DNA of 64,000 nucleotides from Hymenobacter busanensis. Lineage in GTDB: Bacteria; Bacteroidota; Bacteroidia; Cytophagales; Hymenobacteraceae. The notes under the pieces were generated by a model. The model did not search any database. It was given only the letters and a program-made list of their open reading frames with translations, and was not told the origin of the DNA. The stretch spans positions 124,001 to 188,000 of the forward strand of contig NZ_VTWU01000003.1 in the NCBI RefSeq assembly GCF_008727865.1, read 5' to 3'. The number at the start of each line of letters is the position of its first letter. Within the stretch, counting starts at the first letter, position 1. The position numbers and the translations under genes were made by a program. This document shows positions 1-64,000 of the stretch, piece after piece.

Positions 1-1624
1 CGTTTACTTCCAGCTTGGCCCCGGCCGTGGCAGTGCCGATGCCCACGTTGCCGGCCGAGGGGTTCAGCAGCAGGCTGCCGCCCGCGGCGGTGTTTTCCAC
101 CACCGTCGAGGTGCCGCCGGCCGTGGCCGGGCGCACAATCAGGTTGGAGCCGTTGTGGTCCAGCTTCAGCGACTGCGCCGTGCTGCTGCCGCTCAGCGTC
201 ACCTGCAGCCCGTTTTCGGTGGGGGCGGCAGGGGCCACGGTGGCGCGGTAGGCGGTGCCCGGCGTGCCGGCGCCCAGCAGCACCTGGCCGCCGCTGCCGA
301 TGCTCAGGCCGGTGCTGCCGTTGTTGCCCACCAGCTGGTTGCCGTTCAGGTCGAGGTTGCCGCCCACCTCCAGTTTGTTGGCGGTGGCAACGGCGCCGGT
401 ACTGGAAATACTGATGCCGGTGGTACCGCCATTGCCCACCAAGCTATAAGCCGACAAATCCAACCGGTTGCCCATCGTCAGCACGCCGGTGTTGCCGATG
501 CTCAGGCCGCGGGTGCCGCCGTTGCCCACCAGCTTGTAGGTGCCCAGGTCCAGGTTTTGGGTGGCGGTGTGGCTGCCCAGGTTGTCGCCGGGCACGTTCA
601 CGAAGTTGCTGCCGTCGAGCACCGGGGCGGGCAGCACGGGGCTCAAGCGCACGTATCCGTCGCCCACTTGCGTGCCCTGCGTGTGCACCACCTCGGTAGT
701 GGCCGAGGCCAGCGCAAACGACGAGCCGCCGCCGCCGCCACCGCCGATGAAGGAATCGGATCCGCCGCCCCCGCCGCCGTAGTAACCGCCCCCGCCGCCC
801 CCGGCACCGGAGCCCCCCGCACCACCCGCACCGAGGGCGCCCGGCTGACCGGGCCCGGCAAACGTACCGGTACCGCCGGCACCCGGGCCGGTTTGCGTGC
901 CACCCCCACCGCCACTCGCGCCATTGCCGTTGCCCCCGGCGCAGGCCGTCAGCCCGCCGCCGCAGCCCCCGTTGTTGCTGAGCTCGGAGCCGCCCCCGCC
1001 GCCGCCCGCTACCAACACCCGGTTGGTGAGGGCCGTGCCGCCCCGGCGGATGTCGGAGGCACCGCCACCACCGCCGGCGCCGCCGTTGTAGCCGTTTTTG
1101 CCCCCCACATAAATCGTCAGCACTTCGCCGGGCGTTACCGGCAGCTGGGCCTGCACCCGGCCGCCGTTGCCAGCGGTTATGGTGGTGCCAAAGCCGCTGT
1201 TGCCGCCCGCGCCGGCCAGGTCGACGCGCAGCCGGGAGATGCCCGCGGGCACGGTATAGGTTTGGGGCGCGCCGGTGTAGGCAAAGGCGGCGGTGCCGTA
1301 GGCGTTGGGCGCGTAGCTACCGGCTGGCACCGATTCGGCCAAATACGCCTGCCAGAACGTGCCGTTCCACACGTTGAGCGCCCCGGTGGTGGTGTTGAAG
1401 ATGGTGAGACCGGGCGCAGGGCTGGCTATCAGGTTGCGGGCGGCCTCGTCTAGCCGCGGGGGCAGCAGGCCCTTGCTGGCCGACTGCACCTCCAGCGCGG
1501 CCGACGAATGGGGAGTAGCGGTGCCAATGCCCACCGCGCCCGGCGTTTGGGCGCGGGCCGCCGACCAGGACAACAACAAACAGGTAAACACGCCCACCGG
1601 GCGCAATAGGTAACGGTGCAGCAT
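1..1624 (-). CDS. Secreted glycine-rich protein, C-terminus beyond window edge
   Basis: The frame is open from ATG at 1624 to the window edge, so the C-terminus is missing. Residues 1-26 are a signal peptide ending SAARAQ. Next comes VGIGTATPHSSAALEV, a motif seen at the start of many Bacteroidota tail-fibre-like surface proteins. Around residues 105-290 is a domain opening with TYTVPAGISRLRVDLAGAGG and continuing with many Gly clusters, resembling the glycine-rich domain of ALK-type receptors and bacterial relatives. After it, a unit of the form LVGNGGTxGxSI recurs three times, and VGIGTATAGAKLEV reappears at the edge. It is probably a surface protein of unknown ligand. Function is inferred only from domain architecture. 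Confidence 0.8.
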   Translation of the reverse strand, partial: MLHRYLLRPVGVFTCLLLSWSAARAQTPGAVGIGTATPHSSAALEVQSASKGLLPPRLDEAARNLIASPAPGLTIFNTTTGALNVWNGTFWQAYLAESVPAGSYAPNAYGTAAFAYTGAPQTYTVPAGISRLRVDLAGAGGNSGFGTTITAGNGGRVQAQLPVTPGEVLTIYVGGKNGYNGGAGGGGGASDIRRGGTALTNRVLVAGGGGGGSELSNNGGCGGGLTACAGGNGNGASGGGGGTQTGPGAGGTGTFAGPGQPGALGAGGAGGSGAGGGGGGYYGGGGGGSDSFIGGGGGGGSSFALASATTEVVHTQGTQVGDGYVRLSPVLPAPVLDGSNFVNVPGDNLGSHTATQNLDLGTYKLVGNGGTRGLSIGNTGVLTMGNRLDLSAYSLVGNGGTTGISISSTGAVATANKLEVGGNLDLNGNQLVGNNGSTGLSIGSGGQVLLGAGTPGTAYRATVAPAAPTENGLQVTLSGSSTAQSLKLDHNGSNLIVRPATAGGTSTVVENTAAGGSLLLNPSAGNVGIGTATAGAKLEVN

Positions 1625-1691
1625 AGCGAACAGCAGTAGTGGGGGTACACAGGTACTGGTTCGGCACAGCTAGCTGGGAGCCAGTATCATT

Positions 1692-1699
1692 CAAAAATA
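1692..1699 (-). promoter_or_regulatory. Bacteroidota -7 element for the glycine-rich gene
   Basis: On the minus strand this reads TATTTTTG, fitting TAnnTTTG. It lies about 68 nt upstream of the ATG at 1624. A TTG lies about 22 nt further upstream, a loose -33 match. Confidence 0.5.
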
Positions 1700-1734
1700 T
1701 CATCGGTCTTGCAAAAAATGGCAATCGGCCGTAC

Positions 1735-1769
1735 AAAAACGGCCCGGCTGCAGGGCTGCAACCGGGCCG
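1735..1769 (-). terminator. Rho-independent terminator
   Basis: On the minus strand a GC-rich stem (CGGCCCGG pairing with CCGGGCCG) is followed directly by TTTTT. It lies about 30 nt past the stop of the gene at 1798-2499, whose transcription it should end. Confidence 0.75.
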
Positions 1770-1797
1770 GTAGGGCCGGAAATACAAGGGCCGGGCC

Positions 1798-2499
1798 TTA
1801 CCCCCCAAACGACTCCTTCTGGAAGCCCATGCCGCGCAACTCGGCCTCCCAGGTATCGGGGAAGTTGGCCTTCACGTGGTGAATGATGGCCCGCAGGGCC
1901 TTGCGCACCTGCGCCTCGCCCTGGTCCTTGGCGTCCACTTTCTGGCTCCGCTCGCCGCTGGTGTCGAGGCTTTTTTTCACCAGCTGCTGGTACTCGGTGG
2001 CCAGCGGGGCCCAGTAGGCGGTGCCGTACTTCTTCTTGTCGAACTTGTGCTTCACGAGGGCGTCCTGGAGCTTCTGCAAGGCTTTCACCCGCTCGGGGCG
2101 GGCCGAGGGCAGCGTCCATTTGCCGCCCTCTTTCCCGATGCCGAATTCGCCGTAGTAGGCTTCGTCGTCGTCAAACTCTTCGGCCAGGTAGGCTTTCACG
2201 AAGGGCAGCCCCTTCGCTAGCAACTGGTCGAGGGCCTTGAGGCGCTTGGCCTGCGGGGCACGCTGGTCGCCGGCGGCGTCGGCCTGGGAGGAGTGGGCCA
2301 CGAAATCGGCGGCCTGGGCGGCAAAGTCGGCCTTGCTGAGCCAGAGCAGGTCGGGCAGAGCCGAGGCCAGCCACTTGCCGGCTACGTTGGTTGCCAACAT
2401 GCCCAGCGGCACGGCCTTGGCGGGTAGTTGGGCCGCGCGGCGCACGGCTTTGGCGGGGGCAGGAGCCGGGGCGCCGGCGGGGGTAATGGGGGTTGACAT
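1798..2499 (-). CDS. Hypothetical protein, 233 aa
   Basis: I do not recognise this family. The N-terminus is rich in Ala and Pro (residues 1-30). The rest is predicted mainly helical and charged, with an acidic patch FDDDEAYYGEFG near residues 108-119 and a Lys-rich stretch HKFDKKKYG near 149-157. There is no signal peptide or membrane segment, so it is probably cytoplasmic. Base composition and codon use match the neighbours. It stands alone, with its own terminator and no adjacent same-strand partner. The ATG at 2499 is the only sensible start before the conserved-looking helical part. Confidence 0.7.
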   Translation of the reverse strand: MSTPITPAGAPAPAPAKAVRRAAQLPAKAVPLGMLATNVAGKWLASALPDLLWLSKADFAAQAADFVAHSSQADAAGDQRAPQAKRLKALDQLLAKGLPFVKAYLAEEFDDDEAYYGEFGIGKEGGKWTLPSARPERVKALQKLQDALVKHKFDKKKYGTAYWAPLATEYQQLVKKSLDTSGERSQKVDAKDQGEAQVRKALRAIIHHVKANFPDTWEAELRGMGFQKESFGG

Positions 2500-2582
2500 A
2501 GGGTAAAAGGATTGAGTTGTACTGGTACTGGAATATAGAATCTTACGGCTCGATTTCCGCCTGCGCCGCCCCCGAATCAGCT

Positions 2583-2771
2583 GATTCTATGCCGCTCCGG
2601 TGCGGAGTAGCCTTCCCGCACTGGTTTCCGGGCTACTCCGCACCGGAGTAGGGCAGAATCAATCGTTTCCGCCGCCCTCCGGGCCGGAGTAGCTCAGAAA
2701 CCATTGGTTCCAAGCTACTCCGGCCCGGAGTTGCCTTCCCGCCATCATTTCCGGGCTACTCCGCGCCGGAG
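2583..2771. repeat. Array of 18-bp palindromic units with 18-nt loops
   Basis: Five copies of an 18-mer of the form CTCCGGNNCGGAGTAGCY lie at 2595, 2631 (inverted), 2677, 2713 (inverted) and 2754 (inverted). The pairs 2595-2612/2631-2648 and 2677-2694/2713-2730 are perfect inverted repeats, each enclosing exactly 18 nt. The right arm of the second pair can also act as left arm (2718-2735) to the unit at 2754-2771, again with an 18-nt loop and two mismatches. GATTCT at 2583 and AGAATC at 2655 extend the first stem. It fills most of the gap between 1798-2499 and the His-rich gene. Function is unknown. Confidence 0.85.
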
Positions 2772-2903
2772 GGCAGCGGAAACCAGTGAAAGACCCGGCC
2801 TGCCGGCAGGTACTGGCGCGGTGCGAGGCGGGGCGGTTGGCTTAATCTTTGTCCGGTGCCGGGGACGCATTGCTTGCCTCTCCACCGTTCATTTTCACCC
2901 CGT

Positions 2904-3194
2904 ATGCGTCCAACTTTTCTCCTGACTGCCCTGCTGGCCGCCTCGGCGCTGGCCTTCGCGGCCGCCCCGGCCCGCGCCCAGGTTACCATCAACATCGGCC
3001 GGCCCGCGCCGCCGCCTGCCGTGATTGTGGTGCACGAAGCGCGCCCGGCCAAGCACCACCACAAGCATAAGCATGGCTGCGGCCACCACTACTACCAGCC
3101 CCGCCCCGTGGTGCTGGTGCCGGCCCAGCCGGTGTACTACGCGCCCGGCCGCGGGCATGGGCACGGCCGGGGACATGGTCACGGCAAGCACTAA
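2904..3194 (+). CDS. Small exported His-rich protein
   Basis: This 96-aa protein has a signal peptide MRPTFLLTALLAASALAFAA with cleavage near ARAQ. The mature part is basic, Pro/Tyr-containing and very rich in His: KHHHKHKHGCGHHYY in the middle and GHGHGRGHGHGKH at the C-terminus. Such clusters commonly bind Ni, Zn or Cu; that role here is inference. An upstream ATG at 2856 would put 16 unlikely residues before the signal peptide, so 2904 is preferred. It is transcribed alone and followed by a 12-bp hairpin. No family assignment can be made. Confidence 0.65.
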   Translation: MRPTFLLTALLAASALAFAAAPARAQVTINIGRPAPPPAVIVVHEARPAKHHHKHKHGCGHHYYQPRPVVLVPAQPVYYAPGRGHGHGRGHGHGKH

Positions 3195-3215
3195 AGGGCT
3201 GCCCCGTTTATAGCA

Positions 3216-3252
3216 CACAGCCGGCTTTTGCGCGTAGCAGAAGCCGGCTGTG
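3216..3252 (+). terminator. Hairpin after the His-rich gene
   Basis: CACAGCCGGCTT (3216-3227) and its exact complement (3241-3252) form a 12-bp stem with a 13-nt loop, about 20 nt past the stop codon. There is no T-tract, so it may protect the 3' end or terminate weakly. The remaining 3253-3346 shows nothing recognisable. Confidence 0.45.
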
Positions 3253-3346
3253 ATGTGTTGGAGAACTGGGCTGGGAAGCTCAGCCTCCCTGGCTAGTCAC
3301 GAGCCACACAGTGGTGACCACACGCCAGCGAGGACAGAAGAAATGT

Positions 3347-4018
3347 TTAGTAAAAGAAGCCGGGCTCTTCATTGTCATAGTGATAATCGAATGCGTATCG
3401 TTTTTTGCAGGCTGGGTTCCGGTTTAAGATCAAGTAGCGGTATTCTAACCGAAGAGGAATACCAAGCGTGATGTACCTTCTAATTCCCAACCAGTTCTTG
3501 CGGAATAGGAGAATGTCTACTTCTGCGTTAGGTTGCTGGTTGTTGATCGGTATGTTGAACGAGCCAAGAAACGGAGCACCCCTTGGGGTCGTCATTACCT
3601 TCCGGCCACGGTAGTAGATGATGTATCGCTCATGCTTGGGGCCGGCGACGCGAACCAGCACCGTCAGAGAGTCCTTTCGCGCATATCCCTGCATGGCTGT
3701 TTTCCCGCTGGTTTTTAATATCCGGCCATCCTGTTTGTTGATTTCAATGGTGGGCACCTCTTCTTTGACGCCCGCTGGGCCGGTGCCATACACCACCCAC
3801 ACCGAACTATCGCGCAGAACCACCCGGTACGGCTTCCGCTGGTAGACGCTTGGGCCGTACAGGGACACCCACAATGCTTCCGCAACGTTGACGGCGGTGC
3901 TTGCATCGGGTATGTAGCCCTGTTTGGGCACCGGATCTGCTGGATAGCTCCGCGTCTGACCTTGCGTTTGGGACAAAGCCAGCAGTAGCACGGCGGCTAA
4001 CGAGAACAAACGGAGCAT
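3347..4018 (-). CDS. Exported protein with NTF2-fold immunity-like domain
   Basis: The 223-aa product begins with a signal peptide MLRLFSLAAVLLLALSQTQG. Residues about 35-105 carry the pattern of the NTF2-fold immunity family (Imm-NTF2-2 type): AEALWVSLYG, then KPYRVVLRDSSVWVVYG, then PTIEINKQDGRIL. Family members often protect against polymorphic toxins or occur as orphan periplasmic proteins. The C-terminal 115 residues, ending DYHYDNEEPGFFY, are unfamiliar. No toxin gene is recognisable beside it. The base composition is less GC-rich than the flanks, fitting horizontal origin. The immunity role is inference; the domain resemblance is moderately secure. Confidence 0.7.
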   Translation of the reverse strand: MLRLFSLAAVLLLALSQTQGQTRSYPADPVPKQGYIPDASTAVNVAEALWVSLYGPSVYQRKPYRVVLRDSSVWVVYGTGPAGVKEEVPTIEINKQDGRILKTSGKTAMQGYARKDSLTVLVRVAGPKHERYIIYYRGRKVMTTPRGAPFLGSFNIPINNQQPNAEVDILLFRKNWLGIRRYITLGIPLRLEYRYLILNRNPACKKRYAFDYHYDNEEPGFFY

Positions 4019-4197
4019 AAGTAGGGAGAGAAGATGTGGCCCAATCCAGGCTACTAGCGCAAGTTTGTAACGCGTGCTCGTTATGCAGCGAGGCTGTGCC
4101 TGCCCGCCAGAACGATTAGGGCCGTCTGGATAGTCTATATCCGAGCGCCGCAGCGCCGCTTGCCGCTGCAGTGGCTGGGGTGACTTGGAGAAGCGGC

Positions 4198-4290
4198 TTA
4201 CTGCGCCTTCGTCATCGGTTGCTTGGCCTGCCCGAAGGCACTGGCGCTACTTAGGAGCAGGAAAGTGAAAATAGGGGTGCTTTTGACTAT
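4198..4290 (-). pseudogene. Possible decayed remnant of an exported-protein gene
   Basis: On the minus strand an open stretch without a normal start codon reads IVKSTPIFTFLLLSSASAFG followed by QAKQPMTKAQ and a stop. The first part looks like a Bacteroidota signal peptide with its AxAFGQ cleavage site, but the frame is not preceded by ATG, GTG or TTG and ends ten residues after the predicted cleavage. It may be the leftover start of a lost gene, or chance. The rest of 4019-4328 shows no gene. Confidence 0.25.
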
Positions 4291-4328
4291 AAAGACTCTA
4301 AATCCATGTGCTTATTAAAGGACTGAAT

Positions 4329-5138
4329 TTAAAAAAGTGGGAAACCGTCAATACGTTCGTGTAAAATCCGAAATTTCCCCATGCCAAAACTATTGTATTT
4401 GCCATCGGCAAGTGCGCTGCCAGAGGCTGATAATACTTTATATCCAAGGTCTGGCTCATCTCTGCTAGTTCTGCACTCTACTATAATATCTTCCCCCGTC
4501 TTGAGTTTGTAATTCTTCGGCCAAAATATTTCGCTTACTATACCGCCATTGGTATATATACCCCATTCCCCTCCTTCAATCACGTATCTTCCGTCTGGCG
4601 TTGGCGAATCATCGATATATGAAGCATCTCCAATAGCTAGAATATTGCTCAGAGAATAAAACAAAAGTTTTACTCCTTCATTCGTATTCATTGAAAGCTT
4701 TTTTATTTGATGAGCTGATATTGAATTTTTTGGGTTGTTAGATATAATATTCTTTTTGACTTCTAATGTGCGTAAATATCCGATAATATCTAAATCAGGC
4801 ATAAGCTGCCGATTTGCCAATACAAATTTGCTTTCTGGCTTTCCATCACGCGCTAGAACAAGTAAAGCATCAGTGAAAAAGAAATGGGTAAGTAATATCT
4901 TGTCTAGCCCTCGATCAATCAACAAGCTTTGTGCTGGAGCAATATAATCCCATTTGCCAATTTGGACTTGGCCATCAAGCGACATAAGCAGTTCGCCTCC
5001 TCGTCTAAATATATAAGTTTGTTGCTGGCCGTCTTCATCAATTAATGCCCATGGTTTATCTACAAACAACTCTATTTGGTCAAGTGTCTGGCTAAACTGC
5101 AGAAGCCGAGGGAGTAAGTTTTGAAGGAAGGAGAACAT
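4329..5138 (-). CDS. Hypothetical protein, 269 aa, AT-rich gene
   Basis: No family is recognised. The protein starts MFSFLQNLLPRLLQFSQTLD, has no clear signal peptide, and contains a KPWALIDEDGQQQTYIFRR segment near residues 28-46 typical of short beta-rich modules; a second half starts near GDASYIDDSPTPDGRYVIEG. The gene is visibly richer in A and T than its neighbours and uses many AAT, TTT and ATA codons, a sign of acquisition. It neighbours the immunity-like gene on the same strand, separated by about 310 nt with no clear promoter. It could be an effector, immunity or housekeeping orphan; the sequence does not decide. Confidence 0.65.
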   Translation of the reverse strand: MFSFLQNLLPRLLQFSQTLDQIELFVDKPWALIDEDGQQQTYIFRRGGELLMSLDGQVQIGKWDYIAPAQSLLIDRGLDKILLTHFFFTDALLVLARDGKPESKFVLANRQLMPDLDIIGYLRTLEVKKNIISNNPKNSISAHQIKKLSMNTNEGVKLLFYSLSNILAIGDASYIDDSPTPDGRYVIEGGEWGIYTNGGIVSEIFWPKNYKLKTGEDIIVECRTSRDEPDLGYKVLSASGSALADGKYNSFGMGKFRILHERIDGFPLF

Positions 5139-5200
5139 ATTCCTGTGTTTGTATTTTTTTATTTAAATAACATAATTTCTTGGGGTTTGTGCAATTTAGG

Positions 5201-5269
5201 CTGGCAATAAACTGCAATGGAAAGGGCTGCTATTGTTTAGCAGCCCTTTCCATTACAGTTTATTGCCAG
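5201..5269 (-). terminator. Very long hairpin downstream of nrdA
   Basis: Two 31-nt arms (5201-5231 and 5239-5269) pair with a single mismatch around a 7-nt loop, 7 nt after the nrdA stop codon. It is far longer than a typical terminator and lacks a strong T-tract on the minus strand. It probably blocks 3' exonucleases or separates nrdA from the gene beyond. Confidence 0.7.
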
Positions 5270-5276
5270 TGCTCTT

Positions 5277-7655
5277 TTACGAGCCGCAAGCCTCGCAAGC
5301 GTCCGGGTTATCCAGCGAGCAGGCCATATCGGCGGCGTTCTGGGCCGATACGTTGAGCGGCTCCAGCGTCTCGGCGGCTTGCTTCTGCACCGTGAACTTG
5401 ATGGCGTCGACGGCGGCTTTGGTGCGCAGGTAGTACATGCCGGTTTTCAGGCCGCTCTTCCAGGAGTGGAAGTGCATGCTGGTGAGCTTGCCGAAATTCA
5501 CGTTCAGCACGTGCAGGTTCAGGCTCTGGCTCTGGCAGATGTAGGCGCCCCGGTCGGCCGACATGTCGATGATGCGGCGCTGCGAGATTTCCCAGACGGT
5601 CTTGTAGAGGTCCTTGATGTGCTGGGGAATGGCCGGAATGTTCTGCACCGAGCCGTTCTGGGCAATGATGTCGTTCTTCATCTGCTCGTTCCACAGGCCC
5701 AGCTTTACCAGGTCCTTCAGCAGGTGCTTGTTCACCACCATAAACTCGCCCGAGAGCACGCGGCGCACGTAAATGTTGGAGGTGTAAGGCTCAAACGACT
5801 CGTTGTTGCCCAGAATCTGGGCGGTGCTGGCCGTGGGCATGGGCGCTACCAGCAGCGAGTTGCGCACGCCGTGCTCCATCACCTCGGCGCGCAGGGCGTC
5901 CCAGTCCCAGCGGCCCGACGAGGGCGTTACGCCCCACAGATCGAACTGGAACTTGCCCTGGCTGATGGGCGAGCCGGCGTAGGTTTCGTACGGGCCGTGC
6001 TTCTTGGCCAAATCCTTCGAGGCCGTAACGGCGGCGAAGTAGATAGTCTCGAAGATGTCCTTGTTCAAGCCCGCCGCCTCGTCGCTCTCGAAGGGCATGC
6101 GCAGCGCAATGAAGGTATCGGCCAAGCCCTGCACGCCCAGCCCGATGGGGCGGTGGCGCATGTTCGAGCGTTCGGCCTCCACCACGGGGTAGTAGTTGAT
6201 GTCGATGACCTTGTTCAGGTTCTTGGTGGCGTGGTACGTCACCTCGTACAGCTTCTGGTGGTCGAAGAACACGCGGCCGTTCTCTTCGCGGATGTAGCGC
6301 GGCAGGGCCAAGGAAGCCAGGTTGCACACCGCTACCTCGTTGGCGTCGGTGTACTCAATGATTTCGGTGCAGAGGTTCGACGACTTGATGGTACCCAGGT
6401 TCTGCTGGTTGGACTTGCGGTTGGCCGCGTCCTTGAACAGCATGTAGGGCGTGCCCGTCTCGGTCTGGCTTTCCAGGATGGCAAACCACAAATCCTGCGC
6501 CTTGATGGTTTTGCGGCCGCGGCCTTCGCGCTCGTACTTCTGGTAGAGCTTCTCGAATTCCTCGCCCCAGCACTCGTCGAGGCCCGGGCATTCGTTGGGG
6601 CACATCAGCGTCCAGTCGCCGTTGGCTTCCACGCGCTTCATGAACAGGTCGTTCACCCACAGGGCGTAGAACAGGTCGCGGGCGCGCATCTCTTCCTTGC
6701 CGTGGTTTTTCTTCAGCTCCAGCCACTCGAAAATATCGGCGTGCCAAGGCTCGATGTAGATGGCGAAGGCGCCCTTGCGCTTGCCGCCGCCCTGGTCCAC
6801 GTAGCGGGCCGTGTCGTTGAACACCTTCAGCATGGGCACGAGGCCGTTGGAAGTGCCGTTGGTGCCCTTGATGTAGCTACCGGTGGCGCGCACGTTGTGC
6901 ACAGCCAGCCCAATGCCGCCCGCCGACTGCGAGATGAGCGCGCAGTTCTTGAGCGTGTCGTAGATGCCTTCGATGCTGTCGTCCTTCATCGTCAGTAGGA
7001 AGCACGAGCTCAGCTGTGGCTTGGGCGTGCCGGCGTTGAAGAGGGTAGGCGTAGCGTGCGTAAACCACCGCTCCGACATCAGGTTGTAGGTCTCAATGGC
7101 CTGCTCGATGTCGTCTTTGTGAATGCCCACGGCCACGCGCATCAGCATGTGCTGGGGCCGCTCCACCACCTTGCCGTCGAGGCGCAGCAGGTAGGAGCGC
7201 TCCAGGGTCTTGAAGCCGAAGTAGTCGTAGTTGTAGTCGCGGTCGTAGATGATGGCCGAGTCGAGCTGGGCGGCGTGCTTGTGCACGATTTCCCACACGT
7301 CGCGGGCAATCAGCGAGGCGTTTTCGCCGGTCTTGGGGTCCTCGTAGGTGTAGAGCCGCTTCATGGTGCTGCTGAACGACTTGGAGGTAACCTTGTGCAG
7401 GTTGCTCACCGCAATGCGGGCGGCCAGAATGGCGTAGTCCGGGTGCTTGGTGGTGAGCGAGGCGGCGGTTTCGGCCGCCAGGTTGTCCAGCTCAATGGTC
7501 GTCACGCCGTCGTAGATGCCGTCGATGACCTTCTTGGCCACCTCAATGGGCGAGACGAACAACGTATTCAGGCCGTAGCACAGCTTTTCGATGCGGGCCG
7601 TGACCTTGTCGAATTTCACGGACTCGCGCCGACCATCGCGTTTAATTACCAGCAT
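5277..7655 (-). CDS. nrdA: Ribonucleoside-diphosphate reductase, alpha subunit (class Ia)
   Basis: This 792-aa catalytic subunit reduces ribonucleoside diphosphates to deoxy forms with the radical supplied by NrdB. An ATP-cone domain occupies residues 1 to about 90 ([18 protein letters not shown]). The barrel shows [10 protein letters not shown] with the first redox Cys, the NLCTE motif with the thiyl-radical Cys, and the phosphate-binding [20 protein letters not shown]. The C-terminus DACEACGS carries the swinging Cys pair that shuttles reducing power from thioredoxin or glutaredoxin. Length is normal. It lies downstream of nrdB on the same strand, but the DUF559 cassette occupies the gap, so it may need its own promoter; none fits TAnnTTTG clearly. 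Confidence 0.97.
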
Positions 7656-7819
7656 GGGCGTGTTGTGGTGTGGTTAGAGTATGGGTACACCCGCTCCGGC
7701 AGGAGGCGGGCAAGCGTTTCGAAAAGGGTAAGCCAGACGCTAGCACATAGCCTCAGCGCGTCCATTGATTGCGGAAGATATTTCTATCTGGAATGAGGGA
7801 CAAACCTTCCGTCTAGAAG

Positions 7820-7828
7820 TTTTCCACA
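7820..7828 (+). promoter_or_regulatory. DnaA-box-like sequence upstream of nrdA
   Basis: TTTTCCACA differs by one base from the DnaA box TTATCCACA. It lies about 165 nt upstream of the nrdA start. Similar motifs cluster upstream of nrdB. DnaA control of nrdAB is established in Escherichia coli; here it is inference. The rest of 7656-7931 holds only a small hairpin near 7870-7890. Confidence 0.3.
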
Positions 7829-7948
7829 TATGCTTAAAGCAATGCAATTCAGCCGCTTTTTTCGAATGGCGGGGTAGCTATATAGCCCCGTAGGAGCCGC
7901 GCATTTTGGGTTGGCCGTTTCGGCCGGATTTGGTAAGCTGGAACGACC

Positions 7949-8020
7949 AAGCTCCCCTCCTTTTTGAAGGAGGGGACGCCACCGCTTTAGCGGGGGCTGG
8001 GGTGGTTGCGTCGTTGCTGA
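7949..8020 (+). repeat. Left structured repeat of the DUF559 cassette
   Basis: The outer 30 nt (7949-7978) are an exact inverted copy of 8513-8542 and themselves fold into a 10-bp stem, TCCCCTCCTT with AAGGAGGGGA, around a TTTG loop. A second small hairpin CCGC-TTTA-GCGG follows, then GCTGGGGTGGTT and CGTTGCTGA, both shared with the right repeat. Confidence 0.85.
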
Positions 8021-8046
8021 CGTTGTTCACACCGGGGTCAGGTTAT

Positions 8047-8424
8047 TCAGGATGCCTCGTTCCCGCGAAACGCCGCTGTGATGGCTGCTAATACCCAGTC
8101 CATCTGCTCAAACACAAGCTTGTTCTCAAACCGAATAACCCGAATACCAACACTGTCCAAGTAGGCCGTGCGCGCCGTATCATGCGCGGCTCCCACTACA
8201 TCAAAATGCCCCTGCCCATCCAATTCCACGGCCAGCCGTTCGCTCGGGCAGTAGAAATCAAGAATGTACGGTCCCACACTGTGCTGCCGCCGGAACTTTC
8301 GGCCGTCTAGCTGTCCGCCTTGTAGAGCTTTCCAAAGAGTAGCTTCGGCAGGCGTAAGGTTCTCCCGCAGTTCGCGGCGCTTGGGCTTGACTTCTTGGCG
8401 GTTGTGGCGGAAGGTATTGGGCAT
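8047..8424 (-). CDS. DUF559 endonuclease-like protein
   Basis: This 125-aa protein fits the DUF559 family, which has the Vsr/very-short-patch-repair-like PD-(D/E)XK fold. The N-terminal helix carries RELRENLTPAEATLWKAL. The core shows GRKFRRQHSVGPYILDFYCP followed by LAVELDGQGHF, giving the conserved Asp of the DFYC strand and the Glu of VELDG. The end has VIRFENKLVF. Such proteins are common as single genes in Bacteroidota and their biological role is unsettled. Here the gene sits between two structured inverted repeats, with 26 and 46 nt separating it from them. DNA cleavage or nicking of the repeats is a hypothesis only. Confidence 0.9.
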   Translation of the reverse strand: MPNTFRHNRQEVKPKRRELRENLTPAEATLWKALQGGQLDGRKFRRQHSVGPYILDFYCPSERLAVELDGQGHFDVVGAAHDTARTAYLDSVGIRVIRFENKLVFEQMDWVLAAITAAFRGNEAS

Positions 8425-8470
8425 GAGGCCAAGCTACTGAATCGTGCTGGTGCGCCAAGCGGCGCGGAAG

Positions 8471-8542
8471 TCAGCAACGGCGGAACCACCCCAGCGGCAA
8501 GTAAACTTGCCGCGTCCCCTCCTTCAAAAAGGAGGGGAGCTT
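8471..8542 (-). repeat. Right structured repeat of the DUF559 cassette
   Basis: Read on the minus strand it matches the left repeat at both ends and in GCTGGGGTGGTT. The central hairpin is a different sequence: 8494-8513 forms an 8-bp stem GCGGCAAG with CTTGCCGC around TAAA. So the structure is kept while the sequence changes. The outer 30 nt are identical to the left copy. Confidence 0.85.
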
Positions 8543-8556
8543 ACCGCTCAGGCACA

Positions 8557-8588
8557 AAAAAGCCCGCAGCCGGAGCCGCGGGCTTTTT
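8557..8588 (-). terminator. Rho-independent terminator of nrdB
   Basis: An 11-bp stem pairs AAAAAGCCCGC with GCGGGCTTTTT. On the minus strand it ends in a run of T, 21 nt past the nrdB stop codon. On the plus strand it also ends in five T, so it may work both ways. Confidence 0.85.
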
Positions 8589-8609
8589 CTTTCTCGGCAA
8601 CAAAGCCGG

Positions 8610-9569
8610 TTAAAAATCCTCGTCGAGCGAGAAGGCGTTTTCGGTCCGCTCGCTCATCACGCCGGCTTTCTGGTACTCGGCCACGCGCTTCTCGAAGAAG
8701 TTGGTCTTGCCCTGCAGCGAAATCATTTCCATGAAGTCGAAGGGGTTCGAGGCGTTGTAGATCTTGCGGTAGCCGAGCGACACCAGCAGGCGGTCGGCTA
8801 CAAACTCGATGTACTGCGACATGGCCTTGGCGTTCATCCCAATCAGGTTCACCGGCAGCGCGTCGGTCACAAACTCCTGCTCGATCTGTACCGCGTCGCG
8901 GATGATTTCGTGCACGCGCTCCTCCGAGAGCTTGTTTTGCAGGTAGCTGTAGAGCAGGCAGGCGAAGTCGCAGTGCAGGCCCTCGTCGCGCGAAATCAGC
9001 TCGTTGGAGAAAGTCAGGCCCGGCATCAGGCCGCGCTTCTTCAGCCAGAAGATGGAGCAGAACGAGCCCGAGAAGAAAATGCCCTCCACGGCTGCGAAGG
9101 CAATGATGCGCTCGGCGAAGTTTTCGGAGTTGATCCACTTCAGGGCCCACTCGCCTTTCTTCTTCACGCAGGGCACGGTTTCCAGCGCGTTGAACAGACG
9201 GTCTTTCTCCTGCGGGTTCTTGATGTAGGTGTCGATCAGCAGCGAGTAGGTTTCCGAATGGATATTTTCCATCATGATCTGGAAACCGTAGAAGCAGCGT
9301 GCCTCGGGCATCTGCACTTCCTGCATGAAGTTCACCGCCAGGTTCTCGTTCACGATGCCGTCGGAGGCGGCGAAGAAAGCCAGCACGTGCGAGATGAAGT
9401 GCCGCTCGTTGTCGTTGAGCGAGTCCCAGTCTTTCTGGTCCTGCGAGAGGTCAATTTCCTCGGCCGTCCAGAACGAGGCTTCGGCCTTTTTGTACATCTG
9501 CCACACGTCGTTGTTCTGGATGGGGAACAGCACGAAGCGGTTGGGATTCTCTACAAGAAGCGGTTCCAT
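8610..9569 (-). CDS. nrdB: Ribonucleoside-diphosphate reductase, beta subunit (class Ia)
   Basis: This 319-aa R2 subunit holds the di-iron/tyrosyl-radical cofactor that starts catalysis in NrdA. The ferritin-like fold shows [11 protein letters not shown] with the first Glu ligand, then [19 protein letters not shown]. The motif [20 protein letters not shown] holds the radical Tyr (residue 94) and further iron ligands; this form resembles eukaryotic R2 more than the Escherichia coli one. The start at 9569 ([12 protein letters not shown]) is preferred over an ATG at 9716 because it matches the usual R2 N-terminus. It precedes nrdA but is separated from it by a terminator and the DUF559 cassette. 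Confidence 0.97.
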
Positions 9570-9699
9570 AGGCGGGCAACGGAAAGAAAGAAACGAGAGG
9601 AAAATCCGGTACGGGGCCGGGCAACGGTTGGGCTGCCAACCCCGGTTCAGCAGCAATTGTTTGGGCCGGCCAACACCACAAAAGCGCCCGGCCGAAGAC

Positions 9700-9707
9700 C
9701 AAAGATA
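9700..9707 (-). promoter_or_regulatory. Bacteroidota -7 element for nrdB
   Basis: On the minus strand it reads TATCTTTG, an exact TAnnTTTG match, about 130 nt upstream of the nrdB ATG. The -33 region is weak. Confidence 0.55.
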
Positions 9708-9845
9708 GTCCGGCACACCGAACGAAACCCGCCCTTCGGGGCTTTTTTATGCGTTATGTTTTTGCTATGCCACTGGGCAGCACAGGCGGGCCTTTTTCCC
9801 ATTAAAAGCCAATACATCGGCTAAAAAGCCCATTTTGGGACAAAG

Positions 9846-9885
9846 TTGTCCACATTTCGTGTGTGGAAAATGAAAGTTGTCCACA
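9846..9885. promoter_or_regulatory. Cluster of three DnaA-box-like motifs between nrdB and rplU
   Basis: TTGTCCACA occurs at 9846-9854 and 9877-9885, with TTTTCCACA on the opposite strand at 9862-9870. Each is one base from TTATCCACA. They lie upstream of the nrdB promoter and about 100 nt before the rplU -33 element. A replication-linked control of nrdB is possible. I see no gene in 9570-10040. Confidence 0.4.
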
Positions 9886-9976
9886 AAAATGCTATGCGTG
9901 TATGCGTGTTGCGCGTTCCTGCCTGTAAGCCCAAGAGGCATTTTCGGGGCGAGTGTGTGACGATTAGCGCGTTAGG

Positions 9977-10008
9977 TTTGGTAGTTTAAAAACGAAGGCG
10001 TACTTTTG
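9977..10008 (+). promoter_or_regulatory. Promoter of rplU-rpmA
   Basis: TTTG (9977-9980) and TACTTTTG (10001-10008) match the Bacteroidota -33 and -7 elements with a 20-nt spacer. They are 33 nt ahead of the rplU ATG. This is the best promoter in the window. Confidence 0.8.
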
Positions 10009-10040
10009 CCTTCCATTTTCAGAAACCCCGCGGAGAACCG

Positions 10041-10349
10041 ATGTACGCAATCGTAGACATAGCCGGCAAGCAGACGAAAGTCGAAGCCAACAAATTTGTG
10101 TACGCCCACAAGCTGGCCGGCAACGTCGGCGACTCAGTAGAGTTGGGCAATGTACTGCTGACCGATAACAACGGCAGCCTGAACGTAGGCGCCCCGTTTT
10201 TGGCAGGCGTAAAAGTAACGGGCACCATCCTGGCCCACGTACGTGGCGACAAGACGATTGTCTTCAAGAAGAAGCGTCGTAAGGGCTACAAGAAGCTCAA
10301 CACGCACCGCCAGGACTACACCAAAGTAATGATCAACAGCATCGGCTAA
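10041..10349 (+). CDS. rplU: 50S ribosomal protein L21
   Basis: The 102-aa protein starts MYAIVDIAGKQTKVEANKFV, the standard L21 opening, and ends in the family signature with KKRRKGYKKLNTHRQDYTKV (residues about 76-95), which contacts 23S rRNA. Length and order, followed by rpmA, are typical. It has its own consensus promoter and starts the operon. Confidence 0.98.
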   Translation: MYAIVDIAGKQTKVEANKFVYAHKLAGNVGDSVELGNVLLTDNNGSLNVGAPFLAGVKVTGTILAHVRGDKTIVFKKKRRKGYKKLNTHRQDYTKVMINSIG

Positions 10350-10354
10350 TAAAC

Positions 10355-10452
10355 AGCTATTGGCTGATGGCTATTGGCTGTTGGCTGCTGTTTCAGTACC
10401 GAGCTTTTTCCAGAACCCTAGCTACTAGCCAACCGCTAACAGCTAACAGCTC
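10355..10452. repeat. Imperfect inverted repeats in the rplU-rpmA spacer
   Basis: The left part (10355-10390) is built of GCTATTGGCTG and GCTGTTGGCTG units. The right part (10419-10452) reads, inverted, as GAGCTGTTAGCTGTTAGCGG and onward. The two are imperfectly complementary over about 32 nt. The type looks like a dispersed intergenic repeat and could fold between the two ribosomal genes. Confidence 0.6.
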
Positions 10453-10461
10453 CCTAAAAAA

Positions 10462-10740
10462 ATGGCTCACAAGAAAGGCGTAGGCTCTTCCAACAACGGC
10501 CGCGAGTCGCATTCCAAGCGCTTGGGCGTGAAAATTTACGGTGGTCAGTCGGTTATTTCCGGCAACATCATCGTGCGTCAGCGTGGCACCAAGCACCACC
10601 CCGGCCAGAACGTCGGCATCGGCAAAGACCACACCCTGTTCGCCCTCGTGGACGGCACGGTGCAGTTCCGCAAGGGCCGCATGGACCGCTCGTTCGTAGT
10701 GGTTGTTCCGGCTACGGAAGCGGTAGAAGCTGCTGCATAA
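10462..10740 (+). CDS. rpmA: 50S ribosomal protein L27
   Basis: The 92-aa protein starts [20 protein letters not shown] and contains [20 protein letters not shown], both diagnostic for L27, whose N-terminal tail reaches the peptidyl-transferase centre. There is no cleavable N-terminal extension of the Firmicutes type. It is the second gene of the rplU operon and is followed by a strong terminator. Confidence 0.98.
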
Positions 10741-10765
10741 GTAGCCGCTCCTTACCAGACTTAAG

Positions 10766-10792
10766 AAAGCCCGCTTCGGCGGGCTTTTTTGC
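10766..10792 (+). terminator. Rho-independent terminator after rpmA
   Basis: AAAGCCCGC and GCGGGCTTT form the stem around a short TTCG-type loop, followed by a T-run. It lies 26 nt after the rpmA stop. Confidence 0.9.
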
Positions 10793-10834
10793 GTTCGGAA
10801 AGATGGTGTCGCTGCCGGAGCAGACGAGCGTTAC

Positions 10835-11626
10835 TCAATGCCCGGCCCAGGTGTCATCGGCGGCGGGCTCCAGGGCGTAAAGCACCGGGCGGCTGGGGCT
10901 GGCATCGAGCTCCAGCATGGTGACTTGCAGGTTGAGCAGGTAGAGGCCGTCGGCAATAGAATCGGGCACGAAGATGAGCTCGGTAATGGTAGCGTGGGGG
11001 CGCAACGGCGCCGGGTACTGCCAAAACGCGTGGTGCGCGGCCAGCACGCCGTTGTCCAACTCTCGGTCGACGCTGGGCAGGTCGAGCAGCAGGTGCTCGA
11101 TGCCTTGGGCCACGAGGTAGTCGGCCAACTCGGCGGTAATGTAAGGCGGGTTGGTGCCGGAATATTGCCGGGTGCGCTTGGCGGTTTCGTTGGGCAGTGT
11201 GCGCAGCACCAGGGCTTCGGGCGGCGCGGCGGCAGCTTCAATGAACGGCTGCACGTCGGCCAGTTCCACTACGTAGTCGCCGTTGGGGCGCGGGCGCGGG
11301 GCTACCGAAATCAGCTGGGCCACGAACAGAAAGCGCGTGAGGCAGCGCGGCAGTGTGGCGGCAGGGTCGGGGCTGATGTGGCCGTAGCACTCGGTGTGGG
11401 TGCCGTTGCCGTGGGGCGTGAGGTGCACGCGCTTGTAGTTGGTGCTGCCGCCCTCGGCCACCGAGCCCACAAAGTCGCCCACCCGGATGACGTCGATTTC
11501 CACCGGCTCGGCCCAGAAGCAGTTGACCTGATCGGGGCCGGGCGCGAGGGGCAGGGCAATATCCAGCGGTGCGGCCGGGTTGAAACGGTAGGTCTGGCCG
11601 TGGTAGGTGAGGGTGGTAGTGAGCAT
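10835..11626 (-). CDS. Cyclase-family (kynurenine formamidase-like) protein
   Basis: The 263-aa product fits the metal-dependent cyclase family that includes kynurenine formamidase (PF04199 type). The metal-binding region reads HGNGTHTECYGHI, a variant of the canonical HxGTHxDxPxH: Glu replaces Asp, Pro is absent, and the first His is one residue further from GTH. Further family marks are GTNPPYITAELADYLVAQGI and LLLDLPSVDRELDNG. A hydrolytic amide or ester substrate is likely, but the altered motif argues against simply calling it KynB. The ATG at 11626 (MLTTTLTYHGQ) is preferred to one seven codons upstream because the fold begins there. No pathway partner is adjacent. Confidence 0.8.
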   Translation of the reverse strand: MLTTTLTYHGQTYRFNPAAPLDIALPLAPGPDQVNCFWAEPVEIDVIRVGDFVGSVAEGGSTNYKRVHLTPHGNGTHTECYGHISPDPAATLPRCLTRFLFVAQLISVAPRPRPNGDYVVELADVQPFIEAAAAPPEALVLRTLPNETAKRTRQYSGTNPPYITAELADYLVAQGIEHLLLDLPSVDRELDNGVLAAHHAFWQYPAPLRPHATITELIFVPDSIADGLYLLNLQVTMLELDASPSRPVLYALEPAADDTWAGH

Positions 11627-11759
11627 GGGTTGGCAGATTAGCGCCACAAGAAAGCGAATGAATGTGCTTGTTGATGAACAAGCAGCTCGGTCTGCCCCGT
11701 CCCCTTACCGGGTAACACCGCCTCGGCTTACAGCGCCGAAATGTTGTGGTAGGGCGCAG

Positions 11760-12449
11760 TTACGGCACCATCGGGGCTTCCGTAGCGAAGTCGGAAGCCA
11801 AGGCGTTGAGGATGCGGCTGACTTCGGCGGCGTGGCTGTAGACCATGAAATGCGTGCCGCCTTCGATGAGGTATTCCACCTTGCGCGGACCGGGCGGGAA
11901 TATCCGGTCGTGGGTGCCCAGGATTTGCACGGCCGAGCCCACGTCGCGGCTGTCCCAGCGGAACAAACTACGGATGGCCCAGCGGGTGTAGCGCGGCTCC
12001 TGTTCGTTGAGAATCTGCTTAAACAGCGCGTACTCCTCGCCGTTGTTGACGCCAAAGTACCACTGGCCGATTCGCGGGAACCAGCGCAGCACCTGCGGCG
12101 GTACCCAGTTTTGCACGCCGGTGGCCCGAATCAACCTCAGCAGGGGCGGCAGGGCTCCAGCTTCGGGAATACTCGATACCAAAGCCACCAGCGCCAGCGG
12201 CCGCAAGCGCGCTATTTCCAGCGCCACGGTGCCCCCAAACGATACGCCCACCAGCCAGCACCGCTCGTCGAGGGGAATGGGCTCGGCCATGCGCGCGGCG
12301 TAGGCAGGCAGGGACTCGTCGGGGTCGGCGGGCTGGAGCCAGTGCAGCACGTGCACGGTGCCACGCAGGGTGAGGCGGGTGAAAATCCGCTCGTCGGCAC
12401 CGAGGCCGGGAATGAGGTAGAAAACGGGTTGTGGGGAGGCGTCGGGCAT
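11760..12449 (-). CDS. Alpha/beta-hydrolase
   Basis: The 229-aa protein shows the nucleophile elbow GVSFGG near residue 70, preceded by IPGLGADERIFTRL, the oxyanion-side strand. A late segment ILGTHDRIFPPG supplies the Asp and EGGTHFMVY the His of the triad. No signal peptide is present, so it is cytoplasmic. It starts 6 nt after the stop of the upstream gene at 12456-12914, so the two are probably co-transcribed. The substrate cannot be told from sequence; small esters are plausible. Confidence 0.85.
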   Translation of the reverse strand: MPDASPQPVFYLIPGLGADERIFTRLTLRGTVHVLHWLQPADPDESLPAYAARMAEPIPLDERCWLVGVSFGGTVALEIARLRPLALVALVSSIPEAGALPPLLRLIRATGVQNWVPPQVLRWFPRIGQWYFGVNNGEEYALFKQILNEQEPRYTRWAIRSLFRWDSRDVGSAVQILGTHDRIFPPGPRKVEYLIEGGTHFMVYSHAAEVSRILNALASDFATEAPMVP

Positions 12450-12455
12450 TGCCGG

Positions 12456-12914
12456 TCAGGCGTCGAGGCGGCGGTAGATGCCTTCGAGGTAAAACACGTT
12501 GTCGGCGGCGGCACGCTCGGCGCTGTCGTCGCCGTCTTCTTCGCTATCGTCCTCGTCGGCTTCAAACTCGTCTTCGTCGGCGGGGTAGGTGAAAGAGAGC
12601 TTCAGGGCGAGGCCGGGCAGCTCTACGGGCACGCGGTCTTCGCTTGTGTATTCAATCAGGCACGGGCGCGGGGCGTGGGCCAGGGCATCGGCTACTTCTT
12701 CCTGCAGTTCGCCCGCGCGCGGGCCGGCCTGGCGCAGTATCACGTCGAGACTGGCGAAGGGCAAGCCCAGGTGAAAGAAGTAGAGCTGCTGATCGAATAT
12801 GGTGGTGGCCCACACCGTCACGTCGTCGGAATTGTCGAACACGATGGCGCGGATGGTGATTTCCTCCACGAAAAAATCGGCTCCGTATTCGACGGCGTCA
12901 ATCAGGCGTTGCAT
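12456..12914 (-). CDS. Hypothetical acidic protein, 152 aa
   Basis: No family is recognised. Residues 1-110 look like a compact alpha/beta domain (MQRLIDAVEYGADFFVEEI, then VTVWATTIFDQQLYFFHLGL). Then comes a low-complexity acidic linker DEDEFEADEDDSEEDGDD (about residues 113-130) and a short tail VFYLEGIYRRLDA. It is cytoplasmic by appearance. It is the first gene of a probable two-gene unit with the alpha/beta-hydrolase. No clear promoter was found in 12915-13090. Confidence 0.7.
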   Translation of the reverse strand: MQRLIDAVEYGADFFVEEITIRAIVFDNSDDVTVWATTIFDQQLYFFHLGLPFASLDVILRQAGPRAGELQEEVADALAHAPRPCLIEYTSEDRVPVELPGLALKLSFTYPADEDEFEADEDDSEEDGDDSAERAAADNVFYLEGIYRRLDA

Positions 12915-13090
12915 GCGGGAAGGGGTACGCGGTGAGGGGAGTTACGGGAGGAATGTACGCGGTTGCGGGCAAGGAGTAAACCTTTGCGGGCAACAGCGGC
13001 TCCATAACCGACAATAATTTCGGGTTAACCTCCTGTTTTGCTGGGTGTCACGAACGAGCTGCCGCCGATATTTATCCATGGAGGAATGCG

Positions 13091-14263
13091 CTACGAGGCA
13101 CTGCCGGCGCTCGGAACCGAGGCCGGTGCTTCCAGAAACAGCTCCAGCGTAATCTGGTCGGCCAGGAGCTTGCCGCGGTCCGTCAGGCGCAGCACGTCGC
13201 CCGTGAGCGTGGCCCAGCCATCGTGCTGCAGCTGCGCGAGGTAGGCCGGGTGCCGGGCCGCCAGGTCGATGCCGAGGTGCTGGCGCAAGTAGGCCAGGTT
13301 ACAGCCGGCGGAGGTGCGCAGGCTGGTCATCAGGTACTCGTTGGCACGGTCGGTGGGCGAGAGGGCCTCGTGGGTGGCGGGCAGCTCGTGGCGCTCCAGC
13401 ACGGCCTGCACGTACTGGGTGTTGCTGGCCACGGTGTACTGCCGGCTCTGTCCGTCGGAGGAATGGGCGCTGGGGCCAAGGCCGAGGTAGGGAACCCCCT
13501 GCCAGTAGCTAGAGTTGTGGCGCGAGTGGTGGCCGGGCCGGGCGAAGTTGCTGATTTCGTATTGCTCGTACCCGTGCGCGGCGCTGGTTTCAAGCAGCAT
13601 CTCAAACTGGCGGGCCACAAACTCGTCGGGCGCGGCGCGGAACAAGCCCTTGCGCTCCTGGCGGCCAAACACCGTTTGGGGCTCTACCGTGAGAGCGTAG
13701 CACGACAGGTGCGGCGCCTGCAGGGCCACGGCCTCACGCAAGTCGTGCTGCCAGATGCCATGGTCGCCGTCGGCCGTCGGCACGCCGTAAATCAGGTCGA
13801 TGCTGATGTTGGCGAAGCCCGCGTCCTGGGCCGTGAGCACCGAGCGGCGCGACTCGTCGGCTGAGTGGGCACGGTTCATCAGGCGCAAATGCGGCTCGTG
13901 GAAGCTCTGCAGGCCGATGCTCAGGCGGTTGACGGGCGAGGCTGCCAGCTCGTGCAGCTTCGCGCGAGTGAGGTCGTCGGGGTTGGCTTCGAGGGTGATT
14001 TCGGCGCCGGCTGCCACCGGGAAGTAGCGGTAAATGGCTTCGAAGAGTGTTGTCAGCTCGGCCGCCGTGAGCAACGACGGCGTACCGCCGCCGAAGTAAA
14101 TCGTGCTCAGCTCGGCACCGCCGAGGTAGTCGCGGCGCAGGGACATTTCGCGCACCAAGGCCTCCACCACCTGCCCCTTGCGCCCCAGCGCGGTGCTGAA
14201 GTGGAAGTCGCAGTAGTGGCAGGCTTGCTTGCAGAAGGGAATATGAAGGTAAAGGCCGGCCAC
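13091..14263 (-). CDS. hemW: Radical SAM heme chaperone HemW
   Basis: The 390-aa protein carries the radical-SAM cluster motif as C11, C15 and C18 in LHIPFCKQACHYCDFH, followed by the HemW-type YFGGGTPSLL and the SAM-binding GLQSFHEPHLRLMNRAHS. The segment SSYWQGVPYLGLGPSAHS is a family hallmark. HemW inserts heme into haem enzymes and is often misnamed oxygen-independent coproporphyrinogen oxidase; the true HemN has an extra Cys in CxxxCxxCxC, absent here. The end, with LRLTDRGKLLADQIT, is the C-terminal winged-helix-like part. It is divergent from the outer-membrane protein at 14408. Confidence 0.93.
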   Translation of the reverse strand: MAGLYLHIPFCKQACHYCDFHFSTALGRKGQVVEALVREMSLRRDYLGGAELSTIYFGGGTPSLLTAAELTTLFEAIYRYFPVAAGAEITLEANPDDLTRAKLHELAASPVNRLSIGLQSFHEPHLRLMNRAHSADESRRSVLTAQDAGFANISIDLIYGVPTADGDHGIWQHDLREAVALQAPHLSCYALTVEPQTVFGRQERKGLFRAAPDEFVARQFEMLLETSAAHGYEQYEISNFARPGHHSRHNSSYWQGVPYLGLGPSAHSSDGQSRQYTVASNTQYVQAVLERHELPATHEALSPTDRANEYLMTSLRTSAGCNLAYLRQHLGIDLAARHPAYLAQLQHDGWATLTGDVLRLTDRGKLLADQITLELFLEAPASVPSAGSAS

Positions 14264-14407
14264 GCGGAGGGGATGTCGTAAGATTGCGCAACAGCAGCGC
14301 GGCCGACGGAGTTCGGCCGGGGCGGTTTTGGGCTTCTAGCCCGCAAATCCAGCCTCCAGTTCATTGCTTGAAATGAAAACCGCGGCCGCTGCGTTACGAG
14401 CCTGTAA

Positions 14408-16279
14408 ATGTACACCCGCGTTCTGCTCTTCTGGGGGTTGCTGGTGAGCCTGCTGAGCGGGCTGACGCGGGCGCATGCCCAAACCACGTCGCCGGTAGCC
14501 ACGCCCAACCTGCCCCCCACGCAGGCGCCGCCCGTGCCGCCGCGCCCCGCCCGGCCCGATTCGGTGCGCGCCACGCAGCGCCGCCTGCCGCCGGCCGCGC
14601 CCAAGCACCTGCGTTTCGAAACCGAAGCCGCCGACCAGGCGCTGCTGCGCCGCTACCGCCCGCGCCTCGTGGCCGCCGACACACTGGCGGCCCTGCGCAC
14701 GGTGCGCGAGCTGGTGCTGGCCTTGCAGACCGATGCCTATCTCACGGCCTCGGCCGACGAGCTGCGCTGGCGCGGCGACACGCTGGTGGCGCGGCTCTAC
14801 GTGGGCGAGGCGTTTCGGTGGGCGCGGCTGCAGCGCGGCAACGTGGGCGACGATTTGCTGGGCCGCACCGGCTTTCGGGAGCGGGTGTACCGCAGCCAGC
14901 CCTTCGGCCCCGCCGATCTGGCCCGGCTGCAGTCGCGCATTCTGGAAGAAGCCGAAAACGCGGGTTACCCCTTCGCGCAGGTGCGGCTCGATTCGGTGCA
15001 GCTGACCACCAACGAAGTAGCCGCCACCCTCGCCGTCGACCGCGGTCCGGTGGTGGTGTTTGATTCGCTGCAGATTGTGGGCAAGACCAAGATTCGGCCC
15101 CGCTTTCTGATTCGCTACCTCCAGATCGAGCCCAACCAGCCCTATAGTCAGCAACGCGTGGATGCCGCCGCCCGGCTGCTGCGCCAGCTGCCCTATTTGC
15201 AGCTGCGCGCCGAGCCCGAGGTGCGCTTCGCCCGCGGCAAGGCCCGCGTGTACCTCGCCCTCGACGACCGCAACGCCAACCAATTCGACGCCATTGTGGG
15301 CGTGCTGCCGAACAACAACACCGCGCCCGGCCAGAAGAAGGTGCAGATTACCGGCGACGTGACGCTGAACCTGCGCAACCTCGGCGGCACCGGCAAGCAG
15401 CTGGGTCTGCAGTGGCGCAAGGTGGAGGCCGCCTCGCAGGTGCTTGATGCGGGCTACCAGCACCCCAACTTTTTCGGCTCGCCGCTGGACCTGGGTGCCA
15501 CCTTCAACTTGTTCAAGCAGAGCGACGATTTTCTGACGCTGCGCCCGCGCCTGCAGGTGGGCTACGCGGCTTCGCGGGCGGGTCGGCTGAGCGTGTTTGT
15601 GGAGCAGCGCAACTCCCGCCTGCTCGATACCACGCTCTACAAGCTCACCGTGCTGCCCGACAACGTCGACTCGCGCTACACCGGCTACGGCCTCGACTAC
15701 GCCCTTACCCTCCTCGACGACCCGTATTTCCCGCGCCGCGGCTGGCTGCTCACCGGACAAGGCGCGGTGGGGACCAAGGTCATCAGCAAGAACACCGACA
15801 TCAAGCCCGAGCTGTACGATGGCCTACCGCTGCGTTCCACCCAAATCAGCCTGAGCGGGCGCGTGGAACGCTACATGCGCCTGGGCAAGCAAAGCGTGCT
15901 GCTGGCTCGCGTGCGCGGCGAGGCCTTGTTCAACCAACGCCTGTTCCTCAACGACTTATTTCGCCTCGGCGGTCTGGCCACGCTGCGCGGTTTCAACGAG
16001 CTGGATTTCTACGCCGCCCAATACGGCGTGAGCACCGTGGAACTGCGCCAGTTCACCGGCCCCGAAGCCTATTTTTTCCTTTTCGCCGACCAGGCCTACC
16101 TGCGCCGGGGCCTGCCCGACCAGCCCGGCGAAGACGCGCCCACCGGCCTGGGTGCGGGGCTGAGCTTCCGCACCGGCGCGGGCGTGTTTCAGTTCGTGTA
16201 TTCGGTGGGCCGCACCAACAGCCAGCCGTTTGCCTTCGGCGCTTCCAAAATTCACTTTGGCATTACCAGCCGGTTTTGA
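14408..16279 (+). CDS. BamA/TamA-family outer-membrane protein
   Basis: The 623-aa precursor has a signal peptide (MYTRVLLFWGLLVSLLSGLT, cut near AHAQ) and a Pro-rich linker. POTRA-like modules follow around residues 85-270 (GDDLLGRTGFRERVYRSQPF; VVFDSLQIVGKTKIRPRFLI). A 16-strand-type barrel fills the rest, with LNDLFRLGGLATLRGFNELD near the lid region. The last residues FGITSRF end in Phe, as BAM substrates do. Only about two POTRA domains are present, so TamA-like or an accessory Omp85 protein is likelier than the essential BamA. It shares no operon; hemW lies divergently. Confidence 0.88.
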   Translation: MYTRVLLFWGLLVSLLSGLTRAHAQTTSPVATPNLPPTQAPPVPPRPARPDSVRATQRRLPPAAPKHLRFETEAADQALLRRYRPRLVAADTLAALRTVRELVLALQTDAYLTASADELRWRGDTLVARLYVGEAFRWARLQRGNVGDDLLGRTGFRERVYRSQPFGPADLARLQSRILEEAENAGYPFAQVRLDSVQLTTNEVAATLAVDRGPVVVFDSLQIVGKTKIRPRFLIRYLQIEPNQPYSQQRVDAAARLLRQLPYLQLRAEPEVRFARGKARVYLALDDRNANQFDAIVGVLPNNNTAPGQKKVQITGDVTLNLRNLGGTGKQLGLQWRKVEAASQVLDAGYQHPNFFGSPLDLGATFNLFKQSDDFLTLRPRLQVGYAASRAGRLSVFVEQRNSRLLDTTLYKLTVLPDNVDSRYTGYGLDYALTLLDDPYFPRRGWLLTGQGAVGTKVISKNTDIKPELYDGLPLRSTQISLSGRVERYMRLGKQSVLLARVRGEALFNQRLFLNDLFRLGGLATLRGFNELDFYAAQYGVSTVELRQFTGPEAYFFLFADQAYLRRGLPDQPGEDAPTGLGAGLSFRTGAGVFQFVYSVGRTNSQPFAFGASKIHFGITSRF

Positions 16280-16292
16280 GCAGCCGTAACAC

Positions 16293-16327
16293 AACCGGTC
16301 CCGCTGGGCGAACCAACGGGACCGGTT
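16293..16327. terminator. Hairpin between convergent genes
   Basis: AACCGGTCCCG and its exact complement make an 11-bp stem with a 13-nt loop between the barrel gene and the esterase gene. No T-run follows on either strand, so termination is likely but not certain. Confidence 0.55.
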
Positions 16328-16370
16328 AAGGTAGGAGCCGACCAAACGCGGCTTTCTGACCCGAAAGCAG

Positions 16371-17501
16371 CTATTTCAATGCGTTTTTCAGGTCGCTGGC
16401 CGCCAGGGCCTGGGCCTGCTTGGCCTCGGGCACCACGGCCGCCATGCCGAAGAACTCGTGGGTGACGCCGTCGTAGTTTTTGTAATTGACGCGCACACCA
16501 GCCGCCTTCAGTTTATCGGCCAGCATCTGCCCCTCGCTCATCAGCGGGTCGATTTCGGCCGTGATGATGGTGGTGGGCGGCATGCCTTTCAGGTTGGCAT
16601 GCACCAGGTCAATCATTGGGTTTTTGCCGTCGGCGGCGCTGCGCAGGTACTTGTCGAAGAACCAGCCCATGAGGGCTTTGTTGAGGGGCTTGGCTTCGGC
16701 ATTTTTCTGGTACGACGGCGTGTTCAGGTCGTAGCCGGCAATGGGGTAGACCAGCACTTGGTACTTCGGCAGCGCCACCTGCTTGTCGCGCGCCATCAGG
16801 CTCACGCTGGCGGCCAGGTTGCCCCCGGCGCTTTCGCCCACCACGGCTACGCGCTGCGGGTCGCCTTTGATAGAGGCGGCATTTTTCAGCGCCCATTGGT
16901 AGGCGGCAAACGAGTCGTTGTGGGCCGTTGGGAACTTGTTTTCGGGCGCTTGGCGGTAGGCCACCGACACAAATACGGCACCGGTTTGCTCGACCAAGCC
17001 GCGCACCGAGGCATCATACGTATCGAGGTTGGCAATTACCCAGCCGCCGCCGTGGTAATACACCACCACCGGCAGCGGGCCGGTGGCGCCGCGCGGGGTG
17101 TAAATGCGAGCCTTCACGCCCGGCGCCACCGTTTTGCTCATGGTATCTACCTTGGACGGCGGCACGGCAATCTGCTGCTCGATGAGTACATTTTTTACCG
17201 CGTCGGCCGGGCTCGGTGCCCGGCGGGCTTCGGCCACGGGGAGCGTGTGCAGCGGCGGGGTTTTAAAGCTTTCCAGCTTCTCGATTACGGCTTGCATTTC
17301 GGGCTTGAGGCTCGGCGCCCAGGCCGGTTTGGGGCCTGCGGGCTTGGCAGTGCCCGTGGCCGCGTTGGAATCAACTGCCGGGGCCGTCGTGGTGCTGTCG
17401 GCCGCGGTGGTGGTGTGCTCGCCCGAGGAGCTGGAGTTGCAGGCCGCAACCGCGCCCAGCAACGGGAGCAAGGCTGCAAGAGGGTAAAGGCGATGACGCA
17501 T
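16371..17501 (-). CDS. Lipoprotein alpha/beta-hydrolase (HSL-type esterase)
   Basis: The 376-aa product starts with a lipoprotein signal ending LLGAVAAC, then a Ser/Thr/Ala/Pro linker. The hydrolase is of the hormone-sensitive-lipase class: oxyanion motif YYHGGGW, nucleophile GESAGG, an acid in AEIDPLMSEG and a His in GVTHEFFG. It is expected to hydrolyse short acyl esters at the cell envelope. The ATG at 17501 is preferred to one at 17561 because it places the lipobox correctly. Two hydrolase genes in this part of the window are not related closely. Confidence 0.9.
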   Translation of the reverse strand: MRHRLYPLAALLPLLGAVAACNSSSSGEHTTTAADSTTTAPAVDSNAATGTAKPAGPKPAWAPSLKPEMQAVIEKLESFKTPPLHTLPVAEARRAPSPADAVKNVLIEQQIAVPPSKVDTMSKTVAPGVKARIYTPRGATGPLPVVVYYHGGGWVIANLDTYDASVRGLVEQTGAVFVSVAYRQAPENKFPTAHNDSFAAYQWALKNAASIKGDPQRVAVVGESAGGNLAASVSLMARDKQVALPKYQVLVYPIAGYDLNTPSYQKNAEAKPLNKALMGWFFDKYLRSAADGKNPMIDLVHANLKGMPPTTIITAEIDPLMSEGQMLADKLKAAGVRVNYKNYDGVTHEFFGMAAVVPEAKQAQALAASDLKNALK

Positions 17502-17696
17502 ACAAGAAAATTGGTTGTGGAAAAGTGACCTGTATACGCCTGAACACCCCAGTACGGGCATGCCAATAGTCGTATGTTTTTGCTTTACGTGAAATGAGGC
17601 GTTGCCGAAACAAAATTTTCCGGCTGACAGTCAGCGGTAAAGCTCGTCCTCCGGCCCTTTTGCAACCCTCCGGCTGGAATGTCCGAAAAAGCCTCT

Positions 17697-17704
17697 TACA
17701 TTTG
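17697..17704 (+). promoter_or_regulatory. -7 element of the initiator tRNA gene
   Basis: TACATTTG matches TAnnTTTG and lies 13 nt before the mature tRNA 5' end, the expected distance for a short leader. No clear -33 element is seen. Confidence 0.6.
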
Positions 17705-17717
17705 CAGAACCAAACAG

Positions 17718-17790
<73 letters not shown>

Positions 17791-17795
17791 CCTGA

Positions 17796-17839
17796 AACGA
17801 CCCGGTTGCCGATACGGCAGCCGGGTCGTTGTGTTTTTT
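17796..17839 (+). terminator. Terminator of the initiator tRNA gene
   Basis: AACGACCCGG and CCGGGTCGTT form the core of a long stem (17796-17811 with 17815-17830) followed by GTG and TTTTTT. The stretch 17840-17992 holds nothing recognisable. Confidence 0.85.
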
Positions 17840-17992
17840 GCCTGTGTGTGCCGAGGTAGGCTCACGCGGCTATGCTACCGCTTGCGGTGTAGGGCGCACC
17901 CGAGGCCAGGACTGCTGAGAAGCTCAATCGGCTTTGTTTAATTGTGTCAGACGCCGTAACGCTTTGGGAATGTGCGAGCTGGCCTTGAACAA

Positions 17993-20047
17993 CTATTGTA
18001 CAGGTAGTGAAATAATAAACTCGGTGAACTCGCCTTCCTGCGTTTCGACAGTGAGTGTGCCGCCGTGGCCTTTGGTAATGAGCTCGTGGCTGAGGGTGAG
18101 GCCCAGGCCGGGACCTTCTTCGGGCGGCTTGGTGGAAAAGAACTGGTCGAAAACGTTGGGCAGAGCGGCCGCCGGAATGCCCAGGCCGTTGTCGCGCACC
18201 CGAATTTCCACCCGGCCATCGAGGGCGCGGGTCGTCACGGTTACTTGTGGTACGTAGTCGTCTTCGTCTAATGCCAGCCGCTGTTGCACCGCGTAGAACG
18301 CATTGGTGAACAAGTTGATCAGGGCCCGCCCGATATCGTGGCGCACCACGGAGAGCGTGCCTACCTCGGGAGAAAGGTGCGGGAAAAGGGCCGCGTGAAA
18401 ATTACGGTTCTTGGCCCGCGCGTCGTGGTATGTAAGGCGGAGGTAGTCTTCCACGAAAGCATTCAGCTCGGTGGGTTGGCGGGGCCCCGGCGCGCTGCTG
18501 GAATACTCCAGCATACCGCGCACCACCGAGTCGGCGCGCTGGCTGAACTGCACAATCTTCGACTGGTTTTGGCTGAGGTTGTCCAGCATTTCGGCCAGGT
18601 ATTCCCGGTCGTCAAGCTCCAGCGGCAGCTTGGCCAGCTCCTTGCGCAGCTCGTCGACCAGGCTCACGCTGATGCCGGCGAAGTTTTTCACGCTGTTCAC
18701 TGGGTGCTGAATTTCATAGGCCACGCCGGCCATCAGCTCGCCTAAAGAAGCCATTTTCTCGCGTAGCACCAACTGGCTCTGCGCCACCTTCAGTTCGTGC
18801 AGCATGCGGGCCAACTTGTCGCGTTGGGTCGTTATTTCCTGCTTCTGCTGGGTCACTTCGTTGTGCAGGGTGCGCAGGCGGGCGTTGGTGCGGTGCTGCA
18901 GGCGGTTGGTGCGCCAGAGCAGCCCGGCTACCAGCAAGGCCGCCGCCAAGCCGGCCAGCAAGGCGTAGGTGCGGGTGCGCTCGGCCAGCTGCAACTGCTC
19001 GTCTTCCAGCTGGCGCAGGCGCTGCTGCTCGGCAAACCCAATGGCGTCGAGCTGCTTGATGCGCTGCGGGTTGTAAAGGCTGTCTTCGGCAGTGTGCAGA
19101 ATCTGCAGGTACTTCAGGGTGCTGTCGTTCAGGCCGCGGGCGCGGAAGGCATCGGCCAACAAGTTGCTGGTGCGCACGACTCCCATGACGAACGGCAACG
19201 ACTGGCCCACCTGCAAGGCTTTGCGGGCGTAGTACACGCTCGAATCGGACTGCTGCCGCTGGTGGTAGAGCTCCGACATGTACTGGTAGGCCCGGCAGGC
19301 GCTGCGGCGGTCGTTTTCGGGCCCGGCGGCCCGCACGCTCCGCCGGTAATACAGCAAGGCTTCGGCCGGGCGGCCTTGCGAGGCCTCCAGCAAACCCAAC
19401 TCGCGCAGTACGTAGGGTGTGGGGTTGCCCCAGCAACTCCAGCCGTGGTTGCGGGCGAGGTCGGTGAGGTGGTAGGCGCGGTTCAGAAACACGGCCGCCG
19501 AGTCGAACTGGCTGCGGCCTTCGTAGCTGGCGCCGATGTTGGTGAGCACGCTCACCAGTTGCGAGGGGTCGGCAATGCGGGCTTGCGCGTATAGGCGCTG
19601 GGCACGAAAGAAGTACGACAGCGCGGGCCGGTAGTCTTCCAGCGCGTAGTACAGCAGCCCAATTTGGTTGAGCGTGCGGGCCATGCCCTCCAGGTCGTGG
19701 CTTTCCTCGTTGAGTTGCAGGGCCTGCAAGTCGGTGCGCAGGGCTTGCGGCAGGTTGCCCCGCTCACTCATCAGGATGCCCAAGCGCGATATGCACCGGC
19801 CTTCGCCCTTGCGGTAGCCAAGGCGCCGGGCCAGCGCGAGGCCCTGCTGCGCGTACGCCTGCACCGAATCGAAGCGGGAGTAACGGTATGAGGCGCTTAG
19901 GTCGGCCAGCAGCAGCACCCGGCTGGTGTCGGACTTGGCAGCGGCCAGGGCGCGATGCAAGCTTGGGGTCTGGGGACTTTGCGCCGCCACGCGCGCGGCT
20001 ACAGCAATCAGCAACAGCGCCAGCAGAACGAAACCCCGGTGAATCAT
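17993..20047 (-). CDS. TPR sensor histidine-kinase-like protein with Tyr at the phospho-acceptor site
   Basis: The 684-aa protein has a signal peptide (MIHRGFVLLALLLIAVAARV), a periplasmic TPR array (about residues 30-340), one membrane helix near 360-380 (LLAGLAAALLVAGLLW), a coiled coil and a kinase core. The ATPase boxes are intact: N box LINLFTNAFYAV, G1 VRDNGLGIP, F box FDQFFSTKP, G2 GPGLGLTLSHEL. The H box reads GVAYEIQHPVNSVKNF where relatives have AHEIQNPLNFV: the phospho-acceptor His is Tyr444, and a new His sits at 448. So it may be a pseudokinase or use another residue. The start at 20047 gives the signal peptide; no response regulator is adjacent. Confidence 0.9.
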   Translation of the reverse strand: MIHRGFVLLALLLIAVAARVAAQSPQTPSLHRALAAAKSDTSRVLLLADLSASYRYSRFDSVQAYAQQGLALARRLGYRKGEGRCISRLGILMSERGNLPQALRTDLQALQLNEESHDLEGMARTLNQIGLLYYALEDYRPALSYFFRAQRLYAQARIADPSQLVSVLTNIGASYEGRSQFDSAAVFLNRAYHLTDLARNHGWSCWGNPTPYVLRELGLLEASQGRPAEALLYYRRSVRAAGPENDRRSACRAYQYMSELYHQRQQSDSSVYYARKALQVGQSLPFVMGVVRTSNLLADAFRARGLNDSTLKYLQILHTAEDSLYNPQRIKQLDAIGFAEQQRLRQLEDEQLQLAERTRTYALLAGLAAALLVAGLLWRTNRLQHRTNARLRTLHNEVTQQKQEITTQRDKLARMLHELKVAQSQLVLREKMASLGELMAGVAYEIQHPVNSVKNFAGISVSLVDELRKELAKLPLELDDREYLAEMLDNLSQNQSKIVQFSQRADSVVRGMLEYSSSAPGPRQPTELNAFVEDYLRLTYHDARAKNRNFHAALFPHLSPEVGTLSVVRHDIGRALINLFTNAFYAVQQRLALDEDDYVPQVTVTTRALDGRVEIRVRDNGLGIPAAALPNVFDQFFSTKPPEEGPGLGLTLSHELITKGHGGTLTVETQEGEFTEFIISLPVQ

Positions 20048-20171
20048 GGCCGAAAGGTAGTAACAACGGCGACTGCGGCGTGCTGCCGTAGCAGGGGCTT
20101 CGCCGGACACACATTCCGGAAGCCAATGCGCGGGGCAAAGCGCCAGGGAAGGAGCAACATACTGCTCGATT

Positions 20172-20212
20172 CCAAAAAGCAAAAAGCTCCGACCCAAGGA
20201 ACCGGAGCTTTC
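20172..20212 (-). terminator. Terminator-like hairpin in the kinase leader
   Basis: AAAGCTCCG and CGGAGCTTT form a 9-bp stem with an 11-nt loop, followed on the minus strand by TTTTTGCTTTTTGG. No minus-strand gene lies before it, so it sits inside the leader of the kinase gene if the promoter at 20263 is used. It may attenuate that gene. Confidence 0.5.
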
Positions 20213-20262
20213 ACCATTACTCTATGGGATGAGGCGGGACGAATCGACGCCTGCATCCGAAA

Positions 20263-20270
20263 CAAATATA
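20263..20270 (-). promoter_or_regulatory. Candidate -7 element for the kinase gene
   Basis: The minus strand reads TATATTTG, matching TAnnTTTG, about 216 nt before the kinase ATG. A convincing -33 is absent. Confidence 0.4.
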
Positions 20271-20406
20271 GCGGCCTGGACCAAGCTCGTCTATCACATA
20301 ATGATGTGATAAGCGGCAAGCCGACGCTTGCTGAAATCGGGGCTGATTTCGGCGGAAACGGCCTTGGCTGCGTAAGAAAAGCATAAACCAACGCACCGCG
20401 CGTAGC

Positions 20407-22647
20407 ATGGCACGAACCATTATTGTCTCCAACCGCCTGCCCACCAAAGTGCGCCGCACCGACGACGGCCTAGCCTTTGCGCCCAGCGAGGGGGGGCTGG
20501 CCACCGGCCTGGGCTCGGTGTACCAGCAGGGCGACAACCTGTGGGTGGGCTGGCCGGGCACGTTTCTGGACGACGAAGCCGAGCAGGCCCACGTCACGCA
20601 ACAGCTGGCCCACGACCACATGTATCCGGTCTTCCTCACCGAAGACGAAATCCGCGACTTCTACGAGGGCTTCAGCAACGAAACACTCTGGCCTACCTTT
20701 CACTATTTCCCCCAGTACGCCCGCTACGAACCGCACCTGTGGGCGGCGTACCAGGCCGTCAACCGCAAATTCTGCGACGCCGTGCTGGCCGTAGCCGGCC
20801 CCGACGACACCATATGGGTGCACGACTACCAGCTTTTGCTCCTGCCGCAACTGCTGCGCGAGGCGCTGCCCACCAGCACTGTAGGCTTTTTCCTGCACAT
20901 TCCGTTCCCGTCGTACGAGCTGATGCGGGTGCTGCCCTGGAACCGGGAGCTGTTAAAGGGCATGCTGGGCGCCGACCTCATCGGGTTTCATACCTACAGC
21001 TACATGCGCCACTTCCTGAGCGCGGTGAGCCGGGTGCTGGGCTACTCCAACCAGAACGGACTGGTGGAAGCCGGCCAGCGCACGGTGCTCGTCGACTCGG
21101 TGCCCATGGGCATCGACTACGACAAATACGCCAGCGCCGCCGCGTCCGACGAAGCCCGGCGCATCGAGCAGGAATACCGGCAGGCCATTGGCGAGCAGGT
21201 GCAGGTGGTGCTCAGCATTGACCGCCTCGACTACACCAAGGGCATTGCCGAGCGGCTGCGGGCGTTTGAGTTGCTGCTTCAGCAAAACCCCACCCTGCAC
21301 GAACAAGTAGCGCTGCTGATGCTGGTGGTGCCCTCGCGCGACCAAGTGGAGCAGTATAAGCAGCTCAAGGAGGAAATCGACGAGCTGGTGGGCCGCATCA
21401 ACGCTGCGTACCGCACCATCACCTGGACGCCCATTCAGTACTTCTACCGCTCCTTTCCGCCCGAAGAGCTGGCTGCGCTCTACCGCCTCGCCGACGTAGC
21501 CTTGGTAACGCCCATGCGCGACGGCATGAACCTGGTAGCCAAAGAATTCATTGCCAGCAAAGGCGAAGGCCGGGGCGTGCTCATTCTGAGCGAGCGGGCC
21601 GGCGCGGCCCGCGAACTGGCCGATGCCCTCATCATCAACCCCACCGACACGGCCGAGGTAGCCGCCACGCTGCACCGTGCCCTGGCAATGCCTCCCGATG
21701 AGCAGCAGCAGTACCTGGCCAGCATGCAGGCCATAGTGCGCCGCTACGACGTGCACAACTGGGTGGAAGTGTTCATGAACCGCCTGGCCTACATCAAAAT
21801 CAAGCAGCAGGTGCTGGCCACCGATACCTTGGGTCCCTGGGAGGTGCAGCAGCTCCAGGCCGACTACCACGCCGCCCAGCGCCGCCTGCTATTGCTCGAC
21901 TACGACGGCACCCTCGTCGGCTTCAATCCCAACCCGCAGCGCGTGCAGCCCGATGCCGAGCTACGCCAACTGCTTACCGACCTCACGACTGATGCCCGCA
22001 ACCGCGTGGTCATCATTAGCGGCCGCGACCGGCACACGCTCTGGCAGTGGCTGGGCGACCTGCCGCTCGATTTTATTACCGAGCACGGGGTGTGGCTGAA
22101 GCGCCACGAAGAAGACTGGAACCTCATTCAGCCCCTGCGCAACGACTGGAAGCGCGAAATCCGGCCCATTCTGGAACTGCACGTGTCGCGCACCGCCGGC
22201 TCGTTCGTCGAAGAAAAGGAGTACTCCCTGGTGTGGCACTACCGCAAAACCGACGACGAACTGGGCGAAATGCGGGCCCGCGAGCTGGTAACGCACCTGA
22301 GCTTTGTAGCCAGCAACACCGGCCTGCAAGTGCTGGAAGGCAACAAGGTCATCGAAATCAAGAACGCCGGCATCGACAAAGGCCTGGCCGCCGCCCGCTG
22401 GGTGCAGGAGTTCGACCCCGGCTTCATCCTCGCCTTCGGCGACGACCGCACCGACGAAGATACCTTCCGCGTGCTACCCAAAACCGCCTACACCGTGAAA
22501 GTGGGTCACGGCGTACGTTCCTTGGCGCGCTTCCACATCGAGTCCAGTTCCGACGTGCGGCAAGTGCTGGCCTCGTTGGCTGCCCCGGGCACCCCACACG
22601 AAACCGATGGACCCGCGCCGCAGAAACAGCCACAAGCTGCCGGGTAG
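20407..22647 (+). CDS. otsAB: Fused trehalose-6-phosphate synthase/phosphatase
   Basis: The 746-aa protein makes trehalose in two steps. Residues 1 to about 470 are a GT20 synthase that joins UDP-glucose and glucose-6-phosphate: [48 protein letters not shown] and [10 protein letters not shown] are all present. From about 495 a HAD phosphatase removes the phosphate: [12 protein letters not shown] has the Asp nucleophile, ISGRDRHTL follows, and [11 protein letters not shown] binds magnesium. The fused form is common in Bacteroidota. It faces the GH15 gene across a long hairpin. Start at 20407 gives the standard [12 protein letters not shown]. Confidence 0.97.
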
Positions 22648-22667
22648 CTGGGCTGCTACCGGAACCT

Positions 22668-22763
22668 CAGGCAGAGCGCAAGCGAAGCATCTCGTTTTAA
22701 TAATAGGATAACAGGTTACTCTCGGCCATCAGCAAGCGAGATGCTTCGCTTACGCTCTGCCTG
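22668..22763. repeat. 27-bp inverted repeat between convergent otsAB and GH15
   Basis: Arms at 22668-22694 and 22737-22763 pair with one mismatch around a 42-nt AT-rich spacer. The arm contains GAAGCATCTCG preceded by an AGGCAGAGCG-type end. Probably a dispersed intergenic element that also closes both transcripts. Confidence 0.8.
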
Positions 22764-22789
22764 ACGAGCCAAACCGGCTTGGCCAAGCC

Positions 22790-24574
22790 CTACAGGAAAT
22801 TCGGCCGGTCGAGCTTCTTGGCAATGCGGTAGGCGGCATTCACCAACCCCACGTGGCTGTACGCCTGCGGGAAGTTACCCCACTGCGAGCCGGTGCGGGC
22901 GTCCACGTCTTCGCTCAGCAGCCCCAGGTGGTTGGTGTAGCGCAGCAGTTTCTCAAACTCGCGGGTGGCATCGTCGAGGCGGCCCACGCAGGCCAGGGCC
23001 TCAATGTACCAGAAAGAGCAGATGAGGAAGGTGGTTTCGGGCGTGCCAAAGTCGTCGGCGTGGCGGTAGCGGTAAAACAGGCCCTCCGGCGTTTTCAGCT
23101 CCTGCTCCAGCGCCGCCAAATGCGTGCGGGCCCGCTCCGAGTCGGGTGGCAGGTAGCCCATCAAAATCAGCTGCAGGCCGCTGGCATCGAGGTGAGTAGA
23201 GCCGATGGCATTGGTGTACACGCCGCGGGAAGGCAGGTAGCAGGCCTCAATCTTCTCCTGCGCCTGCTGCATGAGGTCGGCGGCTTCGGCGGCCATATCA
23301 GCCAGGCCGAAATGCTGCGCCACCTTGTGCGCCGCGTGCGCCCCGGCCCAATGGAAGAGGTAGGTGTAGCAGTGGTACTGGGCCAAGTTGCGGAACTCCC
23401 AGAGGCCGGCGTCGGGCTGGTTCATGGTGCGCCCGATAAACGACAGCGCCTCGCGCATGAGCTTCTCGGAGTGTGCCCGCTCCTTGGTCACAAAGCGGCG
23501 GTCGACGTAGAGCGGCAGCAGCGCCACCAGCACCTGCCCGTACACGTCGTTCTGGATGTGCGTGTAGGCGTCGTTGCCGATGCGCACCGGCTGGTTGCCG
23601 CGGTAGCCGGCCAGGTCCAGCTCTTGCTCAATCAGCTCCGAGGCCCCGCTGATGGAATACAACGGCTGGTACTTGTCACCAACTTTGGTGGAAATGTTGG
23701 CAATGAAATGGAAGTACTGCTCCATTTCCTCGAAGTGCCCGATGTTGTTGAACGCGTTCAGGATGTAGAACGTGTCGCGCATCCAGCAGTAGCGGTAGTC
23801 CCAGTTGCGCCCCGAGCCGGGCGCCTCGGGCAAGGAAGTGGTGGTGGCCGCAATGATGGCGCCGGTGTCTTCGTACTGGTGCAGCTTCAGGGCCAGCGCC
23901 GAGCGAATCACCTCGGTTTGGTAAAAGTTGCTGATGCTGGTGCTCTTCACCCAGGTGCGCCAGTACTGCACCGTGCGCTGCAAAAACTGCTCGCAGGAGG
24001 TTTCTAGGGCGGCTTCCAGCGGTGCGCCGTAGGTCAGTACCAGGTACTTGGTTTCGGTGAGGGCAAAGTCCTCTTCGTCGAGAATGTAGCTCAGCGGCAC
24101 GTTCGTCGTCAGCCGAATTTCTTCCGCAAGGCCCAGAAACGCAATGTGGTTGGACGAGCGGCGCGGCGTGAGTGGGGTCTGGCCGTAGTTGCCGGTGGGC
24201 CGGCACACGGCCCGCACCCGCGGCGTGCCCGCCAGCGGCTCCAGCTTCCGAATAATCATCAGCGGCTTGTAGTACCGCTCGTACTGCGGAAAGCGCGGTG
24301 CAAAGTCCGTCACGCGGTAGCGGCCGCCCACGCTGTCTACCTCGGTGCAGAGCACGTTAGTGTTGTCGAGGTAGTATTGGTGGGTGCTGAACTCTCCGTC
24401 GGCGGGTTGCAGGCTGAAGGCGCCGCCTTTGTCGCGGTCGAGCAGGCCGCCGAAGACGAAACCACTGTCGAAACGCGGCCAGCACAGCCACTGCAAAGAG
24501 GTATCCTGATGGATGAGGGCGAGGTAGGCGCAGTTGCCCACTAGGCCCATATCGTAGGTGTGTCGGGTGCTCAT
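22790..24574 (-). CDS. GH15 family glycoside hydrolase (glucoamylase/trehalase-like)
   Basis: The 594-aa enzyme has an N-terminal beta-sandwich (about residues 1-220; MGLVGNCAYLALIHQDTSLQ, WLCWPRFDSGFVFGGLLD) and an (alpha/alpha)6 barrel with GSGRNWDYRYCWMRDTFYI and the late catalytic region SEDVDARTGSQWGNFPQAYS. No signal peptide is present, so it acts in the cytoplasm. GH15 enzymes cut alpha-glucan ends, and some bacterial members of this length are trehalases. Facing otsAB makes trehalose a reasonable substrate, but sequence alone does not separate the two activities. The 41-aa ORF at 24667-24792 lies just upstream. Confidence 0.9.
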   Translation of the reverse strand: MSTRHTYDMGLVGNCAYLALIHQDTSLQWLCWPRFDSGFVFGGLLDRDKGGAFSLQPADGEFSTHQYYLDNTNVLCTEVDSVGGRYRVTDFAPRFPQYERYYKPLMIIRKLEPLAGTPRVRAVCRPTGNYGQTPLTPRRSSNHIAFLGLAEEIRLTTNVPLSYILDEEDFALTETKYLVLTYGAPLEAALETSCEQFLQRTVQYWRTWVKSTSISNFYQTEVIRSALALKLHQYEDTGAIIAATTTSLPEAPGSGRNWDYRYCWMRDTFYILNAFNNIGHFEEMEQYFHFIANISTKVGDKYQPLYSISGASELIEQELDLAGYRGNQPVRIGNDAYTHIQNDVYGQVLVALLPLYVDRRFVTKERAHSEKLMREALSFIGRTMNQPDAGLWEFRNLAQYHCYTYLFHWAGAHAAHKVAQHFGLADMAAEAADLMQQAQEKIEACYLPSRGVYTNAIGSTHLDASGLQLILMGYLPPDSERARTHLAALEQELKTPEGLFYRYRHADDFGTPETTFLICSFWYIEALACVGRLDDATREFEKLLRYTNHLGLLSEDVDARTGSQWGNFPQAYSHVGLVNAAYRIAKKLDRPNFL

Positions 24575-24666
24575 AGGCCGGGCTGAGGCGGCCGACTGGG
24601 GCCGCAGGGTAAGCTACCGTGTACCCCAAGCAGCGCCGCGGGGTTGCACGGCGGCCCGGCGTGCAG

Positions 24667-24792
24667 CTACAGCAGCGCCGCGGCCGACGCCGTAGCTGCC
24701 GCGCCCACGGCCAACCACAGGCGCAGCAGCCAGGTAGTCAGCTGCAGCTTCTTTTCCAACAACACGTAGCGGGGGCCGAAGGTCTGTTCCAT
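24667..24792 (-). CDS. Possible 41-aa membrane microprotein
   Basis: A small frame begins MEQTFGPRYVLLEKKLQLTT and ends in a hydrophobic Ala/Leu-rich segment (about residues 21-41) that could form one membrane helix. It lies on the same strand 92 nt upstream of the GH15 gene and could share its transcript. Composition is like the surroundings, so chance cannot be excluded. Confidence 0.4.
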   Translation of the reverse strand: MEQTFGPRYVLLEKKLQLTTWLLRLWLAVGAAATASAAALL

Positions 24793-25024
24793 AGCAAGGT
24801 GAGGTACGGTAAGGGTGCGTGCGTGAGTAGATGGCCAAAAGCGGCGGAAGGTTGCCTGGGTAACAAAAGCGTAACCTGCCGGCCGCCAACGATGGTAAAA
24901 ATGCAGCCGCCAGGCGCCCGCGGCAAGCAGAAAGCCGTCACCGGCAACGGAGCCGGATGAACCGTCGAAAACGCCGCCCGAACGGGCTCGACGGTGAGCT
25001 AACTGCTTTACCCGCAGCCACCAT
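24793..25024. other. Intergenic stretch with no recognised feature
   Basis: Between the 41-aa ORF and the terminator of the first DUF5686 gene I see no coding frame with gene-like character, no RNA gene and no clear promoter. Confidence 0.5.
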
Positions 25025-25053
25025 GCAAAACAGCAGCCTTTTCGGGGCTGCTG
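25025..25053 (-). terminator. Terminator of the downstream DUF5686 gene
   Basis: On the minus strand CAGCAGCC and GGCTGCTG form the stem with loop CCGAAAA, followed by TTTTGC. It is about 50 nt after the stop codon. Confidence 0.65.
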
Positions 25054-25102
25054 CCTTGATTGAAATCAAGAAATACCAAGGAGGCCGCGTGGCCCGCCGC
25101 CG

Positions 25103-27622
25103 CTAGAGCTTGAACTGCGCGCACACCTTCACGCCGAAGGTTTTGATGCCGGGCAGGTCGCGGTAAGTGAGGCGGTGGATGAAGTCGACGCGCACGAACT
25201 TGAAGATGTTTTCCACGCCGTAGCCCACCTCGGCATAGGGCGTGGTGCCCAGCGTCCGGAACGTGGGCATGGCCGCGCCCGAGGCGTCGGTGGTGAGCAT
25301 GGCCTGGCGGTTGGCCGCGCCCAGGCCGCCGTAGAGCAGGTTGCCGGTGGCCACCAGGCGCCAGTCGAGCTTCTTGAGCAGCGGCACCGCGTTGATGAAC
25401 AGGCCCTCGAAGTAATGCTCGGCGTGCAGCGAGGCGTACCGGTCGCTGATGAACTCGGAGTAGTTCATCAGGTTGTAGGCGTTGGTGGTGTAAATTGGCG
25501 ACTCGTTGCCCAAGTGCGCCTTCAGCACCAAGTACGGCACCGTGCTCGGAATGTAGCCCGCGTCCACAATGTACTCGGTGCGGCCCAGCTGGCCGAGCTG
25601 CACGCTGTGGGTCATGGTGAAGTTGAACTTCTGGTAGCGCAGGTTGCTGCCCAGCAGCCCATCCACGCCCAGCGTGTAGCGGCCCGTAAACACCGGCAGC
25701 TTGTTGAGGCCCACGGCGTAGCGGCGGTTCTGGTTTTGCAGCAGCGTTTCGCCGGGTGCGTAGCGCGACTCCACCACTACCTCGGTCAGCGTGAGCTGGT
25801 CGGCTGTGGGCGCGCCGGGCTGGCGGTCGGGCGTGGTGTAGTAGGCAAAATTGTAGATGGGGTCGAAGTGCTGGCGGCGCAGCGTGAGCTTCTGGGTGAA
25901 GTTGTGGAACAGGTCCGACTGCGCCGTTACGCTCGTCACGTCGCGCCACAGCGGCAGCAGCGGCCGGATGTTGCCAAAGCGCGCGGCGGCCTCAAACAGC
26001 GGGCTTTCCAGCGCCAGGTCGTTGTCGAGCAAGGCCACCAGATCCAGCTCGTGGCTGTGCTTCACGCTAAACACCGTCCAGTTCGGGCGCGACACAATGC
26101 GGTCGGCCGAGAGGCTGTACTTGAATTCCCCGTCGCGGGTGCCGTAGGCGGCGTAGCCCTGCACCAGCCAATTGGGATTCAGCTCGGGCGTGGTCCGGAA
26201 ACCCAGCCGCAGGCGGTTGCCCTCCACGTTGTTGTAGTTGTAGGTGCTGAAAATCGGCCCCAGCTCGAAGCGGCCGCGCGGGCCCAACTCCTTGTAGCCG
26301 TTCACCACGAGGTCGGCCACTTCCAGGAAGGTGCGCACCGAGGGCAGCTTGCCCACCGAGTCGAGCACGGTGAGCGTGCGGGCTTCCTGGGCCGAGAGGG
26401 TGTCGGGGCGCTGCTGCTGCCAGAAATCGGCAGGCGTTTTCTGGGCGTTGGGCGCGGCGGCAAAGGGCTGGTCGTAGAACGGCAACTCGTGCGGGTGGCC
26501 GGCATCGAACTGCGAGTTGACGGTGGTGAAGCGCACCAGCAGCCCGCTTTGCTTTTTGGTCGGCTTCAGGCCCAGCACCACGCGGGTGCGCTGCGGCAGC
26601 CACGGCCCAGCCGGCGAAGGCGCCAGATCCTGGTACACCCGAATCTGGTCGACAAAGTTAATGTTGGCCTTCGGATCGACTTCCAGGTCCACGCGGCGCA
26701 GGGCGTAGGAGTTCATCGTCACCCAAATGCGGCCGGTGAAGGCCAAATCCTGCGGGCGCCGGGGCGTGACTTTCAGCTGGTAGCAACGGTCCTGGCCCAC
26801 CATCACCGAGTCCTCCAGGTCGTAGTCGTAGGTGATGCGCCACCCGTCGGCAATGGGTGAAATGAAGTCTTTGCCCATCACCACCTGCCAGTTGGGGTAG
26901 AAGTCGTAGTCCTGAAACGAGGAGCCCAGTACCTGCGACAGGAGCGTGCCGTCTTGCGGGGCCACGCCGTGCAGCTGCGAGTGTTTGATTTCCTCCCGCT
27001 CGCGGTTGGGCCGGTGCCGCACGTAGTAGCGCGACATCACCTCGGAGGCAAACAGCGGCACCGTGGGTTTGCCCGAGGCGTTGCGCGCCAGGTCGCCCGC
27101 GCCGTCGGCAATGGCCGTCATGTCGCGAATGACTTTGCGCCGCGCCAGCCGGTCGGAAATGTCCGACAAAGACACCTCGATGCGGTTGTAGCTGTCGAAC
27201 TCGAAAGCGTCGAGCCGGGCCTTGTCGTTCTGCTTTTTGTGCTGCTGCACTTGGCGCAGAATGGCGTAGGCCGGGTTTTCGGTGGGCCGAATGGTGACTT
27301 CGCCCAGCGCAATGGCCGCCGAAGGCAGCTTCACGTTCAGGGTTTGCTGGGGCGCTTTGCCTGCGGCCACGCTCTTGGGCCGAAAGCCCACGGCCGAAGC
27401 CCAGAGCGAGTCGACCGGATGAGCAACCGGCAGCTGGTAGCGGCCGTCCTCGTCGGCGGTGGTGCCGAAGGTGGTACCTTTCACATACACCGAGGCGAAG
27501 GGTACAGCCTGGCCGGTAGCAGCCTCGGTGATGCGGCCCGAAAAAACAATCCGCTGGGCCAGCGCGGTATTGCCGAGCGTCAGCAGGAGCACCAGCCCCA
27601 GCCACGAGTATACAGACTTCAT
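25103..27622 (-). CDS. DUF5686 outer-membrane protein with carboxypeptidase-regulatory domain, copy 1
   Basis: The 839-aa precursor has a signal peptide (MKSVYSWLGLVLLLTLGNTA, cut near LAQ). Residues about 22-105 are a carboxypeptidase-D regulatory-like beta-sandwich (VFSGRITEAATGQAVPFASV), followed by DUF5686, predicted as a large outer-membrane barrel. The segment GEVTIRPTENPAYAILRQVQ and the C-terminus FGVKVCAQFKL are family marks. The ATG at 27622 gives the signal peptide and follows a TACCTTTG promoter. It is the second of a tandem pair with the gene at 27805; long stretches are near identical. Role unknown; surface polymer handling or transport has been suggested for relatives, inference here. 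Confidence 0.85.
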   Translation of the reverse strand: MKSVYSWLGLVLLLTLGNTALAQRIVFSGRITEAATGQAVPFASVYVKGTTFGTTADEDGRYQLPVAHPVDSLWASAVGFRPKSVAAGKAPQQTLNVKLPSAAIALGEVTIRPTENPAYAILRQVQQHKKQNDKARLDAFEFDSYNRIEVSLSDISDRLARRKVIRDMTAIADGAGDLARNASGKPTVPLFASEVMSRYYVRHRPNREREEIKHSQLHGVAPQDGTLLSQVLGSSFQDYDFYPNWQVVMGKDFISPIADGWRITYDYDLEDSVMVGQDRCYQLKVTPRRPQDLAFTGRIWVTMNSYALRRVDLEVDPKANINFVDQIRVYQDLAPSPAGPWLPQRTRVVLGLKPTKKQSGLLVRFTTVNSQFDAGHPHELPFYDQPFAAAPNAQKTPADFWQQQRPDTLSAQEARTLTVLDSVGKLPSVRTFLEVADLVVNGYKELGPRGRFELGPIFSTYNYNNVEGNRLRLGFRTTPELNPNWLVQGYAAYGTRDGEFKYSLSADRIVSRPNWTVFSVKHSHELDLVALLDNDLALESPLFEAAARFGNIRPLLPLWRDVTSVTAQSDLFHNFTQKLTLRRQHFDPIYNFAYYTTPDRQPGAPTADQLTLTEVVVESRYAPGETLLQNQNRRYAVGLNKLPVFTGRYTLGVDGLLGSNLRYQKFNFTMTHSVQLGQLGRTEYIVDAGYIPSTVPYLVLKAHLGNESPIYTTNAYNLMNYSEFISDRYASLHAEHYFEGLFINAVPLLKKLDWRLVATGNLLYGGLGAANRQAMLTTDASGAAMPTFRTLGTTPYAEVGYGVENIFKFVRVDFIHRLTYRDLPGIKTFGVKVCAQFKL

Positions 27623-27644
27623 AATGAGCTTCTCACAATCGACA

Positions 27645-27652
27645 CAAAGGTA
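27645..27652 (-). promoter_or_regulatory. -7 element for DUF5686 copy 1
   Basis: The minus strand reads TACCTTTG, 22 nt before the ATG at 27622. It shows that copy 1 can be transcribed on its own, not only by read-through from copy 2. A TTTG lies 15 nt upstream, closer than the usual spacing. Confidence 0.6.
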
Positions 27653-27804
27653 CGACGCGATAGAGAGCAAATTACCTTAGCAAAGGTTAATCGTTTGTTG
27701 CTTTTTATGGGTAAATAGCTCAGCGGCAGCGAAATAAAAATAACAGCGCTGGTCGTATTCCGGAGCACTTCGACCGGTGCGCTTCGGGCCGCGACAAACG
27801 GGTG

Positions 27805-30330
27805 CTAGAGCTTGAACTGGAAGCTCATTTTCACGCCAAAATTCTGAACGCCGGGCAGGTTGCGGTAGGTGAGGCGGTGAATGAAGTCGACGCGCACGAA
27901 CTTGAAGATGTTTTCCACGCCGTAGCCCACCTCGGCGTAGGGCAAAGTGCCCAGCGGCCGGAATTTGGGCAGGGCCTCGCCCGTAAACGGGTCGGCGGCG
28001 GGTATCAGGTCGAGGTTGGCGGGGCGGGCACCGCCGTAGAGCACGCTGCCCGTGGCCAACAAGCGCCAGTTGAGCTTCTTGAGCAGCGGCACCGAGTTCA
28101 GAAACAGCCCTTCGAAGTGGTGCTCGGCGCGCACCGACGCGTACCGGTCGCTCACGAACTCGAAGTAGCGCATCAGGTTGAACGCGGAGCTGTTGTAGAA
28201 CGGGTTCTGGTTGCCCAGATGCGACTTGAGCACCGGGTAGGGCACGGTGTTCGGAATTAGCCCGGCTTCGAGGCGGTAGTCGGTGCGGCCGAGCTGGCCA
28301 AACCGGGCGCTGTGCGTCACCAGCAGGTTGAACTTGTGGTAGCGGAAGTCGCCGCCGAGCAGGTTGTTCAGGCCCAGCGTGTAGCGCAGCGTAAAGACGG
28401 GCCAGAGCATCTGGCCCACGGCGTAGCGGCGGTGCGGCAGGCTGATGAGGCGTTCGTCGCGGGCGTAGCGGGTTTCCAGCACCACTTCGGCCAACGACAA
28501 CTCGTCGGTGGTGGGCGAAGTGGGCTCGTGCTCGGGCGTGTTGAAATAGCGGAAGCCGAAAAGCGGGTCGAAGTGCTGGCGGCGCAGCATCACGCTCTGC
28601 GTCAGGCCGCGCAGCACGTCGGTCTGCAGCTTCACCGACGACACGTCGCGCAGTAGCGGGCGGCCTTTGTCGAGGTTGCCCACGCGGGCCGAGGCCTCGT
28701 AAAGCGCGTCGGCGCCGTCGAGGTCCACGTCGAGCAGCGCCACTTGGTCGAGCACGCGGCGCTGGTTGAGGCTGAGCACCGTCCAGTGGCGGCGGTTGAG
28801 CATGTAGTTGAAATACACGTTGTACTTCACGCGCTGGTCGCGGAAGCCGTAGCCCACAAAGCCGCCCAGCAGCCAGGTGGGGCTGATTTCGGGCGTGGTG
28901 CGCAGGCCCAACCGCGTGTGCACGCCCTCCACGTTGTTGAAGCCGAAGGTGGTCAGCAGCGGCCCCACGTCAATCTTGCCCACGCGCTTGTAGCCGTTCA
29001 CTACAATATCGGCCAGCTCCATGATGGAGTGCACGGCCGGCAACTCGGTTACCGAATCGAGCACGGCCAGGGTCTGCTTTTCGGCCACCGACAGCGTGTC
29101 GGGGCGGCTCTGGGCAAAGTATTCGGCCGCGTTGGCGTAGGCATCGACCGCGGTTTCGATGGATTGCGCGTAGAAAGCCAGCGGGCGGTTCTGGTTGCGC
29201 AAAAAGTGGCTGTTCACGGTCGTTACCACGGCGCGGGCGCCCAACTGCCCGTCGCCAGAGGGCTTGAAGCCGACCACCACTCGCGTGCGCACCGGCAGTC
29301 CCGGCCCGTCGGTGGGCGAGGTCAGCTCCTGCTGCACGCTCAGCTCGCTCACGAAGTTCAGGTTGGCCCTGGGGTCAACCATCAAATCGACCTTGCGCAA
29401 GGCGAAGGAGCCGGTGGTAATCCAGATGCGGCCGGTGAAGGCCAGGTCCTGCGGGCGGCGGGGCGTGACCTTGAGCTGGTAGCAGCGGTCCTGCCCGACC
29501 AGGACCGAGTCCTCCAAGTCGTAGTCGTAGGTGATGCGCCAGCCCTCGGCAATGGGCGAAATAAAGTCCTTGCCGACGCACTGCTGCCAGTTGGGGTAAA
29601 AGTCGAAATCCTGAAACGACGAGCCGGTCATCTGGGCCAGAAACGAGCCGGGCTCGGGCGCCGCGCCGCGCAGCTGGCTGCGCCGGATTTCCTCGCGCCG
29701 CCGCACCGGCTGGTTGCGCACGTAGCAGCGCGACTCGGTTTCGGAGGCGAAAATGGGCAGGGCCGCCTGCAGGTTATTGCCCGCCGTGCCCGGCGTTTTG
29801 GCCGCTTCGGCATCGGCAATGCGCTGAATCTGCTGCACCAGGCGCTGCTTGGCAATGCGCTCGGGCAGGTCGGTAAAGGCCGCTTCGAGGCGGGTGTAGC
29901 TGTCGAAATCGTAGTCGTCGAGCCGGCGCCGGTCGTTCTGGGGCTTGTGCTGTTGCACTTGGCGCAGAATGGCGTAGGCGGGGTTTTCGGTGGGCCGAAT
30001 GGTGACTTCGCCCAGCGCAATGGCCGCCGAGGGCAGCGCCAGATTAACCGTTTGTACCGGCTGCTTGCCCACAGCCACGCTCTTGGGCCGAAAGCCCACG
30101 GCCGAAGCCCAGAGCGAATCGACGGGCTGCGGCACGGGCAGTTGGTAGCGGCCCTCTTCGTCGGCGGTGGTGCCCAGGGTCGTGCCTTTCACATACACCG
30201 AGGCAAACGGCACCGGCTGGCCCGTAGCAGCCTCGGTGACGCGCCCGCTGAACGCCATGCGCTGGGCGGCTGCGGAGCCACCCAATAGCAGAAGCGCAAA
30301 CAAGCAAAGCAGCGGGTAAACGTGCCTCAT
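27805..30330 (-). CDS. DUF5686 outer-membrane protein with carboxypeptidase-regulatory domain, copy 2
   Basis: The 841-aa paralogue of the next gene starts with MRHVYPLLCLFALLLLGGSA and a cleavage near AAAQ. It has the same regulatory-like sandwich (AFSGRVTEAATGQPVPFASV) and DUF5686 barrel, ending FGVKMSFQFKL. Shared blocks with copy 1 include DLEDSVxVGQDRCYQLKVTP and RPQDLAFTGRIW. The central plug-like third and several loops differ, so the pair arose by duplication followed by divergence. A TACCTTTA element, one base off the consensus, is about 20 nt before the ATG. Function is unknown. Confidence 0.85.
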   Translation of the reverse strand: MRHVYPLLCLFALLLLGGSAAAQRMAFSGRVTEAATGQPVPFASVYVKGTTLGTTADEEGRYQLPVPQPVDSLWASAVGFRPKSVAVGKQPVQTVNLALPSAAIALGEVTIRPTENPAYAILRQVQQHKPQNDRRRLDDYDFDSYTRLEAAFTDLPERIAKQRLVQQIQRIADAEAAKTPGTAGNNLQAALPIFASETESRCYVRNQPVRRREEIRRSQLRGAAPEPGSFLAQMTGSSFQDFDFYPNWQQCVGKDFISPIAEGWRITYDYDLEDSVLVGQDRCYQLKVTPRRPQDLAFTGRIWITTGSFALRKVDLMVDPRANLNFVSELSVQQELTSPTDGPGLPVRTRVVVGFKPSGDGQLGARAVVTTVNSHFLRNQNRPLAFYAQSIETAVDAYANAAEYFAQSRPDTLSVAEKQTLAVLDSVTELPAVHSIMELADIVVNGYKRVGKIDVGPLLTTFGFNNVEGVHTRLGLRTTPEISPTWLLGGFVGYGFRDQRVKYNVYFNYMLNRRHWTVLSLNQRRVLDQVALLDVDLDGADALYEASARVGNLDKGRPLLRDVSSVKLQTDVLRGLTQSVMLRRQHFDPLFGFRYFNTPEHEPTSPTTDELSLAEVVLETRYARDERLISLPHRRYAVGQMLWPVFTLRYTLGLNNLLGGDFRYHKFNLLVTHSARFGQLGRTDYRLEAGLIPNTVPYPVLKSHLGNQNPFYNSSAFNLMRYFEFVSDRYASVRAEHHFEGLFLNSVPLLKKLNWRLLATGSVLYGGARPANLDLIPAADPFTGEALPKFRPLGTLPYAEVGYGVENIFKFVRVDFIHRLTYRNLPGVQNFGVKMSFQFKL

Positions 30331-30556
30331 AGAGCGTAGGGTGTACTCTGCTTAAAGGTACGGCATGGACCTGCAACAACCGCGCTGACAACGGCGCAAC
30401 TCGGTAATTCTCAAGGCAGCCCAGCCGCTGAGCTCGTAACGCTAAACCACCGGGAAACGATGCGCCCTTTGGCCCCAGCCAAGCTCCGCCGCTGAATATA
30501 CCACCGCCTCGGCAAGTTGCAAGGCGGTTTTGGCAGCTCGGCAAGGTTTTACCGTG

Positions 30557-31519
30557 CTACGAACATTCTTCGCGGGTGAGCTGCTCGTTGATGCTGATGG
30601 CCGCCTGCGCGCCTTCGGCCGCCGCCACCAGAGCCTGCTGGGCGGCGGGCGTGGTGTCGCCGGCGGCGTACACGCCGGGCACGGTGGTCATAATCTTTTT
30701 GTCGACCCACACGGCACCGCTGCGCTGCAGGCGGCGGCAGCCCAGTTGGTCGGCTATGTTGCTGCGCTGCTGCTGATCAGGGTGAATGAAGAGCGCCTGC
30801 CGTGGCAGGCTGGAGCCGTCGGCAAACTCAAGCTGGCGCAGGCTGCCGTCGCGGCGGCCAGCCAGGCGCCGGATCGGCTGCTCGTAGAGGGCAATGCCGT
30901 GGCGCTTGAGCCGGTGGCGGGAATGCTCGCTCATGCCCGTCCAGCCGTCGGTGCACACCACCACGTCCTTCGACCAGCGGCTGATGAGCAGCGCAAACCC
31001 CGCGGCGGACTTGTTGCGGCCGTACACCGCCACCGGCTGGTCGCTGACTTCGTAGCCGTGGCAGTAGGGGCAGTGCAGCACGCCCACGCCCCACAGCTCA
31101 CGCATGCCCTCAATGGGCGGCAAGACATCGGCAATGCCCGTAGCCAGCAGAATTTTGCGGGTGGTTACGCAGCGGCCCGAGTCGAGCGTGACGCGGAAGC
31201 TGCCAGTTTCGGGGTCGCGCTCGGTTTGGGCGACGCAGGCTTCGCGGGATTCTACAGTGGTGTAGGGCTGCAGCTGCTCGCGGCCCAGGCGCAGCAACTC
31301 CTGCGGCTTGATGCCGTCGCGCGAGAGGAAGCCGTGCACGGCGGGCGAGGGGGCGTTGCGGGTTTTGCCGCCGTCGCAGAGCAGCACCCGGCGGCGGCAG
31401 CGGCCCAGTACCAATGCCGCGCTTAGGCCGGCGCACCCGGCGCCCACTACCACCACTTCGTAGTCGGTGGGCGGAATGTGACGGGGGCGCTTGAACGGAC
31501 GGCGGGCGGAAGCGGGCAT
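30557..31519 (-). CDS. Thioredoxin-reductase-like FAD-dependent oxidoreductase
   Basis: The 320-aa protein has the FAD-binding VVVGAGCAGLSAALVLG near residue 22 and the redox pair CPYC in LHCPYCHGYE. The family end motif GVYAAGDTT, followed by AAEGAQAAISINEQL, is present. The usual NAD(P)-binding GxGxxA is degenerate here (VAVYGRNKSAAGF), so the electron donor may differ from NADPH. It may reduce a small thiol partner or act as an independent oxidoreductase. No thioredoxin gene is adjacent. The start at 31519 leaves a basic 18-residue lead before the FAD strand. Confidence 0.85.
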   Translation of the reverse strand: MPASARRPFKRPRHIPPTDYEVVVVGAGCAGLSAALVLGRCRRRVLLCDGGKTRNAPSPAVHGFLSRDGIKPQELLRLGREQLQPYTTVESREACVAQTERDPETGSFRVTLDSGRCVTTRKILLATGIADVLPPIEGMRELWGVGVLHCPYCHGYEVSDQPVAVYGRNKSAAGFALLISRWSKDVVVCTDGWTGMSEHSRHRLKRHGIALYEQPIRRLAGRRDGSLRQLEFADGSSLPRQALFIHPDQQQRSNIADQLGCRRLQRSGAVWVDKKIMTTVPGVYAAGDTTPAAQQALVAAAEGAQAAISINEQLTREECS

Positions 31520-31696
31520 AGTGGGTAGATGGGCGGTGATGCTGCTTCAACCCCCAAACGCGGCGAGGGGTTGCGGCGGAGTTGGTTTGGGCGGGCGTGC
31601 TAGCCGGCAGCGGGCCAGCGCGGTTGGGGCCGTGTTGGTTGAAGCTCTGCGGGAATTTGCGGTACTTGAGGCCTAGCTACTTCTTTTTTTCTGCCC

Positions 31697-34600
31697 ATGA
31701 AAAAACCTTACTTAGTACTGGCGGCGCTGGCTCTGAGCCACATCGCCACGGCCCAGCTCTCGGGCACCAAGACCATCGACCCGGGTGGTACCGGCCCCAA
31801 CAACTACCCCACCGTATCGGCGGCCGTAACGGCGCTGAACGCGGGCGGCGTGGGCGCGGGCGGTGTTACGTTCCGGGTGAAAGCCGGCACCACGTTCACC
31901 GAAGCCATTCCGGCCATTACCGCCTCGGGCACGGCCGCCAACGGCATTCGGTTTACCCGAGGCGGTGCCGGGGCCAACCCCGTGCTGCAAACCGTGGGCA
32001 CCGGCGCTGCCGATGCTGTACTGACCCTCGACGGGGCTGATTACGTGCGCCTCGACAGCCTGACGCTGCGCGAAAACCCGGCTAACACGGGCGTTGCCCA
32101 AACCGAGTACGGCGTATGGCTGAAGGGCGGTGCCACCAACAATCTGGTGCAGGCCTGCGCCATCGTGCTGGACCGCGCCAACACCAACAAAACCTACGGC
32201 GTGCATTTGCTCGACGGCGGCAACAACGCCAACCGGTTCCTGAGCAACGCCATCAGCAACTGCACCGGCGCCTACTACTTCGCCGCCACCTCCGCCGCCA
32301 ACGACCTCGACAACGAAATCGGGAATCTGGCCGGCGGCAGCAGCCCGCTGACGCTGCTGGGCCTGCCCACCACGGGCGGACCACCGACCACCACCATCGT
32401 GTACGCGGTGTACCTGACCTTTCAGCAGCGGGCGAAAGTCGTCGGCCAGGACATCAGCGACGTGCAGGGGCCGGGCTCAGTATACGGCATCTATTCCAGC
32501 GGCGCCCCCAACAGCGTCGAGATGATTGACAACCGCCTCAGCAACTTCCTAAGCCGGGCCACCGGCAGCGGCATTGTAGAAGCGCTGTACGTGAACAGCG
32601 GCACTACCCATACGCTGCTGCGCAACCGCGTGCACGACATCCGCGCCACCGGCTCCACGGCCTTCGCGGTGGGCATCGACATCAACGGCGGCGCCACCAA
32701 CTACATCATCAACAACTTCGTGAGCGGGGTGCAGGCTCCGGCTAGTACCGCCGGCACGGCCGTGCGCGCGCTCAGCCTGCGCGGCGGCACCACCAACAAC
32801 GTGTTCCACAACACGGTGCTGGTGGAATACGCGGCCACTGTGGCCAGCAACAAAAGCGGAGCGTTCTACATGTCGGGCGCCAATACGCCGGGCTACCTCG
32901 CCAACAACGTCTTTGTGAACCGCGTGACCGGCCTGACGCCGGGCGGCGGGGGCGTAGGCGCAGCTTTCTTCAAAGCCACGGCCACCGTCACCACCCTTGC
33001 CGGCTCCAACAACAACCTGTACTACAGCGCCTCGCCCTCGGCCGAGCACCCGATTTTCTACGGCGTGGCCACCACGCCCGCCGTGGCCGTTACGCTGGCC
33101 GACTACAAGCAGCTGGCCGCCCCGGCCGGGGTCGATCAATCGGCGGTGACGGAAAACCCGACGTTCGTGTCGGCCGCTACCGGCGACCTGCACATCAGCC
33201 CCACAGTGCCCACTCAGATTGAAAGTGGCGGCGTGAACCTGATTGGCGGCACCGCCGTGCCCACCGACATCGACGGCCAAACGCGCAACGCCAATGCCCC
33301 CGACCTCGGCGCCGACGAAGGCTCCTTCCAGGGCGTGGATGCCAGCGGACCAAGCATTGCCTACGCGCCGCTGAGCAACACCTCGGCCTTTACCAGCCGC
33401 ACGCTGAGCGCCGTTACCATCACCGATCCGAGCGGCGTGAACGTGGCGGCCGGCACCAAGCCGCGCCTCTACTACAAGAAAAACTCCGACGCCAACGCCT
33501 TCAACGTGCCCAACGACGCCACCGGCAACGGCTGGAAATGGACCGAAGCCACCGGCACCGCGTCGCCTTTCAGCTTCACGCTCGATGTGAGCAAGCTGCG
33601 CGCGGCTCCCGTGGCCGGCGACTCCATTCAGTACTTCGTGACGGCGCAGGACTTGGTGACGCCGCCCAACGTGAGTGCCTCGCCGGGCACGGGCTTCGCG
33701 GCCACCTCGGTAGCGGCCATTACCAGTGCCCCGCGCCGGCCGAACTCCTACCGCGTGCTGGGTTTCATCAGCGGCATCAAGACCGTGGGCGTGTCGGCTG
33801 CTGCCGATTACCCCACCCTCACGGCGGCCGTAGCCGATTTGAACCGCAGCCAGCTGAACGGTAGCGTCACGCTGCGCCTCATCGACGCCTCGTACCCGAG
33901 CGAAACCTACCCGATTACGCTCAACGCCAACCCCGGCACGCGCCCCACGCCCACGGCCACACCCAATGCCGTACGCATCGAGCCGGCCGTGGCTACCCGC
34001 GTCACCACCCTCGAAGGCAATGCCACCACGCCCCTGCTGATTGTGAATGCCAGCTACGTAGACGTGAGCGGGGTAGGCGGCAGCGGCTACGGCCTGCTGC
34101 TGCGCAACAACGGTACCGGCGCTGCCAGCGGAGTGGCTTTTGCCACGGGCCGCAACGTGGCGTTCCGCCGCGTAGAAATGCAGGCTGGCAGCACCACCAC
34201 CGGCTACGGCGTAGCATTTGACGGCGTGGTGGCGGGCTTGGTGCAGAACTGCAAATTCAGCCGCGCCAATGTGGCCGTGCAGCTGCAGAACAACTGCGAC
34301 TCGGTGCGCGTGTTCAGCAACGAAATGGGTGCCATTGCGCCAGCTACCGACCCGCTGGGCTCGGCCGGCGTGGTAGTGCTCAGCAGCCAGCACTTCGACG
34401 TGGTGGGCAATATCATTTCCGGCGTTACGCGGGCGGTGTCGCCCAGCATTTCGGGCATCCAGGTGGGTGGAACAGCCCGCGACGGAGCCGTGCGCGGCAA
34501 TGCCATTGCCTACATCTTGCATTCGGCTACCACCGCTGCCACGGCCTACGGGGCCGTTGGCATCCGCTTGGGCACTTCGGATACCAACTCCGGCATTTTG

Positions 34601-35467
34601 GTGGAGAGCAACATGATCAGCAACGTGCGCAGCTTCGGCGACGACGGCCTGTCGTTTACGCCCCACGGCATTGTAGCGGCTAGCGGCGGCGGCTACAGCA
34701 TTGCCCACAACTCGGTGTACCTCACCGGCACCGTAGGCGGCGGTGCCACGCCGGTATCGGCGGCGCTGCTGCTGAATGCCGGGGTGACTACCGTGGGCGC
34801 GGTCAATAACATCCTGGTCAACAACATCGACGTGACGCCGACTGGCGGCAAAGCCTATTCGTTATTGGTGGCGGGTGCCGCCACGCAGCTGAGCGCCTCC
34901 AACGCCAACGACTACCTGGCCACCGGGGCCCGCGGGGTGCTGGCCAGCATCAACAACGTGGACCTGCCCACGCTAGCGGCCGTGCGCACGGCTACCTCCG
35001 CCGATCAGCGCAGCGTATCGGTGCTGCCGGTGTTTGTGGCACCCACCAACGGTGACCTGCATCTGACGGCTGCCAACAACTGCAGCCTCGAAGGCAAAGG
35101 CCTGCCCCTGCCCGGACCGCGCCTCGATATTGACGGCGACGCCCGCTCCGTGACCACGCCCGACATCGGGGCTGATGAGTTTGTGGGTGTGAACTGCACC
35201 GTGGCTACCACATCGGCCAAAGCCACCTGGCGCACCGATGTATACCCGAACCCCACGGCCGGTGCCCTCACCCTGAGCATCAGCGGGGCTACGGGTCCGC
35301 TCACGCTGGAAGTGCTGGATGTGCTGGGCCGCCCGGTGCACCGGGTCGAGCTGAAAGCCGGGACCAGCAGCTACCCCCTCGATTTGCACGGCCACGCGGC
35401 CGGGTTATACCTGCTGCGCCTCAGCAACGGGCAAGTGGTGAGCAGCCACCGCGTGGTGCTCCGGTAA
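31697..35467 (+). CDS. Large secreted T9SS cargo with beta-helix repeats
   Basis: The 1256-aa protein has a signal peptide (MKKPYLVLAALALSHIATAQ). Two long regions (about residues 20-540 and 690-1160) show right-handed parallel beta-helix character, with recurring NxxxNNxxxN and VxxN ladder motifs such as SNAISNCTGAYYF. Between them (about 545-680) lies a beta-sandwich with DPSGVNVAAGTKPRLYYKK. The last 80 residues are a T9SS type A sorting domain (DVYPNPTAGALTLSI to HRVVLR), which directs export and surface attachment. Sugar-binding or lyase activity is possible but no catalytic site is evident. It is followed by a strong terminator. Confidence 0.9.
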   Translation: MKKPYLVLAALALSHIATAQLSGTKTIDPGGTGPNNYPTVSAAVTALNAGGVGAGGVTFRVKAGTTFTEAIPAITASGTAANGIRFTRGGAGANPVLQTVGTGAADAVLTLDGADYVRLDSLTLRENPANTGVAQTEYGVWLKGGATNNLVQACAIVLDRANTNKTYGVHLLDGGNNANRFLSNAISNCTGAYYFAATSAANDLDNEIGNLAGGSSPLTLLGLPTTGGPPTTTIVYAVYLTFQQRAKVVGQDISDVQGPGSVYGIYSSGAPNSVEMIDNRLSNFLSRATGSGIVEALYVNSGTTHTLLRNRVHDIRATGSTAFAVGIDINGGATNYIINNFVSGVQAPASTAGTAVRALSLRGGTTNNVFHNTVLVEYAATVASNKSGAFYMSGANTPGYLANNVFVNRVTGLTPGGGGVGAAFFKATATVTTLAGSNNNLYYSASPSAEHPIFYGVATTPAVAVTLADYKQLAAPAGVDQSAVTENPTFVSAATGDLHISPTVPTQIESGGVNLIGGTAVPTDIDGQTRNANAPDLGADEGSFQGVDASGPSIAYAPLSNTSAFTSRTLSAVTITDPSGVNVAAGTKPRLYYKKNSDANAFNVPNDATGNGWKWTEATGTASPFSFTLDVSKLRAAPVAGDSIQYFVTAQDLVTPPNVSASPGTGFAATSVAAITSAPRRPNSYRVLGFISGIKTVGVSAAADYPTLTAAVADLNRSQLNGSVTLRLIDASYPSETYPITLNANPGTRPTPTATPNAVRIEPAVATRVTTLEGNATTPLLIVNASYVDVSGVGGSGYGLLLRNNGTGAASGVAFATGRNVAFRRVEMQAGSTTTGYGVAFDGVVAGLVQNCKFSRANVAVQLQNNCDSVRVFSNEMGAIAPATDPLGSAGVVVLSSQHFDVVGNIISGVTRAVSPSISGIQVGGTARDGAVRGNAIAYILHSATTAATAYGAVGIRLGTSDTNSGILVESNMISNVRSFGDDGLSFTPHGIVAASGGGYSIAHNSVYLTGTVGGGATPVSAALLLNAGVTTVGAVNNILVNNIDVTPTGGKAYSLLVAGAATQLSASNANDYLATGARGVLASINNVDLPTLAAVRTATSADQRSVSVLPVFVAPTNGDLHLTAANNCSLEGKGLPLPGPRLDIDGDARSVTTPDIGADEFVGVNCTVATTSAKATWRTDVYPNPTAGALTLSISGATGPLTLEVLDVLGRPVHRVELKAGTSSYPLDLHGHAAGLYLLRLSNGQVVSSHRVVLR

Positions 35468-35486
35468 GACGTTCTGCAACCGCCAC

Positions 35487-35519
35487 AAAAAAGGCCACCC
35501 GATACGGGTGGCCTTTTTT
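35487..35519 (+). terminator. Terminator of the beta-helix gene
   Basis: AAAAAAGGCCACCC and GGGTGGCCTTTTTT form a 14-bp stem with a short loop, 20 nt after the stop. Both strands end in T-runs. Confidence 0.9.
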
Positions 35520-35599
35520 GTGCCTGCTTCAAAGCTTCGGTAGGGCACGAACGGTAACAGGCAAAAGATAATTTGTGGGCTACAGCAGGATGAAAAATC

Positions 35600-35642
35600 A
35601 AGCCCGACCGAAACCGGTTGGAGGCCGGTGCCGGTCGGGCTT
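35600..35642 (-). terminator. Terminator of the giant multidomain gene
   Basis: AAGCCCGACCG and its complement CGGTCGGGCTT close a hairpin with inner CCGG pairing; on the minus strand GATTTTT follows. It lies 23 nt past the stop. Confidence 0.75.
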
Positions 35643-35665
35643 GAAAGAGCGACGAAGCTGCGGGA

Positions 35666-38600
35666 TTAACGCTTGATCAGGCGTTTTACCACGCGGGTGT
35701 CGTTGCCGGTTACCACAATCAGGTAGGCGCCGGGGGCTACTTTGCCGAGGAAAAGCTCTGCGTGGTTGCCCCAAGCCAGGGCTTGCGTCAGCACCTTGCG
35801 GCCGGTCATGTCGGTGATGGTAGCCGTGTACGAGCCAGCCGCCAGCGGCGACAGATCAACGTACACAACGTCGGCCGCCGGGTTCGGGGAGAGTTCCACT
35901 TGCTTGGCCGAGGCACCGAAGGAAACCACGCGCACCGACGTGAGCGAGGCTTTGCCGTCGGTGTCTACCTGGCGCAGGCGGTAGTATGCCTGCGAGCCGA
36001 GCTGCGAAACCTTGGCATCGGTGAAGGTGTAGTTCTGCACCGTGTTGGTGGTGCCGTGGCCTTCCTTCTGCCCGATTTGCACGAACTGCTTGCCGTCGAA
36101 GCTGCGCTCTACCACAAAGTAGGCGTTGTTCAGCTCCTGAGCCGTCGACCAGGTCAGGAAGGCGTCAGCCGATTTGGCCGTAGCCTCAAAGGACTTCAGC
36201 GTAACTGGCAGCGGAGCTACCTGGCAGTTGCTGGCCTGGGTAATGTTCGGCACGTCGCCTTGCACAATGTTGCTGCGGGTGAGGCCGTCGAACTGCGTTC
36301 CGTCCGTAGAACCAAACGCAACCGTGCCGCTGGAGCTGCCTGTAAGGCCGTTGTTGCCGGGCAGCAACTCGGTAGCTGCACCCAGAGCCGAAGAGGCGAA
36401 TACTACACCGGCTGAACCGCCGCCGCCGGGACCGTGCTGGGCCGTTTGGGCGAGGTTGTTGCTGCCGCCGTCGCCGCCGTTGGCCAACACCGTGATGTTG
36501 TTCAGTGCCGATTTGCTGAGGATTACCACGCTGCCGCCGGCACCGCCGCCGCCGCTGCCGTCGTTGTCGACGGTAGACGTCTGGCTGAGGCCGTTGACGT
36601 TGATGGTGCCCGTGCCCGAAACCGTGGCGGCGTTGATGATGACGATACCGCCACCGGCTACACCGCTGGAGTTAAAGCCCGCATTGACGGCCGTACCTTG
36701 GCCCGAGCCGCCGGTGCCGTTGTTGGTGGTGCCGGCACCGCCGCCACCGCCCAGTACCACGCGGCTGGCGTTGGCCTGCAGGAACGGCGCACCGCCGTTA
36801 CCGCCCGTGGGGTTGCCCAGGTTCCAGGCGTTGCCGCCCTGGCCGCCGAAGCCGCCGTTGGCGCCGCCGCCGCCGCCCGTGTTGTTCTGGTTGTCGGCTA
36901 CGCTACCATCGGTGCCGCCGCCACCGGCGTTGCCCGGGGCGCCACGGCCGTAGCTGCCACCGGGGTAGCCTTCAGCCGTGTTGTCTTGCAGTACGCCGTT
37001 GTTGTTCACGTAGCGCGGCGTGCCGGCAATGCCTTCGCCTTTCGACGCGTGCACGTTCACGTCGCTCACGGCTACGTAGTCCTGGTTGGTGGGCGTGCCC
37101 GTGCCGTTGGCGCGGGTCAGCTGGCGGCCTGCGCCGCCGCGGAAGCCTTTGCCGCTGGCATCGATAGTGCGGCCGTTGAAGTTAAGCGTACCGCTTACTT
37201 CCAGTACCACTACGCCACCGGTGCGGCCGTCCCAGTTCGGGGCCACAATGTCGGCGCCCAGGGTCAGGTTGCGGTAGCGCGGTACCCGAATTACCTGGTA
37301 GCGCAGCTGGCCGCTCGTAGCCGTAGCATCGGCGTTGGTGTAGGTGTTGGTGAGGGGCGAAGCCAGGGTGAGCGTACCGCCGGCTGCCGTGGTGGCCGTG
37401 GCCGACGAACCGGCTACGTAGCGGTATTCGTACTGACCGGCTACCAGGTTGGTGCCCAGCGTGCCGTTGGCCGGGGTGTCGCTCGAAGCCGCACCGTCGC
37501 CGTAAGCCGTCGAGTTGGAGTTGTCGATCTGAGCGCCCTGCATCTGCATGATCAGAATCAGGTCGCCGGGGACGATGTTGCTGCTGCCGGTGGTGGTCAT
37601 GGCCGGGCCAACGGTAAGCGTCGTGGTGTTGGCCGTGGCCGTGTTCAGGCCGCGATAGTACGAGTTGGGCTGCTGGCCGGTGGCCGTCGTCTGATCGGTC
37701 GTCGTTTCGGCCAAGCAAGCCTGGGTCGAAACGGTGTTGCTGATCTTCACCGTCACGTTGGAGAAACCCGCCGTGCCGTCGTTGTTGCCCGCAATGGGGT
37801 CGGGCGTATCCGACGACGAGGTAACCTTGCCCACGATGGGGTTCAGGCCGGCTTGGGTGGCATCGAAGGTGAACGTGAACCCGGAGGACTCTTCGCTGGC
37901 TAGCGAAGAAATAGCCGGGAACGTGAGTACGCCGGTCGAGGGGTTGTAGCTACCGCCGCCCGATACCACGGGGTTGCCGAGGTTCTTGTTTACCGTTGCC
38001 GTCAGCACCACGTTTTGGGCTACCGAGGGGCCGTAGTTGCTGGCTACAATGTTCAGGATGGTGCGCGCACCCGGAGCCGCAGCTGCCGGACCCGTAATGG
38101 TGGCAGCCACGTCGGCCGAAGCCGAAGGGGTGGTCGTCACCTGGGCGTTGGCGGCCGAGCCGTCGTTGTTGGCAAAGCTGTTGTCGGCCGTGTTGGTCGA
38201 GCCGCCCGAGCCCACTGCACTAACCGTGAACAGGGCCGGCATCAGGAAACGCACGGTGTGCGTACGGCTGGCGTTGGTACCGAGGTTGCCCGTCGGGAAC
38301 TGCACCAAGCCCGTATTGGGGTCGTATACCGCGTCGTCCGAAGCCGTAACGCTCGTCAGGTTGGGGGGCAGCACAATGCGGCCCTGGGCCGAGGCCTCGA
38401 TGGTAGTGCTCAGGTTGGAGAGCGTGAGCGTGTAGAGCACGTAGCTGCCGGCCGGCGCCGTGGTCGGACCGCTCAGCGAAGCCGCAACGTCTACGGTGCT
38501 GTTGGAGCCATTGACGGTGATAGTGGCCGTGTTCGACGTGGCGTTGTTGGCGTCCTTCACCGTGTAGGTAGCCGTACCCGGTACGCTGGTGGTGAAGTTG

Positions 38601-40234
38601 GTGCCCGGCGTGAAGGTGACAATACCCGTAGTGGCGTCTACCGCAAACGTGCCCACGTTGAGGGCGCTGGTGCGAGTGAGGCTGACGGTATTGGCCCGCA
38701 AGTCGCCGTTGGCGTCGGTGTCGTTGCCCAGAATCCGGATCTGAATAGCCGCTTTCGTCGTGGCATTGGCGTATACCACATCATTCTGAGCTACCGGAGC
38801 TGCGTTATCAACGGTTACCGAGATGGTGCCTTGGTTGGACACCAAACCCAACTCGTCTTTCACCGTGTAGCGCACTACCGTGGTGCCCGTGAAGCCGTAG
38901 CGGGGAACGAAGGTTACCACACCTTCTTTGTCGACCGAGAACGTGCCGCCGCTGTTGGTGCCGCGGATGCTGCTGGTACCGGTGTCGCTGCCCTCCGAAG
39001 GGTCACGAATCAGCAGCACCGAGCTTTTCTTCAAGGACGAGTTGCCGTCGGCGTCGGTATCGTTAGCCAGCACGCTGATCTGAGCCGTCAGGCCGAAGTT
39101 GGTGAGCGTGTTGTTCACAGCTACCGGAGCCGAGTTGGCTACCGTGAGGGTGATAGTACCTTGGTTCGACGTTTGGTTGAACGTGTTTTTGACGGTGTAC
39201 TTGATAGACGTAGTACCGGTGTAGTTGCCTACCGGCGTAAACGTTACCACACCCGTGTTCGATACCGTAAACGTACCGGCGCTGTTGGTGCCGGGCAGCC
39301 CGGCAGTGTTGGCACTGGTAGCAGTGGAAGCACCTTGAACCAGGGTTACGGTGGTGTTGTCGAGGCCGCCGCCGCCGTCGTTTGACAGCACGTTGATGTT
39401 CGTTGCGGCTTTGTAAGAAACGGATTGTACGTCGTCGTTAGCAACGGGAGCACCTACTACACTAAGCACGTAGCTGACCGAAGCCGACGTCAGCGTGGGG
39501 TTGGCGTTGTCACGGGCCGTGTACGAGGCGTTGATGGTGCCGCCGCCCGAGTTGTTCGGCTGGAAGTACAGCGTGGTAGCCTGAGCCGCGCTGAGGGTGT
39601 TGGCGCCCGTTGACAGCGCGGTTCCGCCTGTCGCCTGGGTGTAAAAGGAACCGAGCGTGTTGGCAGGTACCGTGAAGATATAATTCGTGACGGTGGCGTT
39701 GCCCTCCGGGTCGGTGGCCGTCAGCGACGTTATCTGCGTACGGCCCGCCGAGCTAGCTACCGAAGCCGTTTTTGCTGCCGCCGTCGGGGCCGTGTTGGTA
39801 ACGGTAATGGTAATGGTGGCCTGGTTCGAGGTGTTATTGTTCCTGTCCTGAACCGTGTAACGAATGGTAACCGGGGTACCAACAACGGTACCCGCCACAG
39901 GCGTGAACGTAACAATCCCGGTCGTTCCGTTAACACTAAAGGTGCCAAGGCCGGATTGGGAACCTGCTACCAACGCTACGGATGTGTCATCGATATCATT
40001 GCCAGGGTTGCCGTTACCATTTCGGATATCGTTGGCCGTTACATCAACGTTTACGGCCGCGTTGTAGGCAGTAGAAGCGGCATCGTTGTTGGCGGTGGGT
40101 GCAGCAGCCGTGGCGGTGCCGGCAATGCCTAGCCAAAGCAACAACCCCAGCATCAGTCGACTCCTGCGACCAAATGTGTTCTTACGCGAAGAGTTGCCTG
40201 GTGCAACCCGCGGAAGGGGTACTGGTTTGTTCAT
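35666..40234 (-). CDS. Giant T9SS cargo with tandem cadherin-like, DUF11-like and glycine-rich domains
   Basis: The 1522-aa protein opens with a long basic n-region and membrane signal (LMLGLLLWLGIAGTATA). Five roughly 110-aa cadherin-like/Ig-like repeats begin near residues 45, 150, 270, 375 and 485, each with a phrase such as APVANDDVQS or APVAQNDVVY. Two DUF11-like beta-sandwiches follow (near 585 and 710; DVAASLSGP, DVAATITGP). A glycine-rich segment lies around 1070-1290. The C-terminus is a T9SS type A domain (VELSPNPAADVVYVDLS to RLIKR). It is probably a surface adhesin or matrix protein. An AT-rich leader with TAATTTTG precedes it. Confidence 0.9.
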   Translation of the reverse strand: MNKPVPLPRVAPGNSSRKNTFGRRSRLMLGLLLWLGIAGTATAAAPTANNDAASTAYNAAVNVDVTANDIRNGNGNPGNDIDDTSVALVAGSQSGLGTFSVNGTTGIVTFTPVAGTVVGTPVTIRYTVQDRNNNTSNQATITITVTNTAPTAAAKTASVASSAGRTQITSLTATDPEGNATVTNYIFTVPANTLGSFYTQATGGTALSTGANTLSAAQATTLYFQPNNSGGGTINASYTARDNANPTLTSASVSYVLSVVGAPVANDDVQSVSYKAATNINVLSNDGGGGLDNTTVTLVQGASTATSANTAGLPGTNSAGTFTVSNTGVVTFTPVGNYTGTTSIKYTVKNTFNQTSNQGTITLTVANSAPVAVNNTLTNFGLTAQISVLANDTDADGNSSLKKSSVLLIRDPSEGSDTGTSSIRGTNSGGTFSVDKEGVVTFVPRYGFTGTTVVRYTVKDELGLVSNQGTISVTVDNAAPVAQNDVVYANATTKAAIQIRILGNDTDANGDLRANTVSLTRTSALNVGTFAVDATTGIVTFTPGTNFTTSVPGTATYTVKDANNATSNTATITVNGSNSTVDVAASLSGPTTAPAGSYVLYTLTLSNLSTTIEASAQGRIVLPPNLTSVTASDDAVYDPNTGLVQFPTGNLGTNASRTHTVRFLMPALFTVSAVGSGGSTNTADNSFANNDGSAANAQVTTTPSASADVAATITGPAAAAPGARTILNIVASNYGPSVAQNVVLTATVNKNLGNPVVSGGGSYNPSTGVLTFPAISSLASEESSGFTFTFDATQAGLNPIVGKVTSSSDTPDPIAGNNDGTAGFSNVTVKISNTVSTQACLAETTTDQTTATGQQPNSYYRGLNTATANTTTLTVGPAMTTTGSSNIVPGDLILIMQMQGAQIDNSNSTAYGDGAASSDTPANGTLGTNLVAGQYEYRYVAGSSATATTAAGGTLTLASPLTNTYTNADATATSGQLRYQVIRVPRYRNLTLGADIVAPNWDGRTGGVVVLEVSGTLNFNGRTIDASGKGFRGGAGRQLTRANGTGTPTNQDYVAVSDVNVHASKGEGIAGTPRYVNNNGVLQDNTAEGYPGGSYGRGAPGNAGGGGTDGSVADNQNNTGGGGGANGGFGGQGGNAWNLGNPTGGNGGAPFLQANASRVVLGGGGGAGTTNNGTGGSGQGTAVNAGFNSSGVAGGGIVIINAATVSGTGTINVNGLSQTSTVDNDGSGGGGAGGSVVILSKSALNNITVLANGGDGGSNNLAQTAQHGPGGGGSAGVVFASSALGAATELLPGNNGLTGSSSGTVAFGSTDGTQFDGLTRSNIVQGDVPNITQASNCQVAPLPVTLKSFEATAKSADAFLTWSTAQELNNAYFVVERSFDGKQFVQIGQKEGHGTTNTVQNYTFTDAKVSQLGSQAYYRLRQVDTDGKASLTSVRVVSFGASAKQVELSPNPAADVVYVDLSPLAAGSYTATITDMTGRKVLTQALAWGNHAELFLGKVAPGAYLIVVTGNDTRVVKRLIKR

Positions 40235-40307
40235 GTGGTATGTGGATGGATGGAAAAACGCGTCGTTGAAATCCGTATGGCCTAGTCTTGGGAGAAGCCA
40301 AACGGTA

Positions 40308-40315
40308 CAAAATTA
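40308..40315 (-). promoter_or_regulatory. -7 element for the giant T9SS gene
   Basis: The minus strand reads TAATTTTG, matching TAnnTTTG, 74 nt before the ATG at 40234. The whole gap 40235-40581 is strikingly AT-rich and holds no gene; besides this element it contains the malQ terminator. Confidence 0.6.
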
Positions 40316-40524
40316 GCGAGTTAATTTAGTACCATAACTTTTTTGCTTGTAAAATTATCGTTACACGAATCAAATTGGGCCTAGCAACCGTAGTAAGGCG
40401 TTTTTTGCATTATCGCAATTAATGTTTTGCCTTTACCAGTATAATAGAATCATATAATGCATAGTATTAATCTTTAATTTTATTGTAATAAATTTGGCGG
40501 CTATTCTTGCGAGATTAAGAACAG

Positions 40525-40554
40525 AAAAGCGCGCCGTGATTAGCAGCGCGCTTT
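40525..40554 (-). terminator. Terminator of malQ
   Basis: AAAGCGCGC and GCGCGCTTT form the stem around a 11-nt loop; the minus strand continues TCTGTTCTT. It is 28 nt after the malQ stop. Confidence 0.8.
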
Positions 40555-40581
40555 CCTAACAACAGTCAGTAAACTGCCGAC

Positions 40582-43320
40582 CTACCGGCCGCTTTGTTTC
40601 ACCAAGTCGTGGATTTGTTGGTTGAAGCCTTCGGCCTGGCCCAGCTGTTCCAAAGGCAAGTGGAAACGATACTTCCAGAAGTGCTCGGGGTTTGAGGGTA
40701 CGTTCACCTGCTCATCGAGTGGGTTCTGGCGCCGCAATTGGTCGTTGAGGGCTACCAGATCCTGCAGCGGGAAAATGGCCCACATAGCCGGCGAATAAAG
40801 GTGCTGTACTACCACTTCGCGGGAAGCCCAAGACTCGCAGAAATACGGGGCCGCCTGGCCGCCGTGGCCCAGCAGCTGCTCGAAAAAGCGTTGGGTGCGC
40901 TCGTGGTCCTCTTCCCACCAGCCGCGCACGGTGCTCATGTCGTGGCACGACGGTGAGACGACGGAAAGGTACGCGGCGTCGTTAGGGTGCGAGAATTCGA
41001 TGCCGGTGGCGGCGGGCATGCGCTGAATATTGAGGCCCAGCATACCCAGCTGGCGCATCACGCCGGGCACCGAGGCGGGCACCATGCCCAGGTCTTCGCC
41101 GAAGATGAGCATGTTGGTGGCGTAGCGAATGGCCGGCAGCTTCACCAAGCCCTGCTCGCGCCAGAAATCCTCGTGGCGACGGAAGAAGAAGTCCACGTAG
41201 AGGTCCTGCATACGGCGGCGCGACTGGTCGTCCAGGTCGCGGAAGGTGCGGGACTTGTCTACGGTGATGCGCGGATGCCAGTACTCGCCGTTGGAGCCGT
41301 CGGCTTCCACGAAAAGCACTTCGGTGTGCAGGCGGTACAGGCCCTCGCGCAGGCGCTTGAGGTGGTCGTGCTCCTCGGCGGGGGCAGCGGTCAGCTGCTG
41401 CTCAAACACGGCCTCCACTTTGCGCTGCGTGTCCACGAACTCGCGGAAGCGGAACGCGCCGTGGCTGCCTTCGTCGAGGAACTCGTCGCGCACGGCTCCG
41501 GCCGCGGCTCCAAAAAGCTCCTCCAGAATGTGCCAGCGAATGTAGGGCTTGGCCAGCCGGTCGTAGTCGAACCAGCCCAGGCGCTGCTCTACCTCGTGAC
41601 GGTGCAGGGGCAGAGCGGGCGAGAAATGGCCCAGCAAGCCCTCAACGGCGTGGGCCGGAATTTCCCAGATGCGGAAGAAGCCCAGAATGTGGTCGATGCG
41701 CAGGGCATCAAAGTAGCGGCTGAGGTGCGTGAGGCGCTGGCGCCACCAGGCGTAATTGTCCTCGGCCATTTTCTCCCAGTTGTAGGTCGGAAAGCGCCAG
41801 TTCTGGCCCGTTACCGAGAAGTCGTCGGGCGGGGCGCCGGCTTGCTGATCGAGGTGGTACAGCTCGGGCTGGGTCCAGGCCTCCACCGAGTGGCGGTAGA
41901 TGCCAATGGGCAGGTCGCCCTTCAGGACCACGCCTTTCGAGCGGGCGTAGTCGACGGCGGCCACGAGCTGCTTGTCGAGGTGAAACTGCGTGAACAAGTG
42001 CAGACCGAACTCGTCGAACTCGGAATGCGCGGGGTCGAGCAGAGCCGGGAGCCAGTCGCCGGGTTGCTGAAACGCGGCGGGCCACTGGCGGAAATCCACG
42101 GTGCCGAACCGCTCGCGCAGGCCGCTGAACACGGCGTAGGGCGCCAGCCACGCCTGTTGCTCCTGGAAAAACCGCTGGTAAGCCGGATCGGCTAGGAAAG
42201 CGGCTTTTTCCTGCTGGTAGAGGTGCCGCAGGAAGCGCCACTTAGCTTCGGTCACGGGCTCGTAGTCCACAAAGTCGCGGCCGTTCAGTTCCTCGCGGAG
42301 TTGATCGAGTTCGGCGCGTAGGGTTGGGTCCTGCAGCTCGGCCACGTCCTGCAGGCGCAGGTACTGCGGGTGCAGGGCAAACACCGAAATGGCAGCGTAG
42401 GGGTACGAATCGACCCAGGTATGGGTGGCCGTGGTGTCGTTGATGGGCAGCACCTGCACCAGTTGCAGACCCGCTTCCACGGCCCAATCGACCAGCAGGT
42501 TCAGATCGGGAAACTCACCTACGCCCAGGCCTTGCTGGCTGCGCAGGGCAAACACGGGCAGGGCCACGCCCGCACCGCGCCAGGGGCCGCCGGTTTGCCG
42601 GAACTGCTCGTCGTGGCGCCAGCGCAGGGTGTCGCGGTGGCCGAGGGGCGGCAGCACGCGGTCGGGGCCGGCTTCGAGGTCGATGCAGCGCTTTGCCTGC
42701 GGGTCCCAGAAACCGTATTTGTAAAGGACCGGCTTGTCGGGCGTCACCAAGGCCACATCGGCCGACCAGTACGGGAAATCGGCATCGGACAGCACGAGGG
42801 CTTTGCGGTTGTCCCAAGCCCCCAGGGCTTCGTCGGAGCCCAGAATGCACAGGCACTGACCGGGCTGCACGCGCGGAGCGCCCAGGGAGAAGCGCACGGC
42901 CGCATCGGCGGCGCGCGAGCGGGCCGCGCGGCCGGTGCCCGGCCCGCAAGGCGACTCGGCCGGGCGGCGGAAAATGGCCTGCGTGAAAGCGTTGGTCAGC
43001 AGCTCGTACTCGGGCAGCTGCGGCACGCGCCAGAACTCGTCGAGCAGCACGCGGCCGTACGACTCGCCGGTGAGGGCCACCACGCGGTCGGGGCCGCCTT
43101 CCCAGTGCGTCACGCCGTTGTCGACCAGCACATACTTGTAGCGCAGCTCGGCGGTATCGGCCGCCACGTCTACTTCCTGCTCCCAAAACCCGGACGACGG
43201 GTCGTAGGTCAGGCGTAAAGCACGGTCGGGGTGCCAGTCGCCGAGGGCGGCGCCGGCGCCGCGCACTTCGAGGCGCTGACCCCAGGAAGTGAAGTACGGG
43301 AGGCGAAAACGGACGAGCAT
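40582..43320 (-). CDS. malQ: 4-alpha-glucanotransferase with two CBM20 domains
   Basis: The 912-aa enzyme transfers alpha-1,4-glucan segments between chains. Two starch-binding CBM20 modules occupy about residues 1-115 and 135-240 (VRFRLPYFTSWGQRLEVRGA; VRFSLGAPRVQPGQCLCILG). The GH77 barrel has FDALRIDHILGFFRIWEIP with the Asp nucleophile and FGEDLGMVP with the acid/base Glu. The CBM20-CBM20-GH77 layout is typical for Bacteroidota and resembles plant DPE2. No signal peptide, so cytoplasmic. It is alone on its strand; with GH15 and otsAB it suggests handling of internal alpha-glucans and maltose. Confidence 0.96.
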   Translation of the reverse strand: MLVRFRLPYFTSWGQRLEVRGAGAALGDWHPDRALRLTYDPSSGFWEQEVDVAADTAELRYKYVLVDNGVTHWEGGPDRVVALTGESYGRVLLDEFWRVPQLPEYELLTNAFTQAIFRRPAESPCGPGTGRAARSRAADAAVRFSLGAPRVQPGQCLCILGSDEALGAWDNRKALVLSDADFPYWSADVALVTPDKPVLYKYGFWDPQAKRCIDLEAGPDRVLPPLGHRDTLRWRHDEQFRQTGGPWRGAGVALPVFALRSQQGLGVGEFPDLNLLVDWAVEAGLQLVQVLPINDTTATHTWVDSYPYAAISVFALHPQYLRLQDVAELQDPTLRAELDQLREELNGRDFVDYEPVTEAKWRFLRHLYQQEKAAFLADPAYQRFFQEQQAWLAPYAVFSGLRERFGTVDFRQWPAAFQQPGDWLPALLDPAHSEFDEFGLHLFTQFHLDKQLVAAVDYARSKGVVLKGDLPIGIYRHSVEAWTQPELYHLDQQAGAPPDDFSVTGQNWRFPTYNWEKMAEDNYAWWRQRLTHLSRYFDALRIDHILGFFRIWEIPAHAVEGLLGHFSPALPLHRHEVEQRLGWFDYDRLAKPYIRWHILEELFGAAAGAVRDEFLDEGSHGAFRFREFVDTQRKVEAVFEQQLTAAPAEEHDHLKRLREGLYRLHTEVLFVEADGSNGEYWHPRITVDKSRTFRDLDDQSRRRMQDLYVDFFFRRHEDFWREQGLVKLPAIRYATNMLIFGEDLGMVPASVPGVMRQLGMLGLNIQRMPAATGIEFSHPNDAAYLSVVSPSCHDMSTVRGWWEEDHERTQRFFEQLLGHGGQAAPYFCESWASREVVVQHLYSPAMWAIFPLQDLVALNDQLRRQNPLDEQVNVPSNPEHFWKYRFHLPLEQLGQAEGFNQQIHDLVKQSGR

Positions 43321-43725
43321 ATGCTACAGGAAAACCCGCCGGGGCGCAGCAGCGCTGGGAAAGGGCGGCGAAAGATTACCCGAAGCTACACGGTCGGAAA
43401 CCGGAATCAAATTTGAGCGCAACCGGAAACGATTGCGACATCAGAAAAAGAATTTAAGCCAGATAAGAGACGGATTCGGGCGCTCCTACGTGGTATTTAG
43501 CCTGGGTCTTTGCCCGCATAAGACAGCGCAAATGACGCGGCTTAGCGTCGGCGGCGGGCGGCCGATTGGTGGCTGCGGGACAGCAACGCTGCTTTTGCAG
43601 CCGGCTTGGTCGGCCCCTGCAGCCGCTACTCCCGCCGGGCTGCCCGGCAGGCTTGGCCTAACCCCCGGCGGCTTTTTTCCGTTGGGTTGGGCAGACCCCT
43701 TCTCTCGCTTTACCCATTTTTCGTT
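43321..43725. other. Intergenic region between divergent malQ and tamB
   Basis: This 405-nt gap should carry both divergent promoters. I found no full TAnnTTTG match on either strand. A reading frame runs through 43606-43725 into tamB, but its predicted peptide is Pro/Arg/Ala-rich with no membrane anchor and is not favoured as the start. Confidence 0.5.
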
Positions 43726-46700
43726 GTGTCAACTTCTCTACGCCGCATCCTGTACGTCGTACTCGGGCTATTGGCGTTTGTAGTCCTGTTGGTGGTGGGA
43801 GTAGTGGTGGCGCTGCAATTCCCCTCGGTGCAGGACTACGCCGCCCGCAAAGCTGCGGGCTACCTGCAAGGTAAAATCGGCACCGAAGTGCGCATCGGCA
43901 AGTTTCGCACCGACTGGCGCCACGGCCTGGCCCTCGACCGCGTGTACCTGGAAGACCAGCACGGCGACACGCTGGTGTCGGTGGGGCATTTGGGCGTGAG
44001 CCTCGATTTGTGGGCGCTGGCCAAGTCCGAAATCAACGTCAGCTCGGTGGAGCTGACCGACGGCACCGTGAACATTGCCCGCACGCTGCCCGATTCGACC
44101 TACAACTTCGACTACATTCTGGCCGCCTTTGCCACCGGCGACACCGCCACGGCAACGCCCGCCGACTCGACCGGCGGCTTCAAATACGACATCGGCGACG
44201 CGCACCTCGCCAACGTGCGCCTGACCTACACCGACGAAGTGGACGGCCTGAACGTGCGCACCCGCGTGGGCGACCTGGCCGTGACCATGAACGAAGTGGA
44301 CGTGGACAAAAGCACCTACCGCGTCGAGAACGTGGCGCTCAAAAACACCGGCATCAACATCGTGCAGACGAAGGTGCCGCCCGACACGCCCGCCGAGCCG
44401 CTCACCCTCACCTTCGGCCTCGACAAGGCCACGCTCGACAACGTGGCGCTCAGCTACCGCAACGAAGTGGCCAAGCAGTACATCGGCACGCGCATCGGGC
44501 AGGCCGCCGTCACGGCCGACAACATCGACCTGATCCGGCAGCGCATCGGGCTGAACACGCTGGTGCTGCGCGACGCCGAGGTGACTTACGCCCAGAATTC
44601 CCAGGTGCCCGTGACCGAGCGCGTGGTGAACCCCGCCGAAACCGTACGCAAGCTTGATTCGGCCGTGACGCAGGCCACCGGCGCGGCCACCTCGTGGGCC
44701 CTCACGCTGCGCGAGTCCGACATAAGCGGCGTGAAGTTCACCTTCGACAACCTCGACGAAAAGCCGCAGCGCACCCGCCTGCCGGCCATGGACTACAACC
44801 ACCTGCTGTTTGAGGACCTGGCGCTGAAAACCCGTAACCTGCGCTACTCCAGCAACCGCACCACCGGCCGCATCGACCTGCTGGCGGGCCGCGAGAAAAG
44901 CGGCTTCCGCGTCGACCGTGCCGAGGCCGATGTGGTGTACGACTCGGTGCAGATTCGCCTCGACAACCTCGACCTCGTCACGCCCCACACCCGCATCCGC
45001 CGCACGCTGGCCATTGGCTTCGATTCCCTGGGCATGCTGGCCGATACGAAACAGCTGGGCAAAATGCGCATGGAGGCCGATTTGCAGGACGTGCGCCTGG
45101 GCTTTCGCGACATCCTGTACATGGCGCCCGACCTCATTACCGAAAAGCCCTTCACCAGCGGCCCCAACCAGTCGGTGCTGCTGAGCGGGCAGGTGAACGG
45201 CCGCCTCGACAACTTCGCGCTCAACAATGTGGAAATCGTGGGGCTGCGCAACACCGTGGTGCGCGCCTCGGGCCGCATTCAGGGCCTGCCCAACACCGAC
45301 CGCCGCCTCTACACCGATCTGCGCATTGCCCAGCTGACCACCACCAAGCGCGACCTGAACGACCTGCTGCCCGCCGGCCTCATTCCCGCCGATGTGATTG
45401 AACTGCCCGAGCGCGCCACGCTGTCGGGCACCGTGCGCGGCCGGCCTACCGCCAACGACCTCGCCCTGAACCTGAAGGCCAACACCTCGTTTGGCGGCGC
45501 TACCATTGCGGCCAATCTGCGGCCCGGCCCCGCCGGCCGCGAGCCGGTGGATGCGCGCTTCACGTTCCAGAACTTCCAGCTCGGCCGCCTGCTCAAGCAG
45601 CCCGACATTGGCCCCGTAACCGGCCGCGGCTCCTACGTGGGTACCGGTTTCGAGCCCACGACCATGCGCGGCAAGCTGGTGGCCCGCCTCGACCGGGCCC
45701 GGTACGGCACCTACACCTACCGCAACATCGACGCCACCGTCGGCATCACGGGCCAGCAGTACGCCATCGACGCGCGCAGCACCGGCGACGCCAACGCGGC
45801 CTTTGCTATTAAAGGCAACATCGATTTGCGCAACCCCAACGCGCCGGTGTACGCCTTCAGCGGCAACCTGAAAAGCCTGAACCTGACCGCGCTGGGCTTC
45901 TACTCGGGCGGCGACCTGCGCGTGCAGGGTGATTTGGACGCCAACCTCTCGGGCTCCGACCTGAACACCATCAACGGCACGCTCACGGGCGACAACATCG
46001 TCATCGTGTCGAACAACCAAGCCATTCCGCTCGACTCGGTGAATGCGCGCATCGTGCAGGTGCCGGGCCGCACCGAGGTCGATTTCACGTCGAGCATTCT
46101 GCAGGCCACCGTGCGCGGCAACACCCGCCTCGGCGACATGGCCACGGCCCTGCAGCAGCATATCGACCGGTACTTCGACCTGCCGGGCGTGCAGTACCGC
46201 GCCTCGTCGGTGGCGCGCAACTTTACCTTCGACGTGACCGTGCCCCAGTCGGGCGCGCGGCTGCTACCCAAGTTTGTTACCGGCCTCACGCGCATTTCGC
46301 CCTTCAAAGCCAGCGGCGCCTTCGACAGCCGCGCCGCCAGCCTGGCCGTGCGCTCCGACGTGGCCTTTATGCGCTACCAGGGCATTGCCTTCGACTCCTT
46401 GAAGCTGCGCGTGGGCTCCGACGCCCAGAAGCTCGACTACTCCGTCGCCCTCGACCAAGTGCGGCAGGACACGACCTTGCGCGTGCCCAACCCCAGCCTG
46501 ACCGGCAGCATTGCCAACAACCAAATTGGTACGCGCCTGCGCATCGCCGAGTCCGATTCGGCCGAGCGCCTGAGCTTGGGCGGCGTGCTGCAGGTGCTGA
46601 ACGGCGGCTCCACCTACCAGTTCAGCTTCGCCCCGCAGCTGTCGGTAGACAAGGTCGAGTGGGTGGTGGCGCCCAACAACTACGTGCGCTACACGCCCGC

Positions 46701-48894
46701 TACCGGCAACATCGAAGCCCAGAACGTGCGCCTCTCGCACACCGGCCGCGCCGAGCGGTTTCTGGCCCTGCAAACCCTGCCCGGTGCCCGCAACCCGCTG
46801 CAGGTACAAATCGGCAATTTCGACCTCTATGCCCTCGGCCGCGCCGCCGGCCTGCAGGACTCGCTCATCGGCGGCACGCTCAACGGGCAGGCCGTGGCCT
46901 ATAACCTGGGCCGCACCGGGCAGGCTTTCACCGCCGATCTGGCCCTCACCCAGCTGGCTTACAACAAATACGCGCTCGGCGACGTGAAAGCGCAGGTGGT
47001 CAACAACGTGGCCAACCGCTTCGATGTGACCGGCCAGCTCACCAGCCCCGACGGCAACGACGTGCGCGTGGGCGGCTATTACGTGACCAACGGCACCGTC
47101 AACCTGGTAGCCGACCTGGCGCGGCTGAACCTGAAAACCATTGAGCCGTTCTCGGCCGGGCAAATTCGCGAAACCACCGGCGCCCTCACCGGGCGGCTCA
47201 CGGTAACCGGCACGGCGGCCTCGCCGCAGTTGCGCGGCGCGGTGCGCTTTCAGGACGGCGGCTTTACCCTCTCGCAGCTGGGTGCGCCGTTCCGGCTGGC
47301 CAACGACGAACTGGTGCTCAACGACCAGGGCCTGCACTTCGACAACTTCGCCATTCTCGATTCACTCGGCAACAAAGCCCTGATCGACGGCTACATCATT
47401 CCGGCGCGCAACCTGGCGCAGGTGGGCCAATACCGCCTGCAACTGAACGCCACGACCACCAACTTTCTGGCCGTGCAAAGCACCCGCCGCGACAACCCGC
47501 TTTACTACGGCAAGTTGTTCGTGGACTCGGAAAGCCGCGTGACCGGCAACCTGCAGCGCCCGGCGGTGCGCACCCGCGCCACCGTGGCCGACGGCTCGGA
47601 CCTGACCGTGGTGGTGCCCACCGACGACCCCGTGGCGGTGGAGCGCGAAGGCATTGTGGTGTTCATCGACAAAGACGCGCCCAAAGTCGACTCGGCGCTG
47701 GCGCAGACGGTGGACATCGACAGCGCGGCCGTGGCCACCGGCTACGACGTGCGCGCCAACATCACGGTGACGGACCGCACGCCGTTTACCATCGTCATCG
47801 ACGAAGCGGCCGGCGACAACCTGCGCGTGCGCGCCGAAGGCACCCTGAACGCGGTGCTCGACGAGCGGGGCGCCCAAACCCTGACCGGCCGCCTGGGCGT
47901 GACCGAGGGCCAGTACGAACTCTCGCTCTACGACTTGGCCGAGCGCAAATTCGACATTGCGCCGGGCTCGTTTATCCTTTGGACCGGCGACCCTTTTAAC
48001 GCGCAGGTGAACGTAACGGCCATTTACAAGGTGCGCGCCGTGGCCGCCGACCTCATTGCCAACCAACTCGACGCGGGCTCGGAAATCAGCAACCTGTCTC
48101 GCAACCGCCTGCCGTTTGAGGTGCTGCTGAAAGTAACCGACGAGCTGCTCAAGCCGACCATCGGCTTCGACATCCGGCTGCCCGAAACCACCACCAGCCC
48201 GGTGGCCGAGCCGGTGCGCGCCAAGCTGGAGCAGCTGCGCCAGCCCTCGGAGCAAAACGAGCTGAACAAGCAGGTGTTTGCCCTGCTGGCCCTCAACCGC
48301 TTCATTGCCGACAACCCGCTGAAAAGCACCGCCGCGCCGGGAGGCTTGGTCGAAAACCAGTTGCGTGGATCGGCCAGCCAGGTACTCACCGACCAGCTCA
48401 ACAGCCTCACCGGCGAGTACCTCGCGGGGCTGGGCCTGGAGCTGGGCGTCGATTCGTACGCCGCCGTGTCGGGCACGGGGCAGCAGTACAACCAGACCGA
48501 CCTGAACGTGGCCGTGCGCCGGCAGCTGTTCAACGACCGGCTGAGCGTGCGCCTGGGTACCGATGTGCCGCTGGCCGGCGGCAACGGCAACCAAGCGGCC
48601 GGCGGCACCTCGGCCGCCAGCCAGTTTGCCGGCGACGTGAGCATCGAATACAACATTCTGCCCGACGGCCGCTTGCGCCTGCGTGCCTTCCGCAACAACG
48701 CCTACGAAGACATCGACGGGCAATTCACGCGCACCGGCACCTCGCTCATTTTCCAGCGCGACTACAACAGCCTGCAGGAGCTGTTTGCCAAGACGCCCGC
48801 CGAAGTGAAGCAGGCCGTGCGCACCGACCGCCGCGCCCGCAAAGCCGAGAAGGCCGCCGCGCAGGATACCCTCAAAAACAACGCCCTGAACTAA
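43726..48894 (+). CDS. tamB: Translocation and assembly module TamB
   Basis: The 1722-aa protein is an AsmA/TamB-type envelope-spanning bridge thought to carry lipids or help outer-membrane assembly with its Omp85 partner. An inner-membrane anchor occupies about residues 8-30 (ILYVVLGLLAFVVLLVVGVV). An N-terminal AsmA-like part follows (FPSVQDYAARKAAGYLQGKI) and long beta-rich repeats, with the DUF490/TamB domain near residues 1300-1690 (DERGAQTLTGRLGVTEGQYE). A GTG at 43726 is preferred: upstream in-frame ATG at 43606 adds 40 residues before the membrane helix. It lies 8 nt before TamL, in one operon. Confidence 0.93.
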   Translation: MSTSLRRILYVVLGLLAFVVLLVVGVVVALQFPSVQDYAARKAAGYLQGKIGTEVRIGKFRTDWRHGLALDRVYLEDQHGDTLVSVGHLGVSLDLWALAKSEINVSSVELTDGTVNIARTLPDSTYNFDYILAAFATGDTATATPADSTGGFKYDIGDAHLANVRLTYTDEVDGLNVRTRVGDLAVTMNEVDVDKSTYRVENVALKNTGINIVQTKVPPDTPAEPLTLTFGLDKATLDNVALSYRNEVAKQYIGTRIGQAAVTADNIDLIRQRIGLNTLVLRDAEVTYAQNSQVPVTERVVNPAETVRKLDSAVTQATGAATSWALTLRESDISGVKFTFDNLDEKPQRTRLPAMDYNHLLFEDLALKTRNLRYSSNRTTGRIDLLAGREKSGFRVDRAEADVVYDSVQIRLDNLDLVTPHTRIRRTLAIGFDSLGMLADTKQLGKMRMEADLQDVRLGFRDILYMAPDLITEKPFTSGPNQSVLLSGQVNGRLDNFALNNVEIVGLRNTVVRASGRIQGLPNTDRRLYTDLRIAQLTTTKRDLNDLLPAGLIPADVIELPERATLSGTVRGRPTANDLALNLKANTSFGGATIAANLRPGPAGREPVDARFTFQNFQLGRLLKQPDIGPVTGRGSYVGTGFEPTTMRGKLVARLDRARYGTYTYRNIDATVGITGQQYAIDARSTGDANAAFAIKGNIDLRNPNAPVYAFSGNLKSLNLTALGFYSGGDLRVQGDLDANLSGSDLNTINGTLTGDNIVIVSNNQAIPLDSVNARIVQVPGRTEVDFTSSILQATVRGNTRLGDMATALQQHIDRYFDLPGVQYRASSVARNFTFDVTVPQSGARLLPKFVTGLTRISPFKASGAFDSRAASLAVRSDVAFMRYQGIAFDSLKLRVGSDAQKLDYSVALDQVRQDTTLRVPNPSLTGSIANNQIGTRLRIAESDSAERLSLGGVLQVLNGGSTYQFSFAPQLSVDKVEWVVAPNNYVRYTPATGNIEAQNVRLSHTGRAERFLALQTLPGARNPLQVQIGNFDLYALGRAAGLQDSLIGGTLNGQAVAYNLGRTGQAFTADLALTQLAYNKYALGDVKAQVVNNVANRFDVTGQLTSPDGNDVRVGGYYVTNGTVNLVADLARLNLKTIEPFSAGQIRETTGALTGRLTVTGTAASPQLRGAVRFQDGGFTLSQLGAPFRLANDELVLNDQGLHFDNFAILDSLGNKALIDGYIIPARNLAQVGQYRLQLNATTTNFLAVQSTRRDNPLYYGKLFVDSESRVTGNLQRPAVRTRATVADGSDLTVVVPTDDPVAVEREGIVVFIDKDAPKVDSALAQTVDIDSAAVATGYDVRANITVTDRTPFTIVIDEAAGDNLRVRAEGTLNAVLDERGAQTLTGRLGVTEGQYELSLYDLAERKFDIAPGSFILWTGDPFNAQVNVTAIYKVRAVAADLIANQLDAGSEISNLSRNRLPFEVLLKVTDELLKPTIGFDIRLPETTTSPVAEPVRAKLEQLRQPSEQNELNKQVFALLALNRFIADNPLKSTAAPGGLVENQLRGSASQVLTDQLNSLTGEYLAGLGLELGVDSYAAVSGTGQQYNQTDLNVAVRRQLFNDRLSVRLGTDVPLAGGNGNQAAGGTSAASQFAGDVSIEYNILPDGRLRLRAFRNNAYEDIDGQFTRTGTSLIFQRDYNSLQELFAKTPAEVKQAVRTDRRARKAEKAAAQDTLKNNALN

Positions 48895-48902
48895 GACCGC
48901 CG

Positions 48903-51287
48903 ATGTCAGTAATGAAAACCAATACGACGGGGACGCGGCCAACCACAGCAACTCCGGGCACGCCAGTGCGCCACCGGGCCCTGCAGGGCACTGCACTGGC
49001 GGCGCTGTTGCTGCTGGCCGCGTGCAGCGGCACCCGGTTCATTCCCGAAAACGACAAGCTTTATACCGGCAGCACCGTCAAGATTACCTCGCCCTACCCC
49101 ATTCAGAAGGAAGCGGAGCTGCAGACCGAACTGGAAACGGTCATCACTCCCAAGCCCAACGCCTCCATCCTGGGGCTGCGGCCCAAGCTGTATTTCTGGC
49201 ACATGGGCCAGGGCAAGAGCAAGGGGCTGGGGCATTTTCTGGCCGAGAAATACGGCGAAGCGCCGGTGCTGCTGAGCCAGGTAGACACCCAGAAAGTGAA
49301 GGGGCTGATGATTAACCGCCTCTACAACAACGGCTACTTTGCCGGTCCGCGGGTGCAAACCAAGCCCAACGCGAAAGGCCGTACCGCCACCATCGACTAC
49401 ACGGCCACGGTGCAGCGGGCCTACACCATCAAGGAAATTCACTTCCCCGAGCGCGACACCCTGCTCGACCGCGACATTCGGAAAACGCAGCCGGGCTCGT
49501 TGCTGAAAGTAGGCGAGCCGTACAACCTCAACACGCTCATTACCGAACGCTCCCGCATCGACGACCAGCTGAAGCAGAACGGGTACTACTTCTTCAACCC
49601 CGACTACATTCTCTACGAAGTCGACAGCACCGAGCACAACCAAGTGGACGTGTACCTGCGCGTGAAGGGCAATATTCCCAGGCGGGCCTCGCAGTCCTAC
49701 GTGCTCAACCGTGTGACGCTGAACACCCGCTACGGCCTGACGGACACCACCGAGTCGATTAAGCCCATCATGTACAAGGGCTACCGCTACGTGCCCGACG
49801 AGAAGGTGTTCAAGGCCAAGGCCATTACGGGCGCGGTGTTTCTGTTCCCCGACAGCCTGTACCGACGCCGCCGGCAAGACCAGACCCTGAGCCGCCTGAT
49901 GAGCCTGGGCACCTTCAAGTTCGTGGACATTCAGTTCCGGCAGGCCCGCCAGAAGCCCGACTCGGCCGGCTACGGCTTCCTGAACGCCTCGGTGCGCATG
50001 ACGCAGCTCAAGAAGAAGAGCCTGCGGGCCGAGGTGCAGCTAGTGTCGAAAACCAACGGCTTTACGGGGCCGGGCTTCACGGCACAGTTCCGCAACCGCT
50101 CGGCCCTGCGCGGTGCCGAGCAGCTGCTGGTCAACGTTGTCGGCTCGTTTGAAACCCGGCAGGGCACCGGTTCCAGCAACACCGGCGTGGAAGGCACCAC
50201 CGGCCCGGTGCTGGGCCTCACCTCGTTTGAGCTGGGCGCCAATGCGCAGCTGCTGGTGCCGCGCCTCATCACGCCGCCGCTGCCGTTTCTCGACGTAACG
50301 CTGCGCAACTCCGACTTTCAGCCGCGCACCTCGTTTGGCGTCGGCTACCGCTACGTGGAGCGGCGGCAGTTTTTCCAGGAAGACTTTTTCAACCTGAACT
50401 ACGGCTACAGCTGGAAAACCAAGATTACCAACGAGCAGGAACTGCGCCCCATCGACCTGCAGTACATCCGGCTGGCCAAAACCACGCCCGAGTTCGACAA
50501 GCTGCTCGAAAGCCGGCCGTTTCTGGCCAACTCTTTCCGGCAGCAGTTTATTCCGGCCAGCTCCTACCGCTACACCTACAACACCCAGGTGTATGAGCGG
50601 CGGCGCAACCAGCTCTACTTCAACGGCGGATTGGAGCTGGCCGGCAACCTGGCCAGCGCCATCAACAAGCTGACCGGCGCGGCCCGCAACGACAGCGGCC
50701 GCTACGAAATCATCGGGCAGGAATTTTCGCAGTACACCAAGCTCGACCTGGAGTACCGCAACTACTACCGCATCACCCAAAATCCCACCAGCGGCAACAA
50801 AATTGCCACCCGCCTGCTCATTGGCCTGGGTATGCCCTACGGTAACTCCGACGTGATGCCCTACCTGAAGCAGTACGGCGTGGGCGGCCCCAACAGCGTG
50901 CGGGCGTTTGCCCCGCGCGAAGTGGGCCCGGGCAGCTATAAGCCCACCAACTCCAGCGTCAGCTCGCGCTTTTACGACCAAGTGGGCGACATCCGGCTGG
51001 AAGCCAACGTGGAGTACCGCCAGGACTTGTTTCCTTACGTGAAGGGGGCCTTGTTTATGGATGCCGGCAACGTGTGGCTGGTCAACGACGACAAGACGCG
51101 CCCCGGCGGGCAGTTCAAGCCCGGCTCGTTCCTCAACGAGCTGGCCATCGGCGCCGGCGCGGGCGTGCGCGTCGACATTCAGTTCCTCGTCATTCGTCTC
51201 GACGTGGCCTACCCGCTGCGCGTGCCCTACGGCGGCAGTGGCGGCGGTTCCCTGGTGCCAAACCTGGCTATCGGCTACCCGTTCTAG
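48903..51287 (+). CDS. tamL: TamA-like outer-membrane lipoprotein (TamL)
   Basis: The 794-aa Omp85-family barrel carries a lipoprotein signal: a basic start, then LQGTALAALLLLAACSGTRF with lipobox Cys. Lipidated TamA, called TamL, is described for Bacteroidota. POTRA-like modules span about residues 50-290 (YTIKEIHFPERDTLLDRD; YVLNRVTLNTRYGLTD). The barrel has VGGPNSVRAFAPREVGPGSY and ends LVPNLAIGYPF with a terminal Phe. Coupling to tamB, only 8 nt upstream, supports a TamB-TamL complex. An ATG three codons in is an alternative start, since residues 1-4 are MSVM. Confidence 0.92.
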   Translation: MSVMKTNTTGTRPTTATPGTPVRHRALQGTALAALLLLAACSGTRFIPENDKLYTGSTVKITSPYPIQKEAELQTELETVITPKPNASILGLRPKLYFWHMGQGKSKGLGHFLAEKYGEAPVLLSQVDTQKVKGLMINRLYNNGYFAGPRVQTKPNAKGRTATIDYTATVQRAYTIKEIHFPERDTLLDRDIRKTQPGSLLKVGEPYNLNTLITERSRIDDQLKQNGYYFFNPDYILYEVDSTEHNQVDVYLRVKGNIPRRASQSYVLNRVTLNTRYGLTDTTESIKPIMYKGYRYVPDEKVFKAKAITGAVFLFPDSLYRRRRQDQTLSRLMSLGTFKFVDIQFRQARQKPDSAGYGFLNASVRMTQLKKKSLRAEVQLVSKTNGFTGPGFTAQFRNRSALRGAEQLLVNVVGSFETRQGTGSSNTGVEGTTGPVLGLTSFELGANAQLLVPRLITPPLPFLDVTLRNSDFQPRTSFGVGYRYVERRQFFQEDFFNLNYGYSWKTKITNEQELRPIDLQYIRLAKTTPEFDKLLESRPFLANSFRQQFIPASSYRYTYNTQVYERRRNQLYFNGGLELAGNLASAINKLTGAARNDSGRYEIIGQEFSQYTKLDLEYRNYYRITQNPTSGNKIATRLLIGLGMPYGNSDVMPYLKQYGVGGPNSVRAFAPREVGPGSYKPTNSSVSSRFYDQVGDIRLEANVEYRQDLFPYVKGALFMDAGNVWLVNDDKTRPGGQFKPGSFLNELAIGAGAGVRVDIQFLVIRLDVAYPLRVPYGGSGGGSLVPNLAIGYPF

Positions 51288-51334
51288 GTATCTCGCCGAA
51301 GAGACACGACAGGCACCAATGAAACGCAGCGTCT

Positions 51335-51724
51335 ATGCTCAAATCAAAGTTCGTTAGCGACATTCTAACGCTGTTGCTCGATGCTGATGACGCCGTTGAC
51401 GCATTGCAGCATCAACTGGCCTTTTTGGAGGAAGACGATCTTGAGTATACAACTAGGGGTGTAATTATTGCTTTTAAGCAGTTGCCTGGCATCGAGGCGT
51501 ACCGATGTGCAGCCGACGGATACTATCCTGGTGTCACTATTAAATCGACGGAACTGGAGGTGGGAGCCGACGCAACGCTGGTCGTCGATAACGGGTTAAT
51601 CGACTACTTGGAGATATGGGCGTTTGGAGGTGTTTATCCTTCTCACGAGCTAAAGCAATACGAACTTGAGCAGGTATGGCAAAATTCGCCGGGTCGAAAA
51701 GTCAGTTCGGAGGACAGCAAGTAG
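51335..51724 (+). CDS. Hypothetical protein, 129 aa
   Basis: No family is recognised. The protein is acidic, soluble and without signal peptide, beginning MLKSKFVSDILTLLLDADDA, with a central FKQLPGIEAYRCAADGYYPG and VVDNGLIDYLEIWAFGG. The alternating strand pattern suggests a small alpha/beta fold. Codon use is somewhat less GC-biased than around it, fitting a mobile or orphan gene. It follows tamL by 47 nt on the same strand, with no clear terminator, so it may be read with it. Confidence 0.6.
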   Translation: MLKSKFVSDILTLLLDADDAVDALQHQLAFLEEDDLEYTTRGVIIAFKQLPGIEAYRCAADGYYPGVTIKSTELEVGADATLVVDNGLIDYLEIWAFGGVYPSHELKQYELEQVWQNSPGRKVSSEDSK

Positions 51725-51766
51725 CGAGGTTCTGAAAAAAACAACGGCAAAAGAGCTTTGTAGCTT

Positions 51767-53317
51767 CTATTGCTCTGCCGCTTCCTTGCTGAACCAGCCG
51801 CGGATACCTTTGGCCCGATTGGCTTTCAGAAACTGCTTGAGCCCTTCGGTAATTCGCTCGGCTATCTGCTGCTGAAAGGCCGGGTCTACCAGCCGCCGCT
51901 CGTCGTCGGGGTTCGAGACGAAGGCCGTTTCCACCAGCGCGTTGGGGTATTCGGTAGGGCCGTTCAGGCCGAAGTTGAACGCGCCCACGTTGCCCCAGGG
52001 CTTGAGGCCGGTTTTCAGTATCTCGTCGTAAATGGCTTTCGACAGCGGCCGGAACGCCACGTAGCGGTAGAACGTGGCCGTACCCTGCACCTCGGTGGCG
52101 CCCGCCGAATTGACGTGGATGCTCACCAGCAGGTGCGGCAAGGCTTTGCGCAGCCGCAGCACGCGCAGGCCGTTGTCTACGCTCACGTCGGCGTCGCGGG
52201 TCATGAGCACGGTGGCACCCTCTTTTTCCAGCAGCGTGCGCAGCTTTTGGGCCATAGCCAGCGTGAGGTTCTTTTCCATCACGCCACTGGCACCCACCGC
52301 GCCCTGGTTGTCGCCGCCGTGGCCGGCGTCTACGGCCACGGTAAGCCCTTTCAGCTCCAGCTTCGCCGGCGGCCGCCGCACCCGTATTGTCAGCACGTTG
52401 CCCTGGTAGCCAATGGCGTAGCCCCAGCTCTGCGCGTGCCGCAGGTTGATGACAATCCGAAATACATCGGGCTGGGGCTGCTGGTAATACACGTCCTCGA
52501 TTTCGCGCAGGCCGGCCCGCTGGGTTATCCAGTTGGTGTTGGAGGTGGCCCCAAATACGTCGATTACCAGCCGCGTGGGGTCGGGCAGCAGCTCCGAGCG
52601 GTAGGGCAGCCGCTCCTGCAGGGGCACGCGCACGTAGTCGAACTGCTCGTCGCCGCTCACGCTCCACGAGCCCGTTAGCGAAACCGGCACGAGGCCGCCG
52701 GCTGGTTGCAGCCGCACAACCTCCTCGGGCACCCAGGCCGTTTGGTTGTCGGCCAGGCGCACGCGGTATTGGTCGGCCACGCGGCCCGTAACGTGCAGCA
52801 GCACCAGCGAATCGAGGTAGCCGAATTTGGCGCCGCCGAGGCGGTCTTCGCCCAGGCCGTAGTTCAGGTAAGCCAGGCCGCCGCGGGTGCGGGCCAGCAG
52901 CAGTTGGGTGGGGTCGAGCAGGCGCACAGTGGTGCGGGTGAGCAGGGAGTCGCGGCGGCCGTCAGGCAGCGTCAGGCGCAGCAGCAATGGGCGGCCCACG
53001 CCAGCGGCCGTGCCTAGCGTATCGCCGGGCTGCACCACGTAGCTGGTTTGGTACACGCCGCGCTGGCCCTGCACCAGCGCGGGCGCCAGTTCGGCCAGAG
53101 GTACGCCGTTGAGCATCGTCACCAGGGCGCCGGGCTGGGCTTTCACGCGCACTTGCAGCCGGTCGCCGGGCTGCAGCCACTGGTCTTTGGCCGGTATGGT
53201 TTCGGCCTTCTCAATCAGCCGCAGGGTGGGCGCGGGCGGGCGTGGCGTCTGAGCCGGCACCACCGTCGGCCCCAGGAAACAGCTCAACCACAAGCAAAGC
53301 AGTAAACAACGTGGCAT
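51767..53317 (-). CDS. N-acetylmuramoyl-L-alanine amidase
   Basis: The 516-aa exported enzyme cleaves the stem peptide from peptidoglycan. A signal peptide (MPRCLLLCLWLSCFLGPTVV, cut near PAQ) and a long N-terminal region (about residues 30-310) precede an Amidase_3 domain. Zinc ligands are visible: His in VAVDAGHGG, Glu in GVMEKNLTL, His in LVSIHVNSAG; the catalytic Glu lies in ALVETAFVSNP. The region before it, with LGTAAGVGRPLLLRLTLP, has beta-sandwich character and an AMIN-like segment near 215-310. The ATG at 53317 is preferred over 53374. The preceding gene ends in a terminator 37 nt upstream. Confidence 0.93.
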   Translation of the reverse strand: MPRCLLLCLWLSCFLGPTVVPAQTPRPPAPTLRLIEKAETIPAKDQWLQPGDRLQVRVKAQPGALVTMLNGVPLAELAPALVQGQRGVYQTSYVVQPGDTLGTAAGVGRPLLLRLTLPDGRRDSLLTRTTVRLLDPTQLLLARTRGGLAYLNYGLGEDRLGGAKFGYLDSLVLLHVTGRVADQYRVRLADNQTAWVPEEVVRLQPAGGLVPVSLTGSWSVSGDEQFDYVRVPLQERLPYRSELLPDPTRLVIDVFGATSNTNWITQRAGLREIEDVYYQQPQPDVFRIVINLRHAQSWGYAIGYQGNVLTIRVRRPPAKLELKGLTVAVDAGHGGDNQGAVGASGVMEKNLTLAMAQKLRTLLEKEGATVLMTRDADVSVDNGLRVLRLRKALPHLLVSIHVNSAGATEVQGTATFYRYVAFRPLSKAIYDEILKTGLKPWGNVGAFNFGLNGPTEYPNALVETAFVSNPDDERRLVDPAFQQQIAERITEGLKQFLKANRAKGIRGWFSKEAAEQ

Positions 53318-53330
53318 AGGGCAAGCAAAG

Positions 53331-53359
53331 CAAAAAGCCCCACCACGAGGCGGGGCTTG
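53331..53359 (-). terminator. Terminator between the lipoprotein gene and the amidase
   Basis: AAGCCCC and GGGGCTT form the core stem; the minus strand continues with TTTTTGCTTT. It lies between the stop at 53382 and the amidase start, so the amidase should have its own promoter or depend on read-through. Confidence 0.8.
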
Positions 53360-53381
53360 AAGATAAAAGAGCATCGTGGCA

Positions 53382-53954
53382 CTACTGGCGGTCGGCGGGT
53401 TTGTCTTTCACGGCGGCGCCCAGGTCTTTCAGGTCGCGGCCGGTTTCGAGGGCCGTAAACTCCGCTTGCAGCGCTTTGATGTGCAATTCGTTGCGAGCCG
53501 GCAGGTCGAGGCGAATGGCGCGGTAGCGGGCGTTCAGGCGGTTGAAAATGGCGGTGGCGTAGTCCCAGTCACGCTGGGTCCAGGTGCGGCGCTTGGCGCG
53601 GGTCTCGCGCAGCAGCTGCACGTAGGCTGGCTCTAGGTCCGTCACGGTCAGTTGCTCCACGTTGGCGTAGCTGCCCAGCAGCTCCTGGTTGAAAGCGGCC
53701 GTGGCGGCGTTGTCGAGCGGCTGGCGGTTGCGCTGGCGCGAGACGGAATCCCAGCGGGCGGCGCGGCTGCCCACGCGTTTGAGGACGTCGCCGGCGCGGT
53801 TGGCCACGGTGTCTATTTCGCGGGCACTGTTGCGCACGGCCTCTTCCCGTTCGCGCGGGGTAGAGTCGCAGGCGGTGAGCAGCAAGGAGCTAGCGGCCAG
53901 CAGCACCGGAAGGCCAGCGGGGCGAAAAACGAAAGCGGCAAAAGCGTGTTTCAT
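53382..53954 (-). CDS. Hypothetical lipoprotein, 190 aa
   Basis: The start has a lipoprotein signal ending LLAASSLLLTAC with the lipid-carrying Cys at residue 29. The mature part is highly helical and charged (EREEAVRNSAREIDTVANRA; RRTWTQRDWDYATAIFNRLN) and looks like a coiled-coil or helix-bundle periplasmic protein. I do not recognise the family. It lies between the TonB-domain gene and the amidase on the same strand, ending in a terminator. Confidence 0.75.
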   Translation of the reverse strand: MKHAFAAFVFRPAGLPVLLAASSLLLTACDSTPREREEAVRNSAREIDTVANRAGDVLKRVGSRAARWDSVSRQRNRQPLDNAATAAFNQELLGSYANVEQLTVTDLEPAYVQLLRETRAKRRTWTQRDWDYATAIFNRLNARYRAIRLDLPARNELHIKALQAEFTALETGRDLKDLGAAVKDKPADRQ

Positions 53955-53988
53955 GCCCCAATGTACGGCTGCCGCGGGCCGCAGGATA

Positions 53989-54573
53989 CTAGCGCGAGGA
54001 AGTAGTATTCTGCACCCGGAACACGAAAGGCAATTCGTATTCCACGGGCACGGCGCGGCCGTTTTTGCGCCCCGGTATCCATTGCGCCGGAATCAGCTTG
54101 GCCACGCGCAACGCTTCCTGGTCGCAGCTGTTGCCAATGCCCAGCAGCACCTTATGGTCACGGGCTGCGCCTAGCGTATCCACCACAAACGTAACCACCA
54201 CGCGGCCTTGTACTTCGCGCTGGCGGGCGTCTTCGGGGTACTGCAGCTGGCTGGTGTAGGCCGATAAAGCGCCGTCGCCGCCCAGAAACAGCGGCGGGCG
54301 GTCGAGGTAGTCGCTTTTCCACTCGCCGTTTTGCTGCAGGCGGTAAGGCCGGTCATCGGACTGGCGGAAATACAGCAGCTTCTGGGTAGAATGGTCGTAG
54401 CGCTGGACCAGCACTTTGCGGCCGCTGCCGGTGTAGGCGTAGTAGCTCCACAGCCCCACCTTCTTGCCTTTCTCCACCCGGCCGCTATCCAGCTCCGACG
54501 CCCGCACCCGGCCTTGGGCGTACAGGGTGTGAGAAGCCAAAATCAGGAAAAAAGCGAGTAAGATTGATTTCAT
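53989..54573 (-). CDS. TonB C-terminal-domain protein
   Basis: The 194-aa exported protein has a signal peptide (MKSILLAFFLILASHTLYAQ), a middle part with toxin-antitoxin-repeat-like WSYYAYTGSGRKVLVQRYD strands, and a TonB C-terminal domain near residues 110-190: QYPEDARQREVQGRVVVTFV, then IPAQWIPGRKNGRAVPVEY. Classical TonB has an inner-membrane helix and Pro-rich stretch; here neither is seen, so it is unlikely to energise transporters in the usual way. Such secreted TonB-box-fold proteins are common in Bacteroidota and of unclear role. It lies 34 nt upstream of the lipoprotein gene. Confidence 0.85.
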   Translation of the reverse strand: MKSILLAFFLILASHTLYAQGRVRASELDSGRVEKGKKVGLWSYYAYTGSGRKVLVQRYDHSTQKLLYFRQSDDRPYRLQQNGEWKSDYLDRPPLFLGGDGALSAYTSQLQYPEDARQREVQGRVVVTFVVDTLGAARDHKVLLGIGNSCDQEALRVAKLIPAQWIPGRKNGRAVPVEYELPFVFRVQNTTSSR

Positions 54574-54585
54574 AGAATTGCACTG

Positions 54586-54597
54586 TGCGCATGCGCA
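54586..54597. promoter_or_regulatory. 12-bp palindrome before the TonB-domain gene
   Basis: TGCGCATGCGCA is a perfect palindrome 13 nt ahead of the ATG at 54573. It could bind a dimeric regulator or be chance. Confidence 0.2.
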
Positions 54598-54704
54598 TTT
54601 GGATACACATACGGCGGAAGGAAGTTGTGGAGCGGTTAAAAGGCAAAAACGACGCTTACGTACTCATTTTCAGCCTTCAGCAACGCGAATATATGTAGTT
54701 TTTC

Positions 54705-54722
54705 ACCCCAATCGATTGGGGT
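54705..54722. promoter_or_regulatory. 18-bp perfect palindrome
   Basis: ACCCCAATCGATTGGGGT is a perfect palindrome in the gap 54574-54756, 35 nt after the TPR gene stop. It has no loop bases or T-run, so it resembles an operator more than a terminator. Confidence 0.3.
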
Positions 54723-54756
54723 AACAGGCGGGCTCCGGTAATAAAAATATGTGCAG

Positions 54757-55245
54757 CTACAACGACTCGTCGAGGCGGTCCTGCACGTCGCGGAGCTGCT
54801 CTTGCAGGCCCGGCAGGTGCGGACACAAGCGCGCCAAACGGCGCAGGGTGCGCAGGGCGCCGCGCTGGTCGCCCAGCATCCGCTGGATAGTGGCTTTGCC
54901 CGATAGCGCCCCGAAATGGCGCGGCTCCCGCTTCAGGGTTTGGGCAATGTCGTTGAGCGAGGAACGGTATTCGCCGCGCAGGTAATAGGCCGTGGCGCGT
55001 TTGTTCCAGCCCTCGGCGTACTCGGGCAGCTGCTTAATCAGGAACGTAAACTCGGCAATGGCCTGGCTGTACTCGCCGGCGGCCATGTCGCGCATGCCCG
55101 CTTCCAGCCGCTTGCTTAGGGCCACATCGTCGAGCTCCAGCCACAACTGCCAGATGCCTTGCTGCAGCGCTTCCACTTCCAGCGGAGCCGTGGCCATACG
55201 CAGGCGCAAGAAAAGCTCGGCAAGGTGGTGCTGGCGTTCAGACAT
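54757..55245 (-). CDS. TPR-repeat protein, 162 aa
   Basis: The start MSERQHHLAELFLRLRMATA leads into three helix-turn-helix TPR units (about residues 55-155), for example AAGEYSQAIAEFTFLIKQLP, GWNKRATAYYLRGEYRSSL and GKATIQRMLGDQRGALRTLR. It is cytoplasmic and likely to bind a protein partner. An ATG at 55494 lies in a Pro/Arg-rich frame through the metF terminator and is rejected. It follows metF with a full terminator between, so is independently expressed. Confidence 0.85.
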   Translation of the reverse strand: MSERQHHLAELFLRLRMATAPLEVEALQQGIWQLWLELDDVALSKRLEAGMRDMAAGEYSQAIAEFTFLIKQLPEYAEGWNKRATAYYLRGEYRSSLNDIAQTLKREPRHFGALSGKATIQRMLGDQRGALRTLRRLARLCPHLPGLQEQLRDVQDRLDESL

Positions 55246-55288
55246 GGGTATGGCAAATGGCAACGGCTTAATAACGAGGAAAAATAAA

Positions 55289-55320
55289 GAACGGCTAACG
55301 CCCGCGGGCGTTAGCCGTTC
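55289..55320 (-). terminator. Terminator of metF
   Basis: A 32-nt perfect palindrome (16 bp each side, GAACGGCTAACG outward) lies 63 nt past the metF stop and is followed on the minus strand by TTTATTTTTCC. It is rich in GC in the centre and should form a very stable hairpin. Confidence 0.85.
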
Positions 55321-55382
55321 CCAAAGGGGCCTCTTCGCGGCCGACAGCCGTTCATCGGCCGCAAGCTGGGCCGAGGGGCCTG

Positions 55383-56339
55383 CTAAAACAGCGCGGCCGC
55401 TACCCGGCGGATCGTTTCCGATTTGCCCATGGAGTAGTAGTGCAGGCTGGGCACGCCGGCGGCCATCAATTCGCGACTCTGCTGAATGCACCACTCAATG
55501 CCGATTTCGCGGGCGGCGGCATCGTCGCGGCACTGGGCCACGGCTTCCACCAGCTCCTCGGGCAGGTTGATGAAAAAGGAGCGGGGCAGGGCCGTGAGCT
55601 GCTTTTTGCCGGTGAGCGGCTTGAGGCCCGGAATGATGGGTACCGTGATACCCGCCGCGCGGCACTGAGCCACGTACTCGAAGAACTTGGCGTTGTCGAA
55701 GAACATCTGGGTCACGATGTAATCGGCGCCGCGGTCTACTTTGTGCTTGAGGTAGCGCACGTCGGCGGCGTGGTTAGGCGCCTCGAAGTGCTTTTCGGGG
55801 TAGCCGGCCGTGCCGATGCAGAAGTCGGTGGCAAAAGTGTCGTCCTGCTCTTCGTCGAGGTACTCGCCCTTGTTCAGGTTGGCCACCTGCCCAATCAAGT
55901 CGCAGGCGTAGGCATGGCCGTCGGGTTGGGGCTTGAAGCTGCCTTCCGACTTAATCGGGTCGCCGCGCAGGGCCAGCACCGTGTCGATGCCCAGGAAATG
56001 CAGGTCGATGAGGGCGTTTTCGGTTTCCTCCTTCGAGAAGCCGCCGCAAATCAGGTGCGGCACGGTGTCCACATCGAAGCGGTTTTTGATGGCGGCGCAA
56101 ATGCCGACCGTGCCGGGGCGGCGGCGCACGGTTTTCTTTTCCAGCAGGCCGTTGGGGTGCTGGCGGTACACGTACTCCTCGCGGTGGTACGTCACGTCGA
56201 TAAACGGCGGCTTGAATTCCAGCAGCGGCTCGATGTTGGAAAACAGCGTCTGGATGTTTTCGCCCTTGCGGGGCGGCAGCACCTCAAAGGAGAACAAGGT
56301 TTTGCCGTTGGCGCGGGCCAGGTGGTCGGTAACTTTCAT
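55383..56339 (-). CDS. metF: 5,10-methylenetetrahydrofolate reductase
   Basis: The 318-aa flavoenzyme makes 5-methyltetrahydrofolate, the methyl donor used by MetH, in a TIM barrel. Family motifs are FSFEVLPPRKGENIQTL with the catalytic Glu, FIDVTYHREE, ALRGDPIKSEG, DFCIGTAGYPEKHFEAP, and ADYIVTQMFFDNAKF. It lies 55 nt downstream of metH on the same strand, so the riboswitch ahead of metH could control both. A hairpin in the gap may lower read-through. Confidence 0.96.
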   Translation of the reverse strand: MKVTDHLARANGKTLFSFEVLPPRKGENIQTLFSNIEPLLEFKPPFIDVTYHREEYVYRQHPNGLLEKKTVRRRPGTVGICAAIKNRFDVDTVPHLICGGFSKEETENALIDLHFLGIDTVLALRGDPIKSEGSFKPQPDGHAYACDLIGQVANLNKGEYLDEEQDDTFATDFCIGTAGYPEKHFEAPNHAADVRYLKHKVDRGADYIVTQMFFDNAKFFEYVAQCRAAGITVPIIPGLKPLTGKKQLTALPRSFFINLPEELVEAVAQCRDDAAAREIGIEWCIQQSRELMAAGVPSLHYYSMGKSETIRRVAAALF

Positions 56340-56362
56340 ACAAGTGGAGGCAAAGCAAAATG

Positions 56363-56388
56363 CTCCCCGCCCGGCGTAGGGCGGGGAG
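56363..56388 (-). terminator. Hairpin between metH and metF
   Basis: CTCCCCGCCC and GGGCGGGGAG form a 10-bp stem with a 6-nt loop; the minus strand continues CATTTTGCTTT, a broken T-tract. It may partly terminate transcripts from metH or serve to stabilise the 3' end. Confidence 0.55.
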
Positions 56389-56394
56389 GCCGAC

Positions 56395-60141
<3,747 letters not shown>

Positions 60142-60146
60142 AGCTG

Positions 60147-60187
60147 CTTTCTGGGTATAGGGTGTGCGTGTGCGCCTATCCAGAAAG
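60147..60187 (-). promoter_or_regulatory. Start-codon-proximal hairpin of the metH SAM switch
   Basis: On the minus strand CTTTCTGG pairs with CCAGAAAG, and inside that ATAGG with CCTAT, 5 nt before the metH AUG. The 5' arm, as CTTTCTGGATA, is also an exact 11-nt complement of the 5' strand of the SAM aptamer (60316-60326). The two pairings are mutually exclusive, fitting a translational switch. Confidence 0.7.
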
Positions 60188-60218
60188 TCACGGCCGCCGC
60201 GAAGGGTGGCCGGATTCG

Positions 60219-60328
60219 CTCATCTTTTCCGAACGCGCAAGTGGCTTCGGATGGGAGTTAGCACCTCCGCCGCAGTGGCTGGTTGCTAAGACGTCACAGG
60301 GCCCAGTCCCTCGGTCTTTCTGGATAAG
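60219..60328 (-). promoter_or_regulatory. SAM-I (S-box) riboswitch upstream of metH
   Basis: On the minus strand the conserved core can be read in order: CTTATC (P1 5' side), GAGGGACTGG, GCAACC, GGTGCTAACTCC, a P4 hairpin CCGAA/TTCGG, and GATGAG closing P1. These are the S-box hallmarks for S-adenosylmethionine binding. It ends 78 nt before the metH start. SAM should lower expression of metH and probably metF. The rest of 60329-60494 holds nothing clear. Confidence 0.93.
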
Positions 60329-60494
60329 CTACTGCGAAGATAATGCAGGCAAGGCGCATAAACAAGGCGCAGTACCAGCGGCAGGCCCCGCAGGTGCACG
60401 GCTGGCACTTGGCGTGCGTCGCCTAGGCGCCGTTGGTGCGGGTCTGCGTGCTAGTTCGCATATTGGCTGCCAACTCAGCCGCCGCGGCTTCGTC

Positions 60495-60767
60495 ATGGTC
60501 ACAAAACGTACTTCCTTCCGATGGGTGCTAGCTTGGCTGCTGTTCTACGGCTTGGGCTTGCCTTATTGCGTGCCGGTGCTGCTCGACTGGCTCAACCGGC
60601 CCTCCGACCGATGGGTCGTCTACGGCATGCTGGGCATGGCCGTGGTGGGGGGCCTGGTGGCCCTTTCCCTGTACCAGGCCGCCCGCGCCCTCCTGCGGCG
60701 CTTCCAACCGCCTTCCACTCCATCCTCCACTTCGTACCTGCATGAGCGCGATTCCACTCGAGACTAG
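60495..60767 (+). CDS. Small membrane protein, 90 aa
   Basis: Two membrane helices are visible: LAWLLFYGLGLPYCVPVLL (about residues 12-30) and YGMLGMAVVGGLVALSLYQA (about 43-62), followed by a basic, Ser/Pro-rich tail. Its stop overlaps the SPFH gene start by 26 nt, so the two are translationally coupled. An upstream ATG at 60162 would run through the riboswitch region antisense and is rejected. No family is recognised; an accessory to the SPFH protein is inference. Confidence 0.65.
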   Translation: MVTKRTSFRWVLAWLLFYGLGLPYCVPVLLDWLNRPSDRWVVYGMLGMAVVGGLVALSLYQAARALLRRFQPPSTPSSTSYLHERDSTRD

Positions 60768-61632
60768 CCGCCGCTGGCTGAAGCCGCTGATTTTTCTGGG
60801 TTTGTTGCTGGTGGCCTTCGTGGCCAGCTGCAGCCTCATCAAAGTCGAGCGCATCGACGCGGGCAACGTGGGCATCAAAGTGAACCTGACCGGCTCGGGG
60901 CGCGGCGTCGACGACATCACCTACACCACGGGCTGGGTGTTCTACTCGCCGCTGAGCACGGCCGTGTACGAGTTTCCGGTGTACACCCAGCACAAGGAAT
61001 ACGAAGAGTTTGAGGTGCAGAGCAAGGACGGCTCCAGCTTTGGCGTAGCGCCCAGCCTCAACTACTTCATTCAGCAGGACAAGGTCGACGACATCTTCCG
61101 CCAGTACCGCCGCCCGCTCACCGACATCGAGAACGGCTTCCTGAAAACGGCCGTGTACGAGGCCTATCGCGTGGCCACCAACCGCTACACCGCCGACAGC
61201 CTCATCAGCAACCGCGGCAGCTACGAAGGCCAAGTGAAGGCGGCTCTCACCGGCCAGCTGCAGGGCATGGGCTTCACCGTGCAGCAGATTACCACCAAGC
61301 TGGAGCCGCCCGCCAGCCTCAAGGCCGCCATCGACGCCAAGAACACGGCCGTGCAAACCGGGCTGCAGACGGAAAACCGCATCCGGCAGGCCGAAGCACA
61401 GGCCCGCATCAACATTGCCGAAGCAGAGGGCCGCGCCAAAGCCATTCGCATTGCGGCCGATGCCCAGGCCTACGCCAACGAAAAGCAGCAACAGTCGCTC
61501 ACGCCGCTGCTGGTGCAGATGCGCTGGATTGAAGCCTGGGAAAAAGGCGGCAGCAACGTGCCTACCTACACGGGCGGCGCCGGCGGCAGCCAGTTTCTGA
61601 TGCAGATGCCCGCGCCGGGCGCGGCGAAGTAG
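60742..61632 (+). CDS. SPFH/Band 7 (prohibitin-like) protein
   Basis: The 296-aa protein has one N-terminal membrane segment (WLKPLIFLGLLLVAFVASC) and a prohibitin-type domain: VERIDAGNVGIKVNLTGSG, then FEVQSKDGSSFGVAPSLNYF, and a later coiled region AQARINIAEAEGRAKAIRIA. SPFH proteins form membrane-associated ring assemblies that modulate membrane proteins or proteases. The ASC at residues 28-30 could be read as a lipobox, but most family members keep the anchor. It overlaps the preceding membrane gene and ends before a long inverted repeat. Confidence 0.9.
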   Translation: MSAIPLETSRRWLKPLIFLGLLLVAFVASCSLIKVERIDAGNVGIKVNLTGSGRGVDDITYTTGWVFYSPLSTAVYEFPVYTQHKEYEEFEVQSKDGSSFGVAPSLNYFIQQDKVDDIFRQYRRPLTDIENGFLKTAVYEAYRVATNRYTADSLISNRGSYEGQVKAALTGQLQGMGFTVQQITTKLEPPASLKAAIDAKNTAVQTGLQTENRIRQAEAQARINIAEAEGRAKAIRIAADAQAYANEKQQQSLTPLLVQMRWIEAWEKGGSNVPTYTGGAGGSQFLMQMPAPGAAK

Positions 61633-61671
61633 CACCAACAGTCAGCCATGCTGTGGAGCGGGCTTTCGTCT

Positions 61672-61756
61672 GTCATCCTGAGCGCAGCGAAGGACCTTCT
61701 CACCGCTGAACGTTTTGTTCCGGCGTGAGAAGGTCCTTCGCTGCGCTCAGGATGAC
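61672..61756. repeat. 32-bp perfect inverted repeat between convergent genes
   Basis: GTCATCCTGAGCGCAGCGAA (start of the left arm, 61672-61703) is mirrored exactly at 61725-61756, with a 21-nt loop. It sits between the SPFH and rlmI stop codons. The type is common as a dispersed intergenic repeat in Bacteroidota, from memory, and may also act as a bidirectional terminator. Confidence 0.85.
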
Positions 61757-61775
61757 GCGATGAACACCGGGTAGC

Positions 61776-62969
61776 TTAATCCACCGCCAGCACCAGACCC
61801 TTGAGGTACTCTCCCTCCGGGTGAAACAAACTCACGGGGTGGTCGGCGGGCTGGGTGAGGCGGTGCAGGATGCGGGCCGGGCGGCCGGCTTCGATGGCGG
61901 CGGCCATGATGGCGCCCTCGAACAGCTCCATGCTCACCACCTGCGAGCAGCTGAAAGTAAACAGCAGCCCGCCGGGCGAAATCTGCTTGATGCCGGCCAC
62001 GTTCAGGCGCTTGTAGCCCATCAGGGCGTTGTGGCGGGCCGAAAGGTGCTTGGCAAAGGCCGGCGGGTCGAGTACGATGAGGTCGTACTGGTTGTGGCGG
62101 TCTTTCAGGAACGTGAATACGTCCTGGGCGTAGGCTTCGTGCCGGTCCTGCAAGCCGGTCAGCTCGGCGTTGCGGTTGGTCAGCTCCACGGCTTTCTTGC
62201 TCGAATCGACGGAATGCACCAATTCGGCCCCGGCTTGCAGGGCGTACACCGAGAAGCCGCCCGTGTAGCAGAACGTGTTGAGCACGCGGCGGCCGGGGGC
62301 GTAGCGGGCCAGCAGGGCGCGGTTGTCACGCTGGTCGATGAAAAAGCCGGTTTTCTGGCCCGTTTCCCAATCCACGGCGAAGCGGTGGCCGTTTTCCTGC
62401 ACAAGATGCTCGTGGCCGGTGCTTTCGCCGAAGAGGTAGCCGTTTTGGGCACCGGGCGCGGCCTTTTGGGGCACGGTTTCGGCGCTCTTGTCGTAGATGG
62501 CGCGCAGGCCGGGCACGGCCGTTTGGAGGGCTTTGGCAATGTGGGGGCGGGCCAGGTACATGCCCGCGCTGTGGGCCTGCACCACGGCCACGTCGCCGTA
62601 CACGTCGATGATGAGGCCGGGCACGCCGTCGCCCTCGGCGTGCACGAGGCGGTACACGTTGGTCGCGCCTTCGCCCGTCAGGCCCAAGCTGTGGCGCAGG
62701 CGGTAGGCGTTCTGCAGCTTCTCGGTCCAGAAGGCTTCGTCGGCCACGGCCGGCACGTCTGGGCCGAAGGCCAGCATGCGCACGGCAATGGAACCGGGGG
62801 CGTAATGGCCCATGCCCAGCTGCTCGCCGTTGTGGGCGTGCACCGCCACCACCTGCCCCTCGGTCACCTCGCCCTGCATACGGGCAATGGCGCCCGAAAA
62901 CACCCACGGATGCAGGCGGCGCAGGGATTGATCTTTTCCGGGTTTGAGCGTGACGATGGCAGCGGACAT
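61776..62969 (-). CDS. rlmI: Class I 23S rRNA methyltransferase of the RlmI type
   Basis: The 397-aa enzyme has an N-terminal PUA-like domain (LKPGKDQSLRRLHPWVFSGA) and a Rossmann methyltransferase domain: LNTFCYTGGFSVYALQAGAE with the SAM loop, VHSVDSSKKAVELTNRNAEL, and the catalytic region YDLIVLDPPAFAKH. A LLFTFSCSQVVSMELF segment holds the usual Cys. Family members make m5C in 23S rRNA; the exact site here is not proven by sequence. The ATG at 62969 follows TACCTTTG by 26 nt and is preferred to one five codons upstream. Confidence 0.9.
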   Translation of the reverse strand: MSAAIVTLKPGKDQSLRRLHPWVFSGAIARMQGEVTEGQVVAVHAHNGEQLGMGHYAPGSIAVRMLAFGPDVPAVADEAFWTEKLQNAYRLRHSLGLTGEGATNVYRLVHAEGDGVPGLIIDVYGDVAVVQAHSAGMYLARPHIAKALQTAVPGLRAIYDKSAETVPQKAAPGAQNGYLFGESTGHEHLVQENGHRFAVDWETGQKTGFFIDQRDNRALLARYAPGRRVLNTFCYTGGFSVYALQAGAELVHSVDSSKKAVELTNRNAELTGLQDRHEAYAQDVFTFLKDRHNQYDLIVLDPPAFAKHLSARHNALMGYKRLNVAGIKQISPGGLLFTFSCSQVVSMELFEGAIMAAAIEAGRPARILHRLTQPADHPVSLFHPEGEYLKGLVLAVD

Positions 62970-62994
62970 GGCAAACAAAAGCAAGTGCGAACCG

Positions 62995-63039
62995 CAAAGG
63001 TACGCACCCGAACGCGGGGCAGTGCAGGCGGTATCTTTG
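62995..63039. promoter_or_regulatory. Divergent promoters of rlmI and the HxlR gene
   Basis: The minus strand reads TACCTTTG at 63002-62995, and the plus strand TATCTTTG at 63032-63039. Both match TAnnTTTG and each lies 26-33 nt ahead of its gene. No clear -33 elements are seen. Confidence 0.65.
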
Positions 63040-63071
63040 CCCGACGGCCCGCTTCCACGTACTCAACCGCT

Positions 63072-63395
63072 ATGGAAAACCCCATCGACGCCCTCGTGAA
63101 GCTCATCAAGGGCAAGCACAAAGCCGATATCCTGATGTTTCTGAACCCGCAGCCGCGCCGTTTTAGTGAGGTGCGGCGGCACTTAGGCCGCGTCAGTGAG
63201 CGGATTCTGACCAAGCAGCTGCGCGAGCTGGAGGCCGAAGGGTTGGTGCGGCGCGAGGTGTTTCCCGAGGTGCCGCCGCGCGTGGAGTACAGCCTCACCG
63301 CCCACGGCTACACGCTCTGCCCGGTGCTCAAGCAGATGTGGTACTGGGGCCGGCAGCACAACCGGCAAAAAATGGAAGCGCCGGTAGCCGTTTGA
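63072..63395 (+). CDS. HxlR-family transcriptional regulator
   Basis: The 107-aa winged-helix protein starts MENPIDALVKLIKGKHKADI and has the family core PRRFSEVRRHLGRVSERILT followed by KQLRELEAEGLVRREVFPEV and PRVEYSLTAHGYTL. HxlR proteins act as dimers on nearby operators. The divergent rlmI gene or itself are the natural targets. No Cys lies near the N-terminus, so a YodB-like redox sensor is unlikely. A long plus-strand frame extends upstream to 61821 through rlmI, but it is antisense and the ATG at 63072 suits the fold and promoter. Confidence 0.93.
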   Translation: MENPIDALVKLIKGKHKADILMFLNPQPRRFSEVRRHLGRVSERILTKQLRELEAEGLVRREVFPEVPPRVEYSLTAHGYTLCPVLKQMWYWGRQHNRQKMEAPVAV

Positions 63396-63518
63396 ACCTG
63401 GCAACCGGCGCCCCGGGCCCAAAACTTCCCTCGCTGTAAGTAACCCGAAGCGGCGGTGCGCTCTTGCGCCGGGGCGCGAGCGGTGCGTCCTTCGCGGCCC
63501 TCACCCGTCTTTCCCGCC

Positions 63519-63992
63519 ATGAATACCCCCGTTTCTGCCGTCGACATTCTGCCCTACGAGCCCGCGCACCAAGCCGCCTTCCGCGACCTGAACCACGAGT
63601 GGATTACGCGCTACTTCGTGCTCGAAGACCTCGACCGCCGCATGCTCGACGACCCGCAGGGTTACATCCTCGACCGCGGCGGCTACATTTTCATGGCCCG
63701 GCACAACGGGCAGTTGGTGGGCACCTGCGCCCTCGTCTACGAGCACGAGGGTGTGTATGAGCTGGCCAAAATGGCCGTGACGCCCGCCGCGCAGGGCCTG
63801 GGCATTGGCTATTTGCTGGGCCAGGCCGTCATCAACAAAGCCCGCGAGATTGGGGCGCGGGAAATCGAACTGCTCTCGAACCGTAAGCTGGCGCCGGCGC
63901 TGGCGCTGTACCGCAAGCTGGGCTTCGCGGAAGCGCCGCTGCTCCCGTCGGAGTACCAAAGATCCGACATCAGGATGGTGCTGGCGCTGTAG
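63519..63992 (+). CDS. GNAT-family N-acetyltransferase
   Basis: The 157-aa protein shows the acetyl-CoA binding signature in YELAKMAVTPAAQGLGIGYL (Q/RxxGxG/A as QGLGIG) and the closing ALYRKLGFAEAP. It begins MNTPVSAVDILPYEPAHQAA and includes LNHEWITRYFVLEDLDRRML. The acetyl acceptor cannot be told from the sequence. It follows the HxlR gene by 123 nt on the same strand and may be co-transcribed. An ATG at 63456 lies in a Pro/Arg-rich stretch and is rejected. The window ends 8 nt after its stop. Confidence 0.9.
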   Translation: MNTPVSAVDILPYEPAHQAAFRDLNHEWITRYFVLEDLDRRMLDDPQGYILDRGGYIFMARHNGQLVGTCALVYEHEGVYELAKMAVTPAAQGLGIGYLLGQAVINKAREIGAREIELLSNRKLAPALALYRKLGFAEAPLLPSEYQRSDIRMVLAL

Positions 63993-64000
63993 CCGGGGCG

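What the first reader, a model, noticed from the sequence alone, without database searches (positions are those of the whole stretch)
7932..8546. DUF559 nuclease cassette between structured inverted repeats
A lone Vsr/PD-(D/E)XK-like DUF559 gene lies exactly between two 72-nt repeats in inverted order. The outer 30 nt are identical; both copies hold a 10-bp stem-loop at the end and a second hairpin in the middle. That middle hairpin differs in sequence and length between copies (CCGC/GCGG against GCGGCAAG/CTTGCCGC) yet stays self-complementary, so structure and not sequence appears selected. This resembles RAYT-REP units, with a DUF559 protein where the transposase would be. I know of no described mobility function for DUF559. 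Inference: the nuclease nicks or moves its own hairpins, or disperses repeat-only copies through the genome.
Basis: partly seen in the sequence, partly recalled or inferred. Interest (0 to 1): 0.78.

Follow-up and report, generated by a model that had tools for sequence, protein, structure and literature searches.

The report
DUF559 nuclease with hairpin repeat units
A tiny nuclease gene of unknown function sits between two folded DNA repeats, and the same pairing recurs in many bacterial phyla with many gene-less repeat copies per genome, suggesting an undescribed repeat-spreading system driven by a homing-endonuclease-like enzyme instead of a transposase.

Summary
A 125-aa DUF559 gene (8047-8424, minus) lies between inverted 73-nt units (84% complementary). 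Each unit is an invariant hairpin (CCCCTCC/GGAGGGG), a variable second hairpin and GGGGTGGTT. The second stem covaries at 8 of 8 pairs.

The unit is a genome-wide repeat, usually in gene-less inverted pairs 150-300 nt long (26 hits here, 7-91 per congener). All 18 solo DUF559 genes in eight congeners are framed by such units. Among 74 relatives across phyla, 39 share one hairpin arm on both sides, against 1 of 278 controls. Hairpin class follows the protein tree (8 changes, 25 when shuffled). Unit number follows the gene: family genomes without DUF559 have 0-3 units, those with it a median of 8. E. coli shows the same for ycjD (DUF559) and a BoxC-like repeat. Cassettes also sit in frame in MetH, in PurL C-termini and in AddA-like helicases. 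The model resembles homing endonuclease I-Bth0305I and Vsr.

Best reading: a REPtron-like pair with an unrelated nuclease, which is not RAYT, a TIR transposon or an intron. Not shown: cleavage, movement, a precise empty site or a target duplication. No held paper describes it.

The parts
8047..8424 (-). DUF559 (PF04480) gene, 125 aa, Vsr/EDxHD-type PD-(D/E)XK fold; conserved acidic/His residues E27, D56, E67, D69, H73 intact
7949..8021 (+). left structured repeat unit (type C), tail pointing at the gene
7953..7976 (+). hairpin 1 of the left unit, TCCCCTCCTT-TTTG-AAGGAGGGGA, near invariant
7978..7997 (+). hairpin 2 of the left unit, GCCACCGC-TTTA-GCGGGGGC, variable but self-complementary across copies
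7998..8007 (+). conserved tail TGGGGTGGTT of the left unit
8470..8542 (-). right structured repeat unit, inverted
8515..8538 (-). hairpin 1 of the right unit
8494..8513 (-). hairpin 2 of the right unit, GCGGCAAG-TTTA-CTTGCCGC on the minus strand
8484..8493 (-). conserved tail TGGGGTGGTT of the right unit (minus strand)
8557..8588 (.). nrdB terminator-like hairpin next to the insertion; not part of the element

Best explanation
A two-part mobile-repeat system. A DUF559 nuclease gene is held between two structured units. The same units, mostly as gene-less inverted pairs, are spread over the genome, each type with its own single-copy cognate DUF559 gene. It works like a RAYT-REPIN ('REPtron') pair, but with a Vsr/EDxHD-type nuclease related in fold to homing endonucleases. 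Shown by sequence: the cassette, its recurrence across phyla, compensatory stem changes, co-inheritance of hairpin class and protein, dosage of units with the gene, and occupied versus unoccupied sites including in-frame insertions. Inferred: the nuclease recognises the unit (invariant hairpin 1 plus the GGGGTGG tail) and cuts at or beside it or at terminator-like hairpins; repair from another copy then adds a unit or pair at a new site, or converts the middle stem between copies. The cleavage chemistry, the strand cut and the intermediate are unknown.
For: All 18 solo DUF559 genes in eight congeneric genomes have inverted units (IR >=30 bits); 0 of 3 non-solo DUF559 ORFs and 0 of 30 NrdB control loci do. 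Of 74 relatives in GTDB genomes, 39 carry the same hairpin-arm 7-mer on both sides within 300 nt, against 1/278 shifted controls; IR >=30 bits in 39/74 against 6/281. Framed members come from Bacteroidota, Acidobacteriota, Nitrospirota, Cyanobacteriota, Pseudomonadota, Planctomycetota and Kiritimatiellota. Hairpin class needs 8 changes on the protein tree against a shuffled mean of 25.3, minimum 20 of 1000. Covariation at 8/8 pairs of stem 2. Units in congeners: 26, 68, 80, 57, 67, 91 where a type B/C DUF559 is present (one of G003's two is a pseudogene), 9 and 7 where it is absent. In the family, 13 genomes with no DUF559 have 0-3 units and 107 with it a median of 8, p 2e-5. In E. coli, repeat places number 8-21 (median 15) in sampled genomes with ycjD and 2-12 (median 3.5) without, p 6e-10. 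DUF559 cassettes in frame in MetH of three genomes, where 115 of 119 genomes have the plain linker. Predicted fold matches 3hrl (DUF559), I-Bth0305I 3r3p and Vsr 1vsr.
Against: No biochemical evidence. No base-precise empty site or target-site duplication: alleles without the element differ by 24-74 nt and often hold another hairpin. Units occur both tail-in and tail-out around the gene, so element ends are not fixed. 26 of 74 relatives failed both framing tests. E. coli ycjD has units only on its downstream side. E. coli O157-type genomes lack ycjD but hold up to 12 units, so the dosage link is partly phylogenetic. Some family genomes with DUF559 have no type-C-like units, presumably because their DUF559 is another type. 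Most gene-less pairs are shared by G003 and G007, so spread is slow.
Confidence: 0.66

Rival explanations
1. Passenger: the units are dispersed by another enzyme (RAYT, an IS transposase, or plain replication and recombination slippage), and DUF559 genes were captured between units.
For: Most copies lack the gene. The genome encodes two RAYT-like Y1 genes.
Against: The two RAYT genes have their own, different inverted repeats. The NrdB controls show no framing, and the four-helix-bundle genes tested are framed only by a different kind of repeat. Hairpin class follows the DUF559 tree. Genomes without DUF559 have almost no units.
Confidence: 0.17
2. Homing element: DUF559 cuts specific unoccupied alleles and the cassette is copied in by homologous repair, as with free-standing homing endonuclease genes; gene-less pairs are deletion relics.
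For: Fold nearest to I-Bth0305I. Same-site insertions in MetH in two genera and in PurL of many genomes. The nrdB-nrdA gap is occupied by different DUF559 types in G000 and G028.
Against: Gene-less pairs are far more numerous than genes, at unrelated sites, and their interiors are not DUF559 remnants. No intron or intein is present.
Confidence: 0.12
3. Host function: DUF559 is a Vsr-like repair or processing nuclease that keeps hairpin-forming repeats in check, and the repeats mainly act as transcription terminators or mRNA ends.
For: Many units lie just after stop codons where relatives have other terminator hairpins. Caulobacter VsrA carries a DUF559 domain and can cause DNA damage (PMC12907096).
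Against: The symmetric framing of the gene itself, in-frame MetH and AddA insertions and cross-phylum recurrence are not explained.
Confidence: 0.05

Closest known systems
RAYT (TnpA-REP) / REP / REPIN systems ('REPtrons'; PMC3116915, PMC8266576)
   Same: Single-copy gene next to structured palindromic units; many gene-less inverted pairs; unit abundance tracks gene presence; each gene type has its own unit type.
   Different: The enzyme is a Vsr/EDxHD PD-(D/E)XK fold, not a HuH Y1 transposase; units show CCCCTCC and GGGGTGG motifs, not a GTAG or CGTC tag; a second, covarying stem of changing sequence.
EDxHD/Vsr homing endonucleases (I-Bth0305I, PDB 3r3p)
   Same: Catalytic fold; repeated occupation of the same site within conserved genes.
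   Different: No intron or intein host; far more gene-less copies; structured inverted units frame the gene.
Vsr mismatch endonuclease; Caulobacter VsrA (PMC12907096)
   Same: Fold and active-site residues; VsrA contains DUF559.
   Different: Here the gene is a repeat-bounded cassette; no methyltransferase lies between the units.
E. coli BoxC repeat (56 bp, 22-32 copies; PMC2267715)
   Same: The ycjD-adjacent repeat has about 18 places per genome and the same plan, hairpin CCCTCT/AGAGGG plus GGGTGAGGGG.
   Different: Identity with BoxC rests on size, copy number and my recollection of its sequence; no source sequence was checked.
Rickettsia palindromic elements (my own knowledge)
   Same: Palindromic DNA inserted in frame in protein genes.
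   Different: Those carry no nuclease gene; here a DUF559 ORF lies inside.

Membership tests
RAYT-REP (REPtron) | HuH Y1 transposase (PF01797) as the associated gene | tested here: not met
   Gene is PF04480 with a Vsr-like fold; the genome's two Y1 genes have other repeats
RAYT-REP (REPtron) | Palindromic unit with GTAG or CGTC tag | tested here: not met
   Consensus CTCCCCTCCTT..AAGGAGGGGA-stem2-TGGGGTGGTT has no conserved GTAG or CGTC tag at the hairpin base
RAYT-REP (REPtron) | Many dispersed gene-less units, often as inverted pairs, with a single-copy gene | tested here: met
   7-91 units per genome; each close DUF559 type about one copy per genome
RAYT-REP (REPtron) | Unit abundance correlates with gene presence | tested here: met
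RAYT-REP (REPtron) | Enzyme cleaves single-stranded unit DNA | not testable with these tools
   needs biochemistry
Homing endonuclease element | Nuclease fold of a known homing family | tested here: met
   3r3p second-best PDB entry, TMt 0.74, E 3e-4
Homing endonuclease element | Cassette within a specific site of a conserved gene, with unoccupied alleles | tested here: inconclusive
   True for MetH (4 occupied, 115 unoccupied); not for the dispersed gene-less units
TIR transposon / MITE | Fixed terminal inverted repeats | tested here: not met
   Units face inwards in some cassettes and outwards in others
TIR transposon / MITE | Target-site duplication | tested here: inconclusive
   None seen, but no base-precise empty site was found
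DUF559 (PF04480) | Score above the family cut-off | tested here: met
   105 bits against cut-off 20.6
Known RNA family | Rfam gathering score | tested here: not met
   No match above gathering threshold

The most novel reading that the evidence does not exclude
DUF559 proteins are, as a family, dedicated mobility nucleases of a cross-phylum class of mobile DNA made of hairpin units with or without the gene, moving by a mechanism unlike any transposase; this class includes ycjD and a BoxC-like repeat of E. coli and tolerates in-frame insertion in housekeeping genes.
Probability: 0.38. Interest if true: 0.92.

Novelty: new variant of a known kind. Interest (0 to 1): 0.8.

Why it matters
CCCCTCC/GGGGTGG-type hairpin repeats occur in many bacterial genomes with no known means of dispersal, and DUF559 is a widespread nuclease family with little known function. 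The two are linked here by framing, co-inheritance and dosage, and a homing-endonuclease fold gives a plausible engine. The idea can be tested in a laboratory organism: E. coli K-12 carries ycjD and its repeats.

Tried and rejected
(1) A third stem pairing the outer flank with the sequence inside the unit (a target guide), suggested by AACGAC...GTCGTT: copy-specific pairing does not exceed shuffled partners (28 of 200 shuffles as high). (2) RAYT as the mover: the genome's two Y1 genes have unrelated repeats. (3) Other cargo: four-helix-bundle (PF05635) genes are framed by a different kind of inverted tandem repeat, not by these hairpins. (4) Gene-less pairs as DUF559 relics: no residual DUF559 in their interiors. 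(5) Known RNA family: none. (6) Base-precise empty sites from 23 joined-flank queries: junction-spanning matches were found, but the intergenic sequence differs or holds another terminator or repeat, so ends and target duplications stay unresolved. (7) E. coli genomes without ycjD as clean empty sites: one checked has other genes after sapF. (8) Prior description: no held paper combines DUF559 with repeats or palindromes, and the 14 papers naming DUF559 were listed but only two were read; preprints are not held.

Full report
CHECK OF THE OBSERVATION. The inverted arms are at 7949-8021 and 8470-8542 (73 nt, 84% complementary). Each has a terminal 10-bp hairpin, a second hairpin and a GGGGTGGTT tail, and folds far better than shuffles (z -4.6 and -4.8). 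The only gene between them is a 125-aa DUF559 ORF at 8047-8424 on the minus strand (PF04480 E 2e-30). It lies between nrdB and nrdA. The residues conserved in 59 relatives (E27, D56, E67, D69, H73) are intact.

THE UNIT IS A DISPERSED REPEAT. In the window's own genome the unit has 16 BLAST hits at E<=1e-3, mostly inverted pairs 150-300 nt long with no gene. A covariance model from 23 copies finds 26 hits here and 9, 68, 80, 57, 67, 7 and 91 in the seven other genomes of the genus. Hairpin 1 is almost invariant. All eight pairs of hairpin 2 change on both sides across copies: 97.6% of cells paired overall, covariation 0.419 against 0.124 when shuffled and at most 0.11 when slid. So structure is kept while sequence changes.

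HAIRPIN 2 IS SWAPPED BETWEEN COPIES. G003 and G007 share most elements at orthologous sites. In 9 of 19 matched arms the middle stem is a different, still self-complementary sequence (identity 0.71 or less) while hairpin 1 stays 81-100% identical. The same stem sequences recur at other loci. I read this as conversion between dispersed copies, which would fit breaks made inside units. That is inference.

LINK TO DUF559. In the genus, 18 of 18 solo DUF559 genes are framed by inverted units of three related types; three non-solo DUF559 ORFs are not, nor are 30 NrdB control loci. In a sample of 80 relatives from GTDB genomes, 74 could be tested. 39 have the same hairpin-arm 7-mer on both sides within 300 nt, against 1 of 278 shifted controls. 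An inverted repeat of 30 bits or more is present in 39 of 74 against 6 of 281. Framed members come from Bacteroidota, Acidobacteriota, Nitrospirota, Cyanobacteriota, Pseudomonadota, Planctomycetota and Kiritimatiellota. A plasmid copy in Pseudanabaena has 91-nt arms at 89%. The hairpin class follows the protein tree: 8 changes against a shuffled mean of 25.3.

DOSAGE. The two congeners without a DUF559 of the window's clade (types B and C) have 7 and 9 units; the six with one have 26-91. One of G003's two such genes is a pseudogene with an in-frame stop. Over 120 genomes of the family, the 13 without any DUF559 have 0-3 units, and the 107 with it have a median of 8 (Mann-Whitney p 2e-5).

E. 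COLI. E. coli carries a DUF559 gene, ycjD, between sapF and fabI; a place covering at least 80% of this region occurs in 3,360 of 5,426 complete genomes. Downstream of it lies a repeat with the same plan, CCCCTCTGGGGAGAGGGTTAGGGTGAGGGG, with about 18 places per genome. In a ranked sample, genomes with ycjD had 8-21 places (median 15) and genomes without had 2-12 (median 3.5), p 6e-10; lineages are not independent, and O157-type genomes lack ycjD yet keep up to 12. Size and copy number match BoxC as listed in PMC2267715. That it is BoxC is my recollection, not tested. ycjD has no unit on its upstream side.

SITES WITH AND WITHOUT THE ELEMENT. At nrdB-nrdA the element is absent from many relatives (for example G020, whose NrdB is 97% identical), and G028 has a type B DUF559 cassette in the same gap. 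Joined-flank queries found six elements whose site is unoccupied in a relative; the gap there is a short terminator-like hairpin or other sequence of 24-74 nt. G003 has a lone hairpin at a site that is full in G007 (L255/L240). DUF559 cassettes also sit in frame in MetH between the cap and B12 domains in three genomes and split MetH in a fourth, while 115 of 119 family genomes have the plain linker. Others form C-terminal extensions of PurL or lie in frame in an AddA-like helicase. No target duplication or base-precise junction could be fixed.

FOLD. The AlphaFold2 model (pLDDT 84) matches 3hrl (a solved DUF559 protein), then the catalytic domain of homing endonuclease I-Bth0305I (3r3p) and Vsr (1vsr). 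A nuclease specialised in mobility is therefore plausible.

MECHANISM. Most likely the DUF559 nuclease recognises the unit and cuts at it or at terminator-like hairpins, and repair from another copy spreads units, pairs and occasionally the gene. The recognition, cut and repair steps are inferred; the association, dosage and stem swapping are shown by sequence. Units face inwards in some cassettes and outwards in others, which argues against a conventional transposon with fixed ends and for the unit as the element.

COMPARISON. It works like a RAYT-REP system (PMC3116915, PMC8266576) but fails both defining tests, the HuH transposase and the GTAG/CGTC tag. The genome's two RAYT-like genes have their own repeats. 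It shares a fold with homing endonucleases but lacks an intron or intein and has too many gene-less copies. No paper in the held library combines DUF559 with repeats or palindromes; Caulobacter VsrA is the one functionally studied DUF559 protein I found (PMC12907096). Preprints and most subscription papers were not searchable, so novelty is provisional.

Noticed in passing
L270-L289 (PF05635 loci in the same eight genomes): Four-helix-bundle (23S rRNA IVP family) genes are often framed by inverted arrays of short tandem units (about two thirds of 20 loci at >=30 bits), unlike the DUF559 hairpins: possibly a second kind of single-gene, repeat-framed element.
   Followed up: partly
L129, L130, L135 (MetH in frame); L131 (MetH split): A DUF559 cassette is inserted in frame between two MetH domains in three genomes; in G010 the reading frame is broken after it, giving two ORFs.
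   Followed up: partly
L132, L134, L136, L137, L139, L141, L143, L148, L153: DUF559 fused in frame to the C-terminus of PurL (phosphoribosylformylglycinamidine synthase) through a translated repeat (PHPPAPSP.G.G).
   Followed up: no
L327 1205-1430 (E. coli K-12, ycjD-fabI): E. coli ycjD is DUF559 and has a BoxC-like unit downstream; about 18 copies per genome.
   Followed up: partly
L007, L260, L262-L265, L269: A separate repeat family (CGTCATGCTGAGC..TCGAAGCATCTC, inverted) lies inside many gene-less pairs and at orthologous sites in other species.
   Followed up: no
L025 (G000:C6:559694) and L026 (G000:C6:59302): Two RAYT-like Y1 genes, each framed by its own palindromic inverted repeats.
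   Followed up: partly
L326 831-3309 (Synechocystis sp. B12 plasmid): A DUF559 gene lies between a short DUF1156 ORF and a following ORF and may interrupt a DUF1156 gene.
   Followed up: no
window 8610-9716 (nrdB): NrdB is 96-97% identical to three genomes of another genus code (g5) but about 88-91% to its own genus code: transfer or a classification quirk.
   Followed up: no
L045 (G007:C1:1092476): A 236-aa DUF559 protein with a basic C-terminal extension and no framing repeats.
   Followed up: no
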